From NCBI GenBank assembly GCA_031459855.1, contig JAVKHP010000001.1:2075906-2139905 (forward strand): a DNA stretch of 64,000 nucleotides, written 5' to 3'. A program made the translations under genes and the position numbers. The notes under the pieces were generated by a model, which was given only the letters and a program-made list of their open reading frames with translations, searched no databases and was not told where the DNA came from. Shown here piece after piece: positions 1-64,000 of the stretch. Numbering within the stretch: the stretch's first letter is position 1; every line of letters starts with the position of its first letter. This DNA is from Armatimonadota bacterium (GTDB taxonomy: Bacteria; Sysuimicrobiota; Sysuimicrobiia; Sysuimicrobiales; Humicultoraceae).

Positions 1-302
1 CCTGGTTCGGCAGGGCGCTGGAGATCGCCCGGTCGCAGTCCAGCCGTTCCCTTGAACTGCGGGCCGCTGCGAGCCTGGCCCGTCTCTGGGCGGCGCGGGG
101 CCAGGCCCGCGCCGCGCGGGACCTGCTGGCGCCCATCTACGCGCGCTTTACGGAAGGCCTGGATACCCCCGATCTGCTGGACGCCCGGGCCATCCTGGAC
201 GGCCTGGACCGGCCGACGCCGAACGCCGGCGCGAACGGTTTGCGAACGCCCCTCCCGATACGCTTCCCTCACAACACTCGAGGGGGGGAACGTTCATCAT
301 GA
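1..302 (+). CDS. C-terminal end of a TPR-rich ATPase / cyclase-type regulator (partial)
   Basis: This is the last 99 codons (read from base 3, stop at 300-302) of a gene that begins before the window. The translation contains [20 protein letters not shown] and then [18 protein letters not shown]. That block is typical of the extreme C-terminus of large proteins combining an adenylate/guanylate-cyclase or DNA-binding domain, an AAA-like ATPase and TPR repeats, where the usual form is LxxxYGWFTEGFDTxDL. The last 25 residues are Gly/Pro-rich and probably unstructured. The stop codon overlaps the start of the cupin gene (ATGA), so the two may be translationally coupled. The family is assigned from this tail only; the catalytic part lies outside the window. 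Confidence 0.7.
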
Positions 303-781
303 GGAACCGGAGCTGGAGAGGCGTTGCGTTGGTCGTGGCCAGCGTGGTAATCGGCGTAGTCGGCTGGTCAACCGTTGTCGCGCAGAGTCGCCATGTCATG
401 CTTACGCCGGATGAGATGACGTGGGCGGCCGGCCCGCCGTCGCTCCCACGCGGCGCACAGATCAGCGTCCTGGAGGGGGATCCTGCAAAGGCCGAGCCGA
501 TCACAATGCGGCTAAAGTTTCCCGCGGGCTATGAGATCGCTCCACACACGCATCCCGCCATCGAACATGTCACGGTGCTTTCCGGCACGTTCCACATCGC
601 CGCGGGTGAAAAGATGGACAAGACGCTCGGGAAGCGACTTCCCGCCGGCAGTTTTGTCGTGATCCCGACGGGCAGCCCGCATTTCGCGTGGACCTCTGAG
701 GACACTGTCTTGCAGCTCCACAGCGTCGGCCCGTGGGGTATCACGTACCTCAATCCGGCGGACGACCCGAGGCGGCGCTAG
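299..781 (+). CDS. Exported cupin-domain protein
   Basis: A 160-aa protein with an N-terminal signal sequence or anchor (basic residues 2-7, hydrophobic 8-28, likely cleavage after VVA/Q29) followed by one small cupin barrel. The metal ligands expected for cupins are all present: H83 and H85 in the PHTHP motif, E89, and H128 in GSPHFAW. A mononuclear metal site is therefore likely. The C-terminal stretch [17 protein letters not shown] is typical of periplasmic cupins of unknown substrate. The start is the ATG of an ATGA overlap with the preceding gene, with a G-rich ribosome-binding site just before it. The exact substrate is unknown. The flavoprotein that follows 30 bp later may share the transcript. 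Confidence 0.85.
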
Positions 782-811
782 AGCCAGAACGTAACGTATG
801 GAAGAGATGCC

Positions 812-2230
812 ATGAGCTACACACCCGGCCCCGGCGGACGGGCCACCCGGCCAGATCCATCCGCCGTCAGCGCCTTCAAGGCTGGGCTGCGCGGCCAGCT
901 CGTCCAGCCGGCCGACGACGGCTATGACCAGGCGCGCAAGGTCTACAACGCCATGATCGACAGGTTCCCCGCGCTGATTGTCCGCTGCGCCAACGTGGCC
1001 GATGTCGTCCGGGCCGTGCACTTCGCCCGCGACCAGGGGCTACCGGTCGCAATCCGTGGCGGCGGGCACAACGGCGCCGGCCTGGGGACCTGCGACGACG
1101 GGCTGGTCATCGATCTCTCGCGCATGAAGGGCATCCGCGTTGATCCCCGGGCCCGCACAGTTCTGGTCGAAGGCGGCTGCACCTGGGGCGACGTCGACCA
1201 CGCGACGCATGCGTTCGGTCTGGCGGTGCCCTGCGGGATCATTTCCACCACCGGGGTTGGAGGGCTCACGCTTGGCGGCGGGCTCGGCCATCTGACGCGT
1301 AAGTACGGCCTCACCATCGACAACCTGCTCGCGACCGACATGGTGCTGGCCGATGGGAACCTGGTGACCGCCAGCGCCGATGAGCATGCGGATCTGTTCT
1401 GGGCGATACGCGGCGGCGGCGGCAACTACGGCGTGGTGACCGCCTTTCTCTTCCGGGCGCACCCGGTCAGCACTGCTGTTGTCGGTCCGACGCTGTGGGA
1501 GTTGGACAAGGCCGTCGACGTGCTCCGCTGGTATCGCGAGTTCATTCCCCAGGCCCCGAACGACCTCAACGGCTTCTTTGCGTTCGTCACCGTACCACCG
1601 GTACCGCCGTTCCCGGAGCACCTGCATCTCAAGAAGATGTGCGGCGTGGTGTGGTGCTACACGGGGCCCGAGTCGCAGGCCGACGAGGTGTTCAGGCCCG
1701 TTCGCGAGTTCGGGCCGCCGGCCCTGTACGGTATCCACCCCGCGCCGTTTCCGGCCCTACAGACCGCGTTCGACGGGCTCTACCCGCCCGGACTGCAGTG
1801 GTACTGGCGCGCCGACTTCTTCACGGAGCTCCCCGATCGGGCCGTCGAGGTGCACGCCGAGCATGGCTCGCAGCTGCCCACGCTGCAATCCACCATGCAT
1901 CTCTACCCTGTTGACGGCGCCGCGCACCGGGTCGGGAAGCATGACACGGCCTTCAGTTACCGGGATGCCCGGTTTGCAGGGGTCATCGTTGGCGTCGATC
2001 CCGATCCCGCCAATGCCGGGCGGATCAAGGACTGGACCGTTCGCTATTGGGAAGCACTGCACCCGTACTCGGCGGGCGGCGCGTACGTGAACTTCATGAT
2101 GGATGAGGGACAGGAGCGCATCAGGGCGACCTATCGCGATAACTACGAACGGCTCGGGAGGATCAAAGCGAAGTACGACCCGAAGAATCTCTTTCGCGTG
2201 AACCAGAACATCAAGCCTCAGGGACAGTAG
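812..2230 (+). CDS. FAD-linked oxidase, berberine-bridge-enzyme-like (FAD_binding_4 + BBE)
   Basis: A 472-aa flavoprotein of the VAO/PCMH superfamily. Residues ~50-220 form the FAD-binding domain, and the end (YVNFMMDEGQERIRATY, then YDPKNLFRVNQNI) is the BBE segment that closes the FAD site. H86 in RGGGHN and C141 in VPCGIISTTGVGGLTLGGG sit where bicovalent enzymes attach FAD (8-alpha-histidyl and 6-S-cysteinyl), so doubly covalent FAD is predicted. These enzymes oxidise alcohols, sugars or other small molecules and usually pass electrons to O2. There is no signal peptide. The substrate cannot be read from the sequence. A hairpin after the stop (2276-2309) probably ends the transcript. Confidence 0.9.
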   Translation: MSYTPGPGGRATRPDPSAVSAFKAGLRGQLVQPADDGYDQARKVYNAMIDRFPALIVRCANVADVVRAVHFARDQGLPVAIRGGGHNGAGLGTCDDGLVIDLSRMKGIRVDPRARTVLVEGGCTWGDVDHATHAFGLAVPCGIISTTGVGGLTLGGGLGHLTRKYGLTIDNLLATDMVLADGNLVTASADEHADLFWAIRGGGGNYGVVTAFLFRAHPVSTAVVGPTLWELDKAVDVLRWYREFIPQAPNDLNGFFAFVTVPPVPPFPEHLHLKKMCGVVWCYTGPESQADEVFRPVREFGPPALYGIHPAPFPALQTAFDGLYPPGLQWYWRADFFTELPDRAVEVHAEHGSQLPTLQSTMHLYPVDGAAHRVGKHDTAFSYRDARFAGVIVGVDPDPANAGRIKDWTVRYWEALHPYSAGGAYVNFMMDEGQERIRATYRDNYERLGRIKAKYDPKNLFRVNQNIKPQGQ

Positions 2231-2275
2231 GTCTCCGACGAGTCTCGAGTCCTGACGCTCTGGAACGGACAGTAG

Positions 2276-2309
2276 ACGGGCGCCTCCGAGCCACCGTGGA
2301 GGCGCCCGT
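2276..2309 (+). terminator. Strong GC hairpin after the flavoprotein gene
   Basis: A perfect 12-bp inverted repeat (2276-2287 with 2298-2309) encloses a 10-nt loop, 45 bp after the stop of the FAD oxidase gene. No clear T-run follows, so it could be a terminator that needs Rho or Nus factors, or an mRNA 3'-end stabiliser. Confidence 0.6.
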
Positions 2310-2479
2310 GTGCTCCAGCCAGGCGGGGATGGCGATGTGATGCCGCCGGCGGAACGCCTCCATCCTGCTAGCTCCGAAGATGGGTCAGGGGGTGGGAAGT
2401 TTTCGACCCAAGGAGGATGCTCCCGCACCGCCATGCACGTTGCCACCGCTGCGACGGGTTGGCTATCAGAGGTGCGCGA

Positions 2480-2556
2480 TGCGGGGTGGAGCGGTCTGGT
2501 AGCTCCTCGGGCTCATAACCCGAAGGTCGGAGGTTCAAATCCTCCCTCCGCTACCA
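2480..2556 (+). tRNA. Initiator tRNA-fMet (CAU) with encoded CCA
   Basis: A 77-nt cloverleaf with anticodon CAT in the loop CTCATAA. The anticodon stem has the three consecutive G-C pairs (GGG/CCC, positions 29-31/39-41) that mark bacterial initiators, plus the A11-U24 pair. The T arm is GGAGG/CCTCC around TTCAAAT, and CCA is encoded (2554-2556). The acceptor stem pairs from 2-71 to 7-66 (6-67 is G-U), and 1-72 is unpaired as in initiators, but the bases are U1 and U72 instead of the common C1 and A72. Position 14 is G rather than the nearly universal A, and position 26 is C. It stands alone, with a hairpin 14 bp downstream. Confidence 0.93.
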
Positions 2557-2570
2557 CGTGAAGACCCGGG

Positions 2571-2606
2571 AACCCGTCTGGAAAGCGCATTCCAGGCGGG
2601 TTTCCG
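2571..2606 (+). terminator. tRNA-fMet terminator hairpin
   Basis: A 12-bp stem (2571-2582 with 2591-2602, one G-U pair) with an 8-nt loop, directly followed by TTTCC, begins 15 nt after the tRNA 3' end. This is a reasonable intrinsic terminator for the tRNA transcript. The remaining space up to 2830 shows no other recognisable feature. Confidence 0.65.
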
Positions 2607-2830
2607 CCTATCTGACCCGGCGAACAGGACAGTTCCCGGTGGGCGGCACTCTCCGGTTTTTGGTGTAACGTCGGTGTCAGCAGGAACCACGCGATGGCAG
2701 TGGAAAGCCACCGGCCGGGAGCACGCCAATGGAGGCGATCGAAACGCTCGATGTGAGGCCGAGCAGGGCGTGCAGGGGCGGGTCGCCTGCCGGCCTGCGG
2801 TGACCGGCGTGATGCACGTCCACGGTTGAG

Positions 2831-4447
2831 ATGCCACTAACAAACGCAGAGGTCGTGGCCAGGACCCTGGCGGACGAGGGTGTGCAATACGCCTTCGGCC
2901 TTCCCGGCGGTGAGGTGGTGGTGCTCGTCGACGCCCTGCGCCGCGCCGGGATCAGGTTCCTCCTCGTTGGCCACGAGGCCAGCGCAGCATTCATGGCGGA
3001 CGTCACGGGCCAGATCACGGGGCGGCCGGGCGTATGCGTCTCGACGCTTGGACCGGGCGCGGCCAACCTCACCACCGGGATCGCCAGCGCGTACCTCGAG
3101 CGCTCGCCGCTGCTGGCCCTCACCGCGCAGATCCCCCAGGACCTCTATTCCAGCTTCACGCACCAGCGGCTGCCCCTCGACCGGGTGTTCGCAGGCATTA
3201 CGAAGCAGAGCCTCGTCCTCGACGGCGTCGACACGCGGGCGAAAGTTGAAGCCGCTCTGCGCCTGGCCACCAGTGGGCGGCCCGGCCCCGTCCACTTGGC
3301 GCTGCCGGGTGACGTGGCCGCCGCTGCCCCCCGTGTCTCCGACACGTCCTCGTCCACCGCTGGCCTGGCTTCCGCGGCACCGCGCGTGCCGGCGTCGGGC
3401 GATCGCGCAGCCGACGAGGCAAGGCAGGCGCTCCAGGAGGCGCGCCGTCCTCTCCTGCTGGTAGGCCTGGGCGCCCGACCCGAAGATGCCCCGGCCGTTC
3501 GCCACCTGCTCGATGTGACCCACTGGCCCTGGATGACGACCCCGAAGGCCAAGGGAATCGTCTCCGAGCTGCACCCGCGCTTCCTGGGCGTGGCTGGCGG
3601 TATGGCACTCGACCGTGTCGTGCTGGAGACCCTTGAGCTGAGCGACCTGATCGTCGGGATCGGATTCGATCCGGTCGAGTGCGACAAGCCGTGGTTCGTG
3701 GATCGCCGCATCGTGAACGTCTCGCGCTGGCCCACCGCGGAAGGCGCCTACCGGCCTATCGAGATCGTGGGAGCGATCGGTGCCGAAGTCAGCGCGCTGG
3801 CTGCCCACCTGGCTCCGCAGCCGTGGCCGCAGCCTCTGGTGGACGAACGACGCAGGGCGATCCTGCGCTCCCCAGCCCCCGCGGGTCCCTCTCCTGCCGA
3901 AGCGCTCTCGCCGCTGGCGGCCCTGCACGCCCTTCGCAGCGTCCTGCCCGAGGAGACCGTGGTCGCGGTCGACGTCGGTTCTCACAAACTGCTGGCCGGT
4001 CAGTGCTGGCCGACCACTGTGCCCCACACGTTCTTCGTCTCCAACGGGCTCTCGTCGATGGGATACGGGCTGCCCGCCGCCATTGCCGCCTCCCTGCACT
4101 TCCCCGGCCGGCCCATCGCCGCCCTGATAGGCGACGGCGGGATGCTCATGATGGCGCACAACCTTCCTCTGATCGCCTCGCTCCGGCTCCCGATCGTGAC
4201 CGTCGTCTTCGTCGATGGCAGCCTCAGCCTGATCCGGCTTGCCCAGGCCCGCCGGGGTCTGCTGCCGTACGGGGTGGACTTCCCCCCACCGGACTTCACC
4301 CGGTTTGCGTCGGCGTGCGGGATCGAGGCCGCGCGGGCGGAGAGCCTGGATGCGCTCAAGATGCATGCGGCACGCGCGGTCTCGATGCGGGTCCCGTGTC
4401 TGCTCGAGATCCCGGTGAACCTCCATGACTACGAGGACCTGATCTGA
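2831..4447 (+). CDS. Acetolactate-synthase-like thiamine pyrophosphate enzyme
   Basis: A 538-aa protein with the three-domain layout of the POX/AHAS family: TPP_N (pyrimidine-binding, ~1-165), central domain (~190-320) and TPP_C (~370-520). The catalytic glutamate that activates TPP is E49 in VGHEASAAF. The pyrophosphate/Mg motif starts at GDGG (~434). The loop that is normally NDN or NNx after the motif's hydrophobic stretch reads VDGSLSLI here, which is atypical. Members decarboxylate 2-oxoacids (acetolactate synthase, benzoylformate decarboxylase, sulfoacetaldehyde acetyltransferase and others). There is no regulatory (ilvN) subunit next to it, and a tripartite carboxylate transporter follows, so a catabolic role on an imported oxoacid is more likely than branched-chain amino acid synthesis. 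That role is inference. The ATG has only a weak ribosome-binding site. Confidence 0.85.
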   Translation: MPLTNAEVVARTLADEGVQYAFGLPGGEVVVLVDALRRAGIRFLLVGHEASAAFMADVTGQITGRPGVCVSTLGPGAANLTTGIASAYLERSPLLALTAQIPQDLYSSFTHQRLPLDRVFAGITKQSLVLDGVDTRAKVEAALRLATSGRPGPVHLALPGDVAAAAPRVSDTSSSTAGLASAAPRVPASGDRAADEARQALQEARRPLLLVGLGARPEDAPAVRHLLDVTHWPWMTTPKAKGIVSELHPRFLGVAGGMALDRVVLETLELSDLIVGIGFDPVECDKPWFVDRRIVNVSRWPTAEGAYRPIEIVGAIGAEVSALAAHLAPQPWPQPLVDERRRAILRSPAPAGPSPAEALSPLAALHALRSVLPEETVVAVDVGSHKLLAGQCWPTTVPHTFFVSNGLSSMGYGLPAAIAASLHFPGRPIAALIGDGGMLMMAHNLPLIASLRLPIVTVVFVDGSLSLIRLAQARRGLLPYGVDFPPPDFTRFASACGIEAARAESLDALKMHAARAVSMRVPCLLEIPVNLHDYEDLI

Positions 4448-4544
4448 ACGAAGCCGCCGGGGCACGCCAGGGCCTCGAGCTGAAGAACGTCACCAAACGC
4501 TAGAATTTTACCGAAAGAGGTTTCAGCGCTCCGGAGGTGAGATC

Positions 4545-5495
4545 GTGCGCAGCGTGCTGGCCATCGTCGTGCTCGTCTCGCTCGTCGTGCCCGCCGCGGC
4601 GGGTGCGGCAGCGTGGCCGGAGGGGCGTCCCGTCACCATCGTCGTCCCCTTTGCCGCGGGAGGCGGTACCGACATCATCGCCCGCCAGTTGCAGCGGGCG
4701 ATGCAGCGCTTTCTGGAAGTCCCCGTCGTCATCCGGAACATCCCTGGCGCGGGCAGCGGCATCGGGACCAACGAGGTGCTGCGCGCCCGGCCGGACGGCC
4801 ACACGCTGCTGCTCTCGGGGACGCACACGGTGACGGCGTCCCTGCAGGGGCTGACCGCTGGATCTGTCGCCCAGCTGGATCACATCGCCAGCCTCAACTG
4901 GGACGCTTTCGTCATTGGCGTCCTGGACGGCACGCCGTACACCACCCTCAAGGACCTCGTGGAGGCAGGGAAGCAGAGTCCGGGCAAGGTCACCATCGGC
5001 CATGCAGGTGTGGGAGCGCTCACCCACCTGACGGCCGAAGCCCTCAACCGCGCCGCCGGGACTCCCTGGACCGTGGTCCCCTTCGAAGGTGGAGCGCGCC
5101 TCATCGCGGGCGTACTGGGGAACGTCGTCACCGCTGGGGTCTTCTCGCAGTCCGAGGTCGTGGGGCAGGCTGGCCGGCTGCGCCCCCTGGCGGTCACCAG
5201 CCAGCGCCGCTCGCCGCTCTTCCCGCAGACGCCGACGCTGGAGGAGCTGGGGTTCAAAGGGATCCCCCAGGGGAGCTTCAGGGCCATTAGCGGCCCCAAG
5301 GGCATCCCCATAGAGACGCGCCGGGCCATCGCCGCCGCCGTGGCCCGGGCGATGAACGATCCCGAGTGGATCGCCTTCAGCCGGCAGAACGGGCTGGTGA
5401 AGACCTATCTGGCCAACGAGGACCTGGAGCGCTACTTCGGGGTCTTGACCATTGAGCTGTCCCGGCTGCTGCGCCAGGTCGGACTGATCAGGTGA
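4545..5495 (+). CDS. Tripartite tricarboxylate transporter substrate-binding protein (Bug/TctC family)
   Basis: A 316-aa periplasmic binding protein. Residues 1-21 form a signal peptide ending in AAAGAAA/W. The mature N-terminus (WPEGRPVTIVVPFAAGGGTD) and the IPGAGSGIGTNEVLRARPDG block are diagnostic of Bug proteins, which capture carboxylates for TctAB. The start is GTG at 4545, 5 nt after a clear GGAGGTGA. A TAGAAT at 4501-4506 could be a -10 element for the operon. The gene overlaps tctB by GTGA. Bug proteins bind many different carboxylates, so the ligand is not predictable. Confidence 0.93.
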   Translation: MRSVLAIVVLVSLVVPAAAGAAAWPEGRPVTIVVPFAAGGGTDIIARQLQRAMQRFLEVPVVIRNIPGAGSGIGTNEVLRARPDGHTLLLSGTHTVTASLQGLTAGSVAQLDHIASLNWDAFVIGVLDGTPYTTLKDLVEAGKQSPGKVTIGHAGVGALTHLTAEALNRAAGTPWTVVPFEGGARLIAGVLGNVVTAGVFSQSEVVGQAGRLRPLAVTSQRRSPLFPQTPTLEELGFKGIPQGSFRAISGPKGIPIETRRAIAAAVARAMNDPEWIAFSRQNGLVKTYLANEDLERYFGVLTIELSRLLRQVGLIR

Positions 5496-5938
5496 GCCGC
5501 GCTGCACGTCTGGCCGTCGCTACCGCCATCGCCGGCCTGGGAGTGCTGGCTCTGCTCCTGGCAGGGCGCATCCCCGTCCTGCACGTTCGTGGCGATCCCG
5601 GCCCGCGCGCCGTGCCCGTAGCCGCTGCGGTGGTGGTCGTTGCCGGCGCCGCCGGGGCCGCGGCGGCGGACCTGCGCCTCCCTCAACGCGAACGGATCGC
5701 TCGCGCATCGCTCGTGGTAGCCCTGGCGACCGTGGTCTGCGTGCTCCTCCTGCCACGCCTGGGGTTTGTGGTGGCTACCGTCCTGTTCCTGTTCGTGGTC
5801 TCGCTGTACCTCGACCGGCCGCGGCGCCATCCGCCGGCTGCACACCTGGCAGTGGCGACGGGCGCAGCGGTGGGGTTGTGGGTGATCTTTGGCCGTCTGC
5901 TCGGGGTGGTGCTGCCTGCCGGCCCCCTGGGCTTCTAA
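5492..5938 (+). CDS. tctB: TctB-family small membrane subunit
   Basis: A 148-aa membrane protein with four hydrophobic helices (~6-27, ~38-56, ~72-104 in two segments, ~118-145), the layout of the small TctB subunit of tripartite tricarboxylate transporters. It lies between the binding protein and TctA, overlapping the former by GTGA, which supports the call despite low sequence conservation in this family. It works with TctA as the cytoplasmic-membrane part of a secondary transporter. Confidence 0.85.
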   Translation: MSRAARLAVATAIAGLGVLALLLAGRIPVLHVRGDPGPRAVPVAAAVVVVAGAAGAAAADLRLPQRERIARASLVVALATVVCVLLLPRLGFVVATVLFLFVVSLYLDRPRRHPPAAHLAVATGAAVGLWVIFGRLLGVVLPAGPLGF

Positions 5939-5973
5939 AGGGCTACCCCTCCTGAGGCGGACACGCTGCTGAG

Positions 5974-7461
5974 ATGGATGCCGTCCTGAAAGGGCTGGCC
6001 TTCGTCCTCCAGCCCACCACGCTGCTGTGGATCGTGGTGGGCGACATCGTGGGCATCTTCATTGGCGCCCTGCCGGGCCTGACCGCGACCATGGGGCTGG
6101 CCCTCCTCCTCCCCATCACCATCCAGCTGGACAGCCTGACGGGCATTGCCCTGATGCTGGGGCTCTACTTCGGTGCGGTGACGGGCGCGTCTATCCCGGC
6201 GATCCTCTTTGGCATTCCCGGAAACCCCAACGCCATCGCCACCGTGCTGGACGGCCTGCCCCTGGCGCGGAAGGGGCAGGCCGGGGTGGCTCTGGGCGGG
6301 GCGGTGATCGCGTCCCTGATCGGCGGGCTGATCAGCACGGTCGCCCTCCTGGTCGCCTCCCCGGCGCTGGCCCGCTTCTCCCTGCTCTTCGGGCCGGCCG
6401 AGTACTTTGCCCTGGCCGTCGCCAGCCTGACCATCATCGCCAGCGTCTCGGGGACCTCGCTGCTGAAGGGGCTGGTGATGGGGGCGGTGGGAGTCCTGCT
6501 CTCCACGGTGGGCATCGATACCATGACCGGCGCCAAGCGTTTCATGTTCGGCAACCCTTACCTTGCCAACGGGATCGGCCTGGTGCCGGTGCTCATCGGG
6601 ATGTTCGGGATCACCCAGGCGCTGGAGGACGCGGCCCGCCCCGGCGGGGTGGGCGAGATGGTCACCCAGCGGCTGGGCCGCCTCTTTCCTCCGCTGGCAC
6701 AGCTACGCCGCATGTGGCGCATCATCCTGGAGTCGAGCTGGATCGGCACGCTGGTGGGCATCCTCCCGGGGGCGGGGGCGAGCGTGGCCGTCATGCTCGC
6801 CTACGAGCGCGCCAAGCAGCTCTCGGAGCGGCCGGACGAGTTCGGCAGCGGCAGGCTGGAAGGAGTCATCGCGCCCGAGGTCGCCAACAACGCCTGCATC
6901 GGTGGAGGGCTCATCCCCACGCTGACCCTGGCCCTGCCCGCTGAGTCCGCCGCCGTCCCCATCCTGGCCGCGCTGGTCATCCACGGAATCACGCCAGGGC
7001 CGCTGCTCTTCTCGTTCCAGCCGCACTTCATCTACGCCGTGGTCTTCACCATGATCGTGGCCAACGTCACCACCTGCATCTTTCAGCTGGGTGGCATCCG
7101 CCTGTTCGTCAAGGCGCTAAGCGTGCCTCCGGCCACGCTGACTCCGCTGATCATCGTCCTCTCGGTGCTGGGCGCGTATGCGCTGAACGGATGGCTCTTC
7201 GACGTAGGAGTGGCAGTGGCCGCCGGCGTGGGCGGGTTCTTCCTGAAGCGCGCCGGGTACCCCCTGATCCCGCTGATCCTGGGCCTGGTGCTGGGCGGGA
7301 TGCTGGAATCCGAGTTCCGCCGGATGATGATCATCACCGGAGGCGACCTCACGGTCTTCGTCAGCCGGCCGCTGGCTGCGCTGCTGCTGGCCGTTGGCGC
7401 GATTTCGCTGGTCCGCCAGCTCGCGGCGCAGCGTCGTAGGGCTGCGGGGCATGGGCAGTGA
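5974..7461 (+). CDS. tctA: TctA-family large membrane permease
   Basis: A 495-aa polytopic protein with about 11-12 hydrophobic segments. The signature GALPGLTATMGLALLLPIT near the N-terminus and the related PGAGASVAVMLAYERAKQ at ~260-285 are the twin repeats of TctA permeases. LIPTLTLALPAESAAVPILAAL (~310-330) is the usual internal conserved region. It catalyses ion-coupled carboxylate uptake with TctB and the Bug protein. The start ATG at 5974 is 35 bp after tctB, and its stop overlaps the HAD gene by GTGA. Confidence 0.95.
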   Translation: MDAVLKGLAFVLQPTTLLWIVVGDIVGIFIGALPGLTATMGLALLLPITIQLDSLTGIALMLGLYFGAVTGASIPAILFGIPGNPNAIATVLDGLPLARKGQAGVALGGAVIASLIGGLISTVALLVASPALARFSLLFGPAEYFALAVASLTIIASVSGTSLLKGLVMGAVGVLLSTVGIDTMTGAKRFMFGNPYLANGIGLVPVLIGMFGITQALEDAARPGGVGEMVTQRLGRLFPPLAQLRRMWRIILESSWIGTLVGILPGAGASVAVMLAYERAKQLSERPDEFGSGRLEGVIAPEVANNACIGGGLIPTLTLALPAESAAVPILAALVIHGITPGPLLFSFQPHFIYAVVFTMIVANVTTCIFQLGGIRLFVKALSVPPATLTPLIIVLSVLGAYALNGWLFDVGVAVAAGVGGFFLKRAGYPLIPLILGLVLGGMLESEFRRMMIITGGDLTVFVSRPLAALLLAVGAISLVRQLAAQRRRAAGHGQ

Positions 7462-8060
7462 GCCGGGCAGTGACGCGGTCTGTCGTCGTCTTCGACTACG
7501 ATGGGACGCTGGTGGACACCTTCGCCGCCAAACAGGCAGCGTACACGCGGGCGGTGCTGGAAACGCTGGCCCTGGACGAGTCTGCCCGGGCGCTGGTCGA
7601 GGCGTCCTACGCCCGCACCAGCGGCGCGCACCGTTTCACCCAGCTGGCGGAGACGGCCCGGGAGCTCGGGGTGCCTGTGACGGACGCGCAGCGAGAGGAG
7701 TTCTCCCGCCGCTTCTCCGCCTACAATGCCGCGCTGGCCGACGCCATGCCGGAGTTCCCCTCCGCCCGCCGCGTCCTTCAGGGGCTGGCCGCGCGGTACG
7801 ACCTGGTGCTCACCAGCGGCATGCCCCAGGACGTGCTGGTGGCGGACGTCAGGCGGCGCGGTCTGCTCGCATACTTCACGCGGGTGGAGGGTGGGGACAA
7901 AGCCGCCACGTTGGACCGCCTGCGCGCGGAGGGCCGGCGCGTGGTGCTGATGGTCGGTGACACCGCCCATGATGCATCGGTGGCCGGCTCGCGGGGAGTG
8001 CCGTTCTACCGCGTGGGTAGCGACGCCGACCTGGCCCGCCTCCTGGAGATCCTTGCATGA
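7458..8060 (+). CDS. HAD-superfamily hydrolase (phosphatase-like)
   Basis: A 200-aa haloacid-dehalogenase-type protein. Motif I is VVFDYDGTLVD (D13 nucleophile, D15 acid/base), motif II is VLTSGMP, the motif III lysine is in GGDKAATL, and motif IV is VLMVGDTAHDASVA. The cap is alpha-helical (C1 type), as in phosphoglycolate phosphatases. It starts with GTG overlapping tctA, so it is the last gene of the Bug-TctB-TctA unit. This suggests it acts on a phosphorylated product of the imported acid or has a housekeeping role. The substrate is unknown. Confidence 0.85.
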   Translation: MSRAVTRSVVVFDYDGTLVDTFAAKQAAYTRAVLETLALDESARALVEASYARTSGAHRFTQLAETARELGVPVTDAQREEFSRRFSAYNAALADAMPEFPSARRVLQGLAARYDLVLTSGMPQDVLVADVRRRGLLAYFTRVEGGDKAATLDRLRAEGRRVVLMVGDTAHDASVAGSRGVPFYRVGSDADLARLLEILA

Positions 8061-8062
8061 GC

Positions 8063-8085
8063 CGCCTGGCCAGTAGTGCCAGGCG
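8063..8085. terminator. Bidirectional hairpin between convergent genes
   Basis: A perfect 8-bp inverted repeat (8063-8070 with 8078-8085) with a 7-nt loop starts 3 bp after the HAD stop codon. It lies in the gap where the TctA operon and folK converge, and could end transcription from both sides. Confidence 0.5.
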
Positions 8086-8120
8086 CGGCCGGGACGCCGC
8101 GCAGGGTTATCGGCGCGCCG

Positions 8121-8609
8121 TCACGTTGTCTCAATCCGGCGTACGCGCTGCCTGTTCCCCAGGGCATGCAGCAGCTCGGTGACGCTGCGCCCGTCGGGCA
8201 GCCGCAGGGTGGGATCGAGGTCGGCCAGGGGCAGTAGCACGAAACGTCGGCGCGCGAGCTCGGGGTGCGGCAGCGACAGGCGCGGCGAGGCCACGACCTC
8301 ACGGTCGTACAGCAGGATGTCGATGTCGATGGTGCGCGGGCCCCAGCGGGCCTCCCGCGTGCGCCCCAAGGCCGCCTCGACCTGCTGGACCGCGTCCAGG
8401 AGGGCGTGGGGGTCGAGGGTGGTCTCGACGAGCAGGACCTGGTTGAGGAACCAGGGCTGGTCGACCGGGCCGACGGGCTCGGTCTCGTAGACCGCGGAGC
8501 GCGCCAGCACCCGAATCCCCGGCGTCGCACGCAGGCGCGCCTCGGCCTCGCGCAGCAGCGCCAGACGGTCGCCCAGGTTGGAGCCGAGGCCGAGGTAGGC
8601 CCGCGCCAT
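8121..8609 (-). CDS. folK: 6-hydroxymethyl-7,8-dihydropterin pyrophosphokinase (HPPK)
   Basis: A 162-aa enzyme of folate synthesis that transfers pyrophosphate from ATP to 6-hydroxymethyl-dihydropterin. It starts MARAYLGLGSNLGDR, the usual HPPK N-terminus, and contains the family signature RWGPRTIDIDILLY, whose two aspartates bind magnesium, plus LPHPELARRRFVLLPLADLDP. The chosen ATG (8607-8609) has a GAGGTGAGC ribosome-binding site directly upstream; a longer reading to 8681 would overlap the end of folP. It lies 49 bp after folP on the same strand. Confidence 0.96.
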   Translation of the reverse strand: MARAYLGLGSNLGDRLALLREAEARLRATPGIRVLARSAVYETEPVGPVDQPWFLNQVLLVETTLDPHALLDAVQQVEAALGRTREARWGPRTIDIDILLYDREVVASPRLSLPHPELARRRFVLLPLADLDPTLRLPDGRSVTELLHALGNRQRVRRIETT

Positions 8610-8658
8610 GCTCACCTCGTCGGCGCGCGCCGCACACCGTGCACGTCCATGCCCGCGG

Positions 8659-9480
8659 TCACGCCTCGCGCACGATGGCATCGGTCATCCGTGCCACCCG
8701 GACCATGGCCCGTACGTCGTGCACCCGGACGATGTCGGCCCCAGCGGCGATGGCGAGCGCGACGGTCGCTGCCGTCCCTTCGAGGCGGTCCTCGACGGGC
8801 AGACCACCCAGCACCTTGCCGATCGTACCTTTGCGCGACGTCCCCACGAGGATGGGACAGCCCAGGGCCCGCAGCTCGCCGAGGCGGCGCAGCAGCTGCA
8901 GGTTCTCCGCGAGGGTCTTTGCGAAGCCGAATCCGGGGTCCACGATGATACGGTCCCGGGCGATGCCGGCGGCGGCCGCCGCCGCGATCCGCTCGCGGAG
9001 GAACGCCACCACCTCGGCGACGACGTCCCGGGCCGGGGCGCCATCCGCCGGCGGGGGGGCCCAGTGCATGAGCACCACCGGCACCTGGGCCTCGGCGAGG
9101 ACGCCGGCCATCGCGGGGTCGGCCCGCAGCGCGCTCACGTCGTTGACCATGGCTGCGCCGGCTCGGAGCGCTCGCCGGGCGACCTCCGCCTTGCGGGTGT
9201 CGATGGAGACCGGCGCGCCCAGGTCGGCGGCCAGCCGTTCGACCACCGGCAGGACCCGCCGCAGCTCTTCTTCGAGAGGGACGGGGCTGGCGCCGGGCCG
9301 CGTGGACTCGCCGCCGACGTCGATGAGGTCGGCACCCTCGGCCAGCATGGCCTGCGCCCGGGCCACGGCCGCGTTGACGTCCGTCACGCCGTCCCCCGCG
9401 AACGAGTCGGGCGTCACGTTAAGGATGCCCATGACGTAGGTCCGCCGCCCACGCTCGAGGAGGAGCGTTCCGATGCGCAT
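8659..9480 (-). CDS. folP: Dihydropteroate synthase
   Basis: A 273-aa TIM-barrel enzyme that condenses dihydropterin pyrophosphate with p-aminobenzoate. The two signatures are present: YVMGILNVTPDSFAGDG and IDVGGESTRPGASPV. PVSIDTRKAEVA, MVNDVSA and DPGFGFAKT complete the substrate pockets. The ATG at 9480 places the barrel strand at the normal distance from the start. The frame stays open upstream to 9729, but that part is low-complexity Pro/Arg/Ala and unlike the family. The neighbouring folK completes a folPK pair; folB, folE and pabAB are not in the window. Confidence 0.95.
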   Translation of the reverse strand: MRIGTLLLERGRRTYVMGILNVTPDSFAGDGVTDVNAAVARAQAMLAEGADLIDVGGESTRPGASPVPLEEELRRVLPVVERLAADLGAPVSIDTRKAEVARRALRAGAAMVNDVSALRADPAMAGVLAEAQVPVVLMHWAPPPADGAPARDVVAEVVAFLRERIAAAAAAGIARDRIIVDPGFGFAKTLAENLQLLRRLGELRALGCPILVGTSRKGTIGKVLGGLPVEDRLEGTAATVALAIAAGADIVRVHDVRAMVRVARMTDAIVREA

Positions 9481-9720
9481 TGCCGCCACCGGTCGCGATC
9501 GTCCGGAAGGTGTTTCGAGCATAGCGATCAGCGCCCCGGACGTCAAATTGGCACACGGCCCACGCGGCGGCGCTGGCGCAGCGCGAGGCGCGCGAGGGCA
9601 GGGCCCCCGAGGGCAGGGCGTGCGAGGGCCAGGCGCGCGCGAGGCTGAGGTGTCTGGCGCACCCGTCCGGGCCGTAGGCTGCATGACGCCATCCTGCGCG
9701 ACCCCCGGGGACCACACCCG

Positions 9721-9753
9721 TTGCCGCAAAGGAATATCTGATCTAGACGTCTA
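9721..9753 (+). promoter_or_regulatory. Possible promoter with palindromic operator
   Basis: TTGCCG (9721-9726) and TAGACG (9744-9749) are 17 nt apart in a locally AT-rich stretch, about 100 bp upstream of the LLM oxidoreductase start. A perfect 10-bp palindrome TAGACGTCTA (9744-9753) overlaps the putative -10 box and could be a repressor site. The promoter matches are weak (4/6 and 3/6). Confidence 0.25.
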
Positions 9754-9764
9754 ATCACTTCTCG

Positions 9765-9782
9765 ACACACACACACACACAC
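9765..9782 (+). repeat. (AC)9 microsatellite
   Basis: Nine perfect AC dinucleotides lie between the promoter-like element and the LLM gene start. Such a tract can change length by slippage and could alter promoter spacing or mRNA leader structure. Confidence 0.95.
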
Positions 9783-9853
9783 GCTCTCGAGGAGGCGTCG
9801 GTCCTCGCGCGCCGGCCGCTGGAGTCTACCCGCGGCGGGCGCAGGACCCACCC

Positions 9854-10870
9854 ATGAAGTTCGGCGTCGGCCTGCCCACCTGCACCGAGGGCATGATGTA
9901 CCCCGTGCCGTTCGCGGCCCCGGCGGACGTCGTGCGCATCGCCGTCGAGGCCGAGGCGCTGGGCTACTACGCGGTGATGGGCAACGACCACATGACCACG
10001 CAGCGGTACGTGCGCGCCGAGTTCGACGTGCCGCCCAACTTCTACGAGCCGCTGGTCACCTACGCGGTGCTGGCGCCGCAGACGTCGCGCATCCGCCTGA
10101 TGACGGGCGTGATCGTGCTGCCGATGCGCACACCCGTGGTGCTGGCCAAGCAGGTGGCGACCCTCGACCAGTTCTCCGGCGGCCGGGTGCTGCTGGGCGT
10201 CGGCGTGGGGGCCTACCGGGAGGAGTTCGAGGCGCTGGCCCCGGGAGCCCAGGCGCAGCGGGGCGAGATGCTGGAAGAGGGGATTGCGGCCCTGCGGCTG
10301 CTGTTCACCGAACGGCGTGCCACGTTCCGCGGCCGCTACTACGCGTTCGCCGACGTGGAGATGTACCCGAAGCCCCTGCAGCGGCCGCTGCCGATCTACG
10401 TCGGGGGCAACTCGCCGCGCCACCACCGCCGGGTGGTGCAGTACGCCGACGGCTGGCTCCCCGCGGCGCTGACCCCCGCCGAAGTGGCGGCCGGCCTGGC
10501 CCGGATCAGGGCGTACGCGGCCGCAGCCGGCCGCGAGCTCACCCGTCTCGACGTGGCCCTGCAGGTGGGCGTGAGCATCGCGCCCACGCGCGAGGCGGCG
10601 GTCGAGCGCTTCCTGCGCTCGCAGCTGTACAAGCACCTGGTCTCGCTGCGGGGCTCGACGATGCGGGGCCTGGCCGTGGAGTCGTTCGCCGAGCGCAACC
10701 TCCTGGGCACGCCCGAGGACATCCGCCGGCAGGTCGAGGCCTACCGGGACGCTGGGGTGACGCACCTGGCCGGGCTGCTGTTCGTGGCCAACACCGTCGC
10801 CGAGTTCCTGGAGAGCATGCGGCTGTTCGCCCGCGAGGTCATCGCAGCGTTCCCGGAGGCAGCGCCGTGA
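9854..10870 (+). CDS. LLM-class (luciferase-like) oxidoreductase, probably F420-dependent
   Basis: A 338-aa luciferase-like TIM barrel. Family features visible are MKFGVGLPTC at the start, the VTYAVLAPQTSRIRLMTGVIVLPMRTPVVLAKQVATLDQFSGGRVLLGVGVG block, the substrate-region EMYPKPLQRPLPIYVGGNSPR and a C-terminal GTPEDIRRQVEAYRDAGVTHL. This subgroup uses F420 or FMN for hydride transfer. The separate PPOX-type F420 gene at 31.9-32.5 kb makes F420 plausible. It overlaps the M24 peptidase gene by GTGA, so it opens the catabolic block. The substrate is unknown. Confidence 0.88.
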   Translation: MKFGVGLPTCTEGMMYPVPFAAPADVVRIAVEAEALGYYAVMGNDHMTTQRYVRAEFDVPPNFYEPLVTYAVLAPQTSRIRLMTGVIVLPMRTPVVLAKQVATLDQFSGGRVLLGVGVGAYREEFEALAPGAQAQRGEMLEEGIAALRLLFTERRATFRGRYYAFADVEMYPKPLQRPLPIYVGGNSPRHHRRVVQYADGWLPAALTPAEVAAGLARIRAYAAAAGRELTRLDVALQVGVSIAPTREAAVERFLRSQLYKHLVSLRGSTMRGLAVESFAERNLLGTPEDIRRQVEAYRDAGVTHLAGLLFVANTVAEFLESMRLFAREVIAAFPEAAP

Positions 10871-12069
10871 CCGGCCCGCTGCTGCACGCCGCCCGGGCCG
10901 AGGCGCTGATGGCCGCGCAGGATCTGGACGCGCTGGTGGCCACCACCTACCAGAACGTCTACTACGCCAGCGGGTTCTGGAGCTTCACCCAGCCACTCCT
11001 GCGCACGGCCCAGGTGTACGCGGTGTTGCCCCGCGGCGCGCCAGACCGGGTCGCCGTGGCCTTCCCCGTGGGCGAGGCGGACATGGTGGCCGAGTGCCCG
11101 CCCCATGCGGCGCAGCTGATCCCCTTTGGGGTGTTCTACGTGGAGCGCGGCGACGGGCCGCTTGGGGGCGCTGGCGACGCGCGCCTGCTGCAGCTGGGCG
11201 TCGAGGCGGTGCCGGAGCCCACGGCCGCCGACGCGCTGGTGGCGGCGCTGGCCGCCGCCGGGGTGACCGCGGGGCGCGTGGGCATCGACGAGATCGGGAT
11301 CGCTCCCGACGTGCTGGAGCGCGTGCGCGCGCGGCTGGATCGGCTGACGTTCCTCCCGGCCGCACGCACCTGGCGCGCCGTCCGCGCGGTCAAGACGCCG
11401 GAGGAGGTCGTGCGCCTGCACCGTGCCGCCCGCATCGTGGAGGGCGCGATCGACGCGGCGCTGCAGGCCGCCCACGCCGGGATGACCGAGCGCGCCATGG
11501 CCCGGGTGTTCGACGAGGCGGTCCTGGCTGCTGGCGCGCAGCCGCTGTTCGCGGTGATCGCGTTCGGCGCGCACGCCGCGTACCCCAACGCGCGCCCGGG
11601 CGACCGACGGCTGGAGGCTGGCGATCTGATCCGGTTCGACGTGGGCTGTCTCTTCCAGGGGTACTGCGCCGACATCGCCCGCACGGCTGTGTTCGGTGCC
11701 CCGTCGCTGCGCCAGGCCGCCGTCTACCGGGCCTTGCTGGCCGGGTTGGACGCTGCGCTGGACGCGGTGCGCCCGGGGGCGAGCGCGCAGGACGTGTTCG
11801 AGGCGGCCATGGCGGCGGCCCAGCGCGCCGGGCTGCGGCACTACCGGCGGCACCACGTCGGCCACGGCGTCGGGCTGGAGATCTACGACGAGCCGCTGCT
11901 CGGGCCGGGGCAGGCCATCCCGTTGGAGGCCGGCATGGTGCTGGAAGTCGAGACACCGTACTACGAGCTGGGGTTCGGCGGACTGCAGGTGGAGGAGACG
12001 GTCCTGGTCACCGACGGCGGTTGCCGGCTGCTGACCGAGAGCGACCGCAGCCTGCGGCAGGTGGGGTGA
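10867..12069 (+). CDS. M24-family Xaa-Pro-type aminopeptidase / creatinase-fold hydrolase
   Basis: A 400-aa protein with an N-terminal creatinase domain (~1-150) and a C-terminal pita-bread metallopeptidase domain. All five expected dimetal ligands are visible: Asp in IRFDVGC, Asp in CADIARTA, His in GHGVGLEIYDEP, Glu in MVLEVETP and Glu in LQVEETVLV. It is therefore likely to be active on Xaa-Pro peptides or a similar amide or guanidino compound. Its GTG start overlaps the LLM gene and its stop is 2 bp before the threonine-synthase-like gene. In catabolic operons M24 proteins often act on non-peptide substrates. Confidence 0.9.
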   Translation: MTGPLLHAARAEALMAAQDLDALVATTYQNVYYASGFWSFTQPLLRTAQVYAVLPRGAPDRVAVAFPVGEADMVAECPPHAAQLIPFGVFYVERGDGPLGGAGDARLLQLGVEAVPEPTAADALVAALAAAGVTAGRVGIDEIGIAPDVLERVRARLDRLTFLPAARTWRAVRAVKTPEEVVRLHRAARIVEGAIDAALQAAHAGMTERAMARVFDEAVLAAGAQPLFAVIAFGAHAAYPNARPGDRRLEAGDLIRFDVGCLFQGYCADIARTAVFGAPSLRQAAVYRALLAGLDAALDAVRPGASAQDVFEAAMAAAQRAGLRHYRRHHVGHGVGLEIYDEPLLGPGQAIPLEAGMVLEVETPYYELGFGGLQVEETVLVTDGGCRLLTESDRSLRQVG

Positions 12070-12071
12070 CC

Positions 12072-13358
12072 ATGGGACGGGTCGTCGGCCTGCGCTGCCT
12101 GCGTTGCGACGCCGCCTTCCCGCCGCAGGAGATGCCCCGCGGCTGCCCGCTCTGCGCCGACGACCGCGGCGCCAGCAACGTGACGCCCGTGTACGCGGTG
12201 GACCTGCGGGGTGACGCGCTGCGCGCGGCGTTCGCCGCGGGCCCCCGGTCGATGTGGCGCTATGCGCCGCTGTTGCCCGCCGACGGCCCGCCGGTCACCC
12301 TCGAGGAAGGGTGGACGCCGCTCGTGCGACTGGAGCGGCTGGGCGACGCGTGGGATCTGCCCGGGTTGTGGGTGAAGGACGAGACGCGCAACCCGACGGG
12401 GTCGTTCAAGGACCGCATGGCCGCCGTGGCGATCACGCGGGCGCGTGCCGCCGCTGTCGACGTGGTCACCCTGGCGTCGTCGGGGAACGCCGGCGCGTCC
12501 GCCGCAGCCTACGCCGCCCGGGCCGGCCTGCGGTGCGTCGTCTTCACCACCCCGCAGGCCCCGGAGGCGGTACGGCAGCAGATGCAGGCGCTGGGCGCGC
12601 TGCTGGTGGCGACGCCCACCGCTGCCGAGCGATGGACGCTGCTGCGGGCGTGCGTGGAGGAGCTCGGCTGGTATCCGTTGACGAACTTCCTCACACCGCC
12701 CGTGGGGAGCAACCCCTTCGGCGTGGAGGGCTACAAGACCATCGCGTTCGAGATCTGCGAGGCGTGCGACTGGGAGCCGCCCGCGTGGGTGATCGTGCCC
12801 ACCTGTTACGGGGACGGGTTGTGGGGGATCGTCAAGGGGTTCCTGGAGCTGCGCGAGCGGGGGCTGATCGCGCGCACGCCGCGGGTCGCGGCCGCCGAGG
12901 TGTTCGGGCCGTTGCACGCGGCGCTGGCCGCTGGCGCCGATGCCGTGGGGGCTGTCCCCGCGGGTCCCTCGGTGGCCTGGTCGATCGCAGCGGGCGTCAG
13001 CACTTACCAGGCGCTGCACGCGCTGCGCGCCGCCGGGGGCTGCGCCGCCGTCGTCGACGACGCCGCCATCCTGGAGGCTCAGGCGCAGCTGGCTGCCGCA
13101 GAAGGGCTGTTCGTCGAGCCGTCGTCCGCCGCCGCGCTGGCGGCGGCTCGCGCGCTGCGGCGCCAGGGCGCGCTGGCCCGCACGGATCGGGTGGTGGCGG
13201 TCCTGACGGCGACCGGCCTGAAGGATCCGGGGCCTGCCGCGCGCCCGCGTCCGTCGGTGCCCGTGGTGGCGCCCCGCGTGGACGCGCTGGTGCAGGCGCT
13301 GGCGGAGCACTATGGGGTCGTTGTGGAGCCGCCACGCGCACGGCCCGCCACGGAGTAG
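12072..13358 (+). CDS. Threonine-synthase-like PLP enzyme with zinc ribbon
   Basis: A 428-aa fold-type II PLP enzyme. The N-terminus carries a zinc-ribbon-like pair of CxxC motifs (C9/C12 and C25/C28). The PLP Schiff-base lysine is K113 in NPTGSFKDRMA, followed by the ASSGNAGASAAAYAARAG loop that binds the phosphate and substrate carboxylate. Length and layout fit threonine synthase. Linkage to a peptidase and a peptide importer, without homoserine genes, leaves open a paralogous role such as threonine/serine dehydration or another beta-elimination. The chosen ATG is 2 bp after the M24 stop; the frame is open further upstream but that region overlaps the M24 gene. Confidence 0.88.
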   Translation: MGRVVGLRCLRCDAAFPPQEMPRGCPLCADDRGASNVTPVYAVDLRGDALRAAFAAGPRSMWRYAPLLPADGPPVTLEEGWTPLVRLERLGDAWDLPGLWVKDETRNPTGSFKDRMAAVAITRARAAAVDVVTLASSGNAGASAAAYAARAGLRCVVFTTPQAPEAVRQQMQALGALLVATPTAAERWTLLRACVEELGWYPLTNFLTPPVGSNPFGVEGYKTIAFEICEACDWEPPAWVIVPTCYGDGLWGIVKGFLELRERGLIARTPRVAAAEVFGPLHAALAAGADAVGAVPAGPSVAWSIAAGVSTYQALHALRAAGGCAAVVDDAAILEAQAQLAAAEGLFVEPSSAAALAAARALRRQGALARTDRVVAVLTATGLKDPGPAARPRPSVPVVAPRVDALVQALAEHYGVVVEPPRARPATE

Positions 13359-13490
13359 CCCGACGCGGATGCACCACGTGTGCTGGTGGGCGAGGCCGGT
13401 TCGCCGTCCGGCCGTGTGAGGGTGGTCCGGGGACGCGGATGCGTTGCGTACGTGGGCGGGCGAGGAGGAGGGGGCACATCGTCCGGCGCT

Positions 13491-13550
13491 CGCGTGTCCA
13501 GTGAGGAGAGCGCAGTGTCCCGCGTGTCCAGTCAGGAGAGCGCAGTACCC
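13491..13550 (+). repeat. 30-bp direct tandem repeat (2 copies)
   Basis: 13491-13520 and 13521-13550 are adjacent copies differing only at one internal base and in the last four bases. They lie 23-82 bp upstream of the binding-protein start. A looser repeat pair (about 13362-13396 and 13432-13466, 70 bp apart) precedes them. The 214-bp gap 13359-13572 holds no gene. The repeats may be leader or regulatory sequence. Confidence 0.85.
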
Positions 13551-13572
13551 ATGGCGTGGAGGTGGTGATGCG

Positions 13573-15102
13573 ATGCGACGTCTGCACCGGCTCGTGGTGT
13601 TGACGGTAGGCGCGGTCCTGCTCGCGGGCGGGCTGGCGCCCGGTCCGCAGGTGGCAGCCCAGGCACCACGCCGCCTCGTGATCGGGATCGGCTCGATTCC
13701 CAACACGCCCGACCCCCACCTGGACAGCACGGCCAATGCGCTGCCGGCCTACGCCACCATGTTCGAGAAGCTGGTAGCGAGCGACGGGAAGGGCGGGTTC
13801 CGCGGCGTGCTGGCCCGGTCGTGGCGGCTGGTGGATCCCACCACGTGGGAGTTCACGCTCCAGTCGGGCGTGCGCTTCCACAACGGCATGACGCTGACGC
13901 CCGAGGACGTCAAGTTCACCATCGAGCGGATCCTCGACCCTGCGACGCGCTCGCCCTGGCTGGGGCGCATCTCCGCCATCGAGCGCGTCGACGTCACCGG
14001 GCCCCAGACCCTCCGCATCGTCACCCGGGGCCCCTTCGCGCCGCTGCTGCAGGGCCTGACGGTGGTGGACATCCTGCCCGCGGCGTACTTCCAGGAGCGC
14101 GGGGCCGCCGGGTTCGCCGCGGCGCCGGTGGGGACCGGGCCCTTCGTCTTCGGCGAGTGGCACCGGCAGGATCGCATGGTCGTGCGCGCCAACGCGGGCT
14201 ACTGGCGCGGCCGCCCGCGCCTGGACGAGATCGTCTTTCGCGCCATCCCCGAGGACTCGACCCGCGTGGCGGGGCTGGAGACCGGCGAGCTGGACGTGGG
14301 CGTGCTGGTGCCCCCCGAGCAGGTCGACCGGCTGAAGGCGCGCGGCCTGCAGGTGGGGACGGTGGACCTGGCGCAGGGCATGGTGGTGAACCTGCGCTCC
14401 AACGTGCCCGGGCCCCTGCAGCACCGCAAGGTGCGTCAGGCCCTCAACTATGCCGTGGACAAGGAGGCGATCCTGCGGTCGATCCTGCGCGGCCACGGCC
14501 GGATCCTCAACGGACAGGTGGTGGGGCCCGATGCGTTCGGCCACAACCCGAACCTGGCGCCCTACGCCTACGACGTGGCGCGAGCGAAGCGGCTGCTGGC
14601 CGAGGCGGGCTACGGCGGTGGGTTCGAGGTGACGTTCCACGGCACCATCGGGCGCTACACCAAGGACAAGGAGATCGAGGAGCTGATCATCGGGCAGCTG
14701 GCCGAGGTGGGCGTGCGCGCCCGCCTGGAGATCGTCGAGGGCGGTGTGTACATCCAGCGACACATCGCGCGCCAGCTGGGACCGCTGTGGATCTGGGCCT
14801 GGCAGTACTTCCCCGCCATGGACGCCGACCTGCCGCTCAACTTCTTCACGTGCGCAGGGGTCGGGAACTTCTTCTGCAGCCGTGACTTCGACGACCTGTT
14901 CGCGCAGACACGGCGCGAGATGGACCCAGGCCGGCGCCGGGCGCTGTTGCAGCGGCTCGCGCTGCTCGTGCGGGAGGAAGCGCCGGTCATCTTCCTGGTG
15001 CAGACGCCGGGCATCTACGCGGCGCAGCCGCGGGTCACGGGCTTCACCTGGCGGTCCGACTACCTGATGGACCTGCACCGCGTGGACCTGCAGCGGCGGT
15101 AG
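13573..15102 (+). CDS. ABC transporter substrate-binding protein, DppA/OppA type (SBP_bac_5)
   Basis: A 509-aa periplasmic protein. The first ~28 residues are a signal peptide (RRLHRLVVLTVGAVLLAGGL, cleavage near VAAQA). The mature part has the SBP_bac_5 marks: an NTPDPHLDS opening, EFTLQSGVRFHNGMTLTPEDVKFTIER, TGPFVF and HRKVRQALNYAVDKEAI. The ATG at 13573 follows a GGAGGTGG ribosome-binding site and gives a proper signal peptide. It delivers peptides, nickel, glutathione or opine-like ligands to the two permeases that follow. No ATPase genes are present in this cluster. Confidence 0.93.
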   Translation: MRRLHRLVVLTVGAVLLAGGLAPGPQVAAQAPRRLVIGIGSIPNTPDPHLDSTANALPAYATMFEKLVASDGKGGFRGVLARSWRLVDPTTWEFTLQSGVRFHNGMTLTPEDVKFTIERILDPATRSPWLGRISAIERVDVTGPQTLRIVTRGPFAPLLQGLTVVDILPAAYFQERGAAGFAAAPVGTGPFVFGEWHRQDRMVVRANAGYWRGRPRLDEIVFRAIPEDSTRVAGLETGELDVGVLVPPEQVDRLKARGLQVGTVDLAQGMVVNLRSNVPGPLQHRKVRQALNYAVDKEAILRSILRGHGRILNGQVVGPDAFGHNPNLAPYAYDVARAKRLLAEAGYGGGFEVTFHGTIGRYTKDKEIEELIIGQLAEVGVRARLEIVEGGVYIQRHIARQLGPLWIWAWQYFPAMDADLPLNFFTCAGVGNFFCSRDFDDLFAQTRREMDPGRRRALLQRLALLVREEAPVIFLVQTPGIYAAQPRVTGFTWRSDYLMDLHRVDLQRR

Positions 15103-15114
15103 GCCGCCCAGGGC

Positions 15115-16032
15115 ATGGTGTCGTACGTCGCCCGCCGCCTGCTCGACGCCGTGCTGGGCGTGCTGGGCGTCACCACCATCGCCTTCCTGGCCATCCGGCT
15201 CTCGGGCGATCCGGTGGCGCTCCTGGTCACCGAGTACGCGACCCCCGAGGACATCGCGCGGGTCCGGCGCGTCCTGGGGCTCGACCAGCCGCTGTGGGTG
15301 CAGTACGGGCGGTTCCTCGGCGACGTCCTGCGGGGCGACTTCGGGGAGTCGCTGCGCTTCATCAAGCCGGCCGCGCCCCTGGTCTACGGAGCGCTCCCGG
15401 CGACGCTGACGCTGGCGGTCGCGGCACTGTTCATCGCGCTGGCGCTGGCCCTGCCGCTTGGCCTGCTGGCCGGCATGCGGCGCGGCTCGGTGCTCGACGG
15501 GGCCGCGATCGTGCTGGCCACCCTGGGCCAGTCGGTCCCCTACTTCTGGCTGGGCATCCTGCTGATCATGGCCTTCGCGGTGCGCCTGCAGTGGCTGCCG
15601 GCGTTCGGCAGCGAGAGCTGGCGCCACCTGATCCTCCCCGCCCTGACCTTGGCCATGACGCCCATGGCCCGTATCGCGCGCATCGTGCGGGCGGGCATGG
15701 TCGAGGTCCTGACGCAGGACTACATCAGGACCGCGCGCGCCAAAGGTCTGCCCGGCGGCGCCATCGTGCTCCGCCACGCCTTGCCCAACCTGGCCATCCC
15801 GCTGGTGACGATCCTGGCGCTGGACTTCGGCACGCTGCTGGGCGGTGCCGTGGTCACCGAGACGATCTTCGCGTGGCCGGGGGTGGGTCGGCTGGTGGTA
15901 CAGGCGATCCAGAGCCGCGACTACCCGGTGGTGCAGGCCGCGGTGTTCTACCTGGCTACGAGCGTCGTGCTCCTCAACCTGGCGCTGGACGTGCTGTACG
16001 CGCGGCTCGACCCGCGCATTCGCTATGCCTAG
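15115..16032 (+). CDS. ABC transporter permease, DppB type
   Basis: A 305-aa inner-membrane protein with six predicted helices. It has the typical N-terminus (VARRLLDAVLGVLGVTTIAFLAIRLSGDP), the conserved periplasmic sequence LGLDQPLWVQYGRFLGDVLRGDFG, and the cytoplasmic EAA loop DYIRTARAKGLPGGAIVLRHALPN that contacts the ATPase. It starts 12 bp after the binding-protein gene and overlaps the next permease by 8 bp. Confidence 0.95.
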   Translation: MVSYVARRLLDAVLGVLGVTTIAFLAIRLSGDPVALLVTEYATPEDIARVRRVLGLDQPLWVQYGRFLGDVLRGDFGESLRFIKPAAPLVYGALPATLTLAVAALFIALALALPLGLLAGMRRGSVLDGAAIVLATLGQSVPYFWLGILLIMAFAVRLQWLPAFGSESWRHLILPALTLAMTPMARIARIVRAGMVEVLTQDYIRTARAKGLPGGAIVLRHALPNLAIPLVTILALDFGTLLGGAVVTETIFAWPGVGRLVVQAIQSRDYPVVQAAVFYLATSVVLLNLALDVLYARLDPRIRYA

Positions 16033-16936
16033 GGCCGTCGCCGAGGTCCGCGTGCGGCCGGCGCGCCTCGTGCTGGCGCCGGTCGGGGCCCCGGGCCGCC
16101 GGCGCGGGTGGCGCCGCCACCACCACGTGGCAGCACTCGCGGCAGCGTTCCTCGCGGTGGTCGCCATGGTCGCGCTGCTGGCGCCCTGGGTCGCACCCCA
16201 CCCGCCGACGCGCCAGCGGATCGCGCAGCGGCTGCTCCCACCGTCCTGGGCCGGCGGGCGCCCCGAGCACGTGCTCGGCACCGACCAGCTCGGCCGGGAC
16301 ATCGCCAGCCGGATCGTCTACGGCGCCCGGGTGTCGCTCGCCGTGGCGGTGGTGGCCGTGGGGCTGGCGGCGGGCACCGGCGTGACGCTGGGCGTGACCG
16401 CCGGCTACTACGGGGGGCGCCTGGAGCGGGTGCTGACGCGCCTGGCCGACGTCCAGCTGGCGTTCCCGCTCACGCTGCTGGTGATCACGCTCATCGCCAT
16501 CCTCGGCCCGGGGCTTGGCAACGTGGTGCTCGCCATGGCCCTCGGCGGCTGGGCGACGTACTTTCGGATGGCGCGGGCGCAGGTGCTGGCGTTGCGCGAG
16601 GCCGAGTACGTGATGGCTGCCCGGTGTCTGGGCGTGCCCGATCGCCGCATCGCCTTCCGGCACATCCTTCCCAACGCGCTCTCGCCGCTGGTGGTGCTGG
16701 CCTCGTTCTCGGTCGCCCAGGTCATCATCCTCGAATCGGCCCTCAGCTTCCTCGGCCTGGGGGTGCAGCCCCCGACGCCGACGTGGGGGGGCATGCTCGC
16801 CGACAGCCGCGACTACCTGGCCGTGGCGTGGTGGCTGGCGGCCTTTCCCGGCCTCGCCCTGACGCTGACGGTGCTGGCGATCAACGTGCTGGGGGACTGG
16901 CTGCGGGACCTGCTCGATCCGCGGCTCGTGATGTGA
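16025..16936 (+). CDS. ABC transporter permease, DppC type
   Basis: A 303-aa permease, partner of the DppB-type protein. An N-terminal helix (~38-59) is followed by the conserved GTDQLGRDIASRIVYGARVSLAVA and five further helices. The EAA loop is EYVMAARCLGVPDRRIAFRHILPNALSP, and the family-typical ESALSFLGLGVQPPTPTWGGML follows. The ATG at 16025 lies inside the end of the upstream permease gene (8-bp overlap). The cluster has no DppD/DppF ATPases, so the pair must use ATPases encoded elsewhere. Confidence 0.95.
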   Translation: MPRAVAEVRVRPARLVLAPVGAPGRRRGWRRHHHVAALAAAFLAVVAMVALLAPWVAPHPPTRQRIAQRLLPPSWAGGRPEHVLGTDQLGRDIASRIVYGARVSLAVAVVAVGLAAGTGVTLGVTAGYYGGRLERVLTRLADVQLAFPLTLLVITLIAILGPGLGNVVLAMALGGWATYFRMARAQVLALREAEYVMAARCLGVPDRRIAFRHILPNALSPLVVLASFSVAQVIILESALSFLGLGVQPPTPTWGGMLADSRDYLAVAWWLAAFPGLALTLTVLAINVLGDWLRDLLDPRLVM

Positions 16937-16997
16937 GCGGTGTAGGTGGTGCGAGCTGGATGGGAATGCCCATAGGAAGGAGACGAGCCGGGCCGTC

Positions 16998-17711
16998 ATG
17001 ATGCGCCTGTCGCTGTCGAAGCAACTCTACCGACGGCTGCGTCACGAGATCCTGGCCGGCCGGTTCGCTGACGCCGACCGTCTGCCCTCGGAAGCCGCCC
17101 TGGCCCGGAGCTTTGCGGTGAGTCGCATGACGCTGCGCGAGGCGCTGCGCGCGCTCGAGGAGGATGGCCTGCTCGTCCGGCGGCACGGGGTCGGTTCGTT
17201 CATCACCCGGGAGGTCACGGCCGGCCTCGAGCGGTTGGAAAGCTTCACCGAGACGATCCGCCGCGCCGGACGCCAGGCCCGCGACCGCGTCCTGGCCATC
17301 CGCCCGGTACCGCTCACCGCCCCCGATGCCCGGGCCCTGGGCCGTACGCCAGGCAGCCCCGGCGTGCTGGTGGAGAGCCTGCGCTACGCCGATGGCGTGC
17401 CCGTCATCTACTGTGCAGACCTGCTGCCCCTCGACGTCGTCGGCACCGCCGAGGCGGTGCAACAGCGCCGGGAGCGGGAGTCGCTCCAGGAGTTCCTGGA
17501 GCGCGACGTCGGCGTGGTGCTGCGGCGCGCGGTGCTGGCGCTGCGCGCGGTCGGCGCGCCCGCCCGGGTGGCGCGGCACCTGGGCGTGGCGCGCGGGCGT
17601 CCGGTCCTGCTCCTGCACGGCACGGCGGTGGACGTGACGGGCCGCCCGGTCTACCTGTCCACCAACTACGTGCGCACCGACCGGTACGTCTTCACCGTGG
17701 TGCGGCGGTGA
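16998..17711 (+). CDS. GntR-family transcriptional regulator (HutC/UTRA subfamily)
   Basis: A 237-aa regulator. Residues ~4-70 are the winged helix-turn-helix (LSKQLYRRLRHEILAGRF, LPSEAALARSFAVSRMTLREALRAL, VRRHGVGSFI). Residues ~85-235 are a UTRA ligand-binding domain, which usually senses a small metabolite of the regulated pathway. An AAGGAG motif lies upstream of the tandem ATGs at 16998/17001. Its place between the importer and the AtzG/amidase genes suggests it controls this block. Confidence 0.92.
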   Translation: MMRLSLSKQLYRRLRHEILAGRFADADRLPSEAALARSFAVSRMTLREALRALEEDGLLVRRHGVGSFITREVTAGLERLESFTETIRRAGRQARDRVLAIRPVPLTAPDARALGRTPGSPGVLVESLRYADGVPVIYCADLLPLDVVGTAEAVQQRRERESLQEFLERDVGVVLRRAVLALRAVGAPARVARHLGVARGRPVLLLHGTAVDVTGRPVYLSTNYVRTDRYVFTVVRR

Positions 17712-17803
17712 CGAGACGTCGCCCGCCGTGACGTCCGGGAGGGTCCAGGGCTGCCGTGCAGGGGTGCCGGATCCAGCCGGGCAACGCCCGAGCCTCGCGG
17801 GCT

Positions 17804-17905
17804 CCACGGGCGCAGCAGGATCGTCCGCGGCGAACGTCGATGTCCCTGCGGACGGGGCGGATGCGACCACGGGGGCAGCAGGACCGCCCGCGGGCGTCCG
17901 CGAAC
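17804..17905 (+). repeat. Imperfect direct repeat upstream of the AtzG-like gene
   Basis: The segment starting CCACGGGCGCAGCAGGATCG at 17804 recurs in slightly changed, longer form from about 17868 to 17905. The 275-bp gap between the GntR gene and 17987 has no supported gene, so this may be a promoter or operator region. Confidence 0.5.
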
Positions 17906-17986
17906 GCGGGGCACGGGTGTGGTGGAGACGTGGACGCGTCCCATCCACCGACCGTGTCGCACACCCGCACGACGAGGAGGCGCCGC

Positions 17987-18196
17987 ATGTACGTATCCGA
18001 TGAGCAGGCGCTGGCGACCGCGCTGGTCACCCTCGCGCACTGGGCTGGCCAGCCGCTCGACGACGACCTCGCCAGCCAGGTGGTGCCGATCGTTGCCGGC
18101 GCGCTGCGCGACTGGATTCCCCTGGCGCGCGCCGTCGCCCCCGAGGCCGAGCCGCTGTGGTACGGGCGGTGGCCGGAGGAGGCCGGCGATGACTGA
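17987..18196 (+). CDS. AtzG-like small amidase partner (GatC-type, DUF4089-like)
   Basis: A 69-aa acidic, helical protein containing ALATALVTLAHWAGQPLDDD and DWIPLARAVAPEAEPLWYGR. This pattern of two helices with a Pro-rich end matches the AtzG-like/DUF4089 proteins that stabilise amidases in the way GatC supports GatA. A GAGGAGG ribosome-binding site sits 6 bp before the ATG. The gene overlaps the amidase start by 8 bp, so the two proteins are probably made in equal amounts. AtzG itself partners the 1-carboxybiuret hydrolase AtzE. The substrate here may differ. Confidence 0.7.
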   Translation: MYVSDEQALATALVTLAHWAGQPLDDDLASQVVPIVAGALRDWIPLARAVAPEAEPLWYGRWPEEAGDD

Positions 18197-19691
18197 CGGC
18201 GACCTGGACGGCTTCACGCTGGCCACCCTGGCCAGGGCGCTGCGCCGGCGGGTGGTATCGCCGGTCGAGGTGGCGCAGGCAGCTCTTGCGCGCATCGAGC
18301 GGCTCGATCCCGTCCTCAACGCCTTCATCACCCGCACGCCCGAGCGCGCCCTCGCCGATGCGCGCCGGGCAGAGCAGGAGATCGCGCAGGGCGGCTGGCG
18401 TGGCCCGCTCCACGGCGTGCCGATCGCCCTGAAGGACATCTTCGCGACCGCCGGCATCCGGACGACGTGCGGCTCTCCGGTGCTGCGCGACTGGGTGCCC
18501 GCGCACGACGCGACCGTGGTGCAGCGCCTCAGGGCCGCGGGCGCCGTGCTGCTCGGCAAGCTCAACATGAGCGAGTTCGCCTACGGCGAAGTCCACCCCG
18601 CCTTCGGGGCACCGCGCAACCCCTGGCACCTGGAGCGGTTCACGGGCGGGTCGAGCAGCGGGTCGGCCGCGGCGGTCGCCGCCGGGCTGTGCTTCGGATC
18701 GCTGGGCACCGACACCGGCGGCTCGATCCGGGGGCCTGCCGCGCACTGCGCGATCGTCGGCCTCAAACCCACCTACGGGCTGGTGAGCCGGGCGGGCGTG
18801 GTACCGCTGTCGTGGTCGCTGGACCACGTGGGGCCCATGGCGCGCACGGCCGAGGACGCAGCGCTCCTCCTGGACGCCATCGCAGGGGTCGACCCGGCCG
18901 ACCCCACGTCCACCGCCCCGCCGGCGCCAGTGCGACGACAGACCCTGCGCGGGCTGGCGCGGACCCTGCGCAGGCTGCGCGTCGGCGTGCTCACCCAGTT
19001 CCTCGACGGCGGCACCGCCCCTGAGGTCGCGGCCCGCGTCCGCGAGGCCATCAGGGTGCTGGAGCCCCTGGTGGGGGCGGTGGAGGAGGTCGTCCTGCCG
19101 CATGCTGACGAGATCGTCCCCACGTGGTGGACGATCTGCCTGGCGGAAGCCGCCGCCTACCACCAGCCGACGCTGGCGCGGCAGCCCCAGGACTACAGCG
19201 ACCGGGTCCGCGCGCGGCTGCTGGCGGGCCTGGCGATCCCCGCCGCGCAGTACCTGCAGGCGCAGCGCCTGCGGCGGGCCGTCGTGGTCGCGTGCGCCGG
19301 GCTGTTCCGGCGCGTCGACCTGCTGGTGGCGCCGGCGGCGCCCGCCGAGGCGCCGTCCCTCTCCGCCGTGTACAGCGGCGGCCCGTGGGATGCGATGCGG
19401 GAGCGGATCCGCCTGACCGCGCCGTTCAACCTGACCGGACTGCCGGCGGTATCGGTCCCGTGCGGGTTCACGGCGTCGGGGTTGCCGGTGGGGCTCCAGC
19501 TCGTGGGGCCACGGTTCGCTGACCGCACGGTGCTGGCCGCAGCCCACGCCTACGAGCGTGCCGCGGGCTGGCGGACGCGCCGGCCGCCGGTGGTGGCGGC
19601 GAGCGTCGCTGCCGCGGGGCGACCGCGGCCGGGCGACGCCGCGGACGTCACCGCGCCGTCCGCGGCCGGCGGCGTGCCGACGCGCCCCTAG
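18189..19691 (+). CDS. Amidase-signature hydrolase (AtzE/GatA-like)
   Basis: A 500-aa member of the amidase signature family. The Ser-cisSer-Lys triad is intact: K82 in IALKDIFAT, S155 in TGGSSSGSAAAVAAG and S179 in TDTGGSIR. The conserved LKPTYGLVSRAGVVPLSWSLDHVGPM follows. With the AtzG-like gene overlapping its start, it most resembles AtzE or other carbamoyl/amide hydrolases rather than GatA, since no gatB is present. The last ~45 residues are Ala/Pro/Arg-rich and probably disordered. It likely hydrolyses an amide imported or formed by the surrounding genes. Confidence 0.92.
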   Translation: MTDGDLDGFTLATLARALRRRVVSPVEVAQAALARIERLDPVLNAFITRTPERALADARRAEQEIAQGGWRGPLHGVPIALKDIFATAGIRTTCGSPVLRDWVPAHDATVVQRLRAAGAVLLGKLNMSEFAYGEVHPAFGAPRNPWHLERFTGGSSSGSAAAVAAGLCFGSLGTDTGGSIRGPAAHCAIVGLKPTYGLVSRAGVVPLSWSLDHVGPMARTAEDAALLLDAIAGVDPADPTSTAPPAPVRRQTLRGLARTLRRLRVGVLTQFLDGGTAPEVAARVREAIRVLEPLVGAVEEVVLPHADEIVPTWWTICLAEAAAYHQPTLARQPQDYSDRVRARLLAGLAIPAAQYLQAQRLRRAVVVACAGLFRRVDLLVAPAAPAEAPSLSAVYSGGPWDAMRERIRLTAPFNLTGLPAVSVPCGFTASGLPVGLQLVGPRFADRTVLAAAHAYERAAGWRTRRPPVVAASVAAAGRPRPGDAADVTAPSAAGGVPTRP

Positions 19692-19696
19692 AGGCC

Positions 19697-20644
19697 ATGC
19701 GCACCCAGCCCCTGGACGTCTGCGTCGTGGGCAGCCTCAACATGGACCTGGTCGTCAAGGCCCCGCGGCTGCCCGAGGTGGGCGAGACCGTAACCGGCGG
19801 CACCTTCGCCACGTTTCCAGGCGGCAAGGGCGCCAACCAGGCGGTGGCCGCCGCGCGGTTGGGCGCGCAGGTGGCCATGGTGGGGCGCGTGGGGGCCGAC
19901 GCCTTCGGCGCGCAGCTGGTGGACGGGCTGCGCCGCGAGGGGATCGACGTCACCCACGTGCGCATCGATGCCGACGCCGCCACCGGGGTGGCGTTCATCA
20001 CCGTCGACGGCGCGGGGAAAAATACGATCGTCGTCGCGTCGGGCGCGAACATGCGACTGACCCCCGCCGACGTCGACGCTGCCGCTGCCGTGCTGATCCG
20101 CGCCCGCGTGCTGCTGGTGCAGCTCGAGGTGCCGGTCGACACCGTGCTGCACGCGGCCCGGCTGGCCCGCGCCCATGGTGCGCTCGTCTGCCTCGACCCG
20201 GCGCCGGCGGCGCCGCTGCCCGACGAGCTCTGGGGGCTGATCGACGTCGTCAACCCCAACGAGACCGAGGCGCGGGCACTCACCGGCATCCCGGTGACCA
20301 CCGTGGACGACGCCCGCCGCGCCGCCGAGGCACTGCTGGCCCGGGGCGCACGCGCAGCGGTCGTCAAGTTGGGCGAGCGCGGGGCGTACTACCTGGCGAA
20401 CGGTGGCGGCGGGCACATGCCCGCACGCCCGGTGGCGGCCGTGGACACCACCGCCGCCGGCGACGCGTTCGCCGCCGCGCTGGGGGTCGGGCTGGGCGAG
20501 GGCCGACCGCTCCCCGAGGCGGTGGCGTTCGCCACGTGGACGGCGGCGCTGAAGGTGACGCGCCTGGGCGCGCAGTCGCTGCCCACGCGCGCCGAGGTCG
20601 ACGCCGCCATGGCACGCGACCGCGCACCCGCAGGCCCCCCGTGA
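19697..20644 (+). CDS. PfkB-family carbohydrate kinase, ribokinase-like
   Basis: A 315-aa sugar or nucleoside kinase. It has the N-terminal PfkB signature (PGGKGANQAVAAARLGAQVAMVG), the substrate NMDLVVK motif near residue 16, and the C-terminal signature DTTAAGDAFAAALGVGL with the catalytic aspartate. NPNETEARALTG is typical of ribokinases. Five bases separate it from the amidase, and it overlaps the DAO gene by GTGA. Ribose or a related sugar alcohol is the best guess; the neighbours suggest a sugar moiety released from a larger compound. Confidence 0.9.
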   Translation: MRTQPLDVCVVGSLNMDLVVKAPRLPEVGETVTGGTFATFPGGKGANQAVAAARLGAQVAMVGRVGADAFGAQLVDGLRREGIDVTHVRIDADAATGVAFITVDGAGKNTIVVASGANMRLTPADVDAAAAVLIRARVLLVQLEVPVDTVLHAARLARAHGALVCLDPAPAAPLPDELWGLIDVVNPNETEARALTGIPVTTVDDARRAAEALLARGARAAVVKLGERGAYYLANGGGGHMPARPVAAVDTTAAGDAFAAALGVGLGEGRPLPEAVAFATWTAALKVTRLGAQSLPTRAEVDAAMARDRAPAGPP

Positions 20645-21792
20645 CCGCTGCTTTCGCCGTGGTCGTGGGTGCCGGGGCCACCGGCCTGAGTGTCGCCTAC
20701 CACCTCGCCCGGCGCCGTGCGGGCCGCGTCGTCGTGCTCGAGCGCGATGCGATCGCCAGTGGCGCCACGGGGAAGAGCGTCGGGGGGATCCGCCAGCAGT
20801 TCTCCGACGAGCTCAACATTCGGCTGGCGCAGCGCAGCGTGGCGGTCTTCGAGCGGTTCCGCGACGAGTTCGGGGTCGACTGCGACTTCCGCCAGTACGG
20901 CTACCTGATGCTGGCCACGACGCCCGAGGAGCAGGCGCTGTTCGAACGGAACGTGCGCCTGCAGCGGTCGCTGGGTGTACCCGTCGCCCTGGTGGAGCCC
21001 GACGAGGCCGCGCGGATCGTGCCCGGCCTGCGCACCGACGACGTCCACGTCGCCACCTTCTGCCCCCGCGACGGCTACGCCGACCCCTACAGCGTGGCCA
21101 TGGGTTACGCCGCCGCAGCACGGCGCCTTGGCGTGCAGATCCTGGAAGGCACCGCGGTGGTCGGGTTCGAGGTCCACGCCGGCCGGGTGCGTGGCGTCGT
21201 CACGCCGGCCGGGACGATCGCCGCCGAGGTCGTGGTCAACGCCGCGGGGGCCTGGGCCGCGCAGGTGGCAGCCCTGGCCGGGGTGATCCTGCCCATCCAG
21301 GCCTACCGCCGGCAGGTGTTCGTCACCGGCCCCACCGATGCGGTGCCCCTGCGCTGCCCCCTGGTCATCGACTTCCGCACGCACTTCTACTTTCGGCGGG
21401 AAGGCGCCGGCGTGCTCGTGGGGATGAGCGACCCCGAGGAGCCGCCGGGCTTCCAGACGCACGTGGACTGGAGTTTCGCCGAGCGCGTGCTGGCCCACGC
21501 GGTGTACCGCATGCCACCCTTGGCCGACGCGCAGCTCCTGCGCGGGTGGGCGGGGCTGTACGACACGACGCCGGATGGCAACCCGATCCTGGGTCCCGTT
21601 CCGGAGGTCGAGAACTTCGTCGTGGCCGCAGGGTTCTCGGGCCATGGGTTCATGCAGTCGCCGGCGGTAGGGGAGGCGATCGCCGACCTGATCGTGGCCG
21701 GGCGGCCCAGCGCGCCGGACCTCGACGTCGCGCCCTTCGGCCCCGCACGGTTCGCCGCGGGAACGCTGCGCCGGGAAGCCAACGTGATCTGA
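20641..21792 (+). CDS. FAD-dependent amine/amino-acid oxidoreductase (DAO family)
   Basis: A 383-aa flavoprotein with the dinucleotide-binding VVVGAGATGLSVAYHLARR at 8-26, the GATGKSVGGIRQQFSDELN segment typical of the sarcosine oxidase/dimethylglycine dehydrogenase group, and a C-terminal FAD motif DTTPDGNPILGPVPEVENFVVAAGFSGHGF. It should oxidise an N-methyl or other secondary amine, or a D-amino acid. The GTG start at 20641 overlaps the kinase stop. It is the last gene of the 9.9-21.8 kb block. Confidence 0.92.
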   Translation: MTAAFAVVVGAGATGLSVAYHLARRRAGRVVVLERDAIASGATGKSVGGIRQQFSDELNIRLAQRSVAVFERFRDEFGVDCDFRQYGYLMLATTPEEQALFERNVRLQRSLGVPVALVEPDEAARIVPGLRTDDVHVATFCPRDGYADPYSVAMGYAAAARRLGVQILEGTAVVGFEVHAGRVRGVVTPAGTIAAEVVVNAAGAWAAQVAALAGVILPIQAYRRQVFVTGPTDAVPLRCPLVIDFRTHFYFRREGAGVLVGMSDPEEPPGFQTHVDWSFAERVLAHAVYRMPPLADAQLLRGWAGLYDTTPDGNPILGPVPEVENFVVAAGFSGHGFMQSPAVGEAIADLIVAGRPSAPDLDVAPFGPARFAAGTLRREANVI

Positions 21793-22065
21793 AAGCTTCA
21801 GCGCGCCGCCCGGCCGCGCCGTCCCCCCATGTGCCTGGATGGGCCGCCCAGACGAAAGAGGCCCGACGCACCGCCCGGTCCCGGGGGCTCGGATGCCGGC
21901 TTCGCGCGGGGCAGGCGCGGCCCACGACGTGTCAGGACCGACCGTGGCCGCTGCCGGTGAGCCCGCGGCGCCGTGTCGAGAGGCACACGGCACCGACGTC
22001 TTCGGCGCCAGGTTCCACACCTCACCCTGCGCCGTATTGGAGGGCGCATGGTCCCGACATCGCGG

Positions 22066-22722
22066 CTAGAGCACTCGTTCCCCCAGGCGCCCGATGCCAA
22101 CCAGCAGCCCGATCGAGACCAGGCTCAGCACGACCGCCAGGGTCGTGGCGACGTCCCAGCGCCCCGCCTGCACCGCATCGTAGATCGCGATCGGCATCGT
22201 CTGGGTCTTGCCGGGGATGTTGCCTGCCACCATCAGGGTCGTGCCGAAGTCGCCCAGCGCGCGGGCGAACGCCAGAGCCAAGCCGGCGGTGATGCCGCGA
22301 CGCCCCAGCGGCAGGAGGATGAAGAGCAGCTGGTGGAGCCGGCTACCGCCGTCGATGCGGGCGGCTTCCAGCACGGCGGGATCGACGTCCTCGAACGCCG
22401 CCCGGGCCGGGCGCACCACGAGCGGCAGCGACGGGATGGTGGCCGCCACGACCGCACCCTGCCAGGTGAAGACCAGCGGCGACCCCGTGACCGCTTCGAT
22501 CCACCCGCCCAGCGTGCTGCCACGCCCCAGGACCACCAGCAGGTAGTACCCCAGGACCGTGGGCGGCAGCGTCAGGGGCAGCGACGCGATGGCCTCGAGC
22601 AGCCGTCGGCCGGGAAAGCGGCCCATGGCCAGCGCGTACGCCAGGGCGACGCCAAGGCTCCCGGCTGCCAGGGTGGCCACGGTGGCCACGCGCAGCGACA
22701 GCAGCAGCGGGAACCAGTCGAT
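22066..22722 (-). CDS. modB: Molybdate/tungstate-type ABC transporter permease (ModB), apparent ATC start
   Basis: A 218-aa permease if started at the ATC codon 22722-22720. It has five or six helices, and the EAA loop reads EDVDPAVLEAARIDGGSRLHQLLFILLPLG, followed by the ModB-typical ARALGDFGTTLMVAGNIPGKTQTMPIAIYDAVQAG. The ATC reading adds IDWFPLLLSLR before VATVAT, the normal N-terminus of ModB proteins, and a GGGGAGGG ribosome-binding site lies 8 nt before it. The first conventional start is GTG at 22689, which would cut into helix 1. The modA stop is only 1 bp upstream of the ATC. No modC ATPase lies downstream. Confidence 0.88.
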   Translation of the reverse strand: MDWFPLLLSLRVATVATLAAGSLGVALAYALAMGRFPGRRLLEAIASLPLTLPPTVLGYYLLVVLGRGSTLGGWIEAVTGSPLVFTWQGAVVAATIPSLPLVVRPARAAFEDVDPAVLEAARIDGGSRLHQLLFILLPLGRRGITAGLALAFARALGDFGTTLMVAGNIPGKTQTMPIAIYDAVQAGRWDVATTLAVVLSLVSIGLLVGIGRLGERVL

Positions 22723-22723
22723 G

Positions 22724-23512
22724 TTAGGGTCCCTCCCCGGGCAGGACGAAGCCGTACCGCCGCATCACGGGCCGCCCGACGGGGCCGGTGACGAAGGCGA
22801 GGAAGGCCCGGGCCTCCGCCTGCCGAGCGCTGCGCGCGGTGACCGCGGCGGCCTGGCGGATCGGTGCGTGAAGGGCCTGGGGGATCAGCCAGTACCGGCC
22901 CTGGGGCGCGACCGGTGGCGCCAGGGCGAGCGAGAGGGCGACCAAGCCGACGTCGGCGTTGCCGGTCTGCACCAGCTGGAGCGCATGCCCCACGTTCTCG
23001 CCGTAGACGAGCTTCGCCCGCACGTGTAGCCAGCGCCTGTCTGCTATCAGGGCCTCGCGGGCCGCGGCGCCATAGGGCGCATGGTCGGGATGGGCGATGG
23101 CGACGAAGCGGACCCGTGGATCGTCCAGCAAGCGGAGCCCCCGCGCGGGGTCGAGGGGCGCATCGCGCCGTACCCACAGCACCAGGCGGCCTACCGCGTA
23201 CAGGCGCACCGACGCCGCCACCACGGCACCACGACGAGCCAGGCGCTCGACGAACTCCTCGTTGGCCGAGAAGAAGACGTCAAAGGGCGCGCCGTAGGCG
23301 ATCTGCGCCGCCAGCTGCCCCGACGAGCCGAAGGAGAACCGCAGCCGGACGCCCTCCTGACGTTCGAAGGCCGGCGCCAGCTCCTCGAACGCGTACCGCA
23401 GGTCGGCTGCCGCCGCCACGTCGAGCAGGCGCGCCGGGGGCGCACCGCCGTACGCTGCAGACGGCTGCACGACCACCAGCCACGCCGCGAGCCAGAGCCA
23501 GCGGATGCACAC
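22724..23512 (-). CDS. modA: Molybdate/tungstate-type ABC transporter substrate-binding protein (ModA)
   Basis: A 262-aa periplasmic protein. The signal peptide is CIRWLWLAAWLVVVQPSAAYGG. The mature protein has the ModA marks AAADLRYAFEELAPAFERQ, FSFGSSGQLAAQIAYGAPFDVFFSANEEFVERL and YGENVGHALQLVQTGNADVGLVALS, which contribute to the oxyanion pocket. The start chosen is GTG at 23512, which gives the signal peptide directly; TAGAAT on this strand just upstream (about 23520-23525) could be a -10 element. It is followed by modB with a 1-bp gap. Molybdate and tungstate cannot be told apart here. Confidence 0.92.
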   Translation of the reverse strand: MCIRWLWLAAWLVVVQPSAAYGGAPPARLLDVAAAADLRYAFEELAPAFERQEGVRLRFSFGSSGQLAAQIAYGAPFDVFFSANEEFVERLARRGAVVAASVRLYAVGRLVLWVRRDAPLDPARGLRLLDDPRVRFVAIAHPDHAPYGAAAREALIADRRWLHVRAKLVYGENVGHALQLVQTGNADVGLVALSLALAPPVAPQGRYWLIPQALHAPIRQAAAVTARSARQAEARAFLAFVTGPVGRPVMRRYGFVLPGEGP

Positions 23513-23612
23513 ATCGTCTATTCTACTCACCCGTCCGTCCAGCGCGATGAGGCGCTCGCACGCACCCCATAGCCTGCACGTGCGCGCGTCGTCTATGCTA
23601 CGGGGGGTTGCC

Positions 23613-24014
23613 ATGAACGCGCGGACCCGGACCTACGTCGTTGCCGACATCGCCGCGTTGCTGGCGTTCGTGGGCGTGGGCCTCGTCACCCACGGGGTGC
23701 CGGTGTCCGCCGGAGCGGTCCTGCGCACGGCGCTGCCGCTGGGGGTCGCCTGGTTCGCGCTGGCACCGGCCTGCGGGACCTACCGGCGCCCGGGCTGGCG
23801 CACCCTGCTGGTAACCTGGGCCGTGGCCGTGCCCGCGGGGGTGCTCTTGCGGCAGTGGTGGCTGGCACGCCCGCTCGGTGTGGCCACGCTGGTCTTCCTG
23901 CTGACGGCGTGGCTGCTCACCCTCGTGTTCCTCGCGGCGGGACGGCTGGTCGCGGGGCGCGCCGCGGCCCACCGCCAGGGTGGTACCGAGAGGTTGCCGT
24001 GGTCTCGGCGGTAG
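23613..24014 (+). CDS. DUF3054-family membrane protein
   Basis: A 133-aa protein with four hydrophobic helices, starting MNARTRTYVVADIAALLAFVG. The opening and the GxxTHG segment, RTALPLGVAWFALAP and the later helices match the DUF3054 family of small integral membrane proteins with no assigned function. The ATG has a G-rich ribosome-binding site 4 bp before it, and TATGCT upstream (23594-23599) may be a -10 box. It is divergent from modA, about 100 bp away. Confidence 0.8.
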   Translation: MNARTRTYVVADIAALLAFVGVGLVTHGVPVSAGAVLRTALPLGVAWFALAPACGTYRRPGWRTLLVTWAVAVPAGVLLRQWWLARPLGVATLVFLLTAWLLTLVFLAAGRLVAGRAAAHRQGGTERLPWSRR

Positions 24015-24326
24015 CCGCAACAGCAGCAGGGAGCCGCGGTCCCGCAGGGAGGCGCAACCCCCGCAGCGCGCCGTGGCCGGCGGCCGCGCCCGGCGGCGGA
24101 ACATCGGCAGGGGCAAACAAACCACCCGGGCGGCCCACCGGGGCCCCACGGGACCTCGAGGTCGAACAGCGGCGGGTACTGCTGCGACCCGAAGACGTCG
24201 GTCTCGCCTGGCGACCCGCTCGGCCGCGGCCGTCGCAGGGTGAACTTGATGGCGCAGGCCGCGTCCGCCGTCACGAAGTGCGTGACCCTAGTGGCTATCT
24301 GTGAGGCCGGAAGGAGGGAAGAGTGC
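24015..24326. other. 312-bp region without a supported gene
   Basis: No convincing coding frame. A 6-bp inverted repeat (24270-24275 with 24281-24286) lies about 40 bp upstream of the DUF1028 start and could be a small operator. The ribosome-binding site AAGGAGGGA (24310-24318) for the next gene lies at the end of the region. Confidence 0.5.
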
Positions 24327-25067
24327 ATGCTGCACCTCACCACGTTCTCCATCGCCGCACGATGCGAGCGCACGGGCATGCTGGGTGTTGCGGTCTCCAC
24401 GGCCGTCCCGGGGGTCGGCAGCCTCTGCCCGTTCGTCCAGGCCGGGGTCGGTGCCATCGCGACGCAGTCCTGGGTGAATCCCTACCTGGGCATCGATGGG
24501 CTCAAGTTGCTGGCGCAGGGGGTGAGCGCGCAAGAAGCACTCGCCCAGCTGATGGAGGGCGACCCGGGCCGCAACGTTCGGCAGGTGGGCATCGTGGATC
24601 GCGAAGGCCGCAGCGCGGCGTGGTCCGGTCCCGAGTGCGTGCCGTGGTTCGGGCACGTGACGGGTCCGAACTTCGCGGTGCAGGGAAACATGCTGGTGGG
24701 TGAGGAGACCGTACGGGCCATGGCGGCCGCCTTCCAGCAGGCCGCGGCCCTGGAGCTGCCCGAGCGCCTTCTGGTGGCGCTGGAAGCAGGCCAGGCTGCC
24801 GGCGGGGACAAGCGCGGGCGGCAGTCGGCCGCGCTCGTGGTCATGGACACCGAGGAGTACCCGTATTGCGCCCTCCGGGTGGACGAACACCGGTATCCCG
24901 TGGCCGAACTCCGGCGCGTGTTCGAAGTGGCCCGGCACCAGCTCCTGCCGTTCGTCCGCGGGCTGCCATCGCGGCGCAACCCGCTGGGCGGCATCGGGCA
25001 GGACGTGGCCGCGATGCTCCTCACGCCCCCGCCGTACCGTCCCGGCGGCGGGGGCAGCGCTCCCTGA
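24327..25067 (+). CDS. DUF1028-family protein (Ntn-hydrolase-like fold)
   Basis: A 246-aa protein. The opening HLTTFSIAARCERTGMLGVAVSTAVPGVGSLCPF, the QSWVNPYLGIDGL segment and the later NFAVQGNMLVGEETV followed by GGDKRGRQSAAL are the hallmarks of DUF1028, a family with an Ntn-hydrolase-like core linked to amino-acid and peptide catabolism. The ATG at 24327 has a very strong ribosome-binding site and removes a poorly conserved upstream extension. It is 6 bp before a serine hydrolase gene, so the two form an operon. The biochemical function is unknown. Confidence 0.88.
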   Translation: MLHLTTFSIAARCERTGMLGVAVSTAVPGVGSLCPFVQAGVGAIATQSWVNPYLGIDGLKLLAQGVSAQEALAQLMEGDPGRNVRQVGIVDREGRSAAWSGPECVPWFGHVTGPNFAVQGNMLVGEETVRAMAAAFQQAAALELPERLLVALEAGQAAGGDKRGRQSAALVVMDTEEYPYCALRVDEHRYPVAELRRVFEVARHQLLPFVRGLPSRRNPLGGIGQDVAAMLLTPPPYRPGGGGSAP

Positions 25068-25073
25068 GGCACC

Positions 25074-26495
25074 GTGATGACCGACGTGCCGTTGGACCAG
25101 CTCGATCGCTTCATCCAGCAGCGTCTGGCCGAGACGCACCTGCCCGGCCTCAGCCTGGCCCTGGTGGCCGGCGGCCGGCTGGTCTACGCGCGGGGCTACG
25201 GGTTTCGCGACCTCGAACGGGGCCGGCCGATGACCCCGGACACGCTGGTGGGGGTCGGCAGCCTCACCAAGTCGTTCACCTGCCTGGCCCTGCTCCAGCT
25301 GCAGGAGCGCGGAGCGCTGTCGGTCGACGACCCGGTGGAGCGCTACCTCCCGCTGCCCCTGCGGCCGCATGGCGAGCCGGTACGGATCTGGCACCTGATG
25401 ACCCACACGAGCGGCCTGCCGGCGCTGGCCTACGCCGAGGCGCTCATCCGCCACGGTGTCGGCGCGGCCGACGCGTGGGTGCCGGTGGCCACCGCGCAGG
25501 ACATGGTGACCTTCCTGCAGGGGGCGGAGGCGTGGGTGCACTGCCGGCCCGGGGAGCGGTGGTTCTACTTGAACGAGGGCTACGTGCTGCTGGGGGCGAT
25601 CATCGAGCAGGTCAGCGGCCTTCCCTACCCGGCCTACGTGCGTCAGCACATCCTCGAGCCTCTGGGGATGCGCCGGTCGCTGTTCGAGGCCGACCGGTTC
25701 GCGGCGGATGACGACACGGCGGTGCCCTACGCCGTGGATCGCACGGGGCGGGCCTATCCGTCGCGGTACCTGTTCGGACAGATCTCCAGCGACGGGGGGT
25801 TGATCAGCAGCGCAGCGGAGATGGCCCGCTACGTGCTCATGTACCTGCTCGAGGGCACGCTGGACGGCGTCCGGGTGGCTACGGCCGCCTCGGTGGCCGC
25901 GATGCACGAGCCGCGGGTCGCGCTCCCGGTCCGCCAGCGGGCCGCCCGCGGTCACGGCGCTGCCGCTGCGCCCGACGGCCAGCCGGCGGGCTTCTACGGT
26001 TACGGGCTCCACATCTTCCCCGGCCTGCTGGGTGGACGTGTGGTCGGCCACGGCGGCAGCGTACGCATCGCCACGGCACACATGGCCTGGGTGCCCGAGG
26101 CCGGCGCAGGCGCGGTGGTGCTCGCCAACGGCACGGGCTATCCCCTCAACCAGATCGCCCTGTACGCCCTGGCGGTCCTCCTGGGTCAGGACCCCCGGCG
26201 TCTGCCGTTTTTTGAGGTCGAGGCGGTCCTGCGGTCGCTGGAAGGAGTGTACGAGACGTATCGTGGCACGATGCGGGCGACGGTGCGCCGGGACGGCGAC
26301 TACCTGCGGTTGGAGATGGGAGACCGCCTCAACGATCTGACGGTGGTGTTGGTCCCACGCGACCTGGACCCGGCCCGCCCGCGCTTCACCGCCTTCGCAG
26401 GCGGCTACGAACTGGACGCGACCTGCCGCATTGACGGCGACGACGCCGAGATCGTCTACGAGCGGTACACGTTCCGGCGGGTGGGGCGCCTGTGA
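25074..26495 (+). CDS. Serine hydrolase of the beta-lactamase / class C family
   Basis: A 473-aa protein with a class-C/esterase beta-lactamase fold. The nucleophile motif is S63-L-T-K66, the second motif is Y165-L-N in FYLNEGYVLLG, and the third is H326-G-G in VVGHGGSVRI. LMTHTSGLP is also typical. A C-terminal domain (~385-473) of beta-strands resembles the lipocalin-like tail of D-aminopeptidase or EstB relatives. There is no signal peptide, so a cytoplasmic peptidase or esterase is more likely than antibiotic resistance. Starts are GTG 25074 or ATG 25077. It is paired with the DUF1028 gene. Confidence 0.9.
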   Translation: MMTDVPLDQLDRFIQQRLAETHLPGLSLALVAGGRLVYARGYGFRDLERGRPMTPDTLVGVGSLTKSFTCLALLQLQERGALSVDDPVERYLPLPLRPHGEPVRIWHLMTHTSGLPALAYAEALIRHGVGAADAWVPVATAQDMVTFLQGAEAWVHCRPGERWFYLNEGYVLLGAIIEQVSGLPYPAYVRQHILEPLGMRRSLFEADRFAADDDTAVPYAVDRTGRAYPSRYLFGQISSDGGLISSAAEMARYVLMYLLEGTLDGVRVATAASVAAMHEPRVALPVRQRAARGHGAAAAPDGQPAGFYGYGLHIFPGLLGGRVVGHGGSVRIATAHMAWVPEAGAGAVVLANGTGYPLNQIALYALAVLLGQDPRRLPFFEVEAVLRSLEGVYETYRGTMRATVRRDGDYLRLEMGDRLNDLTVVLVPRDLDPARPRFTAFAGGYELDATCRIDGDDAEIVYERYTFRRVGRL

Positions 26496-26746
26496 GCCCG
26501 GCCCAGCCTGCGCGCGAGCCCCGCGCCTAGGTGACGGGCCGATCGCGCGGCGTCCGTTCTCGGCGACTCCAAGCCTGCGCATCCTGCTTGTGCGCAAGGG
26601 AATTCCGTCGTGGCCGTGAAACGTGCTTTGGAAGGCCACACCGGTCGCGCGAGTCGGCAGGTCATGCGTGAGGGCCTGCAGCGCGTCGGTGCGCCAGGAG
26701 CATCCCCGGGGGTGTGGGCGCAGGTCGGGAGGATGTCGGTGCGGGC

Positions 26747-27886
26747 ATGACGCTGCTGGAGCGGTCGGTCTACGGGAACCCGGTGGGCACGTGGCTGCTG
26801 GCGGTCGCAGTCGGGGCCGGGCTCTTGGCGGTCCTGTGGGCGCTGCGTCGCTACGGCCTGGCCGCGCTGGGCCGGCGGGCGGCGGCGACCCCCAGCGACC
26901 TGGACGACCTCCTGGTGGCCTTGCTGGCCCGCACCCGGGGTTTCTTCCTGCTGGCGCTGGGCGTCCACGCGGCGGCCACGGTGCTCACGCTGCCGCCGCG
27001 CGTGGGCCGCGCGCTCGGGGTGGCCGTGGGGCTGCTGGTGCTGCTCCAGATCGGGCTGTGGGGCAGCGCCGTCATCGGATTCTACATCGGCCGTGCCGTG
27101 CGGCGCACGGTGGAGCAGGACGCCGCGGTCGCCACCACGCTCAGTGCCTTCGGCTTCCTCGCCCGCCTGGTGCTGTGGACGCTCGTGGCGTTCGTGGCGC
27201 TGGACAACCTGGGCGTCAACATCACGGCGCTGGTGGCCGGGCTGGGCGTGGGCGGGATCGCGGTGGCGCTGGCCCTCCAGAACGTGCTGGGCGACCTGTT
27301 CGCATCGTTCTCGATCGTGCTGGACAAGCCGTTCGTGATCGGCGACTTCATCGTCATCGACGGGTTCGCCGGCACGGTGGAGCGCATCGGGCTGAAGACG
27401 ACGCGCGTGCGCAGCCTCTCGGGCGAGGAGATCGTCTTCAGCAACGCCGACCTGCTCAAGAGCCGCGTGCGCAACTACAAGCGCATGCAGGAGCGCCGGG
27501 TGGTGTTCTCGTTTGGCGTCGTCTACGAGACCCCGCCCGAGACCCTGGCCCGCATTCCGGCCATGGTCCGGGCGATCGTCGAGGCGCAGCCGCTGGCCCG
27601 CTTCGACCGGGCGCACTTCGCCGCCTACGGCGAGTTCGCGCTGACCTTCGAGGTCGCCTACTACGTGCGCACACCCGACTACGCGGCGTACATGGACACC
27701 CAGCAGGCGATCAACCTCGAGCTGTACCGGCGCTTCCAGGCCGAGGGCATCGAGTTCGCGTACCCGACACGGGTCGTCTACGTGCGGGTGGCGCCTGAGG
27801 CTGCGCTGAGCCGGCGCCACATGCCTGTGGTGCAGGATCCGGCACCCGGCGAGGCACCCGACAGCGAGACCGCCACGCCGCGTTGA
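26747..27886 (+). CDS. MscS-family mechanosensitive ion channel
   Basis: A 379-aa membrane protein. There are three or four N-terminal helices (~10-30, ~60-85, ~88-110, ~130-152), then the pore-lining TM3 rich in Gly/Ala (VNITALVAGLGVGGIAVALALQNVLGDLFASFSIVLDKPF). The cytoplasmic MscS beta domain follows (GDFIVIDGFAGTVERIGLKTTRVRSLSGEEIVFSNADL), then an alpha/beta vestibule to ~355. It acts as an osmotic safety valve. The start chosen is ATG 26747; a GTG at 26714 would add 11 polar residues. The 250-bp space upstream shows no gene. Confidence 0.93.
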   Translation: MTLLERSVYGNPVGTWLLAVAVGAGLLAVLWALRRYGLAALGRRAAATPSDLDDLLVALLARTRGFFLLALGVHAAATVLTLPPRVGRALGVAVGLLVLLQIGLWGSAVIGFYIGRAVRRTVEQDAAVATTLSAFGFLARLVLWTLVAFVALDNLGVNITALVAGLGVGGIAVALALQNVLGDLFASFSIVLDKPFVIGDFIVIDGFAGTVERIGLKTTRVRSLSGEEIVFSNADLLKSRVRNYKRMQERRVVFSFGVVYETPPETLARIPAMVRAIVEAQPLARFDRAHFAAYGEFALTFEVAYYVRTPDYAAYMDTQQAINLELYRRFQAEGIEFAYPTRVVYVRVAPEAALSRRHMPVVQDPAPGEAPDSETATPR

Positions 27887-28078
27887 CGCTGGCATCGGCC
27901 TGACGCCTGGCGAGCAGGTGGAGCGCGCCACGGGCTAGCCCCGGCGAGGGCCGGGAAGCCGCCAGGGCCGCGCCGTCGGGGTCACGCGTCAGAGGGTGGG
28001 CCGTAGCGTCGCGGGACCGGAGGCAGGGCCGCCGACCGGCCGCAGGCGCCGCCCGCCGGCGCGGAGTACCTCTTCCTC

Positions 28079-29863
28079 ATGGGACCTGGACCATCGCTGG
28101 AAGAACGCCGCGCGCAGGTGGCCGTCGCCCTGGGCCGCCGGCCTGCGGATCTGGTCGTCCGCAACGCCCGCTTGGTCAACGTCTACACCGCCGAGGTCCT
28201 CCACGATAACGAGGTCGCCACGAGCGGCCGGTGGATCGCCTACGTCGGGCCCGATGCGAGGTTTGCGATCGGAGCGGACACCCAGGTCGTCGACGCCGGA
28301 GGGCGGTGGCTGGTGCCGGGGTTGATCGACGGCCACACGCACGTGGCCACCCGCTATGCGCCCGCCGAGTTCGTGCGCTACGCGGCGCCAGGCGGCACGA
28401 CGACGGTCGTCACCGAGCTCGTCGAGCTGGCCTCGATCCTGGGCACCGACGGCATCCAGCTCATGCTCGACGCGCTGGCCGACCAGCCGATCGCCTTCTT
28501 CGGCACGGTGCCACCGCTGGCGGCGCTGGCGCCGTTCATGGAGGAGGTGGCACCGCCCGTTGCGGTGTACCGGGCACTGCTGGCGCGCGACGACGTCGTC
28601 GGCCTGGGCGAGGTCTACTGGAACACCCTGCTGCTACGCCCAGACGGCGAGGACCGGCTGCTTGGGCTCATGGTCGACGCGCAACGGGCGGGCAAGGTGG
28701 TGGAGGGGCACGCCGCCGGCGCCCGCGGTCAACGGCTGGCCGCCTACGCGGCAGCGGGCGTGACCTCGTGCCACGAGCCGATTACCGCAGCGGAGGGGCT
28801 GGAGCGCCTGCGGCTGGGCTTCCACTGGATGGCCCGGGACGGCGAGACCCGGCAGGACCTCGAGGCGTTCGCGCCGCTGTGGCGGGACGGGACGATCGAC
28901 CTGCGCCGGCTGATCCTGGTGACCGACTCGGTCGGCCCACGCCGGTTGCTGCGCGCCGGGTACCTCGACGAGACCCTGCGCCGCGCCATGGCCCTGGGCC
29001 TGGACCCGATCGCGGCGATCCGCGCAGCGACCCTCAACGTCGCCGAGCACTTTCGGCTCGACCACCTGATTGGCGGCATCGCTCCCGGGCGGTGGGCCGA
29101 CCTGGTGCTGGTGGACGACCTCCGCGCGTTTCGCCCCTGGCGGGTCTACAGCCGTGGACGGTTGATCGCCGAGGAGGGACGGCTGGTGGTGGCGCCCCGA
29201 TCACCGACCTTTCCGGCGACGGCCATGACGTCGGTGCGCTGGCCGGCCGCGCTTGGGCCCGACGTCTTCGTCGTGCCGGCACCCGTGGGATCGATGTCCA
29301 GCGAGAGGGTCCGCGTGCGCGTCATCGAGATGGTCACGCACCTGGTCACGCGGGAGGGCGACGCGCTCCTGCCGGTGCGTGACGGTGCGGTGCAGGCGGA
29401 CCCCGCAGGCGACGTCGTGAAGGCCGCAGCGCTCGACCGGTCGGGGCGCTCGGCCGACCGGTTCGTGGGCTTCGTGCGCGGCTTTGGGCTGCGCCGCGGG
29501 GCGGTGGCCACCACGATGGCGTGGGACTCGCAGTGCATGGTGGTCGTGGGCGCCGACGAGCGCGACATGGCCGTCGCCGCCCGCCGGCTGCTCGACCTGC
29601 AGGGCGGTGCCGCGGTCGCCGTCGACGGGCGCGTCGTGGCCGAGTTCGCCGCGCCCATCGGCGGGATCATGAGCGCCGCGCCCCTGCCCGAGATCGCCGC
29701 GGCGCTGGAGCGGATCGACGGCGTCCTGCGCGACCTAGGCAGCCGGCTCGACGATCCGCTGCTGGCGGCCGACGTGCTGACCACCGCGGCGATCCCGCAC
29801 GTGCGGCTGACGCCCCGCGGCTACGTGCGGCTGCGGGACGGGCAGCTCCTGGGGCTGGTGTAG
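28079..29863 (+). CDS. Adenine-deaminase-family amidohydrolase, divergent
   Basis: A 594-aa protein with the layout of adenine deaminases: N-terminal beta part, TIM barrel and a C-terminal domain. Metal-site residues are kept: H86 and H88 in IDGHTHV, Glu in VVGLGEVYW, His in EGHAAG, His in SCHEPIT and Asp in VTDS. Positions normally strictly conserved differ: the Glu right after HxH (HxHIES) is Ala, the DPHEIAN motif reads TELVELA, and the C-terminal AHDSHN reads AWDSQC. It is probably a metal-dependent deaminase or hydrolase, possibly with a substrate other than adenine. The ATG has a poor ribosome-binding site. The gene ends 16 bp before a convergent small gene. Confidence 0.82.
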   Translation: MGPGPSLEERRAQVAVALGRRPADLVVRNARLVNVYTAEVLHDNEVATSGRWIAYVGPDARFAIGADTQVVDAGGRWLVPGLIDGHTHVATRYAPAEFVRYAAPGGTTTVVTELVELASILGTDGIQLMLDALADQPIAFFGTVPPLAALAPFMEEVAPPVAVYRALLARDDVVGLGEVYWNTLLLRPDGEDRLLGLMVDAQRAGKVVEGHAAGARGQRLAAYAAAGVTSCHEPITAAEGLERLRLGFHWMARDGETRQDLEAFAPLWRDGTIDLRRLILVTDSVGPRRLLRAGYLDETLRRAMALGLDPIAAIRAATLNVAEHFRLDHLIGGIAPGRWADLVLVDDLRAFRPWRVYSRGRLIAEEGRLVVAPRSPTFPATAMTSVRWPAALGPDVFVVPAPVGSMSSERVRVRVIEMVTHLVTREGDALLPVRDGAVQADPAGDVVKAAALDRSGRSADRFVGFVRGFGLRRGAVATTMAWDSQCMVVVGADERDMAVAARRLLDLQGGAAVAVDGRVVAEFAAPIGGIMSAAPLPEIAAALERIDGVLRDLGSRLDDPLLAADVLTTAAIPHVRLTPRGYVRLRDGQLLGLV

Positions 29864-29879
29864 GAAGTGGCGGGGCCCG

Positions 29880-30023
29880 CTACTGCACGACCACCCGCCG
29901 GCCCGCCAGGATCAGGATCAGGATGAAGATCGCCAGCGCGACGACGAAGGCGTCGGCCTGGCCATCTTCGCTACCCGCGCGCCGTACAAGCCCGCGGATC
30001 GCGTCGAGCATCCAGATGGGCAT
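29880..30023 (-). CDS. 47-aa single-span membrane peptide, copy 1
   Basis: Not recognised with certainty. The 47-residue product begins MPIWMLDAIRGLVRRAGSED, then GQ, then a very hydrophobic stretch (about 24-40) and the basic tail AGRRVVVQ. A perfect GGAGGTGAG ribosome-binding site lies 5 bp before the ATG at 30023. A homologous gene of equal length lies 160 bp upstream on the same strand (30182-30325), with 34 identical nt at the 3' end and the same last 11 residues. The charged-GQ-hydrophobic pattern recalls the junction in Flp/Tad-type small pilins, but the Glu+5/Tyr+6 motif is absent. Short hydrophobic peptides encoded in tandem also fit type I toxin-like peptides. Function unknown. Confidence 0.7.
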   Translation of the reverse strand: MPIWMLDAIRGLVRRAGSEDGQADAFVVALAIFILILILAGRRVVVQ

Positions 30024-30099
30024 CGGGCTCACCTCCGGACCACCGCGGGCCGGACCTCCGTGGGCGGGACCTCCATCGGCCGTCCACCGGTCGGCCCAC

Positions 30100-30139
30100 G
30101 AGCACACGTGTGCTCTCGGGCACACGTGGACTCTCGGTC
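30100..30139. promoter_or_regulatory. Palindrome with repeated half-site upstream of peptide copy 1
   Basis: A perfect 16-bp palindrome (30100-30115, core CACACGTGTG) is followed by a second copy of its right part. 30103-30120 and 30121-30138 are near-identical direct repeats built on CACACGTG. It sits 77-116 bp upstream of the ATG of the 47-aa peptide gene at 29880-30023 and so is a candidate operator. Confidence 0.4.
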
Positions 30140-30181
30140 AGTCTGTTGTGCGTGGCACAGGGCGGCTACAGCGGTTCCCGT

Positions 30182-30325
30182 TCACTGCACGACCACCCGC
30201 CGGCCCGCCAGGATCAGCCAGAGGACGAAGAGCACCAGCAGCCAGGTGAGGACTTCCTGCCCGCGCTCGTCGCGATGGAAGCGCACCAGCCCTGCACGCA
30301 CGACCTGCTGCAGCCAGAGGATCAA
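30182..30325 (-). CDS. 47-aa single-span membrane peptide, copy 2 (TTG start)
   Basis: Homologue of the peptide at 29880-30023. It begins MILWLQQVVRAGLVRFHRDE, then RGQ, a hydrophobic span (about 24-39) and the identical end LILAGRRVVVQ. AAGGAGG stands 8 nt before a TTG codon (30325), which gives 47 residues, the same length as copy 1. An in-frame GTG three codons earlier lies inside the ribosome-binding site and is less likely. The two copies share GLVR, a GQ just before the membrane span and the whole C-terminus, but differ strongly elsewhere. This indicates an old duplication with selection on the ends. Function unknown. Confidence 0.68.
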   Translation of the reverse strand: MILWLQQVVRAGLVRFHRDERGQEVLTWLLVLFVLWLILAGRRVVVQ

Positions 30326-30900
30326 CGGCCTCACCTCCTTCGACCTTCGACGCTTCGACACTACTCTACCCGGTTCGGGCGTTCGCGCAAACATGCACCG
30401 CGCTGGCGGACACCGCACCACCAGACGCACGGTCATGGGAGCGCAGGCGACCGTAGCCCCGCCAGGCTGCAAGGGGGCGTCGGCCTCCAGCCACGGGCCG
30501 GGAACAGACGACACGACGCCGCGGTGTCCTGGCCGCCTGCGTGCCCGGCCCGCTCCTCATACGGGCAGGCGGCCGCGGGGGTTCCCGGGAGCAAGGCGCA
30601 GGAGGACGTGATCGTGTGGGATCCGTCGCCGAATTGCAGCTCGTGGGCGATGAGCCTGCCGTCCAGCGGGAGCCCGCACAGCGCGCATGGCCGTGTAGGA
30701 TCGGCCATCGCTCGGGTTGCGGAGACCGGTGGGTCCGCGTCCGCGCCCGGTCAGGTGTGGGTTTCCCTGCGGTACCGTGCCCCGTTGCAGGGATCGGCAG
30801 GCTGTGCGCAGGAGATATGGCGCACTGACAGTGTGCCCGGCTGCGACGGCGAGGCGGGCGCCGTGCGTCGGTTGGGGATCCTTGCGTCGGTAAGGGATCC
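30326..30900. other. 575-bp region with at most one weak gene
   Basis: The part next to 30325 is the leader and promoter of peptide copy 2. The only frame with any protein-like content is the minus-strand reading at 30433-30708, listed separately. The right end carries a 19-bp tandem repeat that runs into the M20 peptidase start. Confidence 0.5.
30433..30708 (-). CDS. Possible small Cys-motif protein (91 aa, doubtful)
   Basis: Not a recognised family. The first 40 residues look protein-like and carry a CxxC and a later Cys (CALCGLPLDGRLIAHELQFG, then GSHTITSSC), resembling the start of a small treble-clef or zinc-knuckle metal-binding domain. Codons in this part favour G/C at position 3. The remaining 50 residues are Ala/Pro/Gly-rich and may be out of frame. 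There is no clear ribosome-binding site before the ATG at 30708. It may be a pseudogene or a chance frame. Confidence 0.25.
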   Translation of the reverse strand: MADPTRPCALCGLPLDGRLIAHELQFGDGSHTITSSCALLPGTPAAACPYEERAGHAGGQDTAASCRLFPARGWRPTPPCSLAGLRSPALP

Positions 30901-30901
30901 T
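30864..30901 (+). repeat. 19-bp tandem repeat at the M20 gene start
   Basis: 30864-30882 and 30883-30901 are adjacent copies of a TGCGTCGG...GGATCCT unit differing at two bases. A third partial copy begins at 30902. The TTG start of the M20 gene lies at the second repeat's right end. Confidence 0.8.
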
Positions 30902-32094
30902 TGCGACAGCAGTGGAACGCACCGGAGGTGGGAGCGCTGCTCGAGAGCCCCGAGCTGGTTAGGCATCTCGCCGCCCTGGAGGCGCACGTCGCCGACGTCG
31001 TCGAGGACGCCATCAAGATCTGCGAGGTCCCGGCCCCGCCGTTTGGGGAGGAGGCGCGCGCCGCGTACGTGGCCGCGCGGATGGGGGCCCTGGGGCTCCC
31101 GGCGCCGCACCGCGACGCGGTGGGCAACGTGATCTGCGAGCTGCCGGGGGTGCCCGATGCGCCCGTCGTGGTGCTGTCGGCGCACCTCGATACGGTGTTT
31201 GGCCCCGAGGTGCAGATCCGGGTGCGCCGGGAAGGCCCGCGGCTCGCGGCGCCGGGGATCGGCGACAACAGCCTCGCGGTGGCCGCGCTCCTGTGGCTGG
31301 GTCGTGTCCTTGCGGACGTGCCCGGGCGGGGCACGCTGGTCCTGGCCGCCAACGTCGGGGAAGAGGGGCTGGGCAATCTCCGCGGCATGCGGGCGCTGTG
31401 GGACCGGTACGGCGCGCAGGCCGCGGCCTGGATCGTGCTCGAGGGCGCCATGTTCAACCAGCCATCGTGCACGGGCATCTGCGTGCGGCGGCTGGAGGTG
31501 ACTTACCGGGCGGCGGGCGGCCACTCGTGGAGCGACTTCGGGCATCCCAGCGCGGTCCACGCGCTCGGCCGGCTGATCGATCAGATCGCGCAGGTGCGCG
31601 TGCCGTCGTCGCCGCGGACGACCTACAACGTCGGCGTCGTGCGCGGGGGACGCACGGTCAACACCATCGCCCCTGAGGCGTCGCTGCTGTTGGACATGCG
31701 CTCGGAGGCCCCCGAGGCGCTGGACGATCTGGACCGTGTCGTGCGCGGGCTCGTCGCCAGCATCGCTGCGGCCGCAGGGGTCACCCACGAGGTGACCGTG
31801 GTCAGCGACCGGCCGGGCGGGCGGCTGCCATCAGACCATCCGCTCGTGCGGCTGGTGGAGGAGGCCGCGGCGGCGGTGGGGGTGCCTCCCGAGTGGAAGT
31901 CGGCCAGCACCGACGCCAACGTGCCGCTCAGCCACGGCGCGCCCGCGGTCTGCCTCGGGCTCGCGCGCGGCGAGCACTTGCACTCCGAGCACGAGACCCT
32001 GGACGTGACGCCGCTGCCCCGCGGGCTGCGGCAGGCCTTCCTCGTGGCCGCCGCGCTGCTGCGCGGCGCGCTGACGACCGCTGCGGGGGGCTAG
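30901..32094 (+). CDS. M20-family metallopeptidase (PepT/ArgE-like)
   Basis: A 397-aa protein with the M20 layout: catalytic domain, inserted dimerisation domain (~185-300) and return to the catalytic domain. Metal and catalytic residues visible are HLD in LSAHLDTV, the bridging Asp in GIGDNS, the Glu pair in NVGEEGLG and a His near the C-terminus in LHSEHETLD. It should cleave small peptides or N-acyl amino acids with two zinc ions. The start is uncertain: TTG 30901 has an AAGGG 4 bp upstream, and a GTG lies a few codons further in. Its 3' end overlaps the convergent PPOX gene by 167 bp. Confidence 0.9.
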   Translation: MRQQWNAPEVGALLESPELVRHLAALEAHVADVVEDAIKICEVPAPPFGEEARAAYVAARMGALGLPAPHRDAVGNVICELPGVPDAPVVVLSAHLDTVFGPEVQIRVRREGPRLAAPGIGDNSLAVAALLWLGRVLADVPGRGTLVLAANVGEEGLGNLRGMRALWDRYGAQAAAWIVLEGAMFNQPSCTGICVRRLEVTYRAAGGHSWSDFGHPSAVHALGRLIDQIAQVRVPSSPRTTYNVGVVRGGRTVNTIAPEASLLLDMRSEAPEALDDLDRVVRGLVASIAAAAGVTHEVTVVSDRPGGRLPSDHPLVRLVEEAAAAVGVPPEWKSASTDANVPLSHGAPAVCLGLARGEHLHSEHETLDVTPLPRGLRQAFLVAAALLRGALTTAAGG

Positions 32095-32542
32095 GCGGGG
32101 CGCCCCGGCGCGGCGTCGCGCCCACGGCGCCCCACGCGCCGGCGCGCGCGACGTCGACGGCGATCACCGGCCGTCCGCGCAGGTCCATGCGGCGGTACTG
32201 CGGGTACTTGCGGCGCAGCCGCTCGAGCGCCCGCCGGTACTCGGCGCCCGCCTCCAGCAGCCGCGCGGTGCCCTGGACCCAGACGAATCCCAGGCGGCGC
32301 CAGTCCTCCCGGTAGATGTCGGCGGTGACGGCGACGCGGGGGTTGGCCAGCAGGTTGCGCACGCGGCGGAGACGGCGCGGGCCGACGCGCTTCGGTTTGC
32401 GGTCGATGGCGATGTAGAGCACGTCGCCCGCCAGCGCGAAGCAGACGGGCACGACGTGCGGCTGCCCCTGCGCGTCGGCGGTGGCCAGGTGCGCGACGCG
32501 CCGGGCCGCCAGGAACCGTCGCATCGCGGCCGTCAGCACCAT
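31928..32542 (-). CDS. PPOX-class F420-dependent enzyme (Rv0121-like) with a 65-aa low-complexity tail
   Basis: A 204-aa reading whose first ~139 residues form a split-barrel flavin/F420-binding domain: RRVAHLATADAQGQPHVVPV, LYIAIDRKPKR, LANPRVAVTADIYREDW, LGFVWVQGTARLL and a final RPVIAVDVARAGAW. This matches the Rv0121 subgroup of PPOX-class F420 enzymes, which normally end close to this Trp. Here no stop follows. The frame runs on for 65 Arg/Ala/Pro-rich residues, mostly antisense to the end of the M20 gene. The natural stop was probably lost, or the tail is a recent extension. It supports F420 use by this organism. Confidence 0.8.
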   Translation of the reverse strand: MVLTAAMRRFLAARRVAHLATADAQGQPHVVPVCFALAGDVLYIAIDRKPKRVGPRRLRRVRNLLANPRVAVTADIYREDWRRLGFVWVQGTARLLEAGAEYRRALERLRRKYPQYRRMDLRGRPVIAVDVARAGAWGAVGATPRRGAPPSPPQRSSARRAAARRPRGRPAAARGAAASRPGSRARSASARRARARGRPRARRG

Positions 32543-33061
32543 GCGACACGCAGCGCGCGGCAGGGGCCCGGACCCAAGAGCAACGCCGTGGTCGCGCGCG
32601 CACGCCGCCAGCAGCAGACCGCCGACGGGGCTTCCGCGCGATGACGAGCATTCGCGCGACGGCGGGCACCGGCGGTCCGAAGACGGAGGGGGACCAGCCC
32701 CGCCCGCCGAACCGATCGGCGCCTCATCCCGGGTAGGGGTTCACCGGGATTTTGGCGTGCCGGTGCGGGAGCTCGACTGGGATGCGTGCCATGCGCGGTG
32801 CACATGGGACCTGCCTGCCAGGCTGAGGATGACATCCGAGCGCCCGCCCGCCTCCGGCGCCGTCCGATCGCGCGCGGGCTGTGGGCCGGACGAGCCGGTC
32901 GTGGCCGCGCAAGGGGACCGCATCGTTCGATCCCGCGCGGCCTGTGGGTGCGGGCTCGCGCTGTCCTTCCACCTGAAGGCGTCAAGGCTGAAAGCATCAG
33001 GGAGGCCGCAGGACCGGCCTCCCTGAGCCAGGCGGCACGTTCTGGACCGGTTTGCGACCTG
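32543..33061. other. 519-bp region without a supported gene, holding the csp terminator
   Basis: Several short overlapping frames are open on both strands, but none has a ribosome-binding site and family-like sequence. The right end contains the terminator of the cold-shock gene (32997-33026). The rest may be decayed sequence. Confidence 0.5.
32997..33026 (-). terminator. Terminator of the cold-shock gene
   Basis: A perfect 12-bp stem (32997-33008 with 33015-33026) with a 6-nt loop starts 36 bp after the csp stop codon. On the minus strand it is followed by TGCTTTC, giving a short T-rich tail. This is the strongest hairpin in the region. Confidence 0.8.
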
Positions 33062-33268
33062 CTAGCTCAACGGCCTGACGTTTGCGGCCTGCGGGCCCTT
33101 CTGGCCCTGCACGACCTCGTACTCGACCTTCTGGCCCTCGTTGAGGGTTCGGTAGCCTTCCTGCTGGATGGCAGAGTAGTGGACGAAGACGTCCTTGCCG
33201 CCCTCGTCCGGCGTGATGAACCCGTACCCCTTCTCCGCGCTGAACCACTTCACAGTTCCCATCGGCAT
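33062..33268 (-). CDS. Cold-shock protein (CspA family)
   Basis: A 68-aa single cold-shock domain with RNP1 (KGYGFI) and RNP2 (DVFVHY) and the usual [16 protein letters not shown] start. It binds single-stranded nucleic acid and acts as an RNA chaperone. A GAGGTGGG ribosome-binding site precedes the ATG at 33268; a second ATG two codons later is also possible. It is a single-gene unit with its own terminator, and the upstream gap to 33538 should hold its promoter and leader. Confidence 0.97.
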
Positions 33269-33538
33269 GCCCAGCCCACCTCTTTCATGTCACGCCCGTC
33301 CGTCGATGCCGCCTGACGGCCGTTCCAGATTGCCTACTGTCATTGGCCGCCCGGGGGCCGATTCCTTCTGGCCGGCTGGGGCCCCCAGGGGCGCCTGCAA
33401 GCCCCTCCCGCCGCCGGCTCTGGCGGCCACCCCGGCCACGCCGTGCGGCGCGGCTCGTCCGGTGATGGGTGTCCCAGGCATGGAGAGTAGGGCGGTGGCG
33501 TGTCCACCCAGAGCCCGGACACACGGGACGGGGAGAGG

Positions 33539-34888
33539 ATGAGCGGCAGGGCATCGGGTAGGTGGACCCTGGCGGCCGCGGCATGCGTGCTGGTCCTCGC
33601 GGCCGCCTCTGCCCGTGCCGCCCAGCCTCCGGCAGTCTCCGGTCAGCGCATCGCGGGCCCGCTGGTGGCGCGTCTGCCCAACGGGCTCCAGGTCGTCGTC
33701 GAGGAGCAGCCGCATACCGATCTGGCAGCCCTCTACACCTGGGTGCGGGTCGGGTCCAAGGACGAGGACGACGAGAGCAACGGCGCAGCTCACTTCCTGG
33801 AGCACATGCTGTTCAAGGGCACGGCGCGGCGGGCTCCCGGTGCGGCGTGGCGGGAGGTCGACGCCATGGGTGGGGTGATGAACGCCGCGACGTCGGTCGA
33901 CTGGACCGCCTACTACATCGTGGCGCGTGCCGTGGACCTGCCGCGGATGGTCGACCTGCAGGCCGACGCGCTGTTCCACTCGACGCTGGACGCCGACGAG
34001 GTGGAGCGCGAGCGACGCGTCGTCATCGAGGAGATCAACCGCCGCGACAACTTCCCGGCGACCCGCGCCTTCGAGGCGCTGCGCGCGACGGCGTACGCGG
34101 TGCACCCGTACCGCCGCTCGGTGCTGGGCACCCGGGCCGGCATCGAGCGCATGAGCCGCGACGTGCTGGTGCGGTTCTACCGCACGCACTACGTGCCCGA
34201 GCGGATGACGGTGGTGGTGGTCGGCGGCGTGCGGGCGCAGGAGGCCCTGGCGCTGATCCGGCAGGCCTACGGCAGCGGGGGGCGCGCGGCGCCGCCGCGC
34301 GCCCCCCGCCCGGCCGAACCCCCGCTGGAGGGGATCCGCCGCGCCACGCTCGCCCAGGAGGTGCGCGCAGCCTACCTGGTCATGGGGTTTCCCGCGCTGG
34401 CGGCGGCCGATCCCGACTTCCCCGCCGCCAGCGTGCTCGCGGCGGCGCTCGGGATGGGGCTGGGCAGTCGCCTGCGCCAGGCCCTCGTGGACCGGGCCCG
34501 CCTGGCGCAGAGCGTCGGCGCCTTCCTGCCCGCGTGGGAGGACCCGGCGCTCTTCGTGGTGTCGGCGGTCACCGCCCCCGATCAGGCGGAGCGCGCCGAG
34601 GCGGCCATCCTCGCCGAACTCGACGCCGTGCGCGAGCGCGGGCTGGGCGATGCCGAGCTGCACCGGGCCCGCAGCGCGGTGGAGGGGGCACAGCTGTACG
34701 AGGCCCACACGGTGCGCGGCCGCGCCTTCGAACTGGGCTTCGCCGCCACGGTCACCGGCCTCGAGGTCGGACTGGCCTACGTCGAGCGCGTGCGCCGGGT
34801 CACGGCGGACGACGTGCAGCGCGTGGCCCGACGCATCCTCGATACGCGTCGCTACGCCGTCGCCGTACTCCGCCCGGCATCTCCGTGA
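33539..34888 (+). CDS. M16-family zinc metalloprotease, catalytic subunit
   Basis: A 449-aa protein with a signal peptide (GRWTLAAAACVLVLAAASARA). The inverted zinc motif H85-F-L-E88-H89 is intact, and the third ligand E165 lies 76 residues later in VVIEEINRR, so the enzyme should be active. Two M16 half-domains follow, with VHPYRRSVLGT and FYRTHYVPERMTVVVVGGV typical of processing-peptidase relatives. ATG 33539 is chosen for a good signal peptide; a GTG at 33500 in the same frame would lengthen the N-terminus by 13 residues. It overlaps the second M16 gene by GTGA, and the two probably form a periplasmic heterodimer. Confidence 0.93.
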   Translation: MSGRASGRWTLAAAACVLVLAAASARAAQPPAVSGQRIAGPLVARLPNGLQVVVEEQPHTDLAALYTWVRVGSKDEDDESNGAAHFLEHMLFKGTARRAPGAAWREVDAMGGVMNAATSVDWTAYYIVARAVDLPRMVDLQADALFHSTLDADEVERERRVVIEEINRRDNFPATRAFEALRATAYAVHPYRRSVLGTRAGIERMSRDVLVRFYRTHYVPERMTVVVVGGVRAQEALALIRQAYGSGGRAAPPRAPRPAEPPLEGIRRATLAQEVRAAYLVMGFPALAAADPDFPAASVLAAALGMGLGSRLRQALVDRARLAQSVGAFLPAWEDPALFVVSAVTAPDQAERAEAAILAELDAVRERGLGDAELHRARSAVEGAQLYEAHTVRGRAFELGFAATVTGLEVGLAYVERVRRVTADDVQRVARRILDTRRYAVAVLRPASP

Positions 34889-36372
34889 GCCAGCTGGTCG
34901 CCGTGTCCCGGCGCCCTGCGGCCTGGCGCGCGCCGCGCTTCCCGCGGCATCAGCGCAGGGGCGGGGCAGTCGCCGTCTTCCTTGGGCTCCTGACAGCGCT
35001 CGCGGTTGGTGTGGCGGCCGCGCCGGGCACGCCGCTCACCGGTGGGGCAAGACCGCGGGACGTCGTGGCCGCGCCAGCTCCGCCGTCTCCTGGCGGGACC
35101 GGACCGCGGAACGGTGCGGCCCCGCCGACGCGCGCGGTCCTCGAGAACGGCCTGGTGGTGATCGTCAGGGAGCGGCCGGCCCGCGGGCTGGTGGTCGTGG
35201 AAGCACTGGTGCGCGCGGGTCCCCGCACCGAACCGCCCGATGACGCGGGAGTCGCCGCGCTGGTGCGCAGCCTGCTGCCGCGCGGTACGCACCGGCGCAC
35301 CGCCCAGGAGATCGCCGCAACCATCGAAGCGGCCGGGGGCTTCCTGGGCGGGAGCACGTTCCCGGACGTAACCTCGCTGTACGCGGTGGTCCCGGCGGTG
35401 CGCGCCCAGGTGGCCTTCGATCTCGTCGCAGACCTGTTGGCCAACGCCCGGTTCGATCCCGAGGAGGTGGAGAGTCAGCGCCGCCTGGCCCTGGCGCGCA
35501 TGCAGCAGGTTGCGGATCAGCCCCTGCAGCGCGCGGTGGAGCTGTCCAACGCGGCGCTCTACCCCTACCATCCCTATGGCCGGCCACTGGCGGGCACGCC
35601 GGCGACCGTGAGTGCGCTTGCGCGCGACCAGCTCCTGGCGTTCTACCGCACCCACTACACCGCGGCCAACGCCGTGGTGACGGTCGCCGGCGAGCTGCCG
35701 GCAGCCGACGCGCTCGCCCACGCGCGGCGCGCCTTCGGGACGCTGCCGCCAGGGACGTTGCCACCCCGCCTGCGGTGGCTGCGCGCCGTCGAGCGCGCGC
35801 TCGCACCGCCGCCAGTCCCCCAGCAGGTGCGCGAGGTCCAGGCCACCGCGGCCGCGTGGATCGTCGCCGCCTACCTGACGGTGCCGGTAGGCCACCCGGA
35901 CTTCGCTGCGCTGCGCGTGCTCAACGCGATCCTGGGCGAGGGCGCGGCCTCCCGGCTGTGGGTCGAGGTGCGTGAGCGGCGGGGTCTGGCCTACCAGGTG
36001 GGATCGGTGCTCGCAGCGCGGGCCGGTCCGGGGTTCCTGCGCCTGATCGCCGGAACGGACCCGCCGAACCTCTCGACCGTGCTCGCCATCCTCGAGGCCG
36101 AAGTGGCGCGGCTGCGCGACGCGGCGCCGGCACCGGGCGAGGTCGACCTGGCCAAACGCAGCATCGCCGGTCGGACCGCGCTGGCGCGCCAGGACCTGGA
36201 AGCCGAGGCGTACGCCCTGGGGTGGCAGGAACTCCTGGGCCTGGGCGTGGACTACGAGGCACGCTTCCTGGCCCAGGTCGCCCGTATCACGCCCGACGAC
36301 GTGCACCGGGTGGCACGCCGGTACCTGGCCGGCGGGGTGGTCGCGATCGTCGCCCCGGCGTCGGCGCGCTGA
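34885..36372 (+). CDS. M16-family protein, inactive partner subunit
   Basis: A 495-aa protein with an N-terminal hydrophobic anchor or signal (AVAVFLGLLTALAVGVAAAP) and a Pro-rich linker before the M16 fold (AVLENGLVVIVRERPARGLV...). The place of HxxEH reads DDAGVAALVRSLLPRGT, so zinc ligands are missing. FYRTHYTAANAVVTVAGELP and YHPYGRPLAGTP are conserved. C-terminal VEVRERRGLAYQVGSV is the substrate-binding region kept in inactive beta-type subunits. As in mitochondrial MPP and many bacterial pairs, it likely cooperates with the active protein encoded just upstream. The start is GTG 34885, overlapping that gene. Confidence 0.92.
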   Translation: MSQLVAVSRRPAAWRAPRFPRHQRRGGAVAVFLGLLTALAVGVAAAPGTPLTGGARPRDVVAAPAPPSPGGTGPRNGAAPPTRAVLENGLVVIVRERPARGLVVVEALVRAGPRTEPPDDAGVAALVRSLLPRGTHRRTAQEIAATIEAAGGFLGGSTFPDVTSLYAVVPAVRAQVAFDLVADLLANARFDPEEVESQRRLALARMQQVADQPLQRAVELSNAALYPYHPYGRPLAGTPATVSALARDQLLAFYRTHYTAANAVVTVAGELPAADALAHARRAFGTLPPGTLPPRLRWLRAVERALAPPPVPQQVREVQATAAAWIVAAYLTVPVGHPDFAALRVLNAILGEGAASRLWVEVRERRGLAYQVGSVLAARAGPGFLRLIAGTDPPNLSTVLAILEAEVARLRDAAPAPGEVDLAKRSIAGRTALARQDLEAEAYALGWQELLGLGVDYEARFLAQVARITPDDVHRVARRYLAGGVVAIVAPASAR

Positions 36373-36381
36373 GGCCCGTAC

Positions 36382-37221
36382 TCACACGCGCCTGCCCACA
36401 GCGCGTTCGGTGCGCCGGGACGCCTGGGGCCGGAGTCCTGCGGCCACCAGGCGGCGGTGCAGCTCCCGAAGGTCGCGCACCACGAGGTCGGGGCGCGGTC
36501 CCCGCGGGCGCCGGCCGGTGGCCCCGACGCCCGTGCGGACGAGGATGGTGTAGAGGCCCGCGGCACGGCCGGCCGCCACGTCGGTCGCGACCTGGTCGCC
36601 CACGATGGCGCTCTCGGCCGGCGCGACGCCCAGGCGGGCCAGCGCTTCGCGCAGCAACCGCGGGTGGGGCTTGCCGATGACCGTGGGCCGCCGGCCGGTG
36701 GCCGCCTGCAGGGCCGCGGCCAGCGACCCGGCACCGGGGATCACGCCGGCGTCGGTGGGCAGCAGCAGGTCGGGGTTGGTGAGCACGAAGCGCGCGCCGT
36801 CCAGCAGGGCCTGCGTCGCCGCCGCCAGCTTCCGGTACGAGACGCGCCGGTCGAGGCCGACCACCACCGCCGCCGGGCGTTCGCCCGCCGGCGCGAATCC
36901 CGCATCGACCAGGGCGCGGCGCAGGGCCGCTTCGCCCACCACCAGCACGCGCGCGCCGGGCCGGAGCACCCGGCGCAGGTACGCCGCGGTGCTGGTCGCC
37001 GACGTGACGATCCGCGCCGCCGGCACCCGCATGCCCATCTGCGCCAGCAGACGGGCATACTGCCGCGGCGTGCGCGTGCTGTTGTTGGTGACCAGGGCGT
37101 ACGGCACGCGCGCTCCGTCGAGGTACGACAGCAGCGCGGCGGCCCCGGGTAGCGGCGTCCGCCCCCGGTACAGCACGCCGTCCATGTCGAACAACAGCGC
37201 CCGCAGGCGCGACAGCCGCAT
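36382..37221 (-). CDS. HAD-IIA family hydrolase (NagD/p-nitrophenylphosphatase-like)
   Basis: A 279-aa phosphatase. Motif I is LLFDMDGVLYRG (D12, D14), motif II is ALVTNNSTRTPRQYA, and motif III/IV is IGKPHPRLL ... SAIVGDQVATDVAAG. The large C2 cap between ~80 and ~190 defines the HAD-IIA group (NagD, phosphoglycolate phosphatase). It is 10 bp downstream of the aldehyde dehydrogenase gene and converges with the M16 pair, 9 bp from it. It may remove phosphorylated metabolites. The substrate is unknown. Confidence 0.92.
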   Translation of the reverse strand: MRLSRLRALLFDMDGVLYRGRTPLPGAAALLSYLDGARVPYALVTNNSTRTPRQYARLLAQMGMRVPAARIVTSATSTAAYLRRVLRPGARVLVVGEAALRRALVDAGFAPAGERPAAVVVGLDRRVSYRKLAAATQALLDGARFVLTNPDLLLPTDAGVIPGAGSLAAALQAATGRRPTVIGKPHPRLLREALARLGVAPAESAIVGDQVATDVAAGRAAGLYTILVRTGVGATGRRPRGPRPDLVVRDLRELHRRLVAAGLRPQASRRTERAVGRRV

Positions 37222-37231
37222 CGCGCGCCCG

Positions 37232-38689
37232 CTACATCCCGATGGAGATCGACTTGACCTCCATGTACTCCTCGATGCCCTGATGCCCGCCTTCCCGGCC
37301 CAGCCCGCTCTCCTTGAAGCCCCCGAACGGGATCTCGTGGGTGTAGCCGCTGGCGTCGTTGACGCCGACCATGCCGTACTCCAGCGCCTCGGCCACGCGG
37401 ATGGCACGGCGCAGATCGCTGGTGTAGAAGTAGGCGGCCAGCCCGTAGGTGGTGGCGTTGGCCCGGGCGACCGCCTCGGCCTCGTCACGGAACGTCATCA
37501 CCGGCGCCACCGGGCCAAAGATCTCCTCCCGCGCCACGGCCATCTCCTCGCGCACGTCGAGCAGCACCGTGGGCGCGTAGAACAGCCCCCGGCCCAGTAC
37601 GCCCTCGGTGAGCCGCCGCCCGCCGGCCACGATGCGCGCGCCGTCGGCCACCGCCGCCTGCACCAGGCCGTCGACCTTCTCGAGGATCTCGGTGTTGATG
37701 AGCGGTCCGATCTGGGCCCCGGGGTCGAACCCGGGCGCCACCTTCAGCCCTTTGACCTTCTCGATGAACAGGGGCAGGAAGCGGTCTGCGACCCTCTCCT
37801 GCACGTAGACGCGGTTGGCGCAGATACACGACTGGCCCGCCACCCGCAGGAACTTGATGGCCACCGCGCCCTCGGCCGCGGCGGCCAGGTCGGCGTCGTC
37901 GAAGACGATGAACGGGGCGTTCCCGCCCAGCTCGAACGAGACGCGCTTGAGCTGGGCGCTGGCCGCGGCCATCAGGCGCTTGCCCACCTCGGTCGAACCG
38001 GTGAAGGCGATCTTGCGGACGGCCGGGTGGTCGAGGAAGACCTGACCGATCAGGCCCGCCCGCGCGCCGGTCACGACGTTGAAGACCCCGGCCGGCAGCC
38101 CCGCGTCCGCGCACAGGCGCGCCAGCGCCAGGGCGGTGAGCGGCGTGGCGCTGGCGGGCTTGAGCACCACGGTGCAGCCCGCGGCCAGGGCTGGCGCGAT
38201 CTTGCGGGTGACCATCGTGGCCGGGAAGTTCCACGGGGTGATGGCCGCCACGACGCCCACCGGCTGGCGCAGCACCCACAGCCGCTTGCCGGGCACCGGC
38301 GGCGGCACGATCGCGCCGTAGACCCGTCGCGCCTCCTCGGCGAACCACGAGAAGTACCCGGCGGCGAACGCCACCTCGCGCCGCGCTTCCTCGAAGGGCT
38401 TCCCGTTCTCCTGGGTCACCAGGCGCGCCAGGGCATCCCGGTGCTCGGTCATCAGGTCGAAGACGCGGCGCAGGATGCGCCCGCGCTCCACGGCCGGCGT
38501 GGCCGCCCAGGCGGGTTGTGCAGCGGCCGCAGCGTCCACCGCGCGCCAGACGTCCTCGCGGCCGGCGTCGGGCACCTCGGCGAGGGTCTCGCCGGTGGCG
38601 GGGTCGACCACCGTCGTGGTCGCGCCGTCCTGGGCACCGACCCAGGCGCCTCCCACGAACATCCGTGATCGCTCTGCGACCAGACTCAT
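37232..38689 (-). CDS. NAD(P)-dependent aldehyde dehydrogenase, succinate-semialdehyde-dehydrogenase-like
   Basis: A 485-aa ALDH. It has the cofactor region ITPWNFPATMVTRKIAPALAAGCTVVLKPAS, GSTEVGK, the general base E253 in FELGGNAPFIV and the nucleophile C288 in VAGQSCICANR. GQSCICANR and the cofactor region are typical of GabD/succinate-semialdehyde and related omega-semialdehyde dehydrogenases. A GCAGGTGA site precedes ATG 38689; a GTG at 38698 overlaps that site. It oxidises an aldehyde to the acid. It lies downstream of a TetR gene and a hemerythrin gene, 152 bp apart. Confidence 0.94.
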   Translation of the reverse strand: MSLVAERSRMFVGGAWVGAQDGATTTVVDPATGETLAEVPDAGREDVWRAVDAAAAAQPAWAATPAVERGRILRRVFDLMTEHRDALARLVTQENGKPFEEARREVAFAAGYFSWFAEEARRVYGAIVPPPVPGKRLWVLRQPVGVVAAITPWNFPATMVTRKIAPALAAGCTVVLKPASATPLTALALARLCADAGLPAGVFNVVTGARAGLIGQVFLDHPAVRKIAFTGSTEVGKRLMAAASAQLKRVSFELGGNAPFIVFDDADLAAAAEGAVAIKFLRVAGQSCICANRVYVQERVADRFLPLFIEKVKGLKVAPGFDPGAQIGPLINTEILEKVDGLVQAAVADGARIVAGGRRLTEGVLGRGLFYAPTVLLDVREEMAVAREEIFGPVAPVMTFRDEAEAVARANATTYGLAAYFYTSDLRRAIRVAEALEYGMVGVNDASGYTHEIPFGGFKESGLGREGGHQGIEEYMEVKSISIGM

Positions 38690-38841
38690 GCGGGTCACCT
38701 GCCTTCGGCGTGGGGTCCTGCCCGTCGTTCGCGGCCCCCGACGCGCACCCCTGCTGCGACGGTGCGGGGGACGCTCTGCGGGACGACGCCGGCGGGCGGT
38801 GCGCAGTGCGCCCGATGCCGCCTGGGGCTGGACCCTGCCGG

Positions 38842-39483
38842 CTACCGGGGCGCGCCCCGCAGGTAGCCCAGCACCGCCTGCAGGCAGCGCTCACGGGTCG
38901 AGGCGTGCCGGGCCTCCCAGTCGGGTTCCTGCAGCCACTGGAGGAAGAGGCCGTCGACGATGGCGCGCACCACCGAGGCGGCCGCCGCCACGTCGGGCAC
39001 CTGGAAGACGCCTTCGCGCAGGCCCTCCTCGATGATGTGGGCGTACGCGGCGTCCACGATCCCGCGGAACGTGGCGCTGAGCTCGTCGAACCGATCGTGG
39101 CGCGCTGCGGCGCCCAGCAGGTCGAGGAAGACCAGGTAGAAGTCACGGTTGGCCCGCGGGTCGACGAAGATGGCGTCGACCATGGCCGCCACCTTCGCTT
39201 CGGCGGTCGGGGCCCGGTGGACCGCGGTGTGGATCCGACGCGCCACACGCGCCAGGACCCACCGCATCGTGGCCAGGACGAGGTTCTCCTTGGTGCCGAA
39301 GTAGTACAACAGGATCCCCTTGCTGACGCCCGCCCGGTCCGCGACCCGCTGCAGCGAGAGCCGCCGCAGACCCTGCTCCACCAGCACCCGGTACGTGTGG
39401 CGGAGCAGGTGGGCGTGCCGCGCGGACCTGGGCTCGTCGAGCCCGGTGGCGTCCGCCGGGGGCGCGGTGCGCAGCGTGCTCAC
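38842..39483 (-). CDS. TetR-family transcriptional regulator
   Basis: A 213-aa protein. An N-terminal three-helix DNA-binding domain (~20-65) contains the HTH LSLQRVADRAGVSKGILLYYFGTKENLV. The rest is the helical ligand-binding domain, with a BetI/AcrR-like C-terminal segment. It is coupled to the hemerythrin gene by a GTGA overlap. It probably controls the following aldehyde dehydrogenase gene, or the acyl-CoA genes upstream on the same strand. Its operator may be the palindrome at 46075-46088, but this cannot be decided between it and the TetR at 55.4 kb. Confidence 0.92.
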   Translation of the reverse strand: MSTLRTAPPADATGLDEPRSARHAHLLRHTYRVLVEQGLRRLSLQRVADRAGVSKGILLYYFGTKENLVLATMRWVLARVARRIHTAVHRAPTAEAKVAAMVDAIFVDPRANRDFYLVFLDLLGAAARHDRFDELSATFRGIVDAAYAHIIEEGLREGVFQVPDVAAAASVVRAIVDGLFLQWLQEPDWEARHASTRERCLQAVLGYLRGAPR

Positions 39484-40025
39484 GACGGTCCTCCTGCAAG
39501 ACGCTCGGCCAGGGTGGTCGCCGCCTGGTGCACCCCGTGGCCGAGCTGGTGCTCCACCCCATCGTAGCACGCGCCGGTCGCAGTGTCGTCGGCGGGCTGC
39601 AGCACGACCTCGCCCATGGGGAACAGGACCTCGTTCTCCTTGGCGATGTGCGCCCGCAGCAGGTCCAGGTACTGGCGACAGGGCTCCAGCACGGCGCGGG
39701 CCGGGACGGCGCCCTGTGCGTAGCGGTCCAGCTGCGCGGCGATCTCCCGCACCAGCCGGCGGCCCGCCTCATGCTCCTCCAGCATGACGCCGATCGGTCC
39801 GCCCTGGCGGGGAATGCCGCGGCGCTCCAGGCACGGGAAGAGACACGCTTCTTCCTTGCCGTGGTGGCACCGGTCGACGAACGTCTGGCTGAACGTCACC
39901 AGGTCGCGCAGGAACGCCACCGGCACGTCGCCGCCGGCGTCGGCGGCCGCCAGCGCGCGCTCGAGCCCATCGAGCACGCCCAGGATGACGCGGTGCTCCT
40001 CGATCAGGTCGTGCGTGGACCGCAT
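39480..40025 (-). CDS. Hemerythrin-like domain protein
   Basis: A 181-aa helical bundle with the His/Glu pattern of hemerythrin HHE domains: H5 and the HR of EEHRVI, CHHGKEEACLFPCLE, EEHEAGR and LRAHIAKENEVLFPM. These positions bind a di-iron centre for oxygen, NO or redox sensing. The C-terminal 40 residues carry extra His. Overlap with the TetR gene suggests a shared role, perhaps signalling oxygen or oxidative state to the regulated pathway (inference). Confidence 0.92.
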   Translation of the reverse strand: MRSTHDLIEEHRVILGVLDGLERALAAADAGGDVPVAFLRDLVTFSQTFVDRCHHGKEEACLFPCLERRGIPRQGGPIGVMLEEHEAGRRLVREIAAQLDRYAQGAVPARAVLEPCRQYLDLLRAHIAKENEVLFPMGEVVLQPADDTATGACYDGVEHQLGHGVHQAATTLAERLAGGPS

Positions 40026-40137
40026 CGCCGTCGCGTCCCTCCGTTCCTTCCGGGGGTGCCGGCCTGCCGCCCCGAACGGATGCCCGCGCGCCCACGCTCC
40101 AGCGCCTGCGCGGGCCCGGGACGCACCGGCCGGGATC

Positions 40138-40890
40138 CTACACCATGGTCAGCCCGCCGCCCACGCTGAGGGTCTGGCCCGTGATGAACGAGGCGCGCTC
40201 CGACGCCAGGAAGAGGACGGCGTCGGCGATCTCCTCGGGCCGGGCCAGCCGCTGCAACGGCGTGGCGCGCACGATGGCCTGGACGAGCTTCTCGTGGCCG
40301 TCGTCGATCAGCTGGCGCAGGAGCGGGGTGTCGGTGAGCCCGGGGGCCACGACGTTGACGCGGATGCCGTATCGGGCCACCTCGCGCGCCAGCGCCTTGC
40401 TGAAGGCGATGACCGCGCCCTTGGCGCCCGAGTAGACCGCCTCGCCCGACGAGCCGGCACGCCCCGCCTCGGACGCGATGTTCACGACGACGCCCGTGCC
40501 GCGGGCGATCATGTGCGGGAGCACCACGTGGCAGGTCGCCAGCACGCCGCGGTAGTTGAGGGCGATGACACGGTCCCAGAACTCCTCGGTCGTCTCCACG
40601 AAGGGCATGATGCGGTCCCAGCCCGCGGCGTTTACCAGCAGGTCGATCTGCCCCCACGCCGCCAGCACCTGCTCGATCCCGGCGGCCACGCTGGCCCGGG
40701 ACGTCACGTCCATGGCCACGGCCAGCTCCTCGCCACCCGCCGCCCGGATCTCGTCGGCGACGGTGGCGGCCCCGGGGGCGTTGATGTCGGCCACGGCCAC
40801 CCGGGTGCCTTCCCGGGCAAGCGCCAGGCAGACGGCGCGCCCGATGCCGCTGGCGCCGCCCGTCACCACCGCCACGCGTTCGCTGCTCAT
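40138..40890 (-). CDS. Short-chain dehydrogenase/reductase (FabG-like)
   Basis: A 250-aa SDR. It has NAD(P) motif VTGGASGIGRAVCLAL, NAG-type motif LVNAAGWD, the catalytic Ser in VNIASEAG and Tyr/Lys in VYSGAKGAVIAFSKALAREV. The residue after strand 2 (VADINAPG) has an Asp, favouring NAD+. It is the last gene of the BCR-like operon and overlaps the amidohydrolase by ATGA, so it probably oxidises a hydroxyacyl or alicyclic alcohol intermediate. Confidence 0.92.
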   Translation of the reverse strand: MSSERVAVVTGGASGIGRAVCLALAREGTRVAVADINAPGAATVADEIRAAGGEELAVAMDVTSRASVAAGIEQVLAAWGQIDLLVNAAGWDRIMPFVETTEEFWDRVIALNYRGVLATCHVVLPHMIARGTGVVVNIASEAGRAGSSGEAVYSGAKGAVIAFSKALAREVARYGIRVNVVAPGLTDTPLLRQLIDDGHEKLVQAIVRATPLQRLARPEEIADAVLFLASERASFITGQTLSVGGGLTMV

Positions 40891-41777
40891 CGGCTGGCCC
40901 CCTGACCGGCTGGCGCGCCCACGTCCAGCCGGAACAGCTCCATGGCGTTGTCACGTACCAGCCGGCGGTACGCCTCGGGCCGCAGGCCCAGGGCCCGCAG
41001 CTGCGCCAGGCTCTCCTTCCAGGGCAGGCCGTTGGTGCCCCACAGGCAGCGGTCCTGCCCCAGCCGGCTGTTCATGAACTGCACCAGCTCGGGCTTGAGG
41101 TACTTGGGCATCCAGGCGTCGACGCCCAGCCACACGGTGTCCCATTTGTAGCACACCGAGATCAACTCCTCCACCCAGGGCCAGCCGGTGTGCGCGCCGA
41201 TCACCTTCAGGGTGGGGAAGTCGCACAGGATGCGGTCGAGGTAGATGGGGCGCCCGTGCTCGGAGGGCATCCCCTCCAGCACGTGCCCGACCTGCATCGA
41301 GACCGGCACGTCGAGCTCCACGCACTTGGCGTACAGCGGGTACATCCGGCGGTCGTGCAGCGGGATGTCGAAGCCGTAGACGTGGACGTAGACGCCGCGG
41401 AAGCCGAAGTCGCGCACGGCCCGCTCGATCTCCTGCAGGCTCTCGGGAATGCGGAAGGGGTTGTAGCCGGCCAGGCCCACGAACCGGTCGGGGTAGCGCG
41501 TGGTGTACTGCGCCACCTCTTCCAGCGCGGTGTCCATGTACATCCAGTGGTTGCGGTACGACCACATCTTGCACTGGGTGATGCACACCCGCTCCACGCC
41601 CGCGTCGTCCATGGCCGCCACCATCGCCTCCAGGCTGGGGAAGCTGGGCAGGCTGCCGCCCAGCGCCCGCTCCATGCGGCAGACCAGCTCCCCGCGCTTG
41701 GCGGCGTTCCAGCGCTCGATGAACTCGGGGGTGGCCACGTAGTACATGATGTCGATGGCGCCGATCTGTTCCTCCAT
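40887..41777 (-). CDS. Amidohydrolase_2-family protein (ACMSD / resorcylate-decarboxylase fold)
   Basis: A 296-aa TIM-barrel protein of the amidohydrolase 2 family, which includes decarboxylases and ring-cleavage hydrolases of aromatic catabolism. Visible are YPDRFVGLAGYNPF, FRGVYVHVYGFDIPLHDRRMYPLYAKCVELDVPVSMQVGH, the metal-site His in VIGAHTGWPW, LGVDAWMP and WGTNGLPW near the end. The N-terminal HxH metal motif usual after the first strand is absent here (IDIMYYV), so the enzyme may use a single or altered metal site. A GGGAGGG ribosome-binding site precedes the ATG at 41777. It lies between the BcrA-type ATPase and SDR genes with overlaps, so a role in the same pathway is likely. Confidence 0.85.
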   Translation of the reverse strand: MEEQIGAIDIMYYVATPEFIERWNAAKRGELVCRMERALGGSLPSFPSLEAMVAAMDDAGVERVCITQCKMWSYRNHWMYMDTALEEVAQYTTRYPDRFVGLAGYNPFRIPESLQEIERAVRDFGFRGVYVHVYGFDIPLHDRRMYPLYAKCVELDVPVSMQVGHVLEGMPSEHGRPIYLDRILCDFPTLKVIGAHTGWPWVEELISVCYKWDTVWLGVDAWMPKYLKPELVQFMNSRLGQDRCLWGTNGLPWKESLAQLRALGLRPEAYRRLVRDNAMELFRLDVGAPAGQGASR

Positions 41778-41794
41778 GGGTGCCCTCCCGCGGG

Positions 41795-42604
41795 TCAGAC
41801 GGACGCGCGCTCGCGCACCCGGCGCAGCCGCTCCGCGGCCAGCCGCGCCGCGCCCAGCGCGCCGGCGTAGACGCCCAGCTCGTCGGGCGGCACCCGGAAC
41901 GGCACCCGCAGCGTCTGCTCCAGGGCGCGCTGCATCAGGGGCACGCGGGTGAGCCCGCCGGTGAGGGCGTAGGCCGGCTCGGCCCGCAGCCGCTTGACGA
42001 GCTGCGCCGCGCGCTCGGCCAGCGCCACCAGGGCGCCGGCGCAGACGTCCTCGGGGCTGCGGCCCGAGACCAGGTGGTTGATGACCTCGCTCTCGGCGAA
42101 GACGGCGCAGATGCTGGAGACCACAGCGGGCTCCCGTGCGGCCTCGGCCAGGGCGGCGATGGCGCCGGGCTCGTAGCCCATGTACCGCACGGTCTTCTCC
42201 AGGAAGGCCCCGCTCCCGGCCGCGCACTTGTCGTTGAGCCGGAAGGTCTTGACGCGGCCCCGCTCGTCGAGGCGGATGGCCTTGACGTTCTGCCCGCCGA
42301 TGTCCAGCACGGTCCGAACGTCGGGGTAGAGCCCGTGGATCGCCCAGGCGTGGGCCGTGAGGTCGGTGACCGCCACGTCGCGTAGCGGCACCATGTGCCG
42401 GCCGTACCCGGTGGCCGCGACGTAGGCCACGTCCTCGCGCCGGCATCCCGCCGCCGCGACAGCGGCATCCAGCGCCCGCTCGGCGGCCCGGGCGAAGTTG
42501 AAGCCGCTGGGGACGATGGCGCGGCCGGCGATGGCCCCCGCGCCGTTGGCCAGGACGACCTTGGTGTACGACGCGCCGGCGTCGATGCCCGCGACCAGCG
42601 TCAT
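41795..42604 (-). CDS. BadF/BcrA/HgdC-family ATPase, second subunit (BzdQ/BcrA-like)
   Basis: A 269-aa actin-fold ATPase with a [4Fe-4S] cluster shared across the dimer. It has phosphate-1 motif [23 protein letters not shown] and [10 protein letters not shown]. The cluster cysteines are C127 in [13 protein letters not shown] and C166 in [11 protein letters not shown], the same positions as in Acidaminococcus HgdC. It hydrolyses two ATP to push an electron to the catalytic subunits. Two different ATPase genes in a row (this and 42601-43440) point to a heterodimeric activator as in benzoyl-CoA reductases, not the homodimer of 2-hydroxyglutaryl-CoA dehydratase. The start overlaps the previous gene (ATGA). 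Confidence 0.9.
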
Positions 42605-43440
42605 GGCGTCTCCCCTCCTGCGACCGCGGCGGCGACACCCGGGGGCGCCTGCGCGCCGCCACCCAGCACGTGGTCCAGCGCGAACAGCGCGGCGCCGATC
42701 GCCCCGCAGAAGTGCGACTCCTCGCTCACGTTCACCGGACCGCCCACCAGCTCGCCGATGAGCTTCACCATGGCCACGTTGCGCGCGACCCCGCCGGTGA
42801 AGGTCAGCTCGGGCTCGATGCCCACGCGGCGCACCAGCGAGATGCTGCGGGAGGCGATGGCGGCATGGACGCCCATCAGCACGTCCTCGACCCGCCGGCC
42901 GCGCGCCAGCCACCCCAGGATCTCGGACTCGGCGAACACGGTGCAGGTGTTGGTGATCGCCACCGGGTGGCGCGCGGTGAGGGCCAGGGGCCCCAGCTCA
43001 CCCAGGGGCAGCTCCAGAGCGGCCGAGGCGGCGCCCAGGAACCGGCCCGTCCCGGCCGAGCACTTGTCGTTCATGCAGAAGTCCAGCACCTGCCCGTCAG
43101 GGCCCACGCGGATCGCCTTGGTGTCCTGGCCCCCGATGTCGAGGACCGTGCGCGTGTTGGGGAAGAGGAAGACCGCGCCCCGAGCATGGCAGGAGATCTC
43201 GGTGACCTGCGTGTGCCCGAACTCGACCCGGAAGCGGCCGTAGCCGGTGCCGACGATGTAGGCCACGGTGCGCTCGCTCACGTCGGCGTCCTCCAGGGCC
43301 AGCTGGAACGCCTGCCGGGCGGCGTCAGTCAGGCGGGCGCCCGTGTCCACGATGGCCCGGCCCAGGATGCGTCGCTCCGGATGCAGGATGACCGCCTTGG
43401 TCTGCGTGGACCCCACGTCGACCCCGGCGACCACGGTCAC
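42601..43440 (-). CDS. BadF/BcrA/HgdC-family ATPase, first subunit (BzdP/BcrD-like)
   Basis: A 279-aa paralogue of the neighbouring ATPase, with [24 protein letters not shown] and cluster cysteines C127 ([13 protein letters not shown]) and C166 ([10 protein letters not shown]). [13 protein letters not shown], towards the C-terminus, is the conserved adenine-pocket region. The GTG start at 43440 follows GGGGAGGTGAG. The length of both ATPases (269 and 279) fits the Azoarcus-type BzdP/BzdQ better than the longer Thauera BcrA. It overlaps the downstream ATPase gene by ATGA and should form a heterodimer with it. Confidence 0.9.
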
Positions 43441-43445
43441 GCTCC

Positions 43446-44735
43446 TCACCTCCCCGCGCCGGCCTTGCGGGCGGCCAGCGCCTCGAAGAATGCGTCGACG
43501 CGGTTCTTGATCTGCGCGTCCGACCACAGCCGGGCGTCGACCAGGTCGGACTGGATGAACAGCCCCGGCACGTCGCGCTGAGTGCGCAGCCACTCGCGCA
43601 CGTCGGGCAGGCCCGTGGAGGTGGTCCGGCACGACTTCACCCCGTGGAGGCAGATGCCGTCCACGCCCCAGTCCCGCACCGCGTTCGCCAGCCACTCCTG
43701 GGGGTAGAACATCGAGCCGGTGAAGCCCCACCAGGCCGCCTGCAGCATCTGCTCGGCCAGGCTCTCCAGCGGCCGGGTCAGGTCGTAGCCGAAGCCCGGC
43801 ACGAACCCGCCGCCGGCGAAGATCATGTAGGTGCTGAGCACGAACACGCCGCCCCACGACTCGAACAGCTCGACGAACCGCTTGAAGTGGGTGTAGCAGG
43901 CGGTGCCCGCCAGCAGGAGCCGGAACTTCTCGTCGGGCACCGTGCCCAGGCCCAACCGGATCCGCTCCCGCAGCTCGTCCCGGGCCAGGGCGAAGAACTG
44001 GGTGCCCTCCGGCGCACCCCGGTAGAGGTTGGCGATGCCCTGGTAGGTGATGCCCTCCCGGGCGGCGTTGAACGGCGCCGGCCGGTGGCGGTTGAGGGCC
44101 AGCACCTCGTGGTAGACGGCGGCCATGCGGTTGGTCTCCGCCATGCTCTCCCGCAGCCGATCGATGTCGAAGGGCCGGCCGGTGATGCGCTCGCACAGCG
44201 CGATCAGCTCGCGCAGCTGCCCTTCCACGTAGCGACGGTCGCGCTCGAAGGCCGGGTCGGCGGGATCGGGGGCCGCGCCGGCCCCACGCCAGGCGGGCAG
44301 GTCCAGCACGAACACCGGGCACCCGTAGTGGTGCTCCCAGAACTCCGCCCACTTGACGTAGGTGTTGCACATGTTGGTGGCCAGGGCCAGGGCCGGCCGC
44401 GGCACGCGGCCGTGGGGATGCTCGCCGCCTTTGAGCTGCAGGCCGACGTCGACCTTGACGTAGCCGCAGATGTCCGGCGAGAAGCCATAGTCCTCGGCGG
44501 CCTGCAGGTAGGCCATCGACTGCCCGCGCACGGCGGTCTGCAACGCGGTGATCTCCGGGAAGTTGATCACGAAGTCGAAGACCCGCAGGAGCTCGTTGAA
44601 CGAGCCCATGACGAAGACGTAGGCGGTGGGCCGGCCGTCGCCGGCGGCCGCCGTCATCTCCTGCCACCAGCTGTCGAACAACCGTCGGCTCTCCTTGCGG
44701 GTGGCGCCGACCAGGTCCTGCGCCTGCGCGGTCAT
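43446..44735 (-). CDS. 2-hydroxyacyl-CoA dehydratase / benzoyl-CoA reductase catalytic subunit (BzdO/BcrB-like)
   Basis: A 429-aa HgdB-fold protein. Conserved parts include [55 protein letters not shown] and [20 protein letters not shown]. Cysteines in ICGY, NMCNTY and ACYTHF are likely [4Fe-4S] ligands or near the cofactor. The length fits the ~430-440-residue BcrB/BzdO type. It forms the acyl-CoA-binding heterodimer with the 386-aa subunit encoded just upstream. A GGAGG ribosome-binding site precedes ATG 44735. The exact substrate (aromatic CoA reduction or 2-hydroxyacyl-CoA dehydration) cannot be fixed by sequence reading. Confidence 0.9.
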
Positions 44736-44760
44736 CGTCGGGCCTCCTGCGGCGTGCGCG

Positions 44761-45921
44761 TCATGCGAACTCGAAGAGCAGCGACTCGGCGAACGTCTCG
44801 ACCTGGATGCCGACCTGCTCGAAGGTCGTCATCGTCTCCTCGAACTCCAACACCAGGTAGGGGATCCCCGCCGCCTCCAGCGTCCGGGTGTAGTGGACCT
44901 GCTCTTCCAGCCCGGGCTCGCACATCTTGGGCGCGGCCACGATGGCGGCGTCGGCACCGGCCGCGCGCAGGCGGCGCAGCAGCATCTCGGCCCTGGGCTT
45001 GCGGGGGTCGTGCTGCACGGGGCTGTAGCTGGAGGCGTTGAGGTAGGCCCAGGCCAGGTTGGCCAGCGGGTCCCCGTCGGTGGCGACGTCGTCGACCAGC
45101 CACCGCAGCCCGATCAGCAGGTCGTCGTCGACGATGTAGCAGGCGTCCTGGATCACCGCCAGCATGTCCAGCGGCGGCTGCTCGCAGTACCCACCCTCGA
45201 AGACTACGCGAATCCGGTCCTGCCGCTTCGCCGGCCGCTGCCCGACCAGCTCCAGGACACGGCGCAGCAGCGCGTTGTGCTCCTCCCGCGGCATGACCCC
45301 GCCGGCGCGCGTCAGGACGTAGGCTTCCAGCGCTGAGAGCAGCCAGGGCGTCTCGCGCTTGATGCGGTACAGCTCGCGCAGCAGCCGCCGGTTCTCGTTG
45401 AACACCGCGATGCTGGCCGCCAGGCGCTCTGCGGTCACGGGCTGTCCGGTCGTCTCCTCGATCAGCCGCACCAGCCGCGCGTACTCGCCGGCCAGGTAGT
45501 CGACGGCGTGGGCCGAGGCGGCGTTCTGCGGGAAGTAGAGCACCCGGGTCGGGAACTGTGGGAAGTTGCGCACCCACACCCCGCAGGCGTTGCGGACCGC
45601 GTCGCAGATCGAGGGGATCACGAACAGCGACAGGAAGTCCAGCCGGCCCGAGAGGGCCAGTTCGAGGGAGGACCGGACGATGGAGCAGACGAACGCCGCG
45701 ATGCGCGCGTCGGCCTGCCGGATCTGGACCGTGCTGCCGGCCCCCATGATCTTGACGGGCAGCATCCCGGCGGCGTGGGCCAGCTCCTCCGGGAAGTAGA
45801 CCTGGAAGTGGCCCAGGACCTTGCCCCCGGGGTGGTCGGCCAGCCACCGGCGGACTGCGGGGTAGCTCGGATCCTCGACCAGTGCCCGGCAGTCATCGAC
45901 GATGCGCTCGAGCTCTCCCAT
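44761..45921 (-). CDS. 2-hydroxyacyl-CoA dehydratase / benzoyl-CoA reductase catalytic subunit (BzdN/BcrC-like)
   Basis: A 386-aa HgdB-fold protein, first gene of the six-gene unit. Marks are VLGHFQVYFPEELAHAAGMLPVKIMG, FVCSIVRSSLELAL, FVIPSICDAVRNACGVW, RVVFEGGYCEQPPLDML and AAPKMCEPGLEEQVHY. Its length matches BcrC/BzdN (~380-390). With the 429-aa subunit it should form the catalytic dimer that receives electrons from the ATPase pair. The order 386-429-279-269 equals the order N-O-P-Q of Azoarcus-type benzoyl-CoA reductase operons (family knowledge from memory). Its ATG is followed by the 222-bp upstream control region with a TetR-type palindrome. Confidence 0.9.
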   Translation of the reverse strand: MGELERIVDDCRALVEDPSYPAVRRWLADHPGGKVLGHFQVYFPEELAHAAGMLPVKIMGAGSTVQIRQADARIAAFVCSIVRSSLELALSGRLDFLSLFVIPSICDAVRNACGVWVRNFPQFPTRVLYFPQNAASAHAVDYLAGEYARLVRLIEETTGQPVTAERLAASIAVFNENRRLLRELYRIKRETPWLLSALEAYVLTRAGGVMPREEHNALLRRVLELVGQRPAKRQDRIRVVFEGGYCEQPPLDMLAVIQDACYIVDDDLLIGLRWLVDDVATDGDPLANLAWAYLNASSYSPVQHDPRKPRAEMLLRRLRAAGADAAIVAAPKMCEPGLEEQVHYTRTLEAAGIPYLVLEFEETMTTFEQVGIQVETFAESLLFEFA

Positions 45922-46074
45922 CAGGCCCCATCCCCTTGTAGCTGCTGCCTGTGCCTGCCGCCCCCACCTGTCGTCCTTACCTGCCGCCCTTACCTGCCGC
46001 CTGCGCTTGGCGCTTTATCTGCCGCTCCCGTCTGCCGCCCCGGCACCTGCCCCCGCACCTGCTACCCTTTGTTA

Positions 46075-46091
46075 ACTGACCGGTCAGTCAA
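46075..46091 (-). promoter_or_regulatory. TetR-type operator overlapping a -35 box
   Basis: ACTGACCGGTCAGT (46075-46088) is a perfect 14-bp palindrome, and two further flanking positions also pair. On the minus strand it overlaps TTGACT (46091-46086), a near-consensus -35, with AGGGTA 17 nt later as a possible -10. Palindromes of this ACCGGT-centred type are typical operators of TetR repressors of acyl-CoA catabolism. It lies 154-170 bp upstream of the BzdN-like gene and after the PrpF gene. The rest of 45922-46143 holds degenerate ACCTGCCGCCCTT-like repeats (about 45950-46062) and no gene. Confidence 0.7.
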
Positions 46092-46143
46092 AAACCATCG
46101 GGTGAGGAACCGATTTTTGCCACTTTGCCCACGCTCTCTACGC

Positions 46144-47313
46144 TCAGAGCCGGTCGCGCCGTACGAAGGCGTACCCCTCCATGAGTCGACGGGCGGTCCT
46201 GGCGTAGGTGGCCCTCACCACCCGCCACCCCCCGTCAGGGTCGTGGTGCAGTTCCGCCGCCACACGCATGAGACCGCTGGGGTGACCAAGCGCCACCCGG
46301 CCGCCCTCCCGTACCCGGGCGAGCGCCCCGGGCACACTGCCGGGCAGCACCGCGGCGACGGCCGCGCAGGCGGCCGCGGTGCCCGGGAACGCCTTGTGCA
46401 GCATCGGGGGCCTGCCCCCGGCCAGGCGGACCAGGAGATCGGCCGCGCCGGCGTCGATGGGCGCACCTTGGAAGGTGGTGAACGCCGCCGGCGGGGCGAC
46501 GGCGACGGGCAGGGGTACCAGCCCGTCGCGGCTCAGGCCCAGCCGCTCGGCGGCCGCCTCCTTGACCGCCACCATCGCCTGCAGCATGCCGGCCGTGAAG
46601 TCGCCGGGCCCCTCGGTGCCGCGCATGCCGACCGCGGCCGCCGGGAAGAAGACGCAGAGGTTGGCCACGTCGACGATGGTGACCTCGAGCCGACCCACGC
46701 CGGCCACCTCCAGGGCGTCGCGCACCTGCCCTGTGGGCAGGAGTCGGCCGGTCGTGGCGCCAGCCGCCGTCGCGAAGTCGAGCAGGATCTCGGCCCCGCT
46801 GCCGGGCACGCCGTCGATGGCGCAGTCGCCCTCCACCGCCGGGCGGTGGCCGCGCACCGGGACCAGCGCCGTGTACACCTTGTCGGTGTTGGTGTTGTAC
46901 ACGCGCACGGAGGTCAGGGGCTCGACCGGCCGCACGAAGCCTTCCTCGATGGCGTAGACCCCCACGGCCGCCGAGATGTTGCCGCAGTTGATGTCGTAGT
47001 CGATCACCGGCTCGGTGATGCTGACCTGGCCGAACGTGTAGGTGACGTCGGCATCGGGGCGCGCCGGCGGGCCGATGATCGCCACCTTGCTGGTCAGGAT
47101 GTCGGCGCCGCCCAGCCCGTCGATCTGGCGCGGATCGGGGCTCCCGAACAGGGCCAGGATCAGGCGATCGCGCAGTACAGGGTCAGCCGGCAGATCTGAG
47201 GCCCGCAGGAACACGGCCTTGCTGGTGCCTCCGCGCATCAGCACGCAGCGCACGGGGATCTGCTCGCCCACCAGTGACGCGACCGGGGGCCGCCGCTCCA
47301 GTGCCTGGGTCAT
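46144..47313 (-). CDS. PrpF-family isomerase (2-methylaconitate cis-trans isomerase-like)
   Basis: A 389-aa protein of the PrpF/DUF453 family, with the two-domain DapF-like fold. It contains RCVLMRGGTSKAVFLRASDLP near the N-terminus, DGLGGADILTSKVAIIGPP, DYDINCGNISAAVGVYAIEEGFV and VANLCVFFPAAAVGMRGTEGP. In DapF-like enzymes such regions hold acid/base residues. PrpF isomerises 2-methylaconitate; relatives act on other unsaturated dicarboxylates. GGAGGG is placed 6 bp before the ATG at 47313. It follows the thiolase gene on the same strand by 114 bp. The neighbouring leuCD genes, 15 kb away, do not include a prpC or prpD. Confidence 0.9.
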   Translation of the reverse strand: MTQALERRPPVASLVGEQIPVRCVLMRGGTSKAVFLRASDLPADPVLRDRLILALFGSPDPRQIDGLGGADILTSKVAIIGPPARPDADVTYTFGQVSITEPVIDYDINCGNISAAVGVYAIEEGFVRPVEPLTSVRVYNTNTDKVYTALVPVRGHRPAVEGDCAIDGVPGSGAEILLDFATAAGATTGRLLPTGQVRDALEVAGVGRLEVTIVDVANLCVFFPAAAVGMRGTEGPGDFTAGMLQAMVAVKEAAAERLGLSRDGLVPLPVAVAPPAAFTTFQGAPIDAGAADLLVRLAGGRPPMLHKAFPGTAAACAAVAAVLPGSVPGALARVREGGRVALGHPSGLMRVAAELHHDPDGGWRVVRATYARTARRLMEGYAFVRRDRL

Positions 47314-47427
47314 CCGGTTCCCTCCTCCACGCCGAACTGCCGGAGGCCCTGCGCGCCGGCACCGAACCTCCAGCACCCCGGACCTCCGCGTCCGCCTCCG
47401 CGCTGCGCCGTGCGGCGACCGCGGACG

Positions 47428-48570
47428 TTACGCTGCCGCGATCAACACGGTGCAGGCCGCGCCTTCCACTCCGGCCGCCTTGCCGCCCCGGCAGTGGGCC
47501 AGGCCCACGCGCGCGCCCGCGATCTGGCGTGCGCCAGCCTCGCCGCGCAGCTGGCGGGTGAGCTCGACCACCTGGGCCACGCCGGTGGCGCCCAGCGGGT
47601 GCCCCTTGCCCAGCAGGCCGCCGCTGGGGTTGATCGGCCGCCGTCCGCCCAGGGAGGCTTCCCCGCGTTCCAGCGCCGCGGGGTACGCGCCGGGCGGCCA
47701 CAGCCCGAGGCCCTCGACCCGCAGGATCTCGGCGATCGAGAAGCAGTCGTGCACCTCGGCGAAGTCGATCTCCTCAGGACCGAGGCCCGCCTGCTCGTAG
47801 GCGGCGCGGGCGGTGCGGGCCGTGAGTTCCTCGAAGGCCATCGAGCCGGGGGATGCCTCGACCTCGCCGCTGCGCAGCGCGGCGGCGCGCAGGCGCACCG
47901 CACGAGCCCGTCCGAGCTGGGCGACTACCCGACCGCTGCAGAGGATCGCCGCGGCCGCCCCGTCGCTGACGGGGGAGCAGTCCAGCAGGCCCAGGGGATC
48001 GGCGATGGGTCGTGCGGCCAGCACCTCGGCCAGGGTGACCGCAGCCTGGAACTGCGCGGCGGGGTTCAGGCTGGCGTGGTGCTTGTTCTTGACCGAGACC
48101 AGCGCGATCTGCCGGCGCGTCGTGCCGTACTCCGCCATGTGCCGGCGGGCCCGCATGGCGTAGACCGCGGGCATGGTGAGCCCTACGGCCGCCTCGACGT
48201 CGTCCTCGCCGGGGGTGAGCGCGCCGCGGAACCGGCTGGTCAGGTGCTCGACGCCCATCGCCAGCACGACGTCGTGCGCGCCTGCCAGGATGCTCAACGC
48301 CGCCTCCCGGATGGCCACGGCGCCGCTGCTGCAGGCGTCTTCGACGTTGGTGAGCGGGATGCCGGCGAGCCCGACCTGCGCCAGCACGCGCTGGCCCGTG
48401 ACCATGCCCTGGAACACGTGGCCGCAGTAGGCCGCCTCGACGCGCCGCGGGTCGATGGCCGCGTCGCGCAGCGCTTCCAGCACGGCCTCCGCCCCGAGGT
48501 CGACGGCCGTGCGGTCCGGATGCTTGCCGAACTTCGTCATGCCCACGCCGACGATCCACACCTCAGGCAT
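47428..48570 (-). CDS. Thiolase-family acyltransferase (SCP-x/acetyl-CoA acetyltransferase type)
   Basis: A 380-aa thiolase of the non-decarboxylating, SCP2-thiolase-like group. It opens VWIVGVGMTKFGKHPDRTAV, has the nucleophile C80 in VEDACSSGAVAIREA, VHDCFSIAEILRVE in the C-terminal half, and INPSGGLLGKGHPLGATGVAQVVEL. This group normally works with a DUF35 zinc-ribbon/OB-fold partner, which is encoded immediately upstream with an 8-bp overlap. It would cleave a 3-oxoacyl-CoA to a shorter acyl-CoA. Confidence 0.94.
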   Translation of the reverse strand: MPEVWIVGVGMTKFGKHPDRTAVDLGAEAVLEALRDAAIDPRRVEAAYCGHVFQGMVTGQRVLAQVGLAGIPLTNVEDACSSGAVAIREAALSILAGAHDVVLAMGVEHLTSRFRGALTPGEDDVEAAVGLTMPAVYAMRARRHMAEYGTTRRQIALVSVKNKHHASLNPAAQFQAAVTLAEVLAARPIADPLGLLDCSPVSDGAAAAILCSGRVVAQLGRARAVRLRAAALRSGEVEASPGSMAFEELTARTARAAYEQAGLGPEEIDFAEVHDCFSIAEILRVEGLGLWPPGAYPAALERGEASLGGRRPINPSGGLLGKGHPLGATGVAQVVELTRQLRGEAGARQIAGARVGLAHCRGGKAAGVEGAACTVLIAAA

Positions 48571-49012
48571 GGCGCACCTCCGCGTCCCGTCGCGGGTGGC
48601 CCTGCCAGCCCAGGATCGGGCGGCCGTCTGCGCCGACCCGCACCGGCTCGACGCGCAGCTCCACCGGCAGGCCGATGGCGACCTCGTCGGGCCCGATACC
48701 CGCCAGCGGCGCCAGCACCCGCACCCCGTCGGGCAGGTCGACGTAGGCCAGCACGTAGGGCGTCGCAAACTCCGGCGTGGACTGGTGGACCACGGTGTAC
48801 GTGTACACGGTCCCCTGCCGCGACAGCGCCACGGTCTCGAGCGCCCCATGGAGGCAGCGGGCGCAGACCAGCCGCGGCGGGAAGTAGCATGCCCCACACC
48901 GGGGGCAGCGGCTGCCCGCCAGGTGGAGCGCCCCGTCCGCGCCGGCCACGAACAGGCCGGGACGGAGCGGGACCGCCTCGGCGGGCGGGGCGACTGCGTG
49001 GGGCTCACCCAT
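48563..49012 (-). CDS. DUF35 / Zn-ribbon OB-fold thiolase partner
   Basis: A 149-aa protein with a rubredoxin-like zinc ribbon (SRCPRCGACYFPPRLVCARC, four Cys) followed by an OB fold (GTVYTYTVVH, YVLAYVDLPDGVRVLAPLAG). Such proteins bind SCP-x-type thiolases or hydroxymethylglutaryl-CoA synthases and support acyl-CoA handling. It starts one base before the permease stop region and overlaps the thiolase gene by 8 bp. Confidence 0.93.
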   Translation of the reverse strand: MGEPHAVAPPAEAVPLRPGLFVAGADGALHLAGSRCPRCGACYFPPRLVCARCLHGALETVALSRQGTVYTYTVVHQSTPEFATPYVLAYVDLPDGVRVLAPLAGIGPDEVAIGLPVELRVEPVRVGADGRPILGWQGHPRRDAEVRHA

Positions 49013-49795
49013 CTAGATCACCTCCGTCGGGCGCCAGCGGGCCGCCAGGCCCTCGAGGGCGCGCAGCGCCGCGTCCAGCGCCCAGATGATCGCCAGGAGG
49101 ATGCACAGGCCAGCGAAGACGTCGCGGGCGTTGAACATCGACTGGGCGAACGCCACCACCATCCCGACGCCGCGGGTGGCCCCGATGTACTCGCCGACGA
49201 TGGCGCCCGCCAGCGCGAAGCCCATGGTGATGCGGATCGTCCCGAGCAGCCACACGCCCACGGCGGGCAGGTAGACGTGCCAGAGCAGCTGTCCCCGGCG
49301 GGCGCCCAGCAGGCGGGCCGTCCAGACGACGTCGCGGTCCAGGGCGCGCACGGCCGCATGCGTGTTGAAGGCGGCGGTGAAGAAGACCAGCGTCACCACC
49401 AGCACGATGCGGGCCAGCGGGCCGAACCCCAACCAGACCACGAGCAGCGGGTAGAGGATCAGGCGTGGCACGGCGTTGCCCGCTGCCAGCACCGGCAGCA
49501 CGGCGCGTTGCGCCCAGGGCCAGGCCGCCACGGCGCCACCGACCGCCGCGCCCAACACCACGCCCAGCACGAGCCCGGCCAGCGCCACCGCCAGGGTAGC
49601 GGCCACGTGTGGGAGGATGTAGCCCGACGCGCTCCACGCGACGGCCCGGGCCACGATCGCCGACGGGGCGGAGACGTAGAACGGGTCGATGGTTCCGGCG
49701 CGCACACCCGCTTCCCACGCTGCCAGCAGGCCGGCCAGCGCTACAAGGCGGGCGGCACCCAGGAGCGCCCGGCGATGGCGCCTAGCCGCGCGCAT
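49013..49795 (-). CDS. ABC transporter permease (SsuC/TauC type), second of two
   Basis: A 260-aa permease with about six helices. It has the EAA-type loop ALDRDVVWTARLLGARRGQLLWHVYLPAVGVWLLGTIRI, and LYPLLVVWLGFGPLARIV and GEYIGATRGVGMVVAFAQSMF are typical of the SsuC/nitrate/taurine group. It overlaps the ATPase gene by 14 bp. It differs strongly from the permease at 50626-51411, so the channel may be a heterodimer. Confidence 0.94.
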   Translation of the reverse strand: MRAARRHRRALLGAARLVALAGLLAAWEAGVRAGTIDPFYVSAPSAIVARAVAWSASGYILPHVAATLAVALAGLVLGVVLGAAVGGAVAAWPWAQRAVLPVLAAGNAVPRLILYPLLVVWLGFGPLARIVLVVTLVFFTAAFNTHAAVRALDRDVVWTARLLGARRGQLLWHVYLPAVGVWLLGTIRITMGFALAGAIVGEYIGATRGVGMVVAFAQSMFNARDVFAGLCILLAIIWALDAALRALEGLAARWRPTEVI

Positions 49796-50636
49796 GGGCT
49801 GCGGTCACCTCGTCACGCAGGTCGGCCCAGATCCGGCGATAGATGGCCACGAACGCCTCGCTGCCGCGCACCTCGGTCACATCGCGTGGCCGCGCCAGCT
49901 CCACCGGGTACGTGGCCTTCACGCGGCCGGGCCGCCGCGTCAGGACGATCACCCGATCGCTGAGCGCGATGGCTTCCTCCAGGTCGTGCGTGACGAACAG
50001 GATCGTGCTGCGCGTCTGTGCCCACAGGGCCAGCAGCTCGTTCTCCATGAGGTTGCGTGTCTGCACGTCCAGCGCGCCGAACGGCTCGTCCATGAGGATG
50101 ATCGCCGGACGGTAGACCATGGTCATGGCCAGCGCCACTCGCTTGCGCATGCCGCCCGACAGCTGTGACGGGTAGTGGTGCTCGAACCCCGCCAGGCCCA
50201 CACGGTGCATCCAGTCCCGGGCGTCCTGCCGGGCGCGGGCTGGGGGCACGCCCCGCAGCACCAGCGGCAGGGCCACGTTGTCGAGCGCCGTCTTCCAGGG
50301 CAGCAGGGCGTCGCCCTGGAACACGTAGCCGATACGGCCCGGCTGGAGGCCGGTGCTGGGCGTTCCGAAGATGCGGATCTCGCCGGACGAGGGCCGCAGC
50401 AGGCCAGCGATCATGTGGAGCAACGTCGACTTCCCGCACCCCGAGGGGCCCACCAGCGCGACGAACTCGCCGGGGGCCACGCGGAACGACACGTCGGCGA
50501 CGGCCACCACGGTGCCGCCCGTGCCCTCGAAGGTCCGCCCGAGCCGCTCGACGTCCACGGCCGCGGGCCCGGGCGGCGGGCCGGCGGGCACCTGCGCCGC
50601 ATGGGCCGTGCGGGGGGCGGGCGCGTCAACCTTCAT
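49782..50636 (-). CDS. ABC transporter ATP-binding protein (SsuB/TauB type)
   Basis: A 284-aa ATPase with Walker A (GPSGCGKST), Q loop (VFQGDALLPWKTALDNVALPL), signature LSGGMRKRVALAMTMVYRP, Walker B (IILMDEPFGALD) and the switch His in LFVTHDLEEAI. It belongs to the nitrate/sulfonate/taurine importer group and energises the two flanking permeases. It overlaps the upstream permease gene by 11 bp. Confidence 0.96.
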   Translation of the reverse strand: MKVDAPAPRTAHAAQVPAGPPPGPAAVDVERLGRTFEGTGGTVVAVADVSFRVAPGEFVALVGPSGCGKSTLLHMIAGLLRPSSGEIRIFGTPSTGLQPGRIGYVFQGDALLPWKTALDNVALPLVLRGVPPARARQDARDWMHRVGLAGFEHHYPSQLSGGMRKRVALAMTMVYRPAIILMDEPFGALDVQTRNLMENELLALWAQTRSTILFVTHDLEEAIALSDRVIVLTRRPGRVKATYPVELARPRDVTEVRGSEAFVAIYRRIWADLRDEVTAAHARG

Positions 50637-51411
50637 AGTGCGGCTCCTGCCGCCAGACCGACCAGCGCGCGTCGAGGCGCGCCAGCGCCGCGTCCAGCAG
50701 GCCGGCCAGCGTCACGGCCACCACCAGCCCGGCCATGACGCGCGAGGTCTGGAACAGGTTCTGGGCGCCGATGATGACGTTGCCCAGGCCCCGCATCGAC
50801 GCCATGTACTCGCCCAGGATCGCCCCGACGAAGGCAAACCCCAGGCTGGTGCGCAGGCCCGCGGCGATCCAGACCAGCGCAGCGGGCAGGTAGAGGTGGC
50901 GCAGCATGGCAGCAGGCGAGGCGCCCAGCACCCTGACCTGGGCGACCAGCGTGCGGTCGACCTCGCGCACGGCCCCCAGCGTGTTGAACACGCCGACGAA
51001 GAACACCAGGGTGACTACCAGCGCCACCTTCGAGGCCACGCCCAGGCCCAGCCAGAGGGCGAGCAGCGGGTAGAACACGATCCGCGGCGCGGCGTTGAGC
51101 GTGGCGAGCGCCGGCTCGACCAGCTCTCCCAGCACCGGCACGAGGGCCAGGGCCAGGCCGACCACCACGCCCGCCCCCAGGCCCAGCGCGAGCCCTACCA
51201 GGGCCGCCGCGAGGGTCGCGCCCAGATGCGGCCACAGAAAGCCAGAGGTCACCCACCGCCACAGCTCGGCGCCCACCAGCACGGGCCGGCTCACGAACTC
51301 CTCGGACAGCCAGCCGGCGCGGACCCCGCCTTCCCAGGCGATCAGAACCAGCGCGAGCGCGCCCGCCTGCCCGGCCGCCGTGGCCAGTCGCCCGCGCACG
51401 CGCGACGTCAC
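50626..51411 (-). CDS. ABC transporter permease (SsuC/TauC type), first of two
   Basis: A 261-aa permease with six helices, FYPLLALWLGLGVASKVALVVTLVFFVGVFNTLGAV and the EAA loop EVDRTLVAQVRVLGASPAAMLRHLYLPAALVW, and GEYMASMRGLGNVI near the end. It is overlapped by the binding-protein gene (ATGA). With the second permease downstream it brackets the ATPase gene, an arrangement less common than one permease forming a homodimer. Confidence 0.94.
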   Translation of the reverse strand: MTSRVRGRLATAAGQAGALALVLIAWEGGVRAGWLSEEFVSRPVLVGAELWRWVTSGFLWPHLGATLAAALVGLALGLGAGVVVGLALALVPVLGELVEPALATLNAAPRIVFYPLLALWLGLGVASKVALVVTLVFFVGVFNTLGAVREVDRTLVAQVRVLGASPAAMLRHLYLPAALVWIAAGLRTSLGFAFVGAILGEYMASMRGLGNVIIGAQNLFQTSRVMAGLVVAVTLAGLLDAALARLDARWSVWRQEPHYEG

Positions 51412-52469
51412 GGACCGCCCCCGCCAGCGATGGCCTTGCGCACGAACCGGTCGTCGACCAGCCGGTCCACCGGGACCGCGAAGGCCGGATCCAGCAGCCG
51501 GTCCTGCTTGAGGAACCGGATCACGGTCCCGACCGCCTCAGGCAACACGCGTCCGTCGGGCGAGAGGCCGGCCAGGTTGGCGCGGAGCATGGCGGGCGTC
51601 CAGTTGAGCCCGGCCGGCAGCACGCGGGCGATCTCCTCGGGCTTCGTGCGGTGCGCCCGCAGCCAGCGCAGGGTGCGCACGAACACGTCGACCAGCGCCT
51701 GCACGGCGTCGGGGTCGCGGGCGATCACCTCCGGCCGCGTGAGGAGCCCGCTGGAGATGTGCGCGGCACCGTAGAGGCGGACGGTGCCGTCCAGCGTGCG
51801 CACGTCGTAGAGCAACCGCGCCGAGCCCTCTTCCACGAGGGTGGTGATCAGCGGGTCGAGGTAGACCAGGGCGTCGACCGTCTTGCGCCGCCACGCGGCC
51901 AGCGCCGTCTGCGGCCCACCCACGGGCACGAACTGCACCGCCTCGGGCTCGACCCCGTAGGCCGCCAGGATGTGGCGGGCCTGCATGTGGGTGGCCGAGC
52001 CGAGGCTCGTCACGCCCACCCGGCGTCCGCGCAGCTGGGAGGGCGCCGTGACCTCGCGCAGCTCGGCCTGCACGATCATGGCCATGGTCTGGGCGTTGAA
52101 GAAGGTCAACAGGAACTTCAGGTCCTTGCCCTGCTCGTGCGCCTTGATGACCTGGGTGATCGTCACCGTGGCGAACTGGACGTCGCCGCCGATGAGCGCC
52201 GTGGTCGCGTCGGGGCCGCCGCGAAAGTCGATGAACACGGTGCGCAGGCCGCTGGTGCGCGCCAGCTCGTCGAAGGCCCCCAGGCCCATCGCCACGTAGA
52301 CGGGGAGGTACCCGACCACAGCCGGCGGCCCGATGGCGACGCGGACCTCGCGCAGTGGCCCCGGCGCCGCCGGCTGGCCGGCGGCCACCAGCAGGATCAG
52401 CGCCAGGCTCGCGGCGAGGACCGCGGCGGCGCGCCCGCCGGTACGGTTGCAAGACGCGCTGGTGCACAT
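51408..52469 (-). CDS. ABC transporter substrate-binding protein (SsuA/NMT1 type)
   Basis: A 353-aa periplasmic protein with a signal peptide (GRAAAVLAASLALILLVAAG). The mature part has VRVAIGPPAVVGYLPVYVAMGLGAFDELA, GGPDATTALIGGDVQFATVTITQVIKA, LRGRRVGVTSLGSATHMQARHILAAYGVEP and AWRRKTVDALVYLDP, the marks of the SsuA/NMT1-like family, which carries sulfonates, nitrate, pyrimidines and aromatic carboxylates. GGAGGTGAG stands 3 bp before the ATG at 52469. It is embedded in an acyl-CoA operon, so an organic acid later activated to a CoA ester is a likely ligand (inference). Confidence 0.92.
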   Translation of the reverse strand: MCTSASCNRTGGRAAAVLAASLALILLVAAGQPAAPGPLREVRVAIGPPAVVGYLPVYVAMGLGAFDELARTSGLRTVFIDFRGGPDATTALIGGDVQFATVTITQVIKAHEQGKDLKFLLTFFNAQTMAMIVQAELREVTAPSQLRGRRVGVTSLGSATHMQARHILAAYGVEPEAVQFVPVGGPQTALAAWRRKTVDALVYLDPLITTLVEEGSARLLYDVRTLDGTVRLYGAAHISSGLLTRPEVIARDPDAVQALVDVFVRTLRWLRAHRTKPEEIARVLPAGLNWTPAMLRANLAGLSPDGRVLPEAVGTVIRFLKQDRLLDPAFAVPVDRLVDDRFVRKAIAGGGGP

Positions 52470-52581
52470 CACGCTCACCTCCTGGAGCGATTCCCGGTGC
52501 CACGGCCCGTGCAACGGCCGTCGTCGCCCATCGCGGACCGCCGGGTGCAGGCGGGCACCGGACACTCCCCGTGCCGCACGG

Positions 52582-53334
52582 TCATACGCTGGGGCCGCCC
52601 AGACTGCGGCCGCCGCACACGTAGAGCAGCTGGCCCGTCACGTACGACGTCTCGTCGTCGGCGAAGAAGCGCACGGCGTGCGCGATGTCGGCCGGCGTGC
52701 CGATGCGGCCCATGGGCACCGTCTTCAGCAGGCGCTCCTGCACGTCGTCCTTCAGGCTGCGGAACAAGGGTGTGTCGACCAGCGCCGGCGCCACGGCGTT
52801 GACGGTGATGCCGAACCTGGCGAGTTCCAGCGCCAGGGTGCGCGTCAGGCTCACGACGCCGCCCTTGGACGCGGCGTAGTTCACCTGCCCCGGGTTGCCC
52901 AGCCAGGCGCGCGAGGCGATGCTGACGATCCGGCCATACTGCTGCTCCATCATGAGGGGCACGGCCGCCCGGCAGCACAACCAGTACGATTTGAGGTTGA
53001 CGCGCAGGACCTCGTCCCAGTCCTCCTCGGACATCTTGGTGAGGTAGCGGTCGCGCGCGATGCCGACGTTGTTGACCAGGATGTCGACGCGGCCGAACGC
53101 CTCCCGCGCGCGCTCCACCACGGCGGCGGCTCCCTCGGCACGGCTCACGTCGGCCGGCACCCCGACGGCCTGCGCGCCCGCGGCGGTGAGCGCCTCGACC
53201 ACCCGCGCGACCCGATCGGCCACGATGTCGTTGACGACGACGCGAGCGCCGTCGGCGGCCAGACGGGTGGCGATGCCCTCGCCGATGCCCTGGCCCGCTC
53301 CGGTGACGATGGCGACGCGTCCGGCGATGCCCAT
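52582..53334 (-). CDS. Short-chain dehydrogenase/reductase (FabG-like, 3-hydroxyacyl type)
   Basis: A 250-aa SDR with IVTGAGQGIGEGIATRLAADGARVVVNDIVADR, LVNNVGIARD, the catalytic Ser in IVSIASRAW and Tyr/Lys in NYAASKGGVVSLTRTLALELA. The end VTGQLLYVCGGRSLGG is typical of FabG. It is likely to oxidise a 3-hydroxyacyl-CoA made by the neighbouring enoyl-CoA hydratase. It lies between the hydratase gene (76 bp) and the importer genes (112 bp). Confidence 0.93.
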   Translation of the reverse strand: MGIAGRVAIVTGAGQGIGEGIATRLAADGARVVVNDIVADRVARVVEALTAAGAQAVGVPADVSRAEGAAAVVERAREAFGRVDILVNNVGIARDRYLTKMSEEDWDEVLRVNLKSYWLCCRAAVPLMMEQQYGRIVSIASRAWLGNPGQVNYAASKGGVVSLTRTLALELARFGITVNAVAPALVDTPLFRSLKDDVQERLLKTVPMGRIGTPADIAHAVRFFADDETSYVTGQLLYVCGGRSLGGPSV

Positions 53335-53410
53335 CGGTGGTCCCTCCCGCTCCCGGCCTCAGCGTGGAGGCCCGAGTCTCCCTCCCTGCAACGGTGTCGT
53401 GAGCATGCCC

Positions 53411-54199
53411 CTAGCGGCCCGTGAACTGCGGCTCGCGCTTTTCCAGGAAGGCCTGGATGCCTTCGCGGCGGTCACGGGTCGTGCGCAGCACCGCGTGAGC
53501 CGTGCGTTCGAACGCCAGCCCGGCATCCAGGCTCACGTCCCAGGCCAGGTTCACGGCGGTCTTGATGGCGCGCAGCGCGAGCGGCGCCCGCGCAGCGATG
53601 GTGGCCGCCAGCGCGCGGGCGGCGTCCTGCAGCTGGGCCGCCGGTACCACCCGGTTGACCAGCCCGATGCGGTGCGCCTCGGCGGCGTCGATGTGGTCGC
53701 CGGTGAACATCAGTTCCTTGGCGCGCGAGGGGCCGACGAGGCGCGCGAGCCGCTGGGTGCCGCCCGCTCCGGGCATGCTGCCCACCCGGGCCTCGGGGAA
53801 GCCAAAACGCGCGTGCTCGGCCGCCACCCGCAGGTCGCACGCCAGCGCCAGCTCCAGGCCCCCTCCGAGCGCGTAGCCGTTCACCGCGGCGATGGTGGGA
53901 ATGGGAAGGGCCTCCAGCTGCCCAAAGACGCGGCGCACCCGGTCGGCGAAGGGGTCGGGTCCCGCGCCGTCGTCGCCGTACTCCTGGGCCCGCGCCTTCA
54001 GGTCGGCGCCCACGCAGAACGCCTTCTCGCCGGCGGCGGTGAGGACGAGCGCCCGCACGGCGTCCCCGCCCTCGAGCGCCGTCAGCACCTCGCCAAGGCG
54101 ATCCAGCATCTGCGGGGTCAGCGCGTTCAGCGCCTCGGGCCGGTTGAGGGTCACGATCCCCACCGCCTGCGCCTGCTCGAAGAGCACCACGTCGCTCAT
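53411..54199 (-). CDS. Enoyl-CoA hydratase/isomerase (crotonase family)
   Basis: A 262-aa crotonase-fold protein with oxyanion-hole parts FCVGADLKARAQEYG and AVNGYALGGGLELALACDLRVAAEHARFGFPEARVGSMPGAGGTQRLARLVG. The two catalytic glutamates of hydratases are present, one in FPEARVG and one in RAKELMFTG, so a true hydratase is more likely than an isomerase. It overlaps the CaiB-type gene by ATGA and precedes the SDR gene. Confidence 0.94.
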   Translation of the reverse strand: MSDVVLFEQAQAVGIVTLNRPEALNALTPQMLDRLGEVLTALEGGDAVRALVLTAAGEKAFCVGADLKARAQEYGDDGAGPDPFADRVRRVFGQLEALPIPTIAAVNGYALGGGLELALACDLRVAAEHARFGFPEARVGSMPGAGGTQRLARLVGPSRAKELMFTGDHIDAAEAHRIGLVNRVVPAAQLQDAARALAATIAARAPLALRAIKTAVNLAWDVSLDAGLAFERTAHAVLRTTRDRREGIQAFLEKREPQFTGR

Positions 54200-55446
54200 G
54201 CCTGTTCACCTCCATGCCGCAGCGCCGGTGCCGGGGCCTCGCCCGCCTCCTGGGGCTCGGCCAGCCGGACCACGCCGGCGGCTGCCAGCTGGTCGATCTC
54301 GTCGGCCGTGAAGCCGGCCTCGCGCAACACCGCGGCGGTGTGTTCGCCCGGCAGGGGCGCGGGCGCGCGGAACTCGGGCGGCGTCGCCTCCAGGCGCAGC
54401 GGTGAGCCCACCACGCGCACGGGCCCCAGCCGCGGGTGGTGCAGAGTGACCAGCATGCCGTTGTGCGCGACCTGCGGGTGGGCCTCGAGCTCGGGATAGG
54501 TGAGGATGGGGCCGCACACGATGTCGGCCGCCTCCAGACGCGCCAGCCAGTGGTGCGACGGCTGCGCGCGGAAGATGGGCGCCAACGTCTCCCGCAGGGC
54601 GGCGCGATGGCGCACGCGCGCTTCGTTGGTGGCGAACCGGGGGTCGTGGGCGAGCTCGGGGTGCCCGAGCACCTGGCAGAGGGCCTGCCAGCGCTCGGGC
54701 GTGTAGGCGGCGACCATGATGTAGCCGTCGGCGGTGGGAAAGGCCTCGTTGGGCGCGGCGTAGGGCGCGGCACTCCCCGTACGGCCCGGCGGGGTGCCCG
54801 AGGCCAGGTACATCGCCAGCGGCACCGCCTGGAACGCCAGCAGCGCGTCCAGGAGCGAGACGTCCACCCGCTGGCCACGTCCGGTGCGTTCGCGCGCCAG
54901 CAGCGCCGCCAGGATCCCGCATGCGGCGAGGAAGCCTGCCGTGGTGTCGGCTGCGGGCGTCCCCACCTTGACGGGCTCGCCCTCGGGCGTCCCCGTCACG
55001 CTCATCAGGCCGGCCGCCGCCTGGACGATGCCGTCGACCCCGGGCCGGTCGCGCCATGGGCCCGACTGCCCGAAGGCGGAGATCGCGCAGTAGATCAGGC
55101 GCGGGTGCTGCGGGCGCAGGGTGGCGTCGTCGAGCCCAAGGCGCGCCATCACTCCGGGCCGGAAGCTCTCCACCAGGACGTCGCTGCGCGCCACCAGCCG
55201 CAGGATCACCGCGCGGGCCGCCGGCTGCTTGAGGTCCACGACGATGCTGCGCTTGTTGCGGTTCATGCCGATGAACGCCGCGGCCACGCCGCCGACGAAC
55301 GGCGGGCCGAGCTGCCGCCCCCACTCGCCGCCGGGCGGCTCGACCTTGATCACCTCGGCACCGAGATCGCCCAGGTGCATGGTGCAGATGGGCCCGGCCG
55401 CGCCCTGGGAGAAGTCGAGCACCCGCACGCCCTCCAGGGCCCTCAC
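54196..55446 (-). CDS. CaiB/BaiF family (class III) CoA-transferase
   Basis: A 416-aa protein with the family opening LEGVRVLDFSQGAAGPICTMHLGDLGAEVIKVEPP, MNRNKRSIVVDLK, LVESFRPGVMARLGLD, DGIVQAAAGLMSVTG and the catalytic Asp in VGTPAADTTAG. These enzymes move CoA between carboxylic acids, so it could activate the imported acid. The start is GTG 55446, which overlaps the TetR stop (GTGA). Confidence 0.93.
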   Translation of the reverse strand: MRALEGVRVLDFSQGAAGPICTMHLGDLGAEVIKVEPPGGEWGRQLGPPFVGGVAAAFIGMNRNKRSIVVDLKQPAARAVILRLVARSDVLVESFRPGVMARLGLDDATLRPQHPRLIYCAISAFGQSGPWRDRPGVDGIVQAAAGLMSVTGTPEGEPVKVGTPAADTTAGFLAACGILAALLARERTGRGQRVDVSLLDALLAFQAVPLAMYLASGTPPGRTGSAAPYAAPNEAFPTADGYIMVAAYTPERWQALCQVLGHPELAHDPRFATNEARVRHRAALRETLAPIFRAQPSHHWLARLEAADIVCGPILTYPELEAHPQVAHNGMLVTLHHPRLGPVRVVGSPLRLEATPPEFRAPAPLPGEHTAAVLREAGFTADEIDQLAAAGVVRLAEPQEAGEAPAPALRHGGEQA

Positions 55447-56144
55447 GGCCCGTCGCCCCCAGCAGGAGGCGCCACCGGGGCCGCGTCGCGGGGTCCCCGC
55501 TGCAGGGCGCCGGTGGCGTAGGCGGCAAAGTGCGCGGCGATCTCGTCGGCGGTGTGCTGGCCGTCGGGCCGGTACCAGCGCACCACCCAGTTGACCATGC
55601 CCAGCACCGCGAACCCCGCCAGGCGCACGTCGGTGGGCGCGAACTCGCCGGTGGCGATCCCGTCGGCGATGATGCGGCGGAACAACGCCTCGTAGCGGTC
55701 CCGCCACGCCATCAGGGCCTGGCGGTACTCGGGAGCCAGTGCGCGGCCCTCCTCGAGGAAACACGCGACGTTGTCGCGGTCGTGCACCAGCGTCAGGATG
55801 TGGAGCCGCACGGCCGCCCGCAGGCGCTCGGCCGCCGGCGCCGGCGTCGCCGCGATCCGCTCCAGGTCGGGCAGCGCGCGGTCCAGCGTGTGCTGCAGGA
55901 TCTCGTAGAGGAGCGCCTGCTTCCCGCGGACGTGGTGGTAGAGCGACGCCTTGGTCAGGCCCACGGCGCGGGCGATCGCCTGCATCGTGGTGCGCTCGAA
56001 GCCCCGCGCCCGGAAGAGCGCGGCGGCAGCCCGCAGCACCTGCTCGCGGGTCACGGGGACCCGGTGGGCCCGGCGGGGGTGCGCCCCACGGCGCTGGGGT
56101 CTTGGCGCCGGGGGATGCCGCAGCGGGGCGACCATCTCCGTCAC
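55443..56144 (-). CDS. TetR-family regulator embedded in the acyl-CoA operon
   Basis: A 233-aa TetR protein: a basic N-terminal extension (~1-30), HTH TMQAIARAVGLTKASLYHHVRGKQALLY, and a helical ligand domain with VHDRDNVACFLEEGRALAPEYRQALMAWRDRYEALFRRIIADGIATGEF, close to the FadR/AcrR-type regulators of fatty-acid and aromatic acid breakdown. The GTG start at 56144 overlaps the KorC-like gene. It is a strong candidate to bind the palindrome at 46075-46088. Confidence 0.92.
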   Translation of the reverse strand: MTEMVAPLRHPPAPRPQRRGAHPRRAHRVPVTREQVLRAAAALFRARGFERTTMQAIARAVGLTKASLYHHVRGKQALLYEILQHTLDRALPDLERIAATPAPAAERLRAAVRLHILTLVHDRDNVACFLEEGRALAPEYRQALMAWRDRYEALFRRIIADGIATGEFAPTDVRLAGFAVLGMVNWVVRWYRPDGQHTADEIAAHFAAYATGALQRGPRDAAPVAPPAGGDGP

Positions 56145-56731
56145 GAGGCGACCACGCTCCCTGCGGGCGCCACCGCCCGCGGCGCCCAGCCCTCCGCCCG
56201 CAGCGCCGTCCCCACGCGCCACCCGGCGTCCAGCGCGCGGAGGTTGACGGCGGCTGCGGCGGTCGACCACCGCGCCCGCACCGCCTCGTCCAGCGCCTGC
56301 CGGGAGGGCAGGGCGCACAGGGCGGCGGCGACCCCGACGGCCACGACGTTGGCCGGTCGCGGCGAGCCGGTCACCGCGCGGGCGGTGGCCACGATGGGCA
56401 CGGCGCGGGCGCGCACTGCGGGCGCCGCCGGCAGGTTCGCGCGGTCGGCGTCCGGCAGGGCGATGCCGCCCGGGGTGATCTCGGGCCACCAGCGCGCCCA
56501 GGCGTCCGGGGTGAGCGCGATCAGCAGGTCCACCTGGCGCGCCACCGGATACGCGATGGCCGCATCGCTGACGATCACCTCCGAGCGGCTGGCTCCGCCA
56601 CGGGATTCGGGGCCGTAGGCCTGGGTGCACACGACGTGGTGACCGTCGCGGACCGCGGCCTCGGCCAGGAGTAGCCCGGCCAGGACGATCCCCTGACCGC
56701 CCGCACCGGTGAGGCGGATCGCCAGCCTCAT
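56141..56731 (-). CDS. korC: 2-oxoacid:ferredoxin oxidoreductase, gamma subunit (KorC-like)
   Basis: A 196-aa protein with RLTGAGGQGIVLAGLLLAEAAVRDGHHV and QAYGPESRGGASRSEVIVSDAAIAYP, the gamma-subunit marks of KorC/VorC. It completes a three-gene set with korA and korB; all overlap by 4 bp. It differs from the IorB-type gamma domain at 58.8-59.7 kb. The substrate may be 2-oxoglutarate or a branched-chain oxoacid. Confidence 0.9.
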   Translation of the reverse strand: MRLAIRLTGAGGQGIVLAGLLLAEAAVRDGHHVVCTQAYGPESRGGASRSEVIVSDAAIAYPVARQVDLLIALTPDAWARWWPEITPGGIALPDADRANLPAAPAVRARAVPIVATARAVTGSPRPANVVAVGVAAALCALPSRQALDEAVRARWSTAAAAVNLRALDAGWRVGTALRAEGWAPRAVAPAGSVVAS

Positions 56732-57672
56732 GGCGCGTGGTCCTCCCGCGCATCCGCCCATCGGGCCGCTGCTGCCCGCAGGCGGTCGCCGAACTCGGGA
56801 CGCGTCGTCTCCACCAGCACCCCGGTCTCCACGGGCGGGCGCACGGGCGGGAGGCCCGGATGCACCACCGTGGACGCCAGCGGGGCCAGGTGCGCCTCGA
56901 CGGCCGCGGTGGCGCGGATCTGGCCCAGCAACATGGCCGCGCCGCTGCCGAGCCGGTTGTACCGGCCGTGGAACTCCGGGCAGTCGGTGAGCACCTCGAC
57001 GAACGCGAAGCCGCGGTGCGCCAGCGCGCGGGCGATCAACTCCTCCAGGACCAGCGGCTGCGCGGCCAGACCGCGCGCCACGAACGTCGCACCGGCGGCG
57101 GCCAGCAGACGGCAGGCGTCGAACGGCGGCTCGACGTTGCCGTAAGGCGCGGTGGTGGCCACGCCGCCCTCGCGGGTGGTAGGGGCCAGCTGGCCGCCGG
57201 TCATGCCGTAGATCTCGTTGTTGAACAGCAGGCAGGTGAGGTCGACGTTACGACGGGCGGCGTGGATCAGGTGGTTGCCGCCGATCGCCAGGCCGTCGCC
57301 GTCGCCGGTGATGACGATGACGTGCAGGTCCGGCCGCGCCAGCTTCAGTCCGGTGGCGAACGCCGGGGCGCGGCCGTGGGTGGCGTGCAGCGTGCAGAAG
57401 TCCAGGTAGCCGGCGAGCCGGCTGCTGCATCCGATTCCCGCCACCACCGCGACCGTGTCCTGGTCGAGGCCCAGCCGGCAGATCGCACGCAGCAGCGCGC
57501 CGGCCACGATGCCGTGCCCGCACCCGGGACACAGGATGTGGGGCATCTGGGGCAGGCGCAGGTAGCGGCGCACGTCCGGGGCCGCTCCTGCCGGGGCGGC
57601 GGGGGGCCGCGTCTGCGCGCGCAGCGACGCGTCCGCACCCGACGTCGCACGCAGGGCGAGGCCGTCGCTCAT
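56728..57672 (-). CDS. korB: 2-oxoacid:ferredoxin oxidoreductase, beta subunit (KorB-like, TPP-binding)
   Basis: A 314-aa TPP subunit. It has PHILCPGCGHGIVAGALLRAI, GIGCSSRLAGYLD, THGRAPAFATGLKLARP and the TPP/Mg motif VITGDGDGLAIGGNHLIHAARRNVDLTCLLFNNEIYGMTGGQ. FNNEIYGMTGGQ is typical of Kor/Vor beta subunits. No cluster Cys motif of a pyruvate-type enzyme is evident beyond CPGCGH. An N-terminal Ala/Pro-rich extension (~1-35) is unusual. It is coupled to korA and korC by 4-bp overlaps. Confidence 0.94.
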   Translation of the reverse strand: MSDGLALRATSGADASLRAQTRPPAAPAGAAPDVRRYLRLPQMPHILCPGCGHGIVAGALLRAICRLGLDQDTVAVVAGIGCSSRLAGYLDFCTLHATHGRAPAFATGLKLARPDLHVIVITGDGDGLAIGGNHLIHAARRNVDLTCLLFNNEIYGMTGGQLAPTTREGGVATTAPYGNVEPPFDACRLLAAAGATFVARGLAAQPLVLEELIARALAHRGFAFVEVLTDCPEFHGRYNRLGSGAAMLLGQIRATAAVEAHLAPLASTVVHPGLPPVRPPVETGVLVETTRPEFGDRLRAAAARWADAREDHAP

Positions 57673-58820
57673 GCCAGCCTCCCGACGGGCACCGCGACGT
57701 CTGCCGCAGCGAGGAGCTCCTCGGGCGCCAGCGGCTGGCCGTCGACGCGGCAGCACGGCACGACGGGCACGCGGCCGGCTGCCGCGCGCTCGACCTCGTA
57801 GACGACCTGCCCGAGGTTGAGCTCGGCGACCACCACCAGGTCACAGGTGGCCATGGCGGCGCGGACGGCCTGGACGGGGAAGGGCCACAGCAGGCGCAAC
57901 CGCAGGGCGCCCGCGGGGAGCCCCGCTGCGCGGGCCAGGTCCGCGGCCTCGCACGCGGCCCGCCCGGTGATGCCGTAGCCGACGAACAGCACGCGGGCGT
58001 CGTCGGTGCGGTAGACCTCCACTGGCGCGAGGGCATCCGTGACAGCCGCCAGCTTGCGGATGCGGCGACGCTGGTGCGCGTCGATCACCGCGGGGTCCTG
58101 CGTGGGAAAGCCCCGGTCGTCGTGGGCCAGGCCGGTCACGTGGAACCGGTAGCCGCTGCCGAAGTCGGCGAGCGGCGGCACGCCGTCGGGATCGGGCGCG
58201 TAGGGCCGGTAGGCGGCCGGCGGGCCCTGGGGCCGTCGCCGCTGCGGCGTCCGTTCGGGCGGCAGCGGCCGCAGGATCGCCTCCTCGCGCAGGTGCCCGA
58301 TCACCTCGTCGTACAGCACGACGACCGGCGTGCGGAACCGCTCGGCCAGCGCAAACGCATCCGCCGTCAGCTCGTAGACCTCGGTCACCGATCCCGGCGC
58401 CACCACCACGCTGGCGGCGTCGCCGTGCGTCCCCCAGCGGGCCTGCATCACGTCGCCCTGGGCGGGAGAGGTCGGGAGCCCGGTGCTCGGGCCGCCGCGC
58501 ATCACGTCGACGACGACGCACGGGATCTCGGCCATGGCGGCGAAGCCCAGGTGTTCCTGCATGAGCGAGAAGCCCGGCCCGCTGGTGGCGGTCATGGCGC
58601 GCAGCCCGCCCAGCGAGGCGCCGAGCACCGCCGCCAGGGAGGCGATCTCGTCTTCCATCTGCACGAAGACGCCTCCGACGCCCGGCAGCCGGCGCGCCAT
58701 CTCTTCGGCGATCTCGGACGACGGCGTGATCGGGTAGCCCGCGTAGAAGCGGCACCCCGCCGCGATGGCCCCGGCCGCGCAGGCCGCGTTCCCCTGGACC
58801 AGCCGCGGGCGGGCGCTCAT
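57669..58820 (-). CDS. korA: 2-oxoacid:ferredoxin oxidoreductase, alpha subunit (KorA-like)
   Basis: A 383-aa alpha subunit: LVQGNAACAAGAIAAGCRFYAGYPITPSSEIAEEMARRLP, VQMEDEIASLAAVLGASLGG, MTATSGPGFSLMQEHLGFAAMAEIPCVVVDVMRGGPSTGLPT and the C-terminal domain. This opening belongs to Kor/Vor-type enzymes that split CoA-thioester-forming decarboxylation over separate subunits. It starts with ATG overlapping the IorB-ferredoxin gene. It lies next to a separate IorAB set, so two 2-oxoacid oxidoreductases are encoded together. Confidence 0.94.
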   Translation of the reverse strand: MSARPRLVQGNAACAAGAIAAGCRFYAGYPITPSSEIAEEMARRLPGVGGVFVQMEDEIASLAAVLGASLGGLRAMTATSGPGFSLMQEHLGFAAMAEIPCVVVDVMRGGPSTGLPTSPAQGDVMQARWGTHGDAASVVVAPGSVTEVYELTADAFALAERFRTPVVVLYDEVIGHLREEAILRPLPPERTPQRRRPQGPPAAYRPYAPDPDGVPPLADFGSGYRFHVTGLAHDDRGFPTQDPAVIDAHQRRRIRKLAAVTDALAPVEVYRTDDARVLFVGYGITGRAACEAADLARAAGLPAGALRLRLLWPFPVQAVRAAMATCDLVVVAELNLGQVVYEVERAAAGRVPVVPCCRVDGQPLAPEELLAAADVAVPVGRLA

Positions 58821-59695
58821 CGTGCAACGCCGGCCGGTGCTGCGGGCCGGGAGTGGACCGTGATGGCGAAGTCGGGGCACAACCACTCGCACAGCCGGCA
58901 GCCGGTGCACCGCTCGGGCACCGTGACCTCGACCGCGCCGCGGCCGTCGGGGCGCAGGATGCCCTCGGGGCAGACGCGCACGCAGATGTCGCATCCCTTG
59001 CACCACGCCGTGGCGACGGCCACGCGCCAGCCCGGCACGCCCTGGGGCGGCGTCCACCGCTGCGCCCACGTCAACGCGCAGGGCTCGAGCGTGCGGCCTT
59101 CGTGGAACGCCCGCCGGTTGACGGCCGCCGTGCCCGGCGGCACGCACCGCTCGATCACCTCTTCCCACAGCGCCGTCGGGAACTCCAGCCGCGCGGCGAG
59201 CACGCCGAGCAGGATCGTGTTGGCCACGTGGGGCGACCCCAGCTGCATGGCCCTGCCCCGCGCGTCCACGGCCACGACCGGGCCATGGTGCCCGGTCAGC
59301 GCCGCCGGGTCGAGGTCGGGGTAGCGCACCGTCCACGTCCGATGGTCGCGCTGGGCCGCAGGCGGCACGATGCGCGCGAGGTCGAGCACCAGCAGCCCGT
59401 CGCGCTTCAGGTACGGAAGCCACCGCAGGCCTTCCGCCCACTCGAACGCCACCAGCGCGTCGGCCTCCGCGAGTCCGATCAGGGGGCTGAAGACCTCGGT
59501 GCCGAAGCGGACATGGCTGAAGACGACGCCGCCCCGTTTGGCCATGCCGTGGACCTCGCTCTTCTTGACGTCGAGGCCGGCGGCCATGGCCACCTCGCCC
59601 AGGATCGTGCTGGCCAGCAGCACGCCCTGGCCCCCGACGCCGACGAAGAGCACGCCGCGGGTCGGGACCGTCTGCCGGTGCACGGCCAGGCTCAC
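58817..59695 (-). CDS. iorB: IorB-type gamma subunit fused to a 2[4Fe-4S] ferredoxin domain
   Basis: A 292-aa fusion. Residues ~13-195 are the gamma domain of indolepyruvate-type enzymes (GVLFVGVGGQGVLLASTILGEV, SEVHGMAKRGGVVFSHVRFG). After a linker, residues ~225-285 form a bacterial-type ferredoxin with two clusters (CKGCDICVRVCPEG and CTGCRLCEWLCPDF). The KorABC set downstream lacks its own ferredoxin gene (korD), so this domain might serve both complexes. It overlaps iorA and korA by ATGA at both ends. Confidence 0.9.
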   Translation of the reverse strand: MSLAVHRQTVPTRGVLFVGVGGQGVLLASTILGEVAMAAGLDVKKSEVHGMAKRGGVVFSHVRFGTEVFSPLIGLAEADALVAFEWAEGLRWLPYLKRDGLLVLDLARIVPPAAQRDHRTWTVRYPDLDPAALTGHHGPVVAVDARGRAMQLGSPHVANTILLGVLAARLEFPTALWEEVIERCVPPGTAAVNRRAFHEGRTLEPCALTWAQRWTPPQGVPGWRVAVATAWCKGCDICVRVCPEGILRPDGRGAVEVTVPERCTGCRLCEWLCPDFAITVHSRPAAPAGVAR

Positions 59696-61554
59696 GGGTC
59701 ACCTCCCGCCGGCCCCGTGGCGCCGTACGGATGCGCGCCGTCGGCTCGTACCACCGCGCGCGCGCCTGCCGGTGCCGGCACGATCGCGCCGGGCGGGCAC
59801 AGCTGCGCGCAGACGGCACAGCCCATGCACAGGGCCGGATCGATGGCGACCTTGGGACGGCCCTCGTACCACTGGGGCACCCAGACGATCGCCGGACACC
59901 CCAACGCCATGCACGCCTGACAGGCGGTGCAGGCGTCGGCGTGTACCGCCAGGGGCAGGGTCCGCACCTTCGCGGGCGACTCCACGCAGGGCCGGTTGGT
60001 GATGACCACCGCGGGGCCGGGGTGGGCCAGCGCCGCCTCCAGCGCGCGGTACGTGGCGCCCACGTCGTAGGGGTCGACCACCTGCACCGACTCGACGCCC
60101 ACCGCCCGGCACACCGCCGCCAGGTCGACGCGAGGGGCCGGTGTGCCGCGGATCGTCTGCCCGGTGCCCGGGTGCGGCTGGCCACCGGTCATCGCGGTCG
60201 TGCCGTTGTCGAGGACGAGGACGGTGATCGGCGCTTGGGTGTACACGGCGTCGATCAGGGCCGGCAGCCCTGCGTGCAGGAACGTGGAGTCGCCGATCGC
60301 GGCCACCACCGGTCCGGGTGCTCCGCCGGATCTGGCGAGGCCCAGTGCCACGCCGATGCTCGAGCCCATCGCCAGGCACGTGTCCATGGCCGCCAGCGGT
60401 TCCAGGGCGGCCAGGGTGTAGCAGCCGATGTCGCCAGCCACCACCGCACCCAGCCGCCGCAGGGCCAGAAACGGGACGGTGTGTGGACAGCCGGGGCACA
60501 GCACCGGCGGTCGGGGCGCCTCCAGGGCCCGTGGGCGGTCGGGCAGCGGCGCGTCCAGCACCCCCGCCCGCACGAACCCCTCGCGCACCACGTCGGGCGT
60601 CAGCTCGCCGGTGCGCGGGAAGAACGCTTTGCCCTCGACCGAAAGCCCCGCGGCCCGCAGGGCGTCCTCGACCAGCGGTTCCAGTTCCTCGACGACGATC
60701 AGGCGGTCGACCGCCGCTGCGAACGCCCGCAGCCGCGCCATGGGCAGCGGGTACGAGAAGCCCAGTTTCAGGACGCTGGCTGCGGGGAGCACCTCGCGCA
60801 CGTAGTGGTACGCCGCGCCGCAGGTCACCACGCCGACCCGTCGGTCGCGCAGCTCGACGACGTTGAGCGGCGACGTCTCGGCCGCCGCGGCCAGGCGCTC
60901 GAGGCGCTCCAGCAGCACGGGATGACGGGCCCGGGCATGGGCGGGGAGCATGACCAGGCGCTGCGGGTCGCGGCGGAATCCACCCGCCGGCCGGGCGCGG
61001 CGCTCGCCCAGGGGGACCAGGCTGCACCCGTGGTTCACACGGGTCGTGGTGCGCAGCAGGACCGGCACCTCGAACGTCTCGCTGAGCTCGAAGGCGGCGA
61101 TGGTGAAAGCCCGGGCCTCGGCAGGGTCGGCGGGCTCCAGCATGGGCAGGCCCGCGAAGCGCGCGTAGACCCGGTTGTCCTGTTCGTTCTGCGAGCTGTG
61201 CATGCCGGGGTCGTCGGCGGTGACGATCACGCATCCCGCGGGGACGCCGGTGTACCCCAGGACCATCAGGGTGTCGGCGGCCACGTTGAGGCCGACGTGC
61301 TTGGTGGTGACCAGGGCGCGGGCGCCGCCGAACGCCGCCCCCACCGCCACGTCCAGGGCCACCTTCTCGTTGGTGGACCACTCCACGTACACGTCGTCGT
61401 AGCGGGCCAGCGCTTCGAGGATCTCGGTGCTCGGGGTGCCCGGGTACCCGGCGGCCACGGCCACGCCGGCTTCCCACGCGCCGCGGGCGATGGCGTGGTT
61501 GCCCAGCAGGAGCGCCCGTCGGGGCGTCGTGGTCGGGGAGTGCGCGAGGCCCAT
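59692..61554 (-). CDS. iorA: Indolepyruvate:ferredoxin oxidoreductase, alpha subunit (IorA)
   Basis: A 620-aa TPP enzyme of the IorA type: LLGNHAIARGAWEAGVAVAAGYPGTPSTEILEAL, VEWSTNEKVALDVAVGAAFGGARALVTTKHVGLNVAADTLM, VIVTADDPGMHSSQNEQDNR, DIGCYTLAALEPLAAMDTCLAMGSSIGVALG, GDSTFLHAGLPALIDAV and DNGTTAMTGGQPHPG. The C-terminal ~80 residues bind two [4Fe-4S] clusters (CTACQACMALGC, CMGCAVCAQLC). It oxidises aryl pyruvates from aromatic amino acids to aryl-acetyl-CoA, reducing ferredoxin. ATG 61554; the stop overlaps iorB. Confidence 0.94.
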   Translation of the reverse strand: MGLAHSPTTTPRRALLLGNHAIARGAWEAGVAVAAGYPGTPSTEILEALARYDDVYVEWSTNEKVALDVAVGAAFGGARALVTTKHVGLNVAADTLMVLGYTGVPAGCVIVTADDPGMHSSQNEQDNRVYARFAGLPMLEPADPAEARAFTIAAFELSETFEVPVLLRTTTRVNHGCSLVPLGERRARPAGGFRRDPQRLVMLPAHARARHPVLLERLERLAAAAETSPLNVVELRDRRVGVVTCGAAYHYVREVLPAASVLKLGFSYPLPMARLRAFAAAVDRLIVVEELEPLVEDALRAAGLSVEGKAFFPRTGELTPDVVREGFVRAGVLDAPLPDRPRALEAPRPPVLCPGCPHTVPFLALRRLGAVVAGDIGCYTLAALEPLAAMDTCLAMGSSIGVALGLARSGGAPGPVVAAIGDSTFLHAGLPALIDAVYTQAPITVLVLDNGTTAMTGGQPHPGTGQTIRGTPAPRVDLAAVCRAVGVESVQVVDPYDVGATYRALEAALAHPGPAVVITNRPCVESPAKVRTLPLAVHADACTACQACMALGCPAIVWVPQWYEGRPKVAIDPALCMGCAVCAQLCPPGAIVPAPAGARAVVRADGAHPYGATGPAGGDP

Positions 61555-61561
61555 AGGCCGG

Positions 61562-62788
61562 CTACGAGGCCCGCGCCACCAGCAGGCGCAGGATCTCCTC
61601 GTCCCGCAGCACGCGGTTGCTGGCCTTGGCCAGGTCCAGGATGCGCGTCACGAGTCCGGGCTCCGGCGCGATCCCGTGCCGCTCGCACCACCACAGCACG
61701 TTGGCCTGGCCGCTCATCGGCCCGATGCTGATGACCTGTTCGCGGCCCACGGCCTCGGCGGGTACGCCGCTGTAGACCCGGTTGGCCAGCCAGTGGTCGC
61801 CCTTCGCCATGGCCTTGCGCACCGCCGCCGCGTGCACGCCGGTGCTGGTCTCGAAGGCGTCCTTGCCGATCACCGGCGTGTTGGGCAACACGGGCAGGCC
61901 CACGGCCTCGGCCACGGTCTGGCAGTACTCGGGCAGGGCGCGCAGGTCGGGGTCGGACCAGCCCAGCAGCTTCAGGTTGACGAGCAACTGCTCCATGCTG
62001 GTGTTGCCCACCCGCTCGCCGATGCCCAGCGCGCACGCGTGCAGCCGGTCGGCGCCCGCGGCAGCCGCCACCAGGCTGTTGATGACGTCGAGGCCGCGGT
62101 CGCGGTGTCCGTGCCAGTCGATGCGCACGTCGGTGCCCAGCACGCGGCGCATGTAGCGCACCAGGCGCGCCACCCCCCACGGCGTGGCGTGGCCCACGGT
62201 GTCGGCGAGACAGATGCGGCCGGCGCCGGCGGCGATCGCGGTCCGGTAGATACGGCGCAGGTGGTCGGGGCGCGCCCTGGTGGTGTCTTCCGTGACGAAC
62301 ATCACCTCGAGCCCCAGCCGGCGCGCCAGGCTCACCGCCGCCTCGGTCGTGCGGAGCAGGAAGTCCAGGTCCCAGCCCTCGACGTACTGCCGGATCGGGC
62401 TGGACCCCAGGAACAGCGCGGCGTCGATGCCCACCCCGGCGCGCTGCTGGGCCTCGGCGATGGGCACGATGTCGGCCTCGCACGTCCGCCCGGCACAGTT
62501 GGGCCGGATGCGCAGGCGCGCGTCCCGGATCTCCCGCGCCAGCAGCACCACGTCGTCCAGCGCCTGGGGGCTCGCCCCCGGATACCCGATGTTGGCGCTG
62601 TGGATGCCCAGCCGATCCATCAGGTGCAGGATGGCCAGCTTGCGGTCTACAGGCGGGTGGAGGACCGACGGACTCTGCAGCCCGTCGCGCAGCGTCTCGT
62701 CGTTCACCTCGACCGGCCGCGCCGGGGCCATCCGCCGCGTGCCCGCCGCGTTCCAGTCGTAGATCAGCGCGGTCTCTGGCACTCGCAT
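61562..62788 (-). CDS. LeuA-family (DRE-TIM) acyltransferase: isopropylmalate/homocitrate/citramalate synthase-like
   Basis: A 408-aa DRE-TIM metallolyase. The opening motif is NDETLRDGLQSPSV (29-42), where most LeuA enzymes have DTTLRDGEQ. Metal ligands later lie in RIDWHGHRDRGLDVIN, and ACALGIGERVGNTSMEQLLVNL is the LeuA signature. A LeuA-type regulatory domain is absent, since the protein ends ~80 residues after the barrel. It lies downstream of leuC and leuD on the same strand. It may condense acetyl-CoA with 2-oxoisovalerate or another 2-oxoacid. The ATG at 62788 fits the family start; a TTG at 62800 is possible. Confidence 0.85.
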   Translation of the reverse strand: MRVPETALIYDWNAAGTRRMAPARPVEVNDETLRDGLQSPSVLHPPVDRKLAILHLMDRLGIHSANIGYPGASPQALDDVVLLAREIRDARLRIRPNCAGRTCEADIVPIAEAQQRAGVGIDAALFLGSSPIRQYVEGWDLDFLLRTTEAAVSLARRLGLEVMFVTEDTTRARPDHLRRIYRTAIAAGAGRICLADTVGHATPWGVARLVRYMRRVLGTDVRIDWHGHRDRGLDVINSLVAAAAGADRLHACALGIGERVGNTSMEQLLVNLKLLGWSDPDLRALPEYCQTVAEAVGLPVLPNTPVIGKDAFETSTGVHAAAVRKAMAKGDHWLANRVYSGVPAEAVGREQVISIGPMSGQANVLWWCERHGIAPEPGLVTRILDLAKASNRVLRDEEILRLLVARAS

Positions 62789-62801
62789 CGGCCTCAGCAA
62801 C

Positions 62802-63365
62802 TCATCCCGTCGTCCAGCCCGCGCCCGCCTGCGGGGCCCGCTGGCGCAGCAGGGCCACGATGCCGCCGGCCTCGAGAATGGCCAGCATCTGAGGCGGCAG
62901 CGGGACGCCGTGTACCACGGCGCCCGTGCGCAGGTTGCGGACGACCCCGGTGGCCAGGTCCACCTGCACCGGGTCGCCGTCGTCGACCGCCGCGGTCACG
63001 CCGGGGCAGGGGAGGACCGGCAGCCCGATGGCCACCGCGTTGCGCAGGAAGATGCGGGCGAACCCTTCGGCCACCACGCAACCCACGCCCAGCGCCTTCA
63101 GCCCCTCGGGGGCGTGCTCGCGGCTGCTGCCACACCCGAAGTTGCGCCCGGCGACCACCACGTCGCCCGGCTGGACCTCGGCAGCGAAGCGTGGGTTTAC
63201 GGCCTCCAGCACGTGGCGCGCGCGCTCCTGGAGCGGTGCCACCGCGTAGGCGCCGGGAGCCAGCAGGTCGGTGCTGATGTCGTCACCGAAGCACCACGCC
63301 CGGCCCCGGATCGCCCGCGGCGTCGCAGGGTCTGTGGGCGCGGAGTGGGTGCCCGATGGGATCAT
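62802..63365 (-). CDS. leuD: 3-isopropylmalate dehydratase small subunit (LeuD)
   Basis: A 187-aa protein: GRAWCFGDDISTDLLAPGAY, VVVAGRNFGCGSSREHAPEGLKALGV, FARIFLRNAVAIGLPVL and a C-terminal VDLATGVVRN. These are the swivel-domain motifs of LeuD and homoaconitase small subunits. ATG at 63365 follows a G-rich site; the frame runs further upstream into the 3' part of leuC. The leuC stop is 55 bp upstream. The start region is part of a direct repeat with the end of leuC (63362-63441). Confidence 0.93.
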   Translation of the reverse strand: MIPSGTHSAPTDPATPRAIRGRAWCFGDDISTDLLAPGAYAVAPLQERARHVLEAVNPRFAAEVQPGDVVVAGRNFGCGSSREHAPEGLKALGVGCVVAEGFARIFLRNAVAIGLPVLPCPGVTAAVDDGDPVQVDLATGVVRNLRTGAVVHGVPLPPQMLAILEAGGIVALLRQRAPQAGAGWTTG

Positions 63366-63441
63366 GTCCGTGCCCCCGCGGTCGCGACGCCGAGAGGGAG
63401 GTGGGGGGCTGCCCGGGGCGTCATGTCCGTGCCCCCGCGGT
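63362..63441 (-). repeat. Direct repeat at the leuC-leuD junction
   Basis: Positions 63362-63382 and 63421-63441 carry the same 21-bp sequence, 59 bp apart. One copy covers the leuC stop codon and last six codons, the other the leuD start and ribosome-binding site. It looks like a small tandem duplication that supplied the leuD start signals. Confidence 0.8.
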
Positions 63442-64000
63442 GGCAACGACGCGTCGGGGATCGGTGACGCGGCCGTACAGCGCGCTGGCGGCCACCGTCG
63501 CGGGCGACGCGAGGTAAATCTCTGCCTGGGGACTCCCCATGCGGCCGGCGAAGTTGCGGTTGTGGGCGCCCAGGCACCGCTCGCCGGGCGCCAGCACCCC
63601 CAGGTGGCCGCCGAAACACGGGCCGCACCCCGGCGGGAGCAGCACCGCGCCGGCGTCCAGCAGGGTCGCCAGCAGGCCTTCCCGCTCGGCCTGCTGTTCG
63701 ACCTGCTGGGAGGCCGGCCCGATCAGCAGGCGCGTGTGCGGGTGCACCCGCCGGCCCGCAAGGATCTGCGCCGCCACCCGCAGGTCCTCGATGCGGCCGT
63801 TGGTGCACGACCCGATGAACGCCTGGTCGATGGGAAGATCTTCGACCTCGTGCACGGGCCGCACGCGATCCACGGCATGGGGCCCGGCCACCTGCGGCAC
63901 CAGGTCATCCAGCTCCAGCACCACGGTGCGCGCGTACTGCGCGTCGGAGTCGGCGGCGAACGGCTCCGCCGCGACGCCGCAGCGCCGCAGGTGGGCCAGT
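63421..64000 (-). CDS. leuC: 3-isopropylmalate dehydratase large subunit (LeuC), C-terminal part
   Basis: The last 193 residues of an aconitase-fold large subunit; the gene begins beyond the right edge. The [4Fe-4S] ligands are visible in IGSCTNGRIEDL (one Cys) and LPPGCGPCFGGHLG (two Cys), followed by NRNFAGRMGSPQAEIYLASP, the usual C-terminal region. It isomerises isopropylmalate or homocitrate together with LeuD. The reading runs open to the edge of the window, with no start inside. Confidence 0.93.
   Translation of the reverse strand, partial: LAHLRRCGVAAEPFAADSDAQYARTVVLELDDLVPQVAGPHAVDRVRPVHEVEDLPIDQAFIGSCTNGRIEDLRVAAQILAGRRVHPHTRLLIGPASQQVEQQAEREGLLATLLDAGAVLLPPGCGPCFGGHLGVLAPGERCLGAHNRNFAGRMGSPQAEIYLASPATVAASALYGRVTDPRRVVATAGART

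Follow-up and report, generated by a model that had tools for sequence, protein, structure and literature searches.

Small bitopic membrane proteins of fewer than 60 residues, with one span and a short conserved polar end, act as subunits or regulators, as in the case of CydX-, KdpF- and AcrZ-like proteins. Type I toxins such as Ldr/Fst and TisB have a similar size and hydrophobic span, and Flp/Fap type IVb pilins (PF04964) combine a short leader, a (D/E)xGQ motif and one span in a product that can also be encoded in tandem copies, as in one genome of the phylum studied here (G028). The peptides analysed in this work resemble CydX-, KdpF- and AcrZ-like proteins in size, span and polar end, a likeness of description only, with no sequence relation detected. 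They share with the Flp/Fap pilins the leader, motif, single span, similar size and tandem copies, but differ from them in lacking the E+5/Y+6 residues, in having nothing after the span except RRVVVQ, in giving no PF04964 score and in occupying a different genomic site. The difference from the Ldr/Fst and TisB toxins is that they are operonic and vertically inherited, with no antitoxin RNA found. Small bitopic membrane proteins are a kind already known, within which the family with the RRVVVQ tail is undescribed.

The paired mini-genes of the window

The window, that is, the whole stretch of 64,000 nucleotides that was analysed, carries two minus-strand genes of 47 codons, each for a putative small membrane protein, which lie exactly where a preliminary description of this DNA had placed them. 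Paralogue A (30182..30325, minus strand) has a TTG start and a TGA stop and would encode (M)ILWLQQVVRAGLVRFHRDERGQEVLTWLLVLFVLWLILAGRRVVVQ, whereas paralogue B (29880..30023, minus strand) has an ATG start and a TAG stop and would encode MPIWMLDAIRGLVRRAGSEDGQADAFVVALAIFILILILAGRRVVVQ. The strong ribosome-binding sites that had been noted for both genes were borne out by the predicted anti-SD pairing, which reached -12.6 kcal/mol for aaggaggtga upstream of A (30331..30340, minus strand), an element type present 5' of every homologue measured, and -10.8 kcal/mol for ggaggtga upstream of B (30029..30036, minus strand).

Both peptides have the GQ pair described just N-terminal to a single hydrophobic span, and their common last 11 residues (LILAGRRVVVQ) were verified together with the 34-nt tracts that encode them (30184..30217 in A and 29882..29915 in B, both minus strand), which are identical up to the diverging stops. 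Overall, A and B show 46% identity to each other, compared with up to 60% to copies in other genera. The proposal of an amphipathic basic N-terminus held only in part: basic residues are present, but the N-terminus is not net basic, with a charge of +1 and -1 in the two peptides and of about -2 to +2 across the family, and its helical moment is mostly equal to or lower than that of its own shuffles. The AlphaFold2 model, computed with four sequences, contained a helix at residues 3-16 and another at 20-46, with a mean pLDDT of 74 overall and 91 over residues 31-40. The predicted fold would comprise a helical leader and, after it, a single long membrane helix extending through the tail; its topology is ambiguous, given a leader close to neutrality and two arginines in the tail.

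The neighbours of the pair are genes for an adenine deaminase and an M20 peptidase, and no promoter or terminator pattern was found around it. Between A and B there is a perfect 9-bp hairpin without a T-run (CACGTGTGC-CCGAGA-GCACACGTG; 30105-30128, minus strand), possibly a processing or attenuation element. A 91-codon ORF located 5' of A (30433-30708, minus strand) contains a CxxC close to its start (CALCG...) and matched nothing in Pfam; it could be a gene or a spurious frame. A 68-residue cold-shock protein (PF00313, E = 2e-33) is encoded at 33062-33268 of the minus strand.

A family of putative small membrane proteins in Sysuimicrobiota

When the A peptide was searched against 61 genomes, clear homologues appeared throughout the same order. 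A family profile was built from 24 copies and 386 genomes were searched with it, 43 of them in the phylum Sysuimicrobiota (CSP1-3) and 343 outside; homologues were detected in 22 of the former and in none of the latter, and those from other genera and families had E-values between 1e-12 and 1e-22. The CSP1-3 lineage, the phylum Sysuimicrobiota, consists of one class with one order and is known mostly from hot springs and soils (PMC11604079). One carrier contig, LDXQ01000060.1 of 'Armatimonadetes bacterium CSP1-3', matches G007:C60 in sequence, and this genome was the sole match in an alignment search of genome contigs; the window genome belongs to the same phylum and the same taxonomic family as that genome. 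No relatives were found in Pfam, NCBIfam, PADLOC or the PDB, and PHROGs gave only weak matches to unnamed entries (best E 0.0058). A mobile or phage origin was rejected, as no relative was found in viral contigs or plasmids.

The homologues share a common layout: about 20 leader residues are followed by a (D/E)x(R/S/Q)GQ motif and a single hydrophobic span, and a (T/A)(G/N)RRVVVQ-type end directly adjoins the stop. Of the 19 copies measured, 18 have exactly 17 residues between the acidic residue and the RR pair and one has 16, the C-terminus is near-fixed family-wide as a (R/K)(R/K)VVVQ type, and the glycine N-terminal to the span is kept in at least 90% of 24 aligned copies, G014 being a copy without it. 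The family can be defined by, and its members were found to have, a length of 44-51 residues, a leader, a hydrophobic span of 16-17 residues, a C-terminus of the form (R/K)(R/K/Q)-hydrophobic3-(Q/R/N) and a strong ribosome-binding site.

Every copy measured is preceded by a GGAGGTG-type ribosome-binding site whose pairing to the anti-SD is predicted at -9.4 to -13 kcal/mol for the best start. Over the last 30 codons of close relatives, synonymous changes clearly exceeded amino-acid changes in the pairs G030/G027 and G030/G024 (8 vs 0 in each), G023/G026 (11 vs 2) and G033/G027 (14.5 vs 1.5), and G020/G032 was less one-sided (7.5 vs 8.5). Among the 11 closest pairs, 10 had a pN/pS ratio of 0 to 0.2 and one had a ratio of 0.44. 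Spurious ORFs are abundant in high-G+C DNA, but a chance ORF was rejected here on account of the homology, the ribosome-binding sites and the substitution pattern, and the broader explanation of chance ORFs or a conserved non-coding element is extremely improbable in view of the synonymous-dominated substitutions, the ribosome-binding sites in all copies, the conserved length and the E-values in other genera. Judged from these comparative data, both mini-genes are real genes, translated-looking and under purifying selection.

By sequence comparison, the two window peptides are members of an undescribed family of tiny, putatively single-span membrane proteins, restricted to Sysuimicrobiota as far as searched. 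Such a family had been proposed in the preliminary description, which named conservation in related genomes as a point on which the proposal could fail; when this was looked at, both the peptides and their ribosome-binding sites turned out to be kept. Annotation often misses small membrane proteins, most of all in uncultured phyla, and the combination of a 17-residue span with RRVVVQ-stop provides a signature for genome annotators.

Gene neighbourhood and possible roles

In 20 of the 22 carrier genomes the small gene is located directly 3' of a gene for an SRPBCC protein (Polyketide_cyc, PF03364, E = 4e-25) with a lipid-binding fold of the START/COQ10/RatA type. This protein is a constant upstream neighbour, apparently on the same transcript, but unrelated in sequence to the peptides and therefore a neighbour rather than a homologue. 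The order continues with a DegT/DnrJ/EryC1/StrS aminotransferase and a Gfo/Idh/MocA oxidoreductase, and is partly cut in a few genomes, such as G001, where the contig ends first. The distance from the SRPBCC stop to the small gene was measured at 19 loci and ranges from -13 to +57 nt in 18 of them, with overlaps in five; a hairpin followed by a T-run was seen by eye 3' of several homologues, ahead of the aminotransferase gene. The SRPBCC and peptide genes thus form an apparent operon.

The two genes also occur separately. The peptide is missing from all ten genomes of f7 that have a close orthologue of SRPBCC, and likewise from the SRPBCC-carrying G002, G003, G008, G009, G015 and G017; in the non-carrier genomes inspected the SRPBCC and aminotransferase genes adjoin with nothing recognisable between them. 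The divergent copy of G013, a genome that is 100% complete, is not near any SRPBCC gene, and this genome gave no SRPBCC match; in G004 an additional copy lies elsewhere, where contig C25 begins. In the SRPBCC gene tree, carriers and non-carriers cluster according to family, f7 having no carriers at all and losses elsewhere being few and scattered, the pattern expected of vertical inheritance with loss.

From the gene, its conservation and its operon-like placement, all found above, we infer a membrane insertion, a partner and a function. The peptide would be a bitopic membrane accessory protein co-expressed with the lipid-binding-type SRPBCC protein, a reading that we put forward tentatively, at somewhat short of an even chance. 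It would be made together with the SRPBCC protein, insert into the cytoplasmic membrane and act there as an anchor or accessory subunit, perhaps holding the SRPBCC protein at the membrane, with the conserved tail or the leader as the contact surface. Docking of this kind would widen the known uses of the SRPBCC system. The SRPBCC protein as partner is uncertain because each gene occurs without the other in some genomes; the link is not obligatory, and the common placement may reflect history rather than physical interaction. The peptide could instead be a free-standing bitopic protein that regulates or stabilises another membrane complex (transporter, respiratory or cell-envelope), the SRPBCC linkage being a mere common transcript. 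SRPBCC is neither necessary nor sufficient for the presence of the peptide, the window pair stands alone, and the constant span length and tail point to a specific protein contact within the membrane; nevertheless, no alternative partner with a conserved neighbourhood was found and four families retain the immediate linkage to SRPBCC, so that this reading is somewhat unlikely. A type I toxin is also unlikely, and a toxin-like hydrophobic peptide repressed by an antisense RNA is given a very small chance: size, single hydrophobic span and the tandem pair in some genomes would suit it, but the peptide is as a rule encoded second in a tight operon, behind a strong ribosome-binding site, in single copy and vertically inherited at one site, showed no relatives in plasmids or viral contigs, and gave no PADLOC match and no match to an antitoxin family among the known RNA families covered by Rfam. 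The toxin-like character raised in the preliminary description has no support beyond size, in view of this fixed, normally operonic position, and the tandem layout, described there as fitting either toxins or pilins, is not typical, most genomes carrying a single copy.

The main rival of the accessory-protein reading draws on a resemblance to pilins. The peptide could be a reduced Flp/TadE-like product with a class III leader that is cut after the conserved glycine by a prepilin peptidase, leaving some 25 residues as the mature form, such as QEVLTWLLVLFVLWLILAGRRVVVQ, which would act as a minimal pilin- or pseudopilin-like membrane peptide. A class III-like leader with a G ahead of the hydrophobic span is indeed a feature of the family, the (D/E)x(R/S/Q)GQ-type motif lies directly N-terminal to the span with its glycine nearly invariant, and hhalign gave, for leader and motif, a probability of 70% versus same-phylum Flp pilins and of 0.5% versus reversed Flp; the window genome moreover encodes one prepilin peptidase and type IV pilus-type ATPases. 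Against this, the alignment to Flp does not extend into the hydrophobic span, an equally high score was reached by one of eight motif-shuffled controls, E+5/Y+6 occur in no copy yet in every true Flp found in the phylum, and no Flp_Fap (PF04964) match was obtained in the own genome at E<=10 or among 24 members at E<=1. No pilus, Tad or prepilin peptidase gene adjoins the peptide genes, the copy of G014 lacks the glycine, and three genomes belonging to a single genus carry the family intact but no detected prepilin peptidase, although they keep PilB-type ATPases, so that the missing enzyme is probably due to incomplete assembly. We consider the pilin-like reading unlikely, and the family was not filed as Flp because E+5 and Y+6 are absent and PF04964 gave no match. 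Of the Flp/Tad-type small pilin suggested in the preliminary description, what stands is the resemblance of the leader and DERGQ motif to class III signals; the absence of E+5/Y+6 and of a link to Tad genes speaks against it. A narrower version, in which the peptides would be phylum-specific prepilin-like micro-peptides made with SRPBCC, with the leader removed by prepilin peptidase and a mature peptide of about 25 residues with the RRVVVQ end in a non-Tad use, is quite unlikely. If true, we would know of no smaller pilin-like product, and a peptide that is a substrate of prepilin peptidase would widen the known uses of that system. The SRPBCC-associated accessory protein is the reading that we prefer. 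With a well-delimited family, comparative evidence for translation and a recurrent operon partner, a function becomes directly testable.

Some further observations were made on Flp proteins and the Tad machinery. A 1.5-Mb region of the window genome (G000) with ATPase-like matches was considered as a possible Tad locus and rejected, as the region consists mostly of response regulators. True Flp pilins are encoded in G028 by four adjacent similar genes (L027; DEQGQGTVEYVLL), in a genome without the peptide family. Flp matches fell mostly in genomes of the phylum without the small family, a distribution confounded by phylogeny, with the clear exception of G014, whose copy lacks the GQ motif.

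History of the tandem pair

Unlike relatives that carry the small gene there, the window genome has no peptide gene at its SRPBCC-DegT-Gfo/Idh/MocA locus (G000:C1:2744039-2744464; L078, L146). Both the SRPBCC protein and the tandem pair are still encoded in this genome, though far apart, with the pair about 0.64 Mb from the empty SRPBCC-aminotransferase home locus. The A-then-B order also occurs in G007, where the two genes follow SRPBCC. The second copy of G001, of B type (L036, G001:C33:26409-26513), runs towards the contig end and, about 200 bases short of it, ends in another sequence without its tail, probably because of an assembly break.

Orthologues are closer to each other (pN 0.17 and 0.29) than paralogues (0.35 to 0.37). 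Therefore, the A/B duplication predates the split of the genera, and the window pair probably left its place behind the SRPBCC gene as one unit. The identical tract of A and B shows zero synonymous differences over 11 codons despite the age of the two copies, so that the identity of the 34 nt is best explained by gene conversion, likely a local event between the tandem copies, whereas the amino-acid identity within the tract is best explained by the family-wide constraint.
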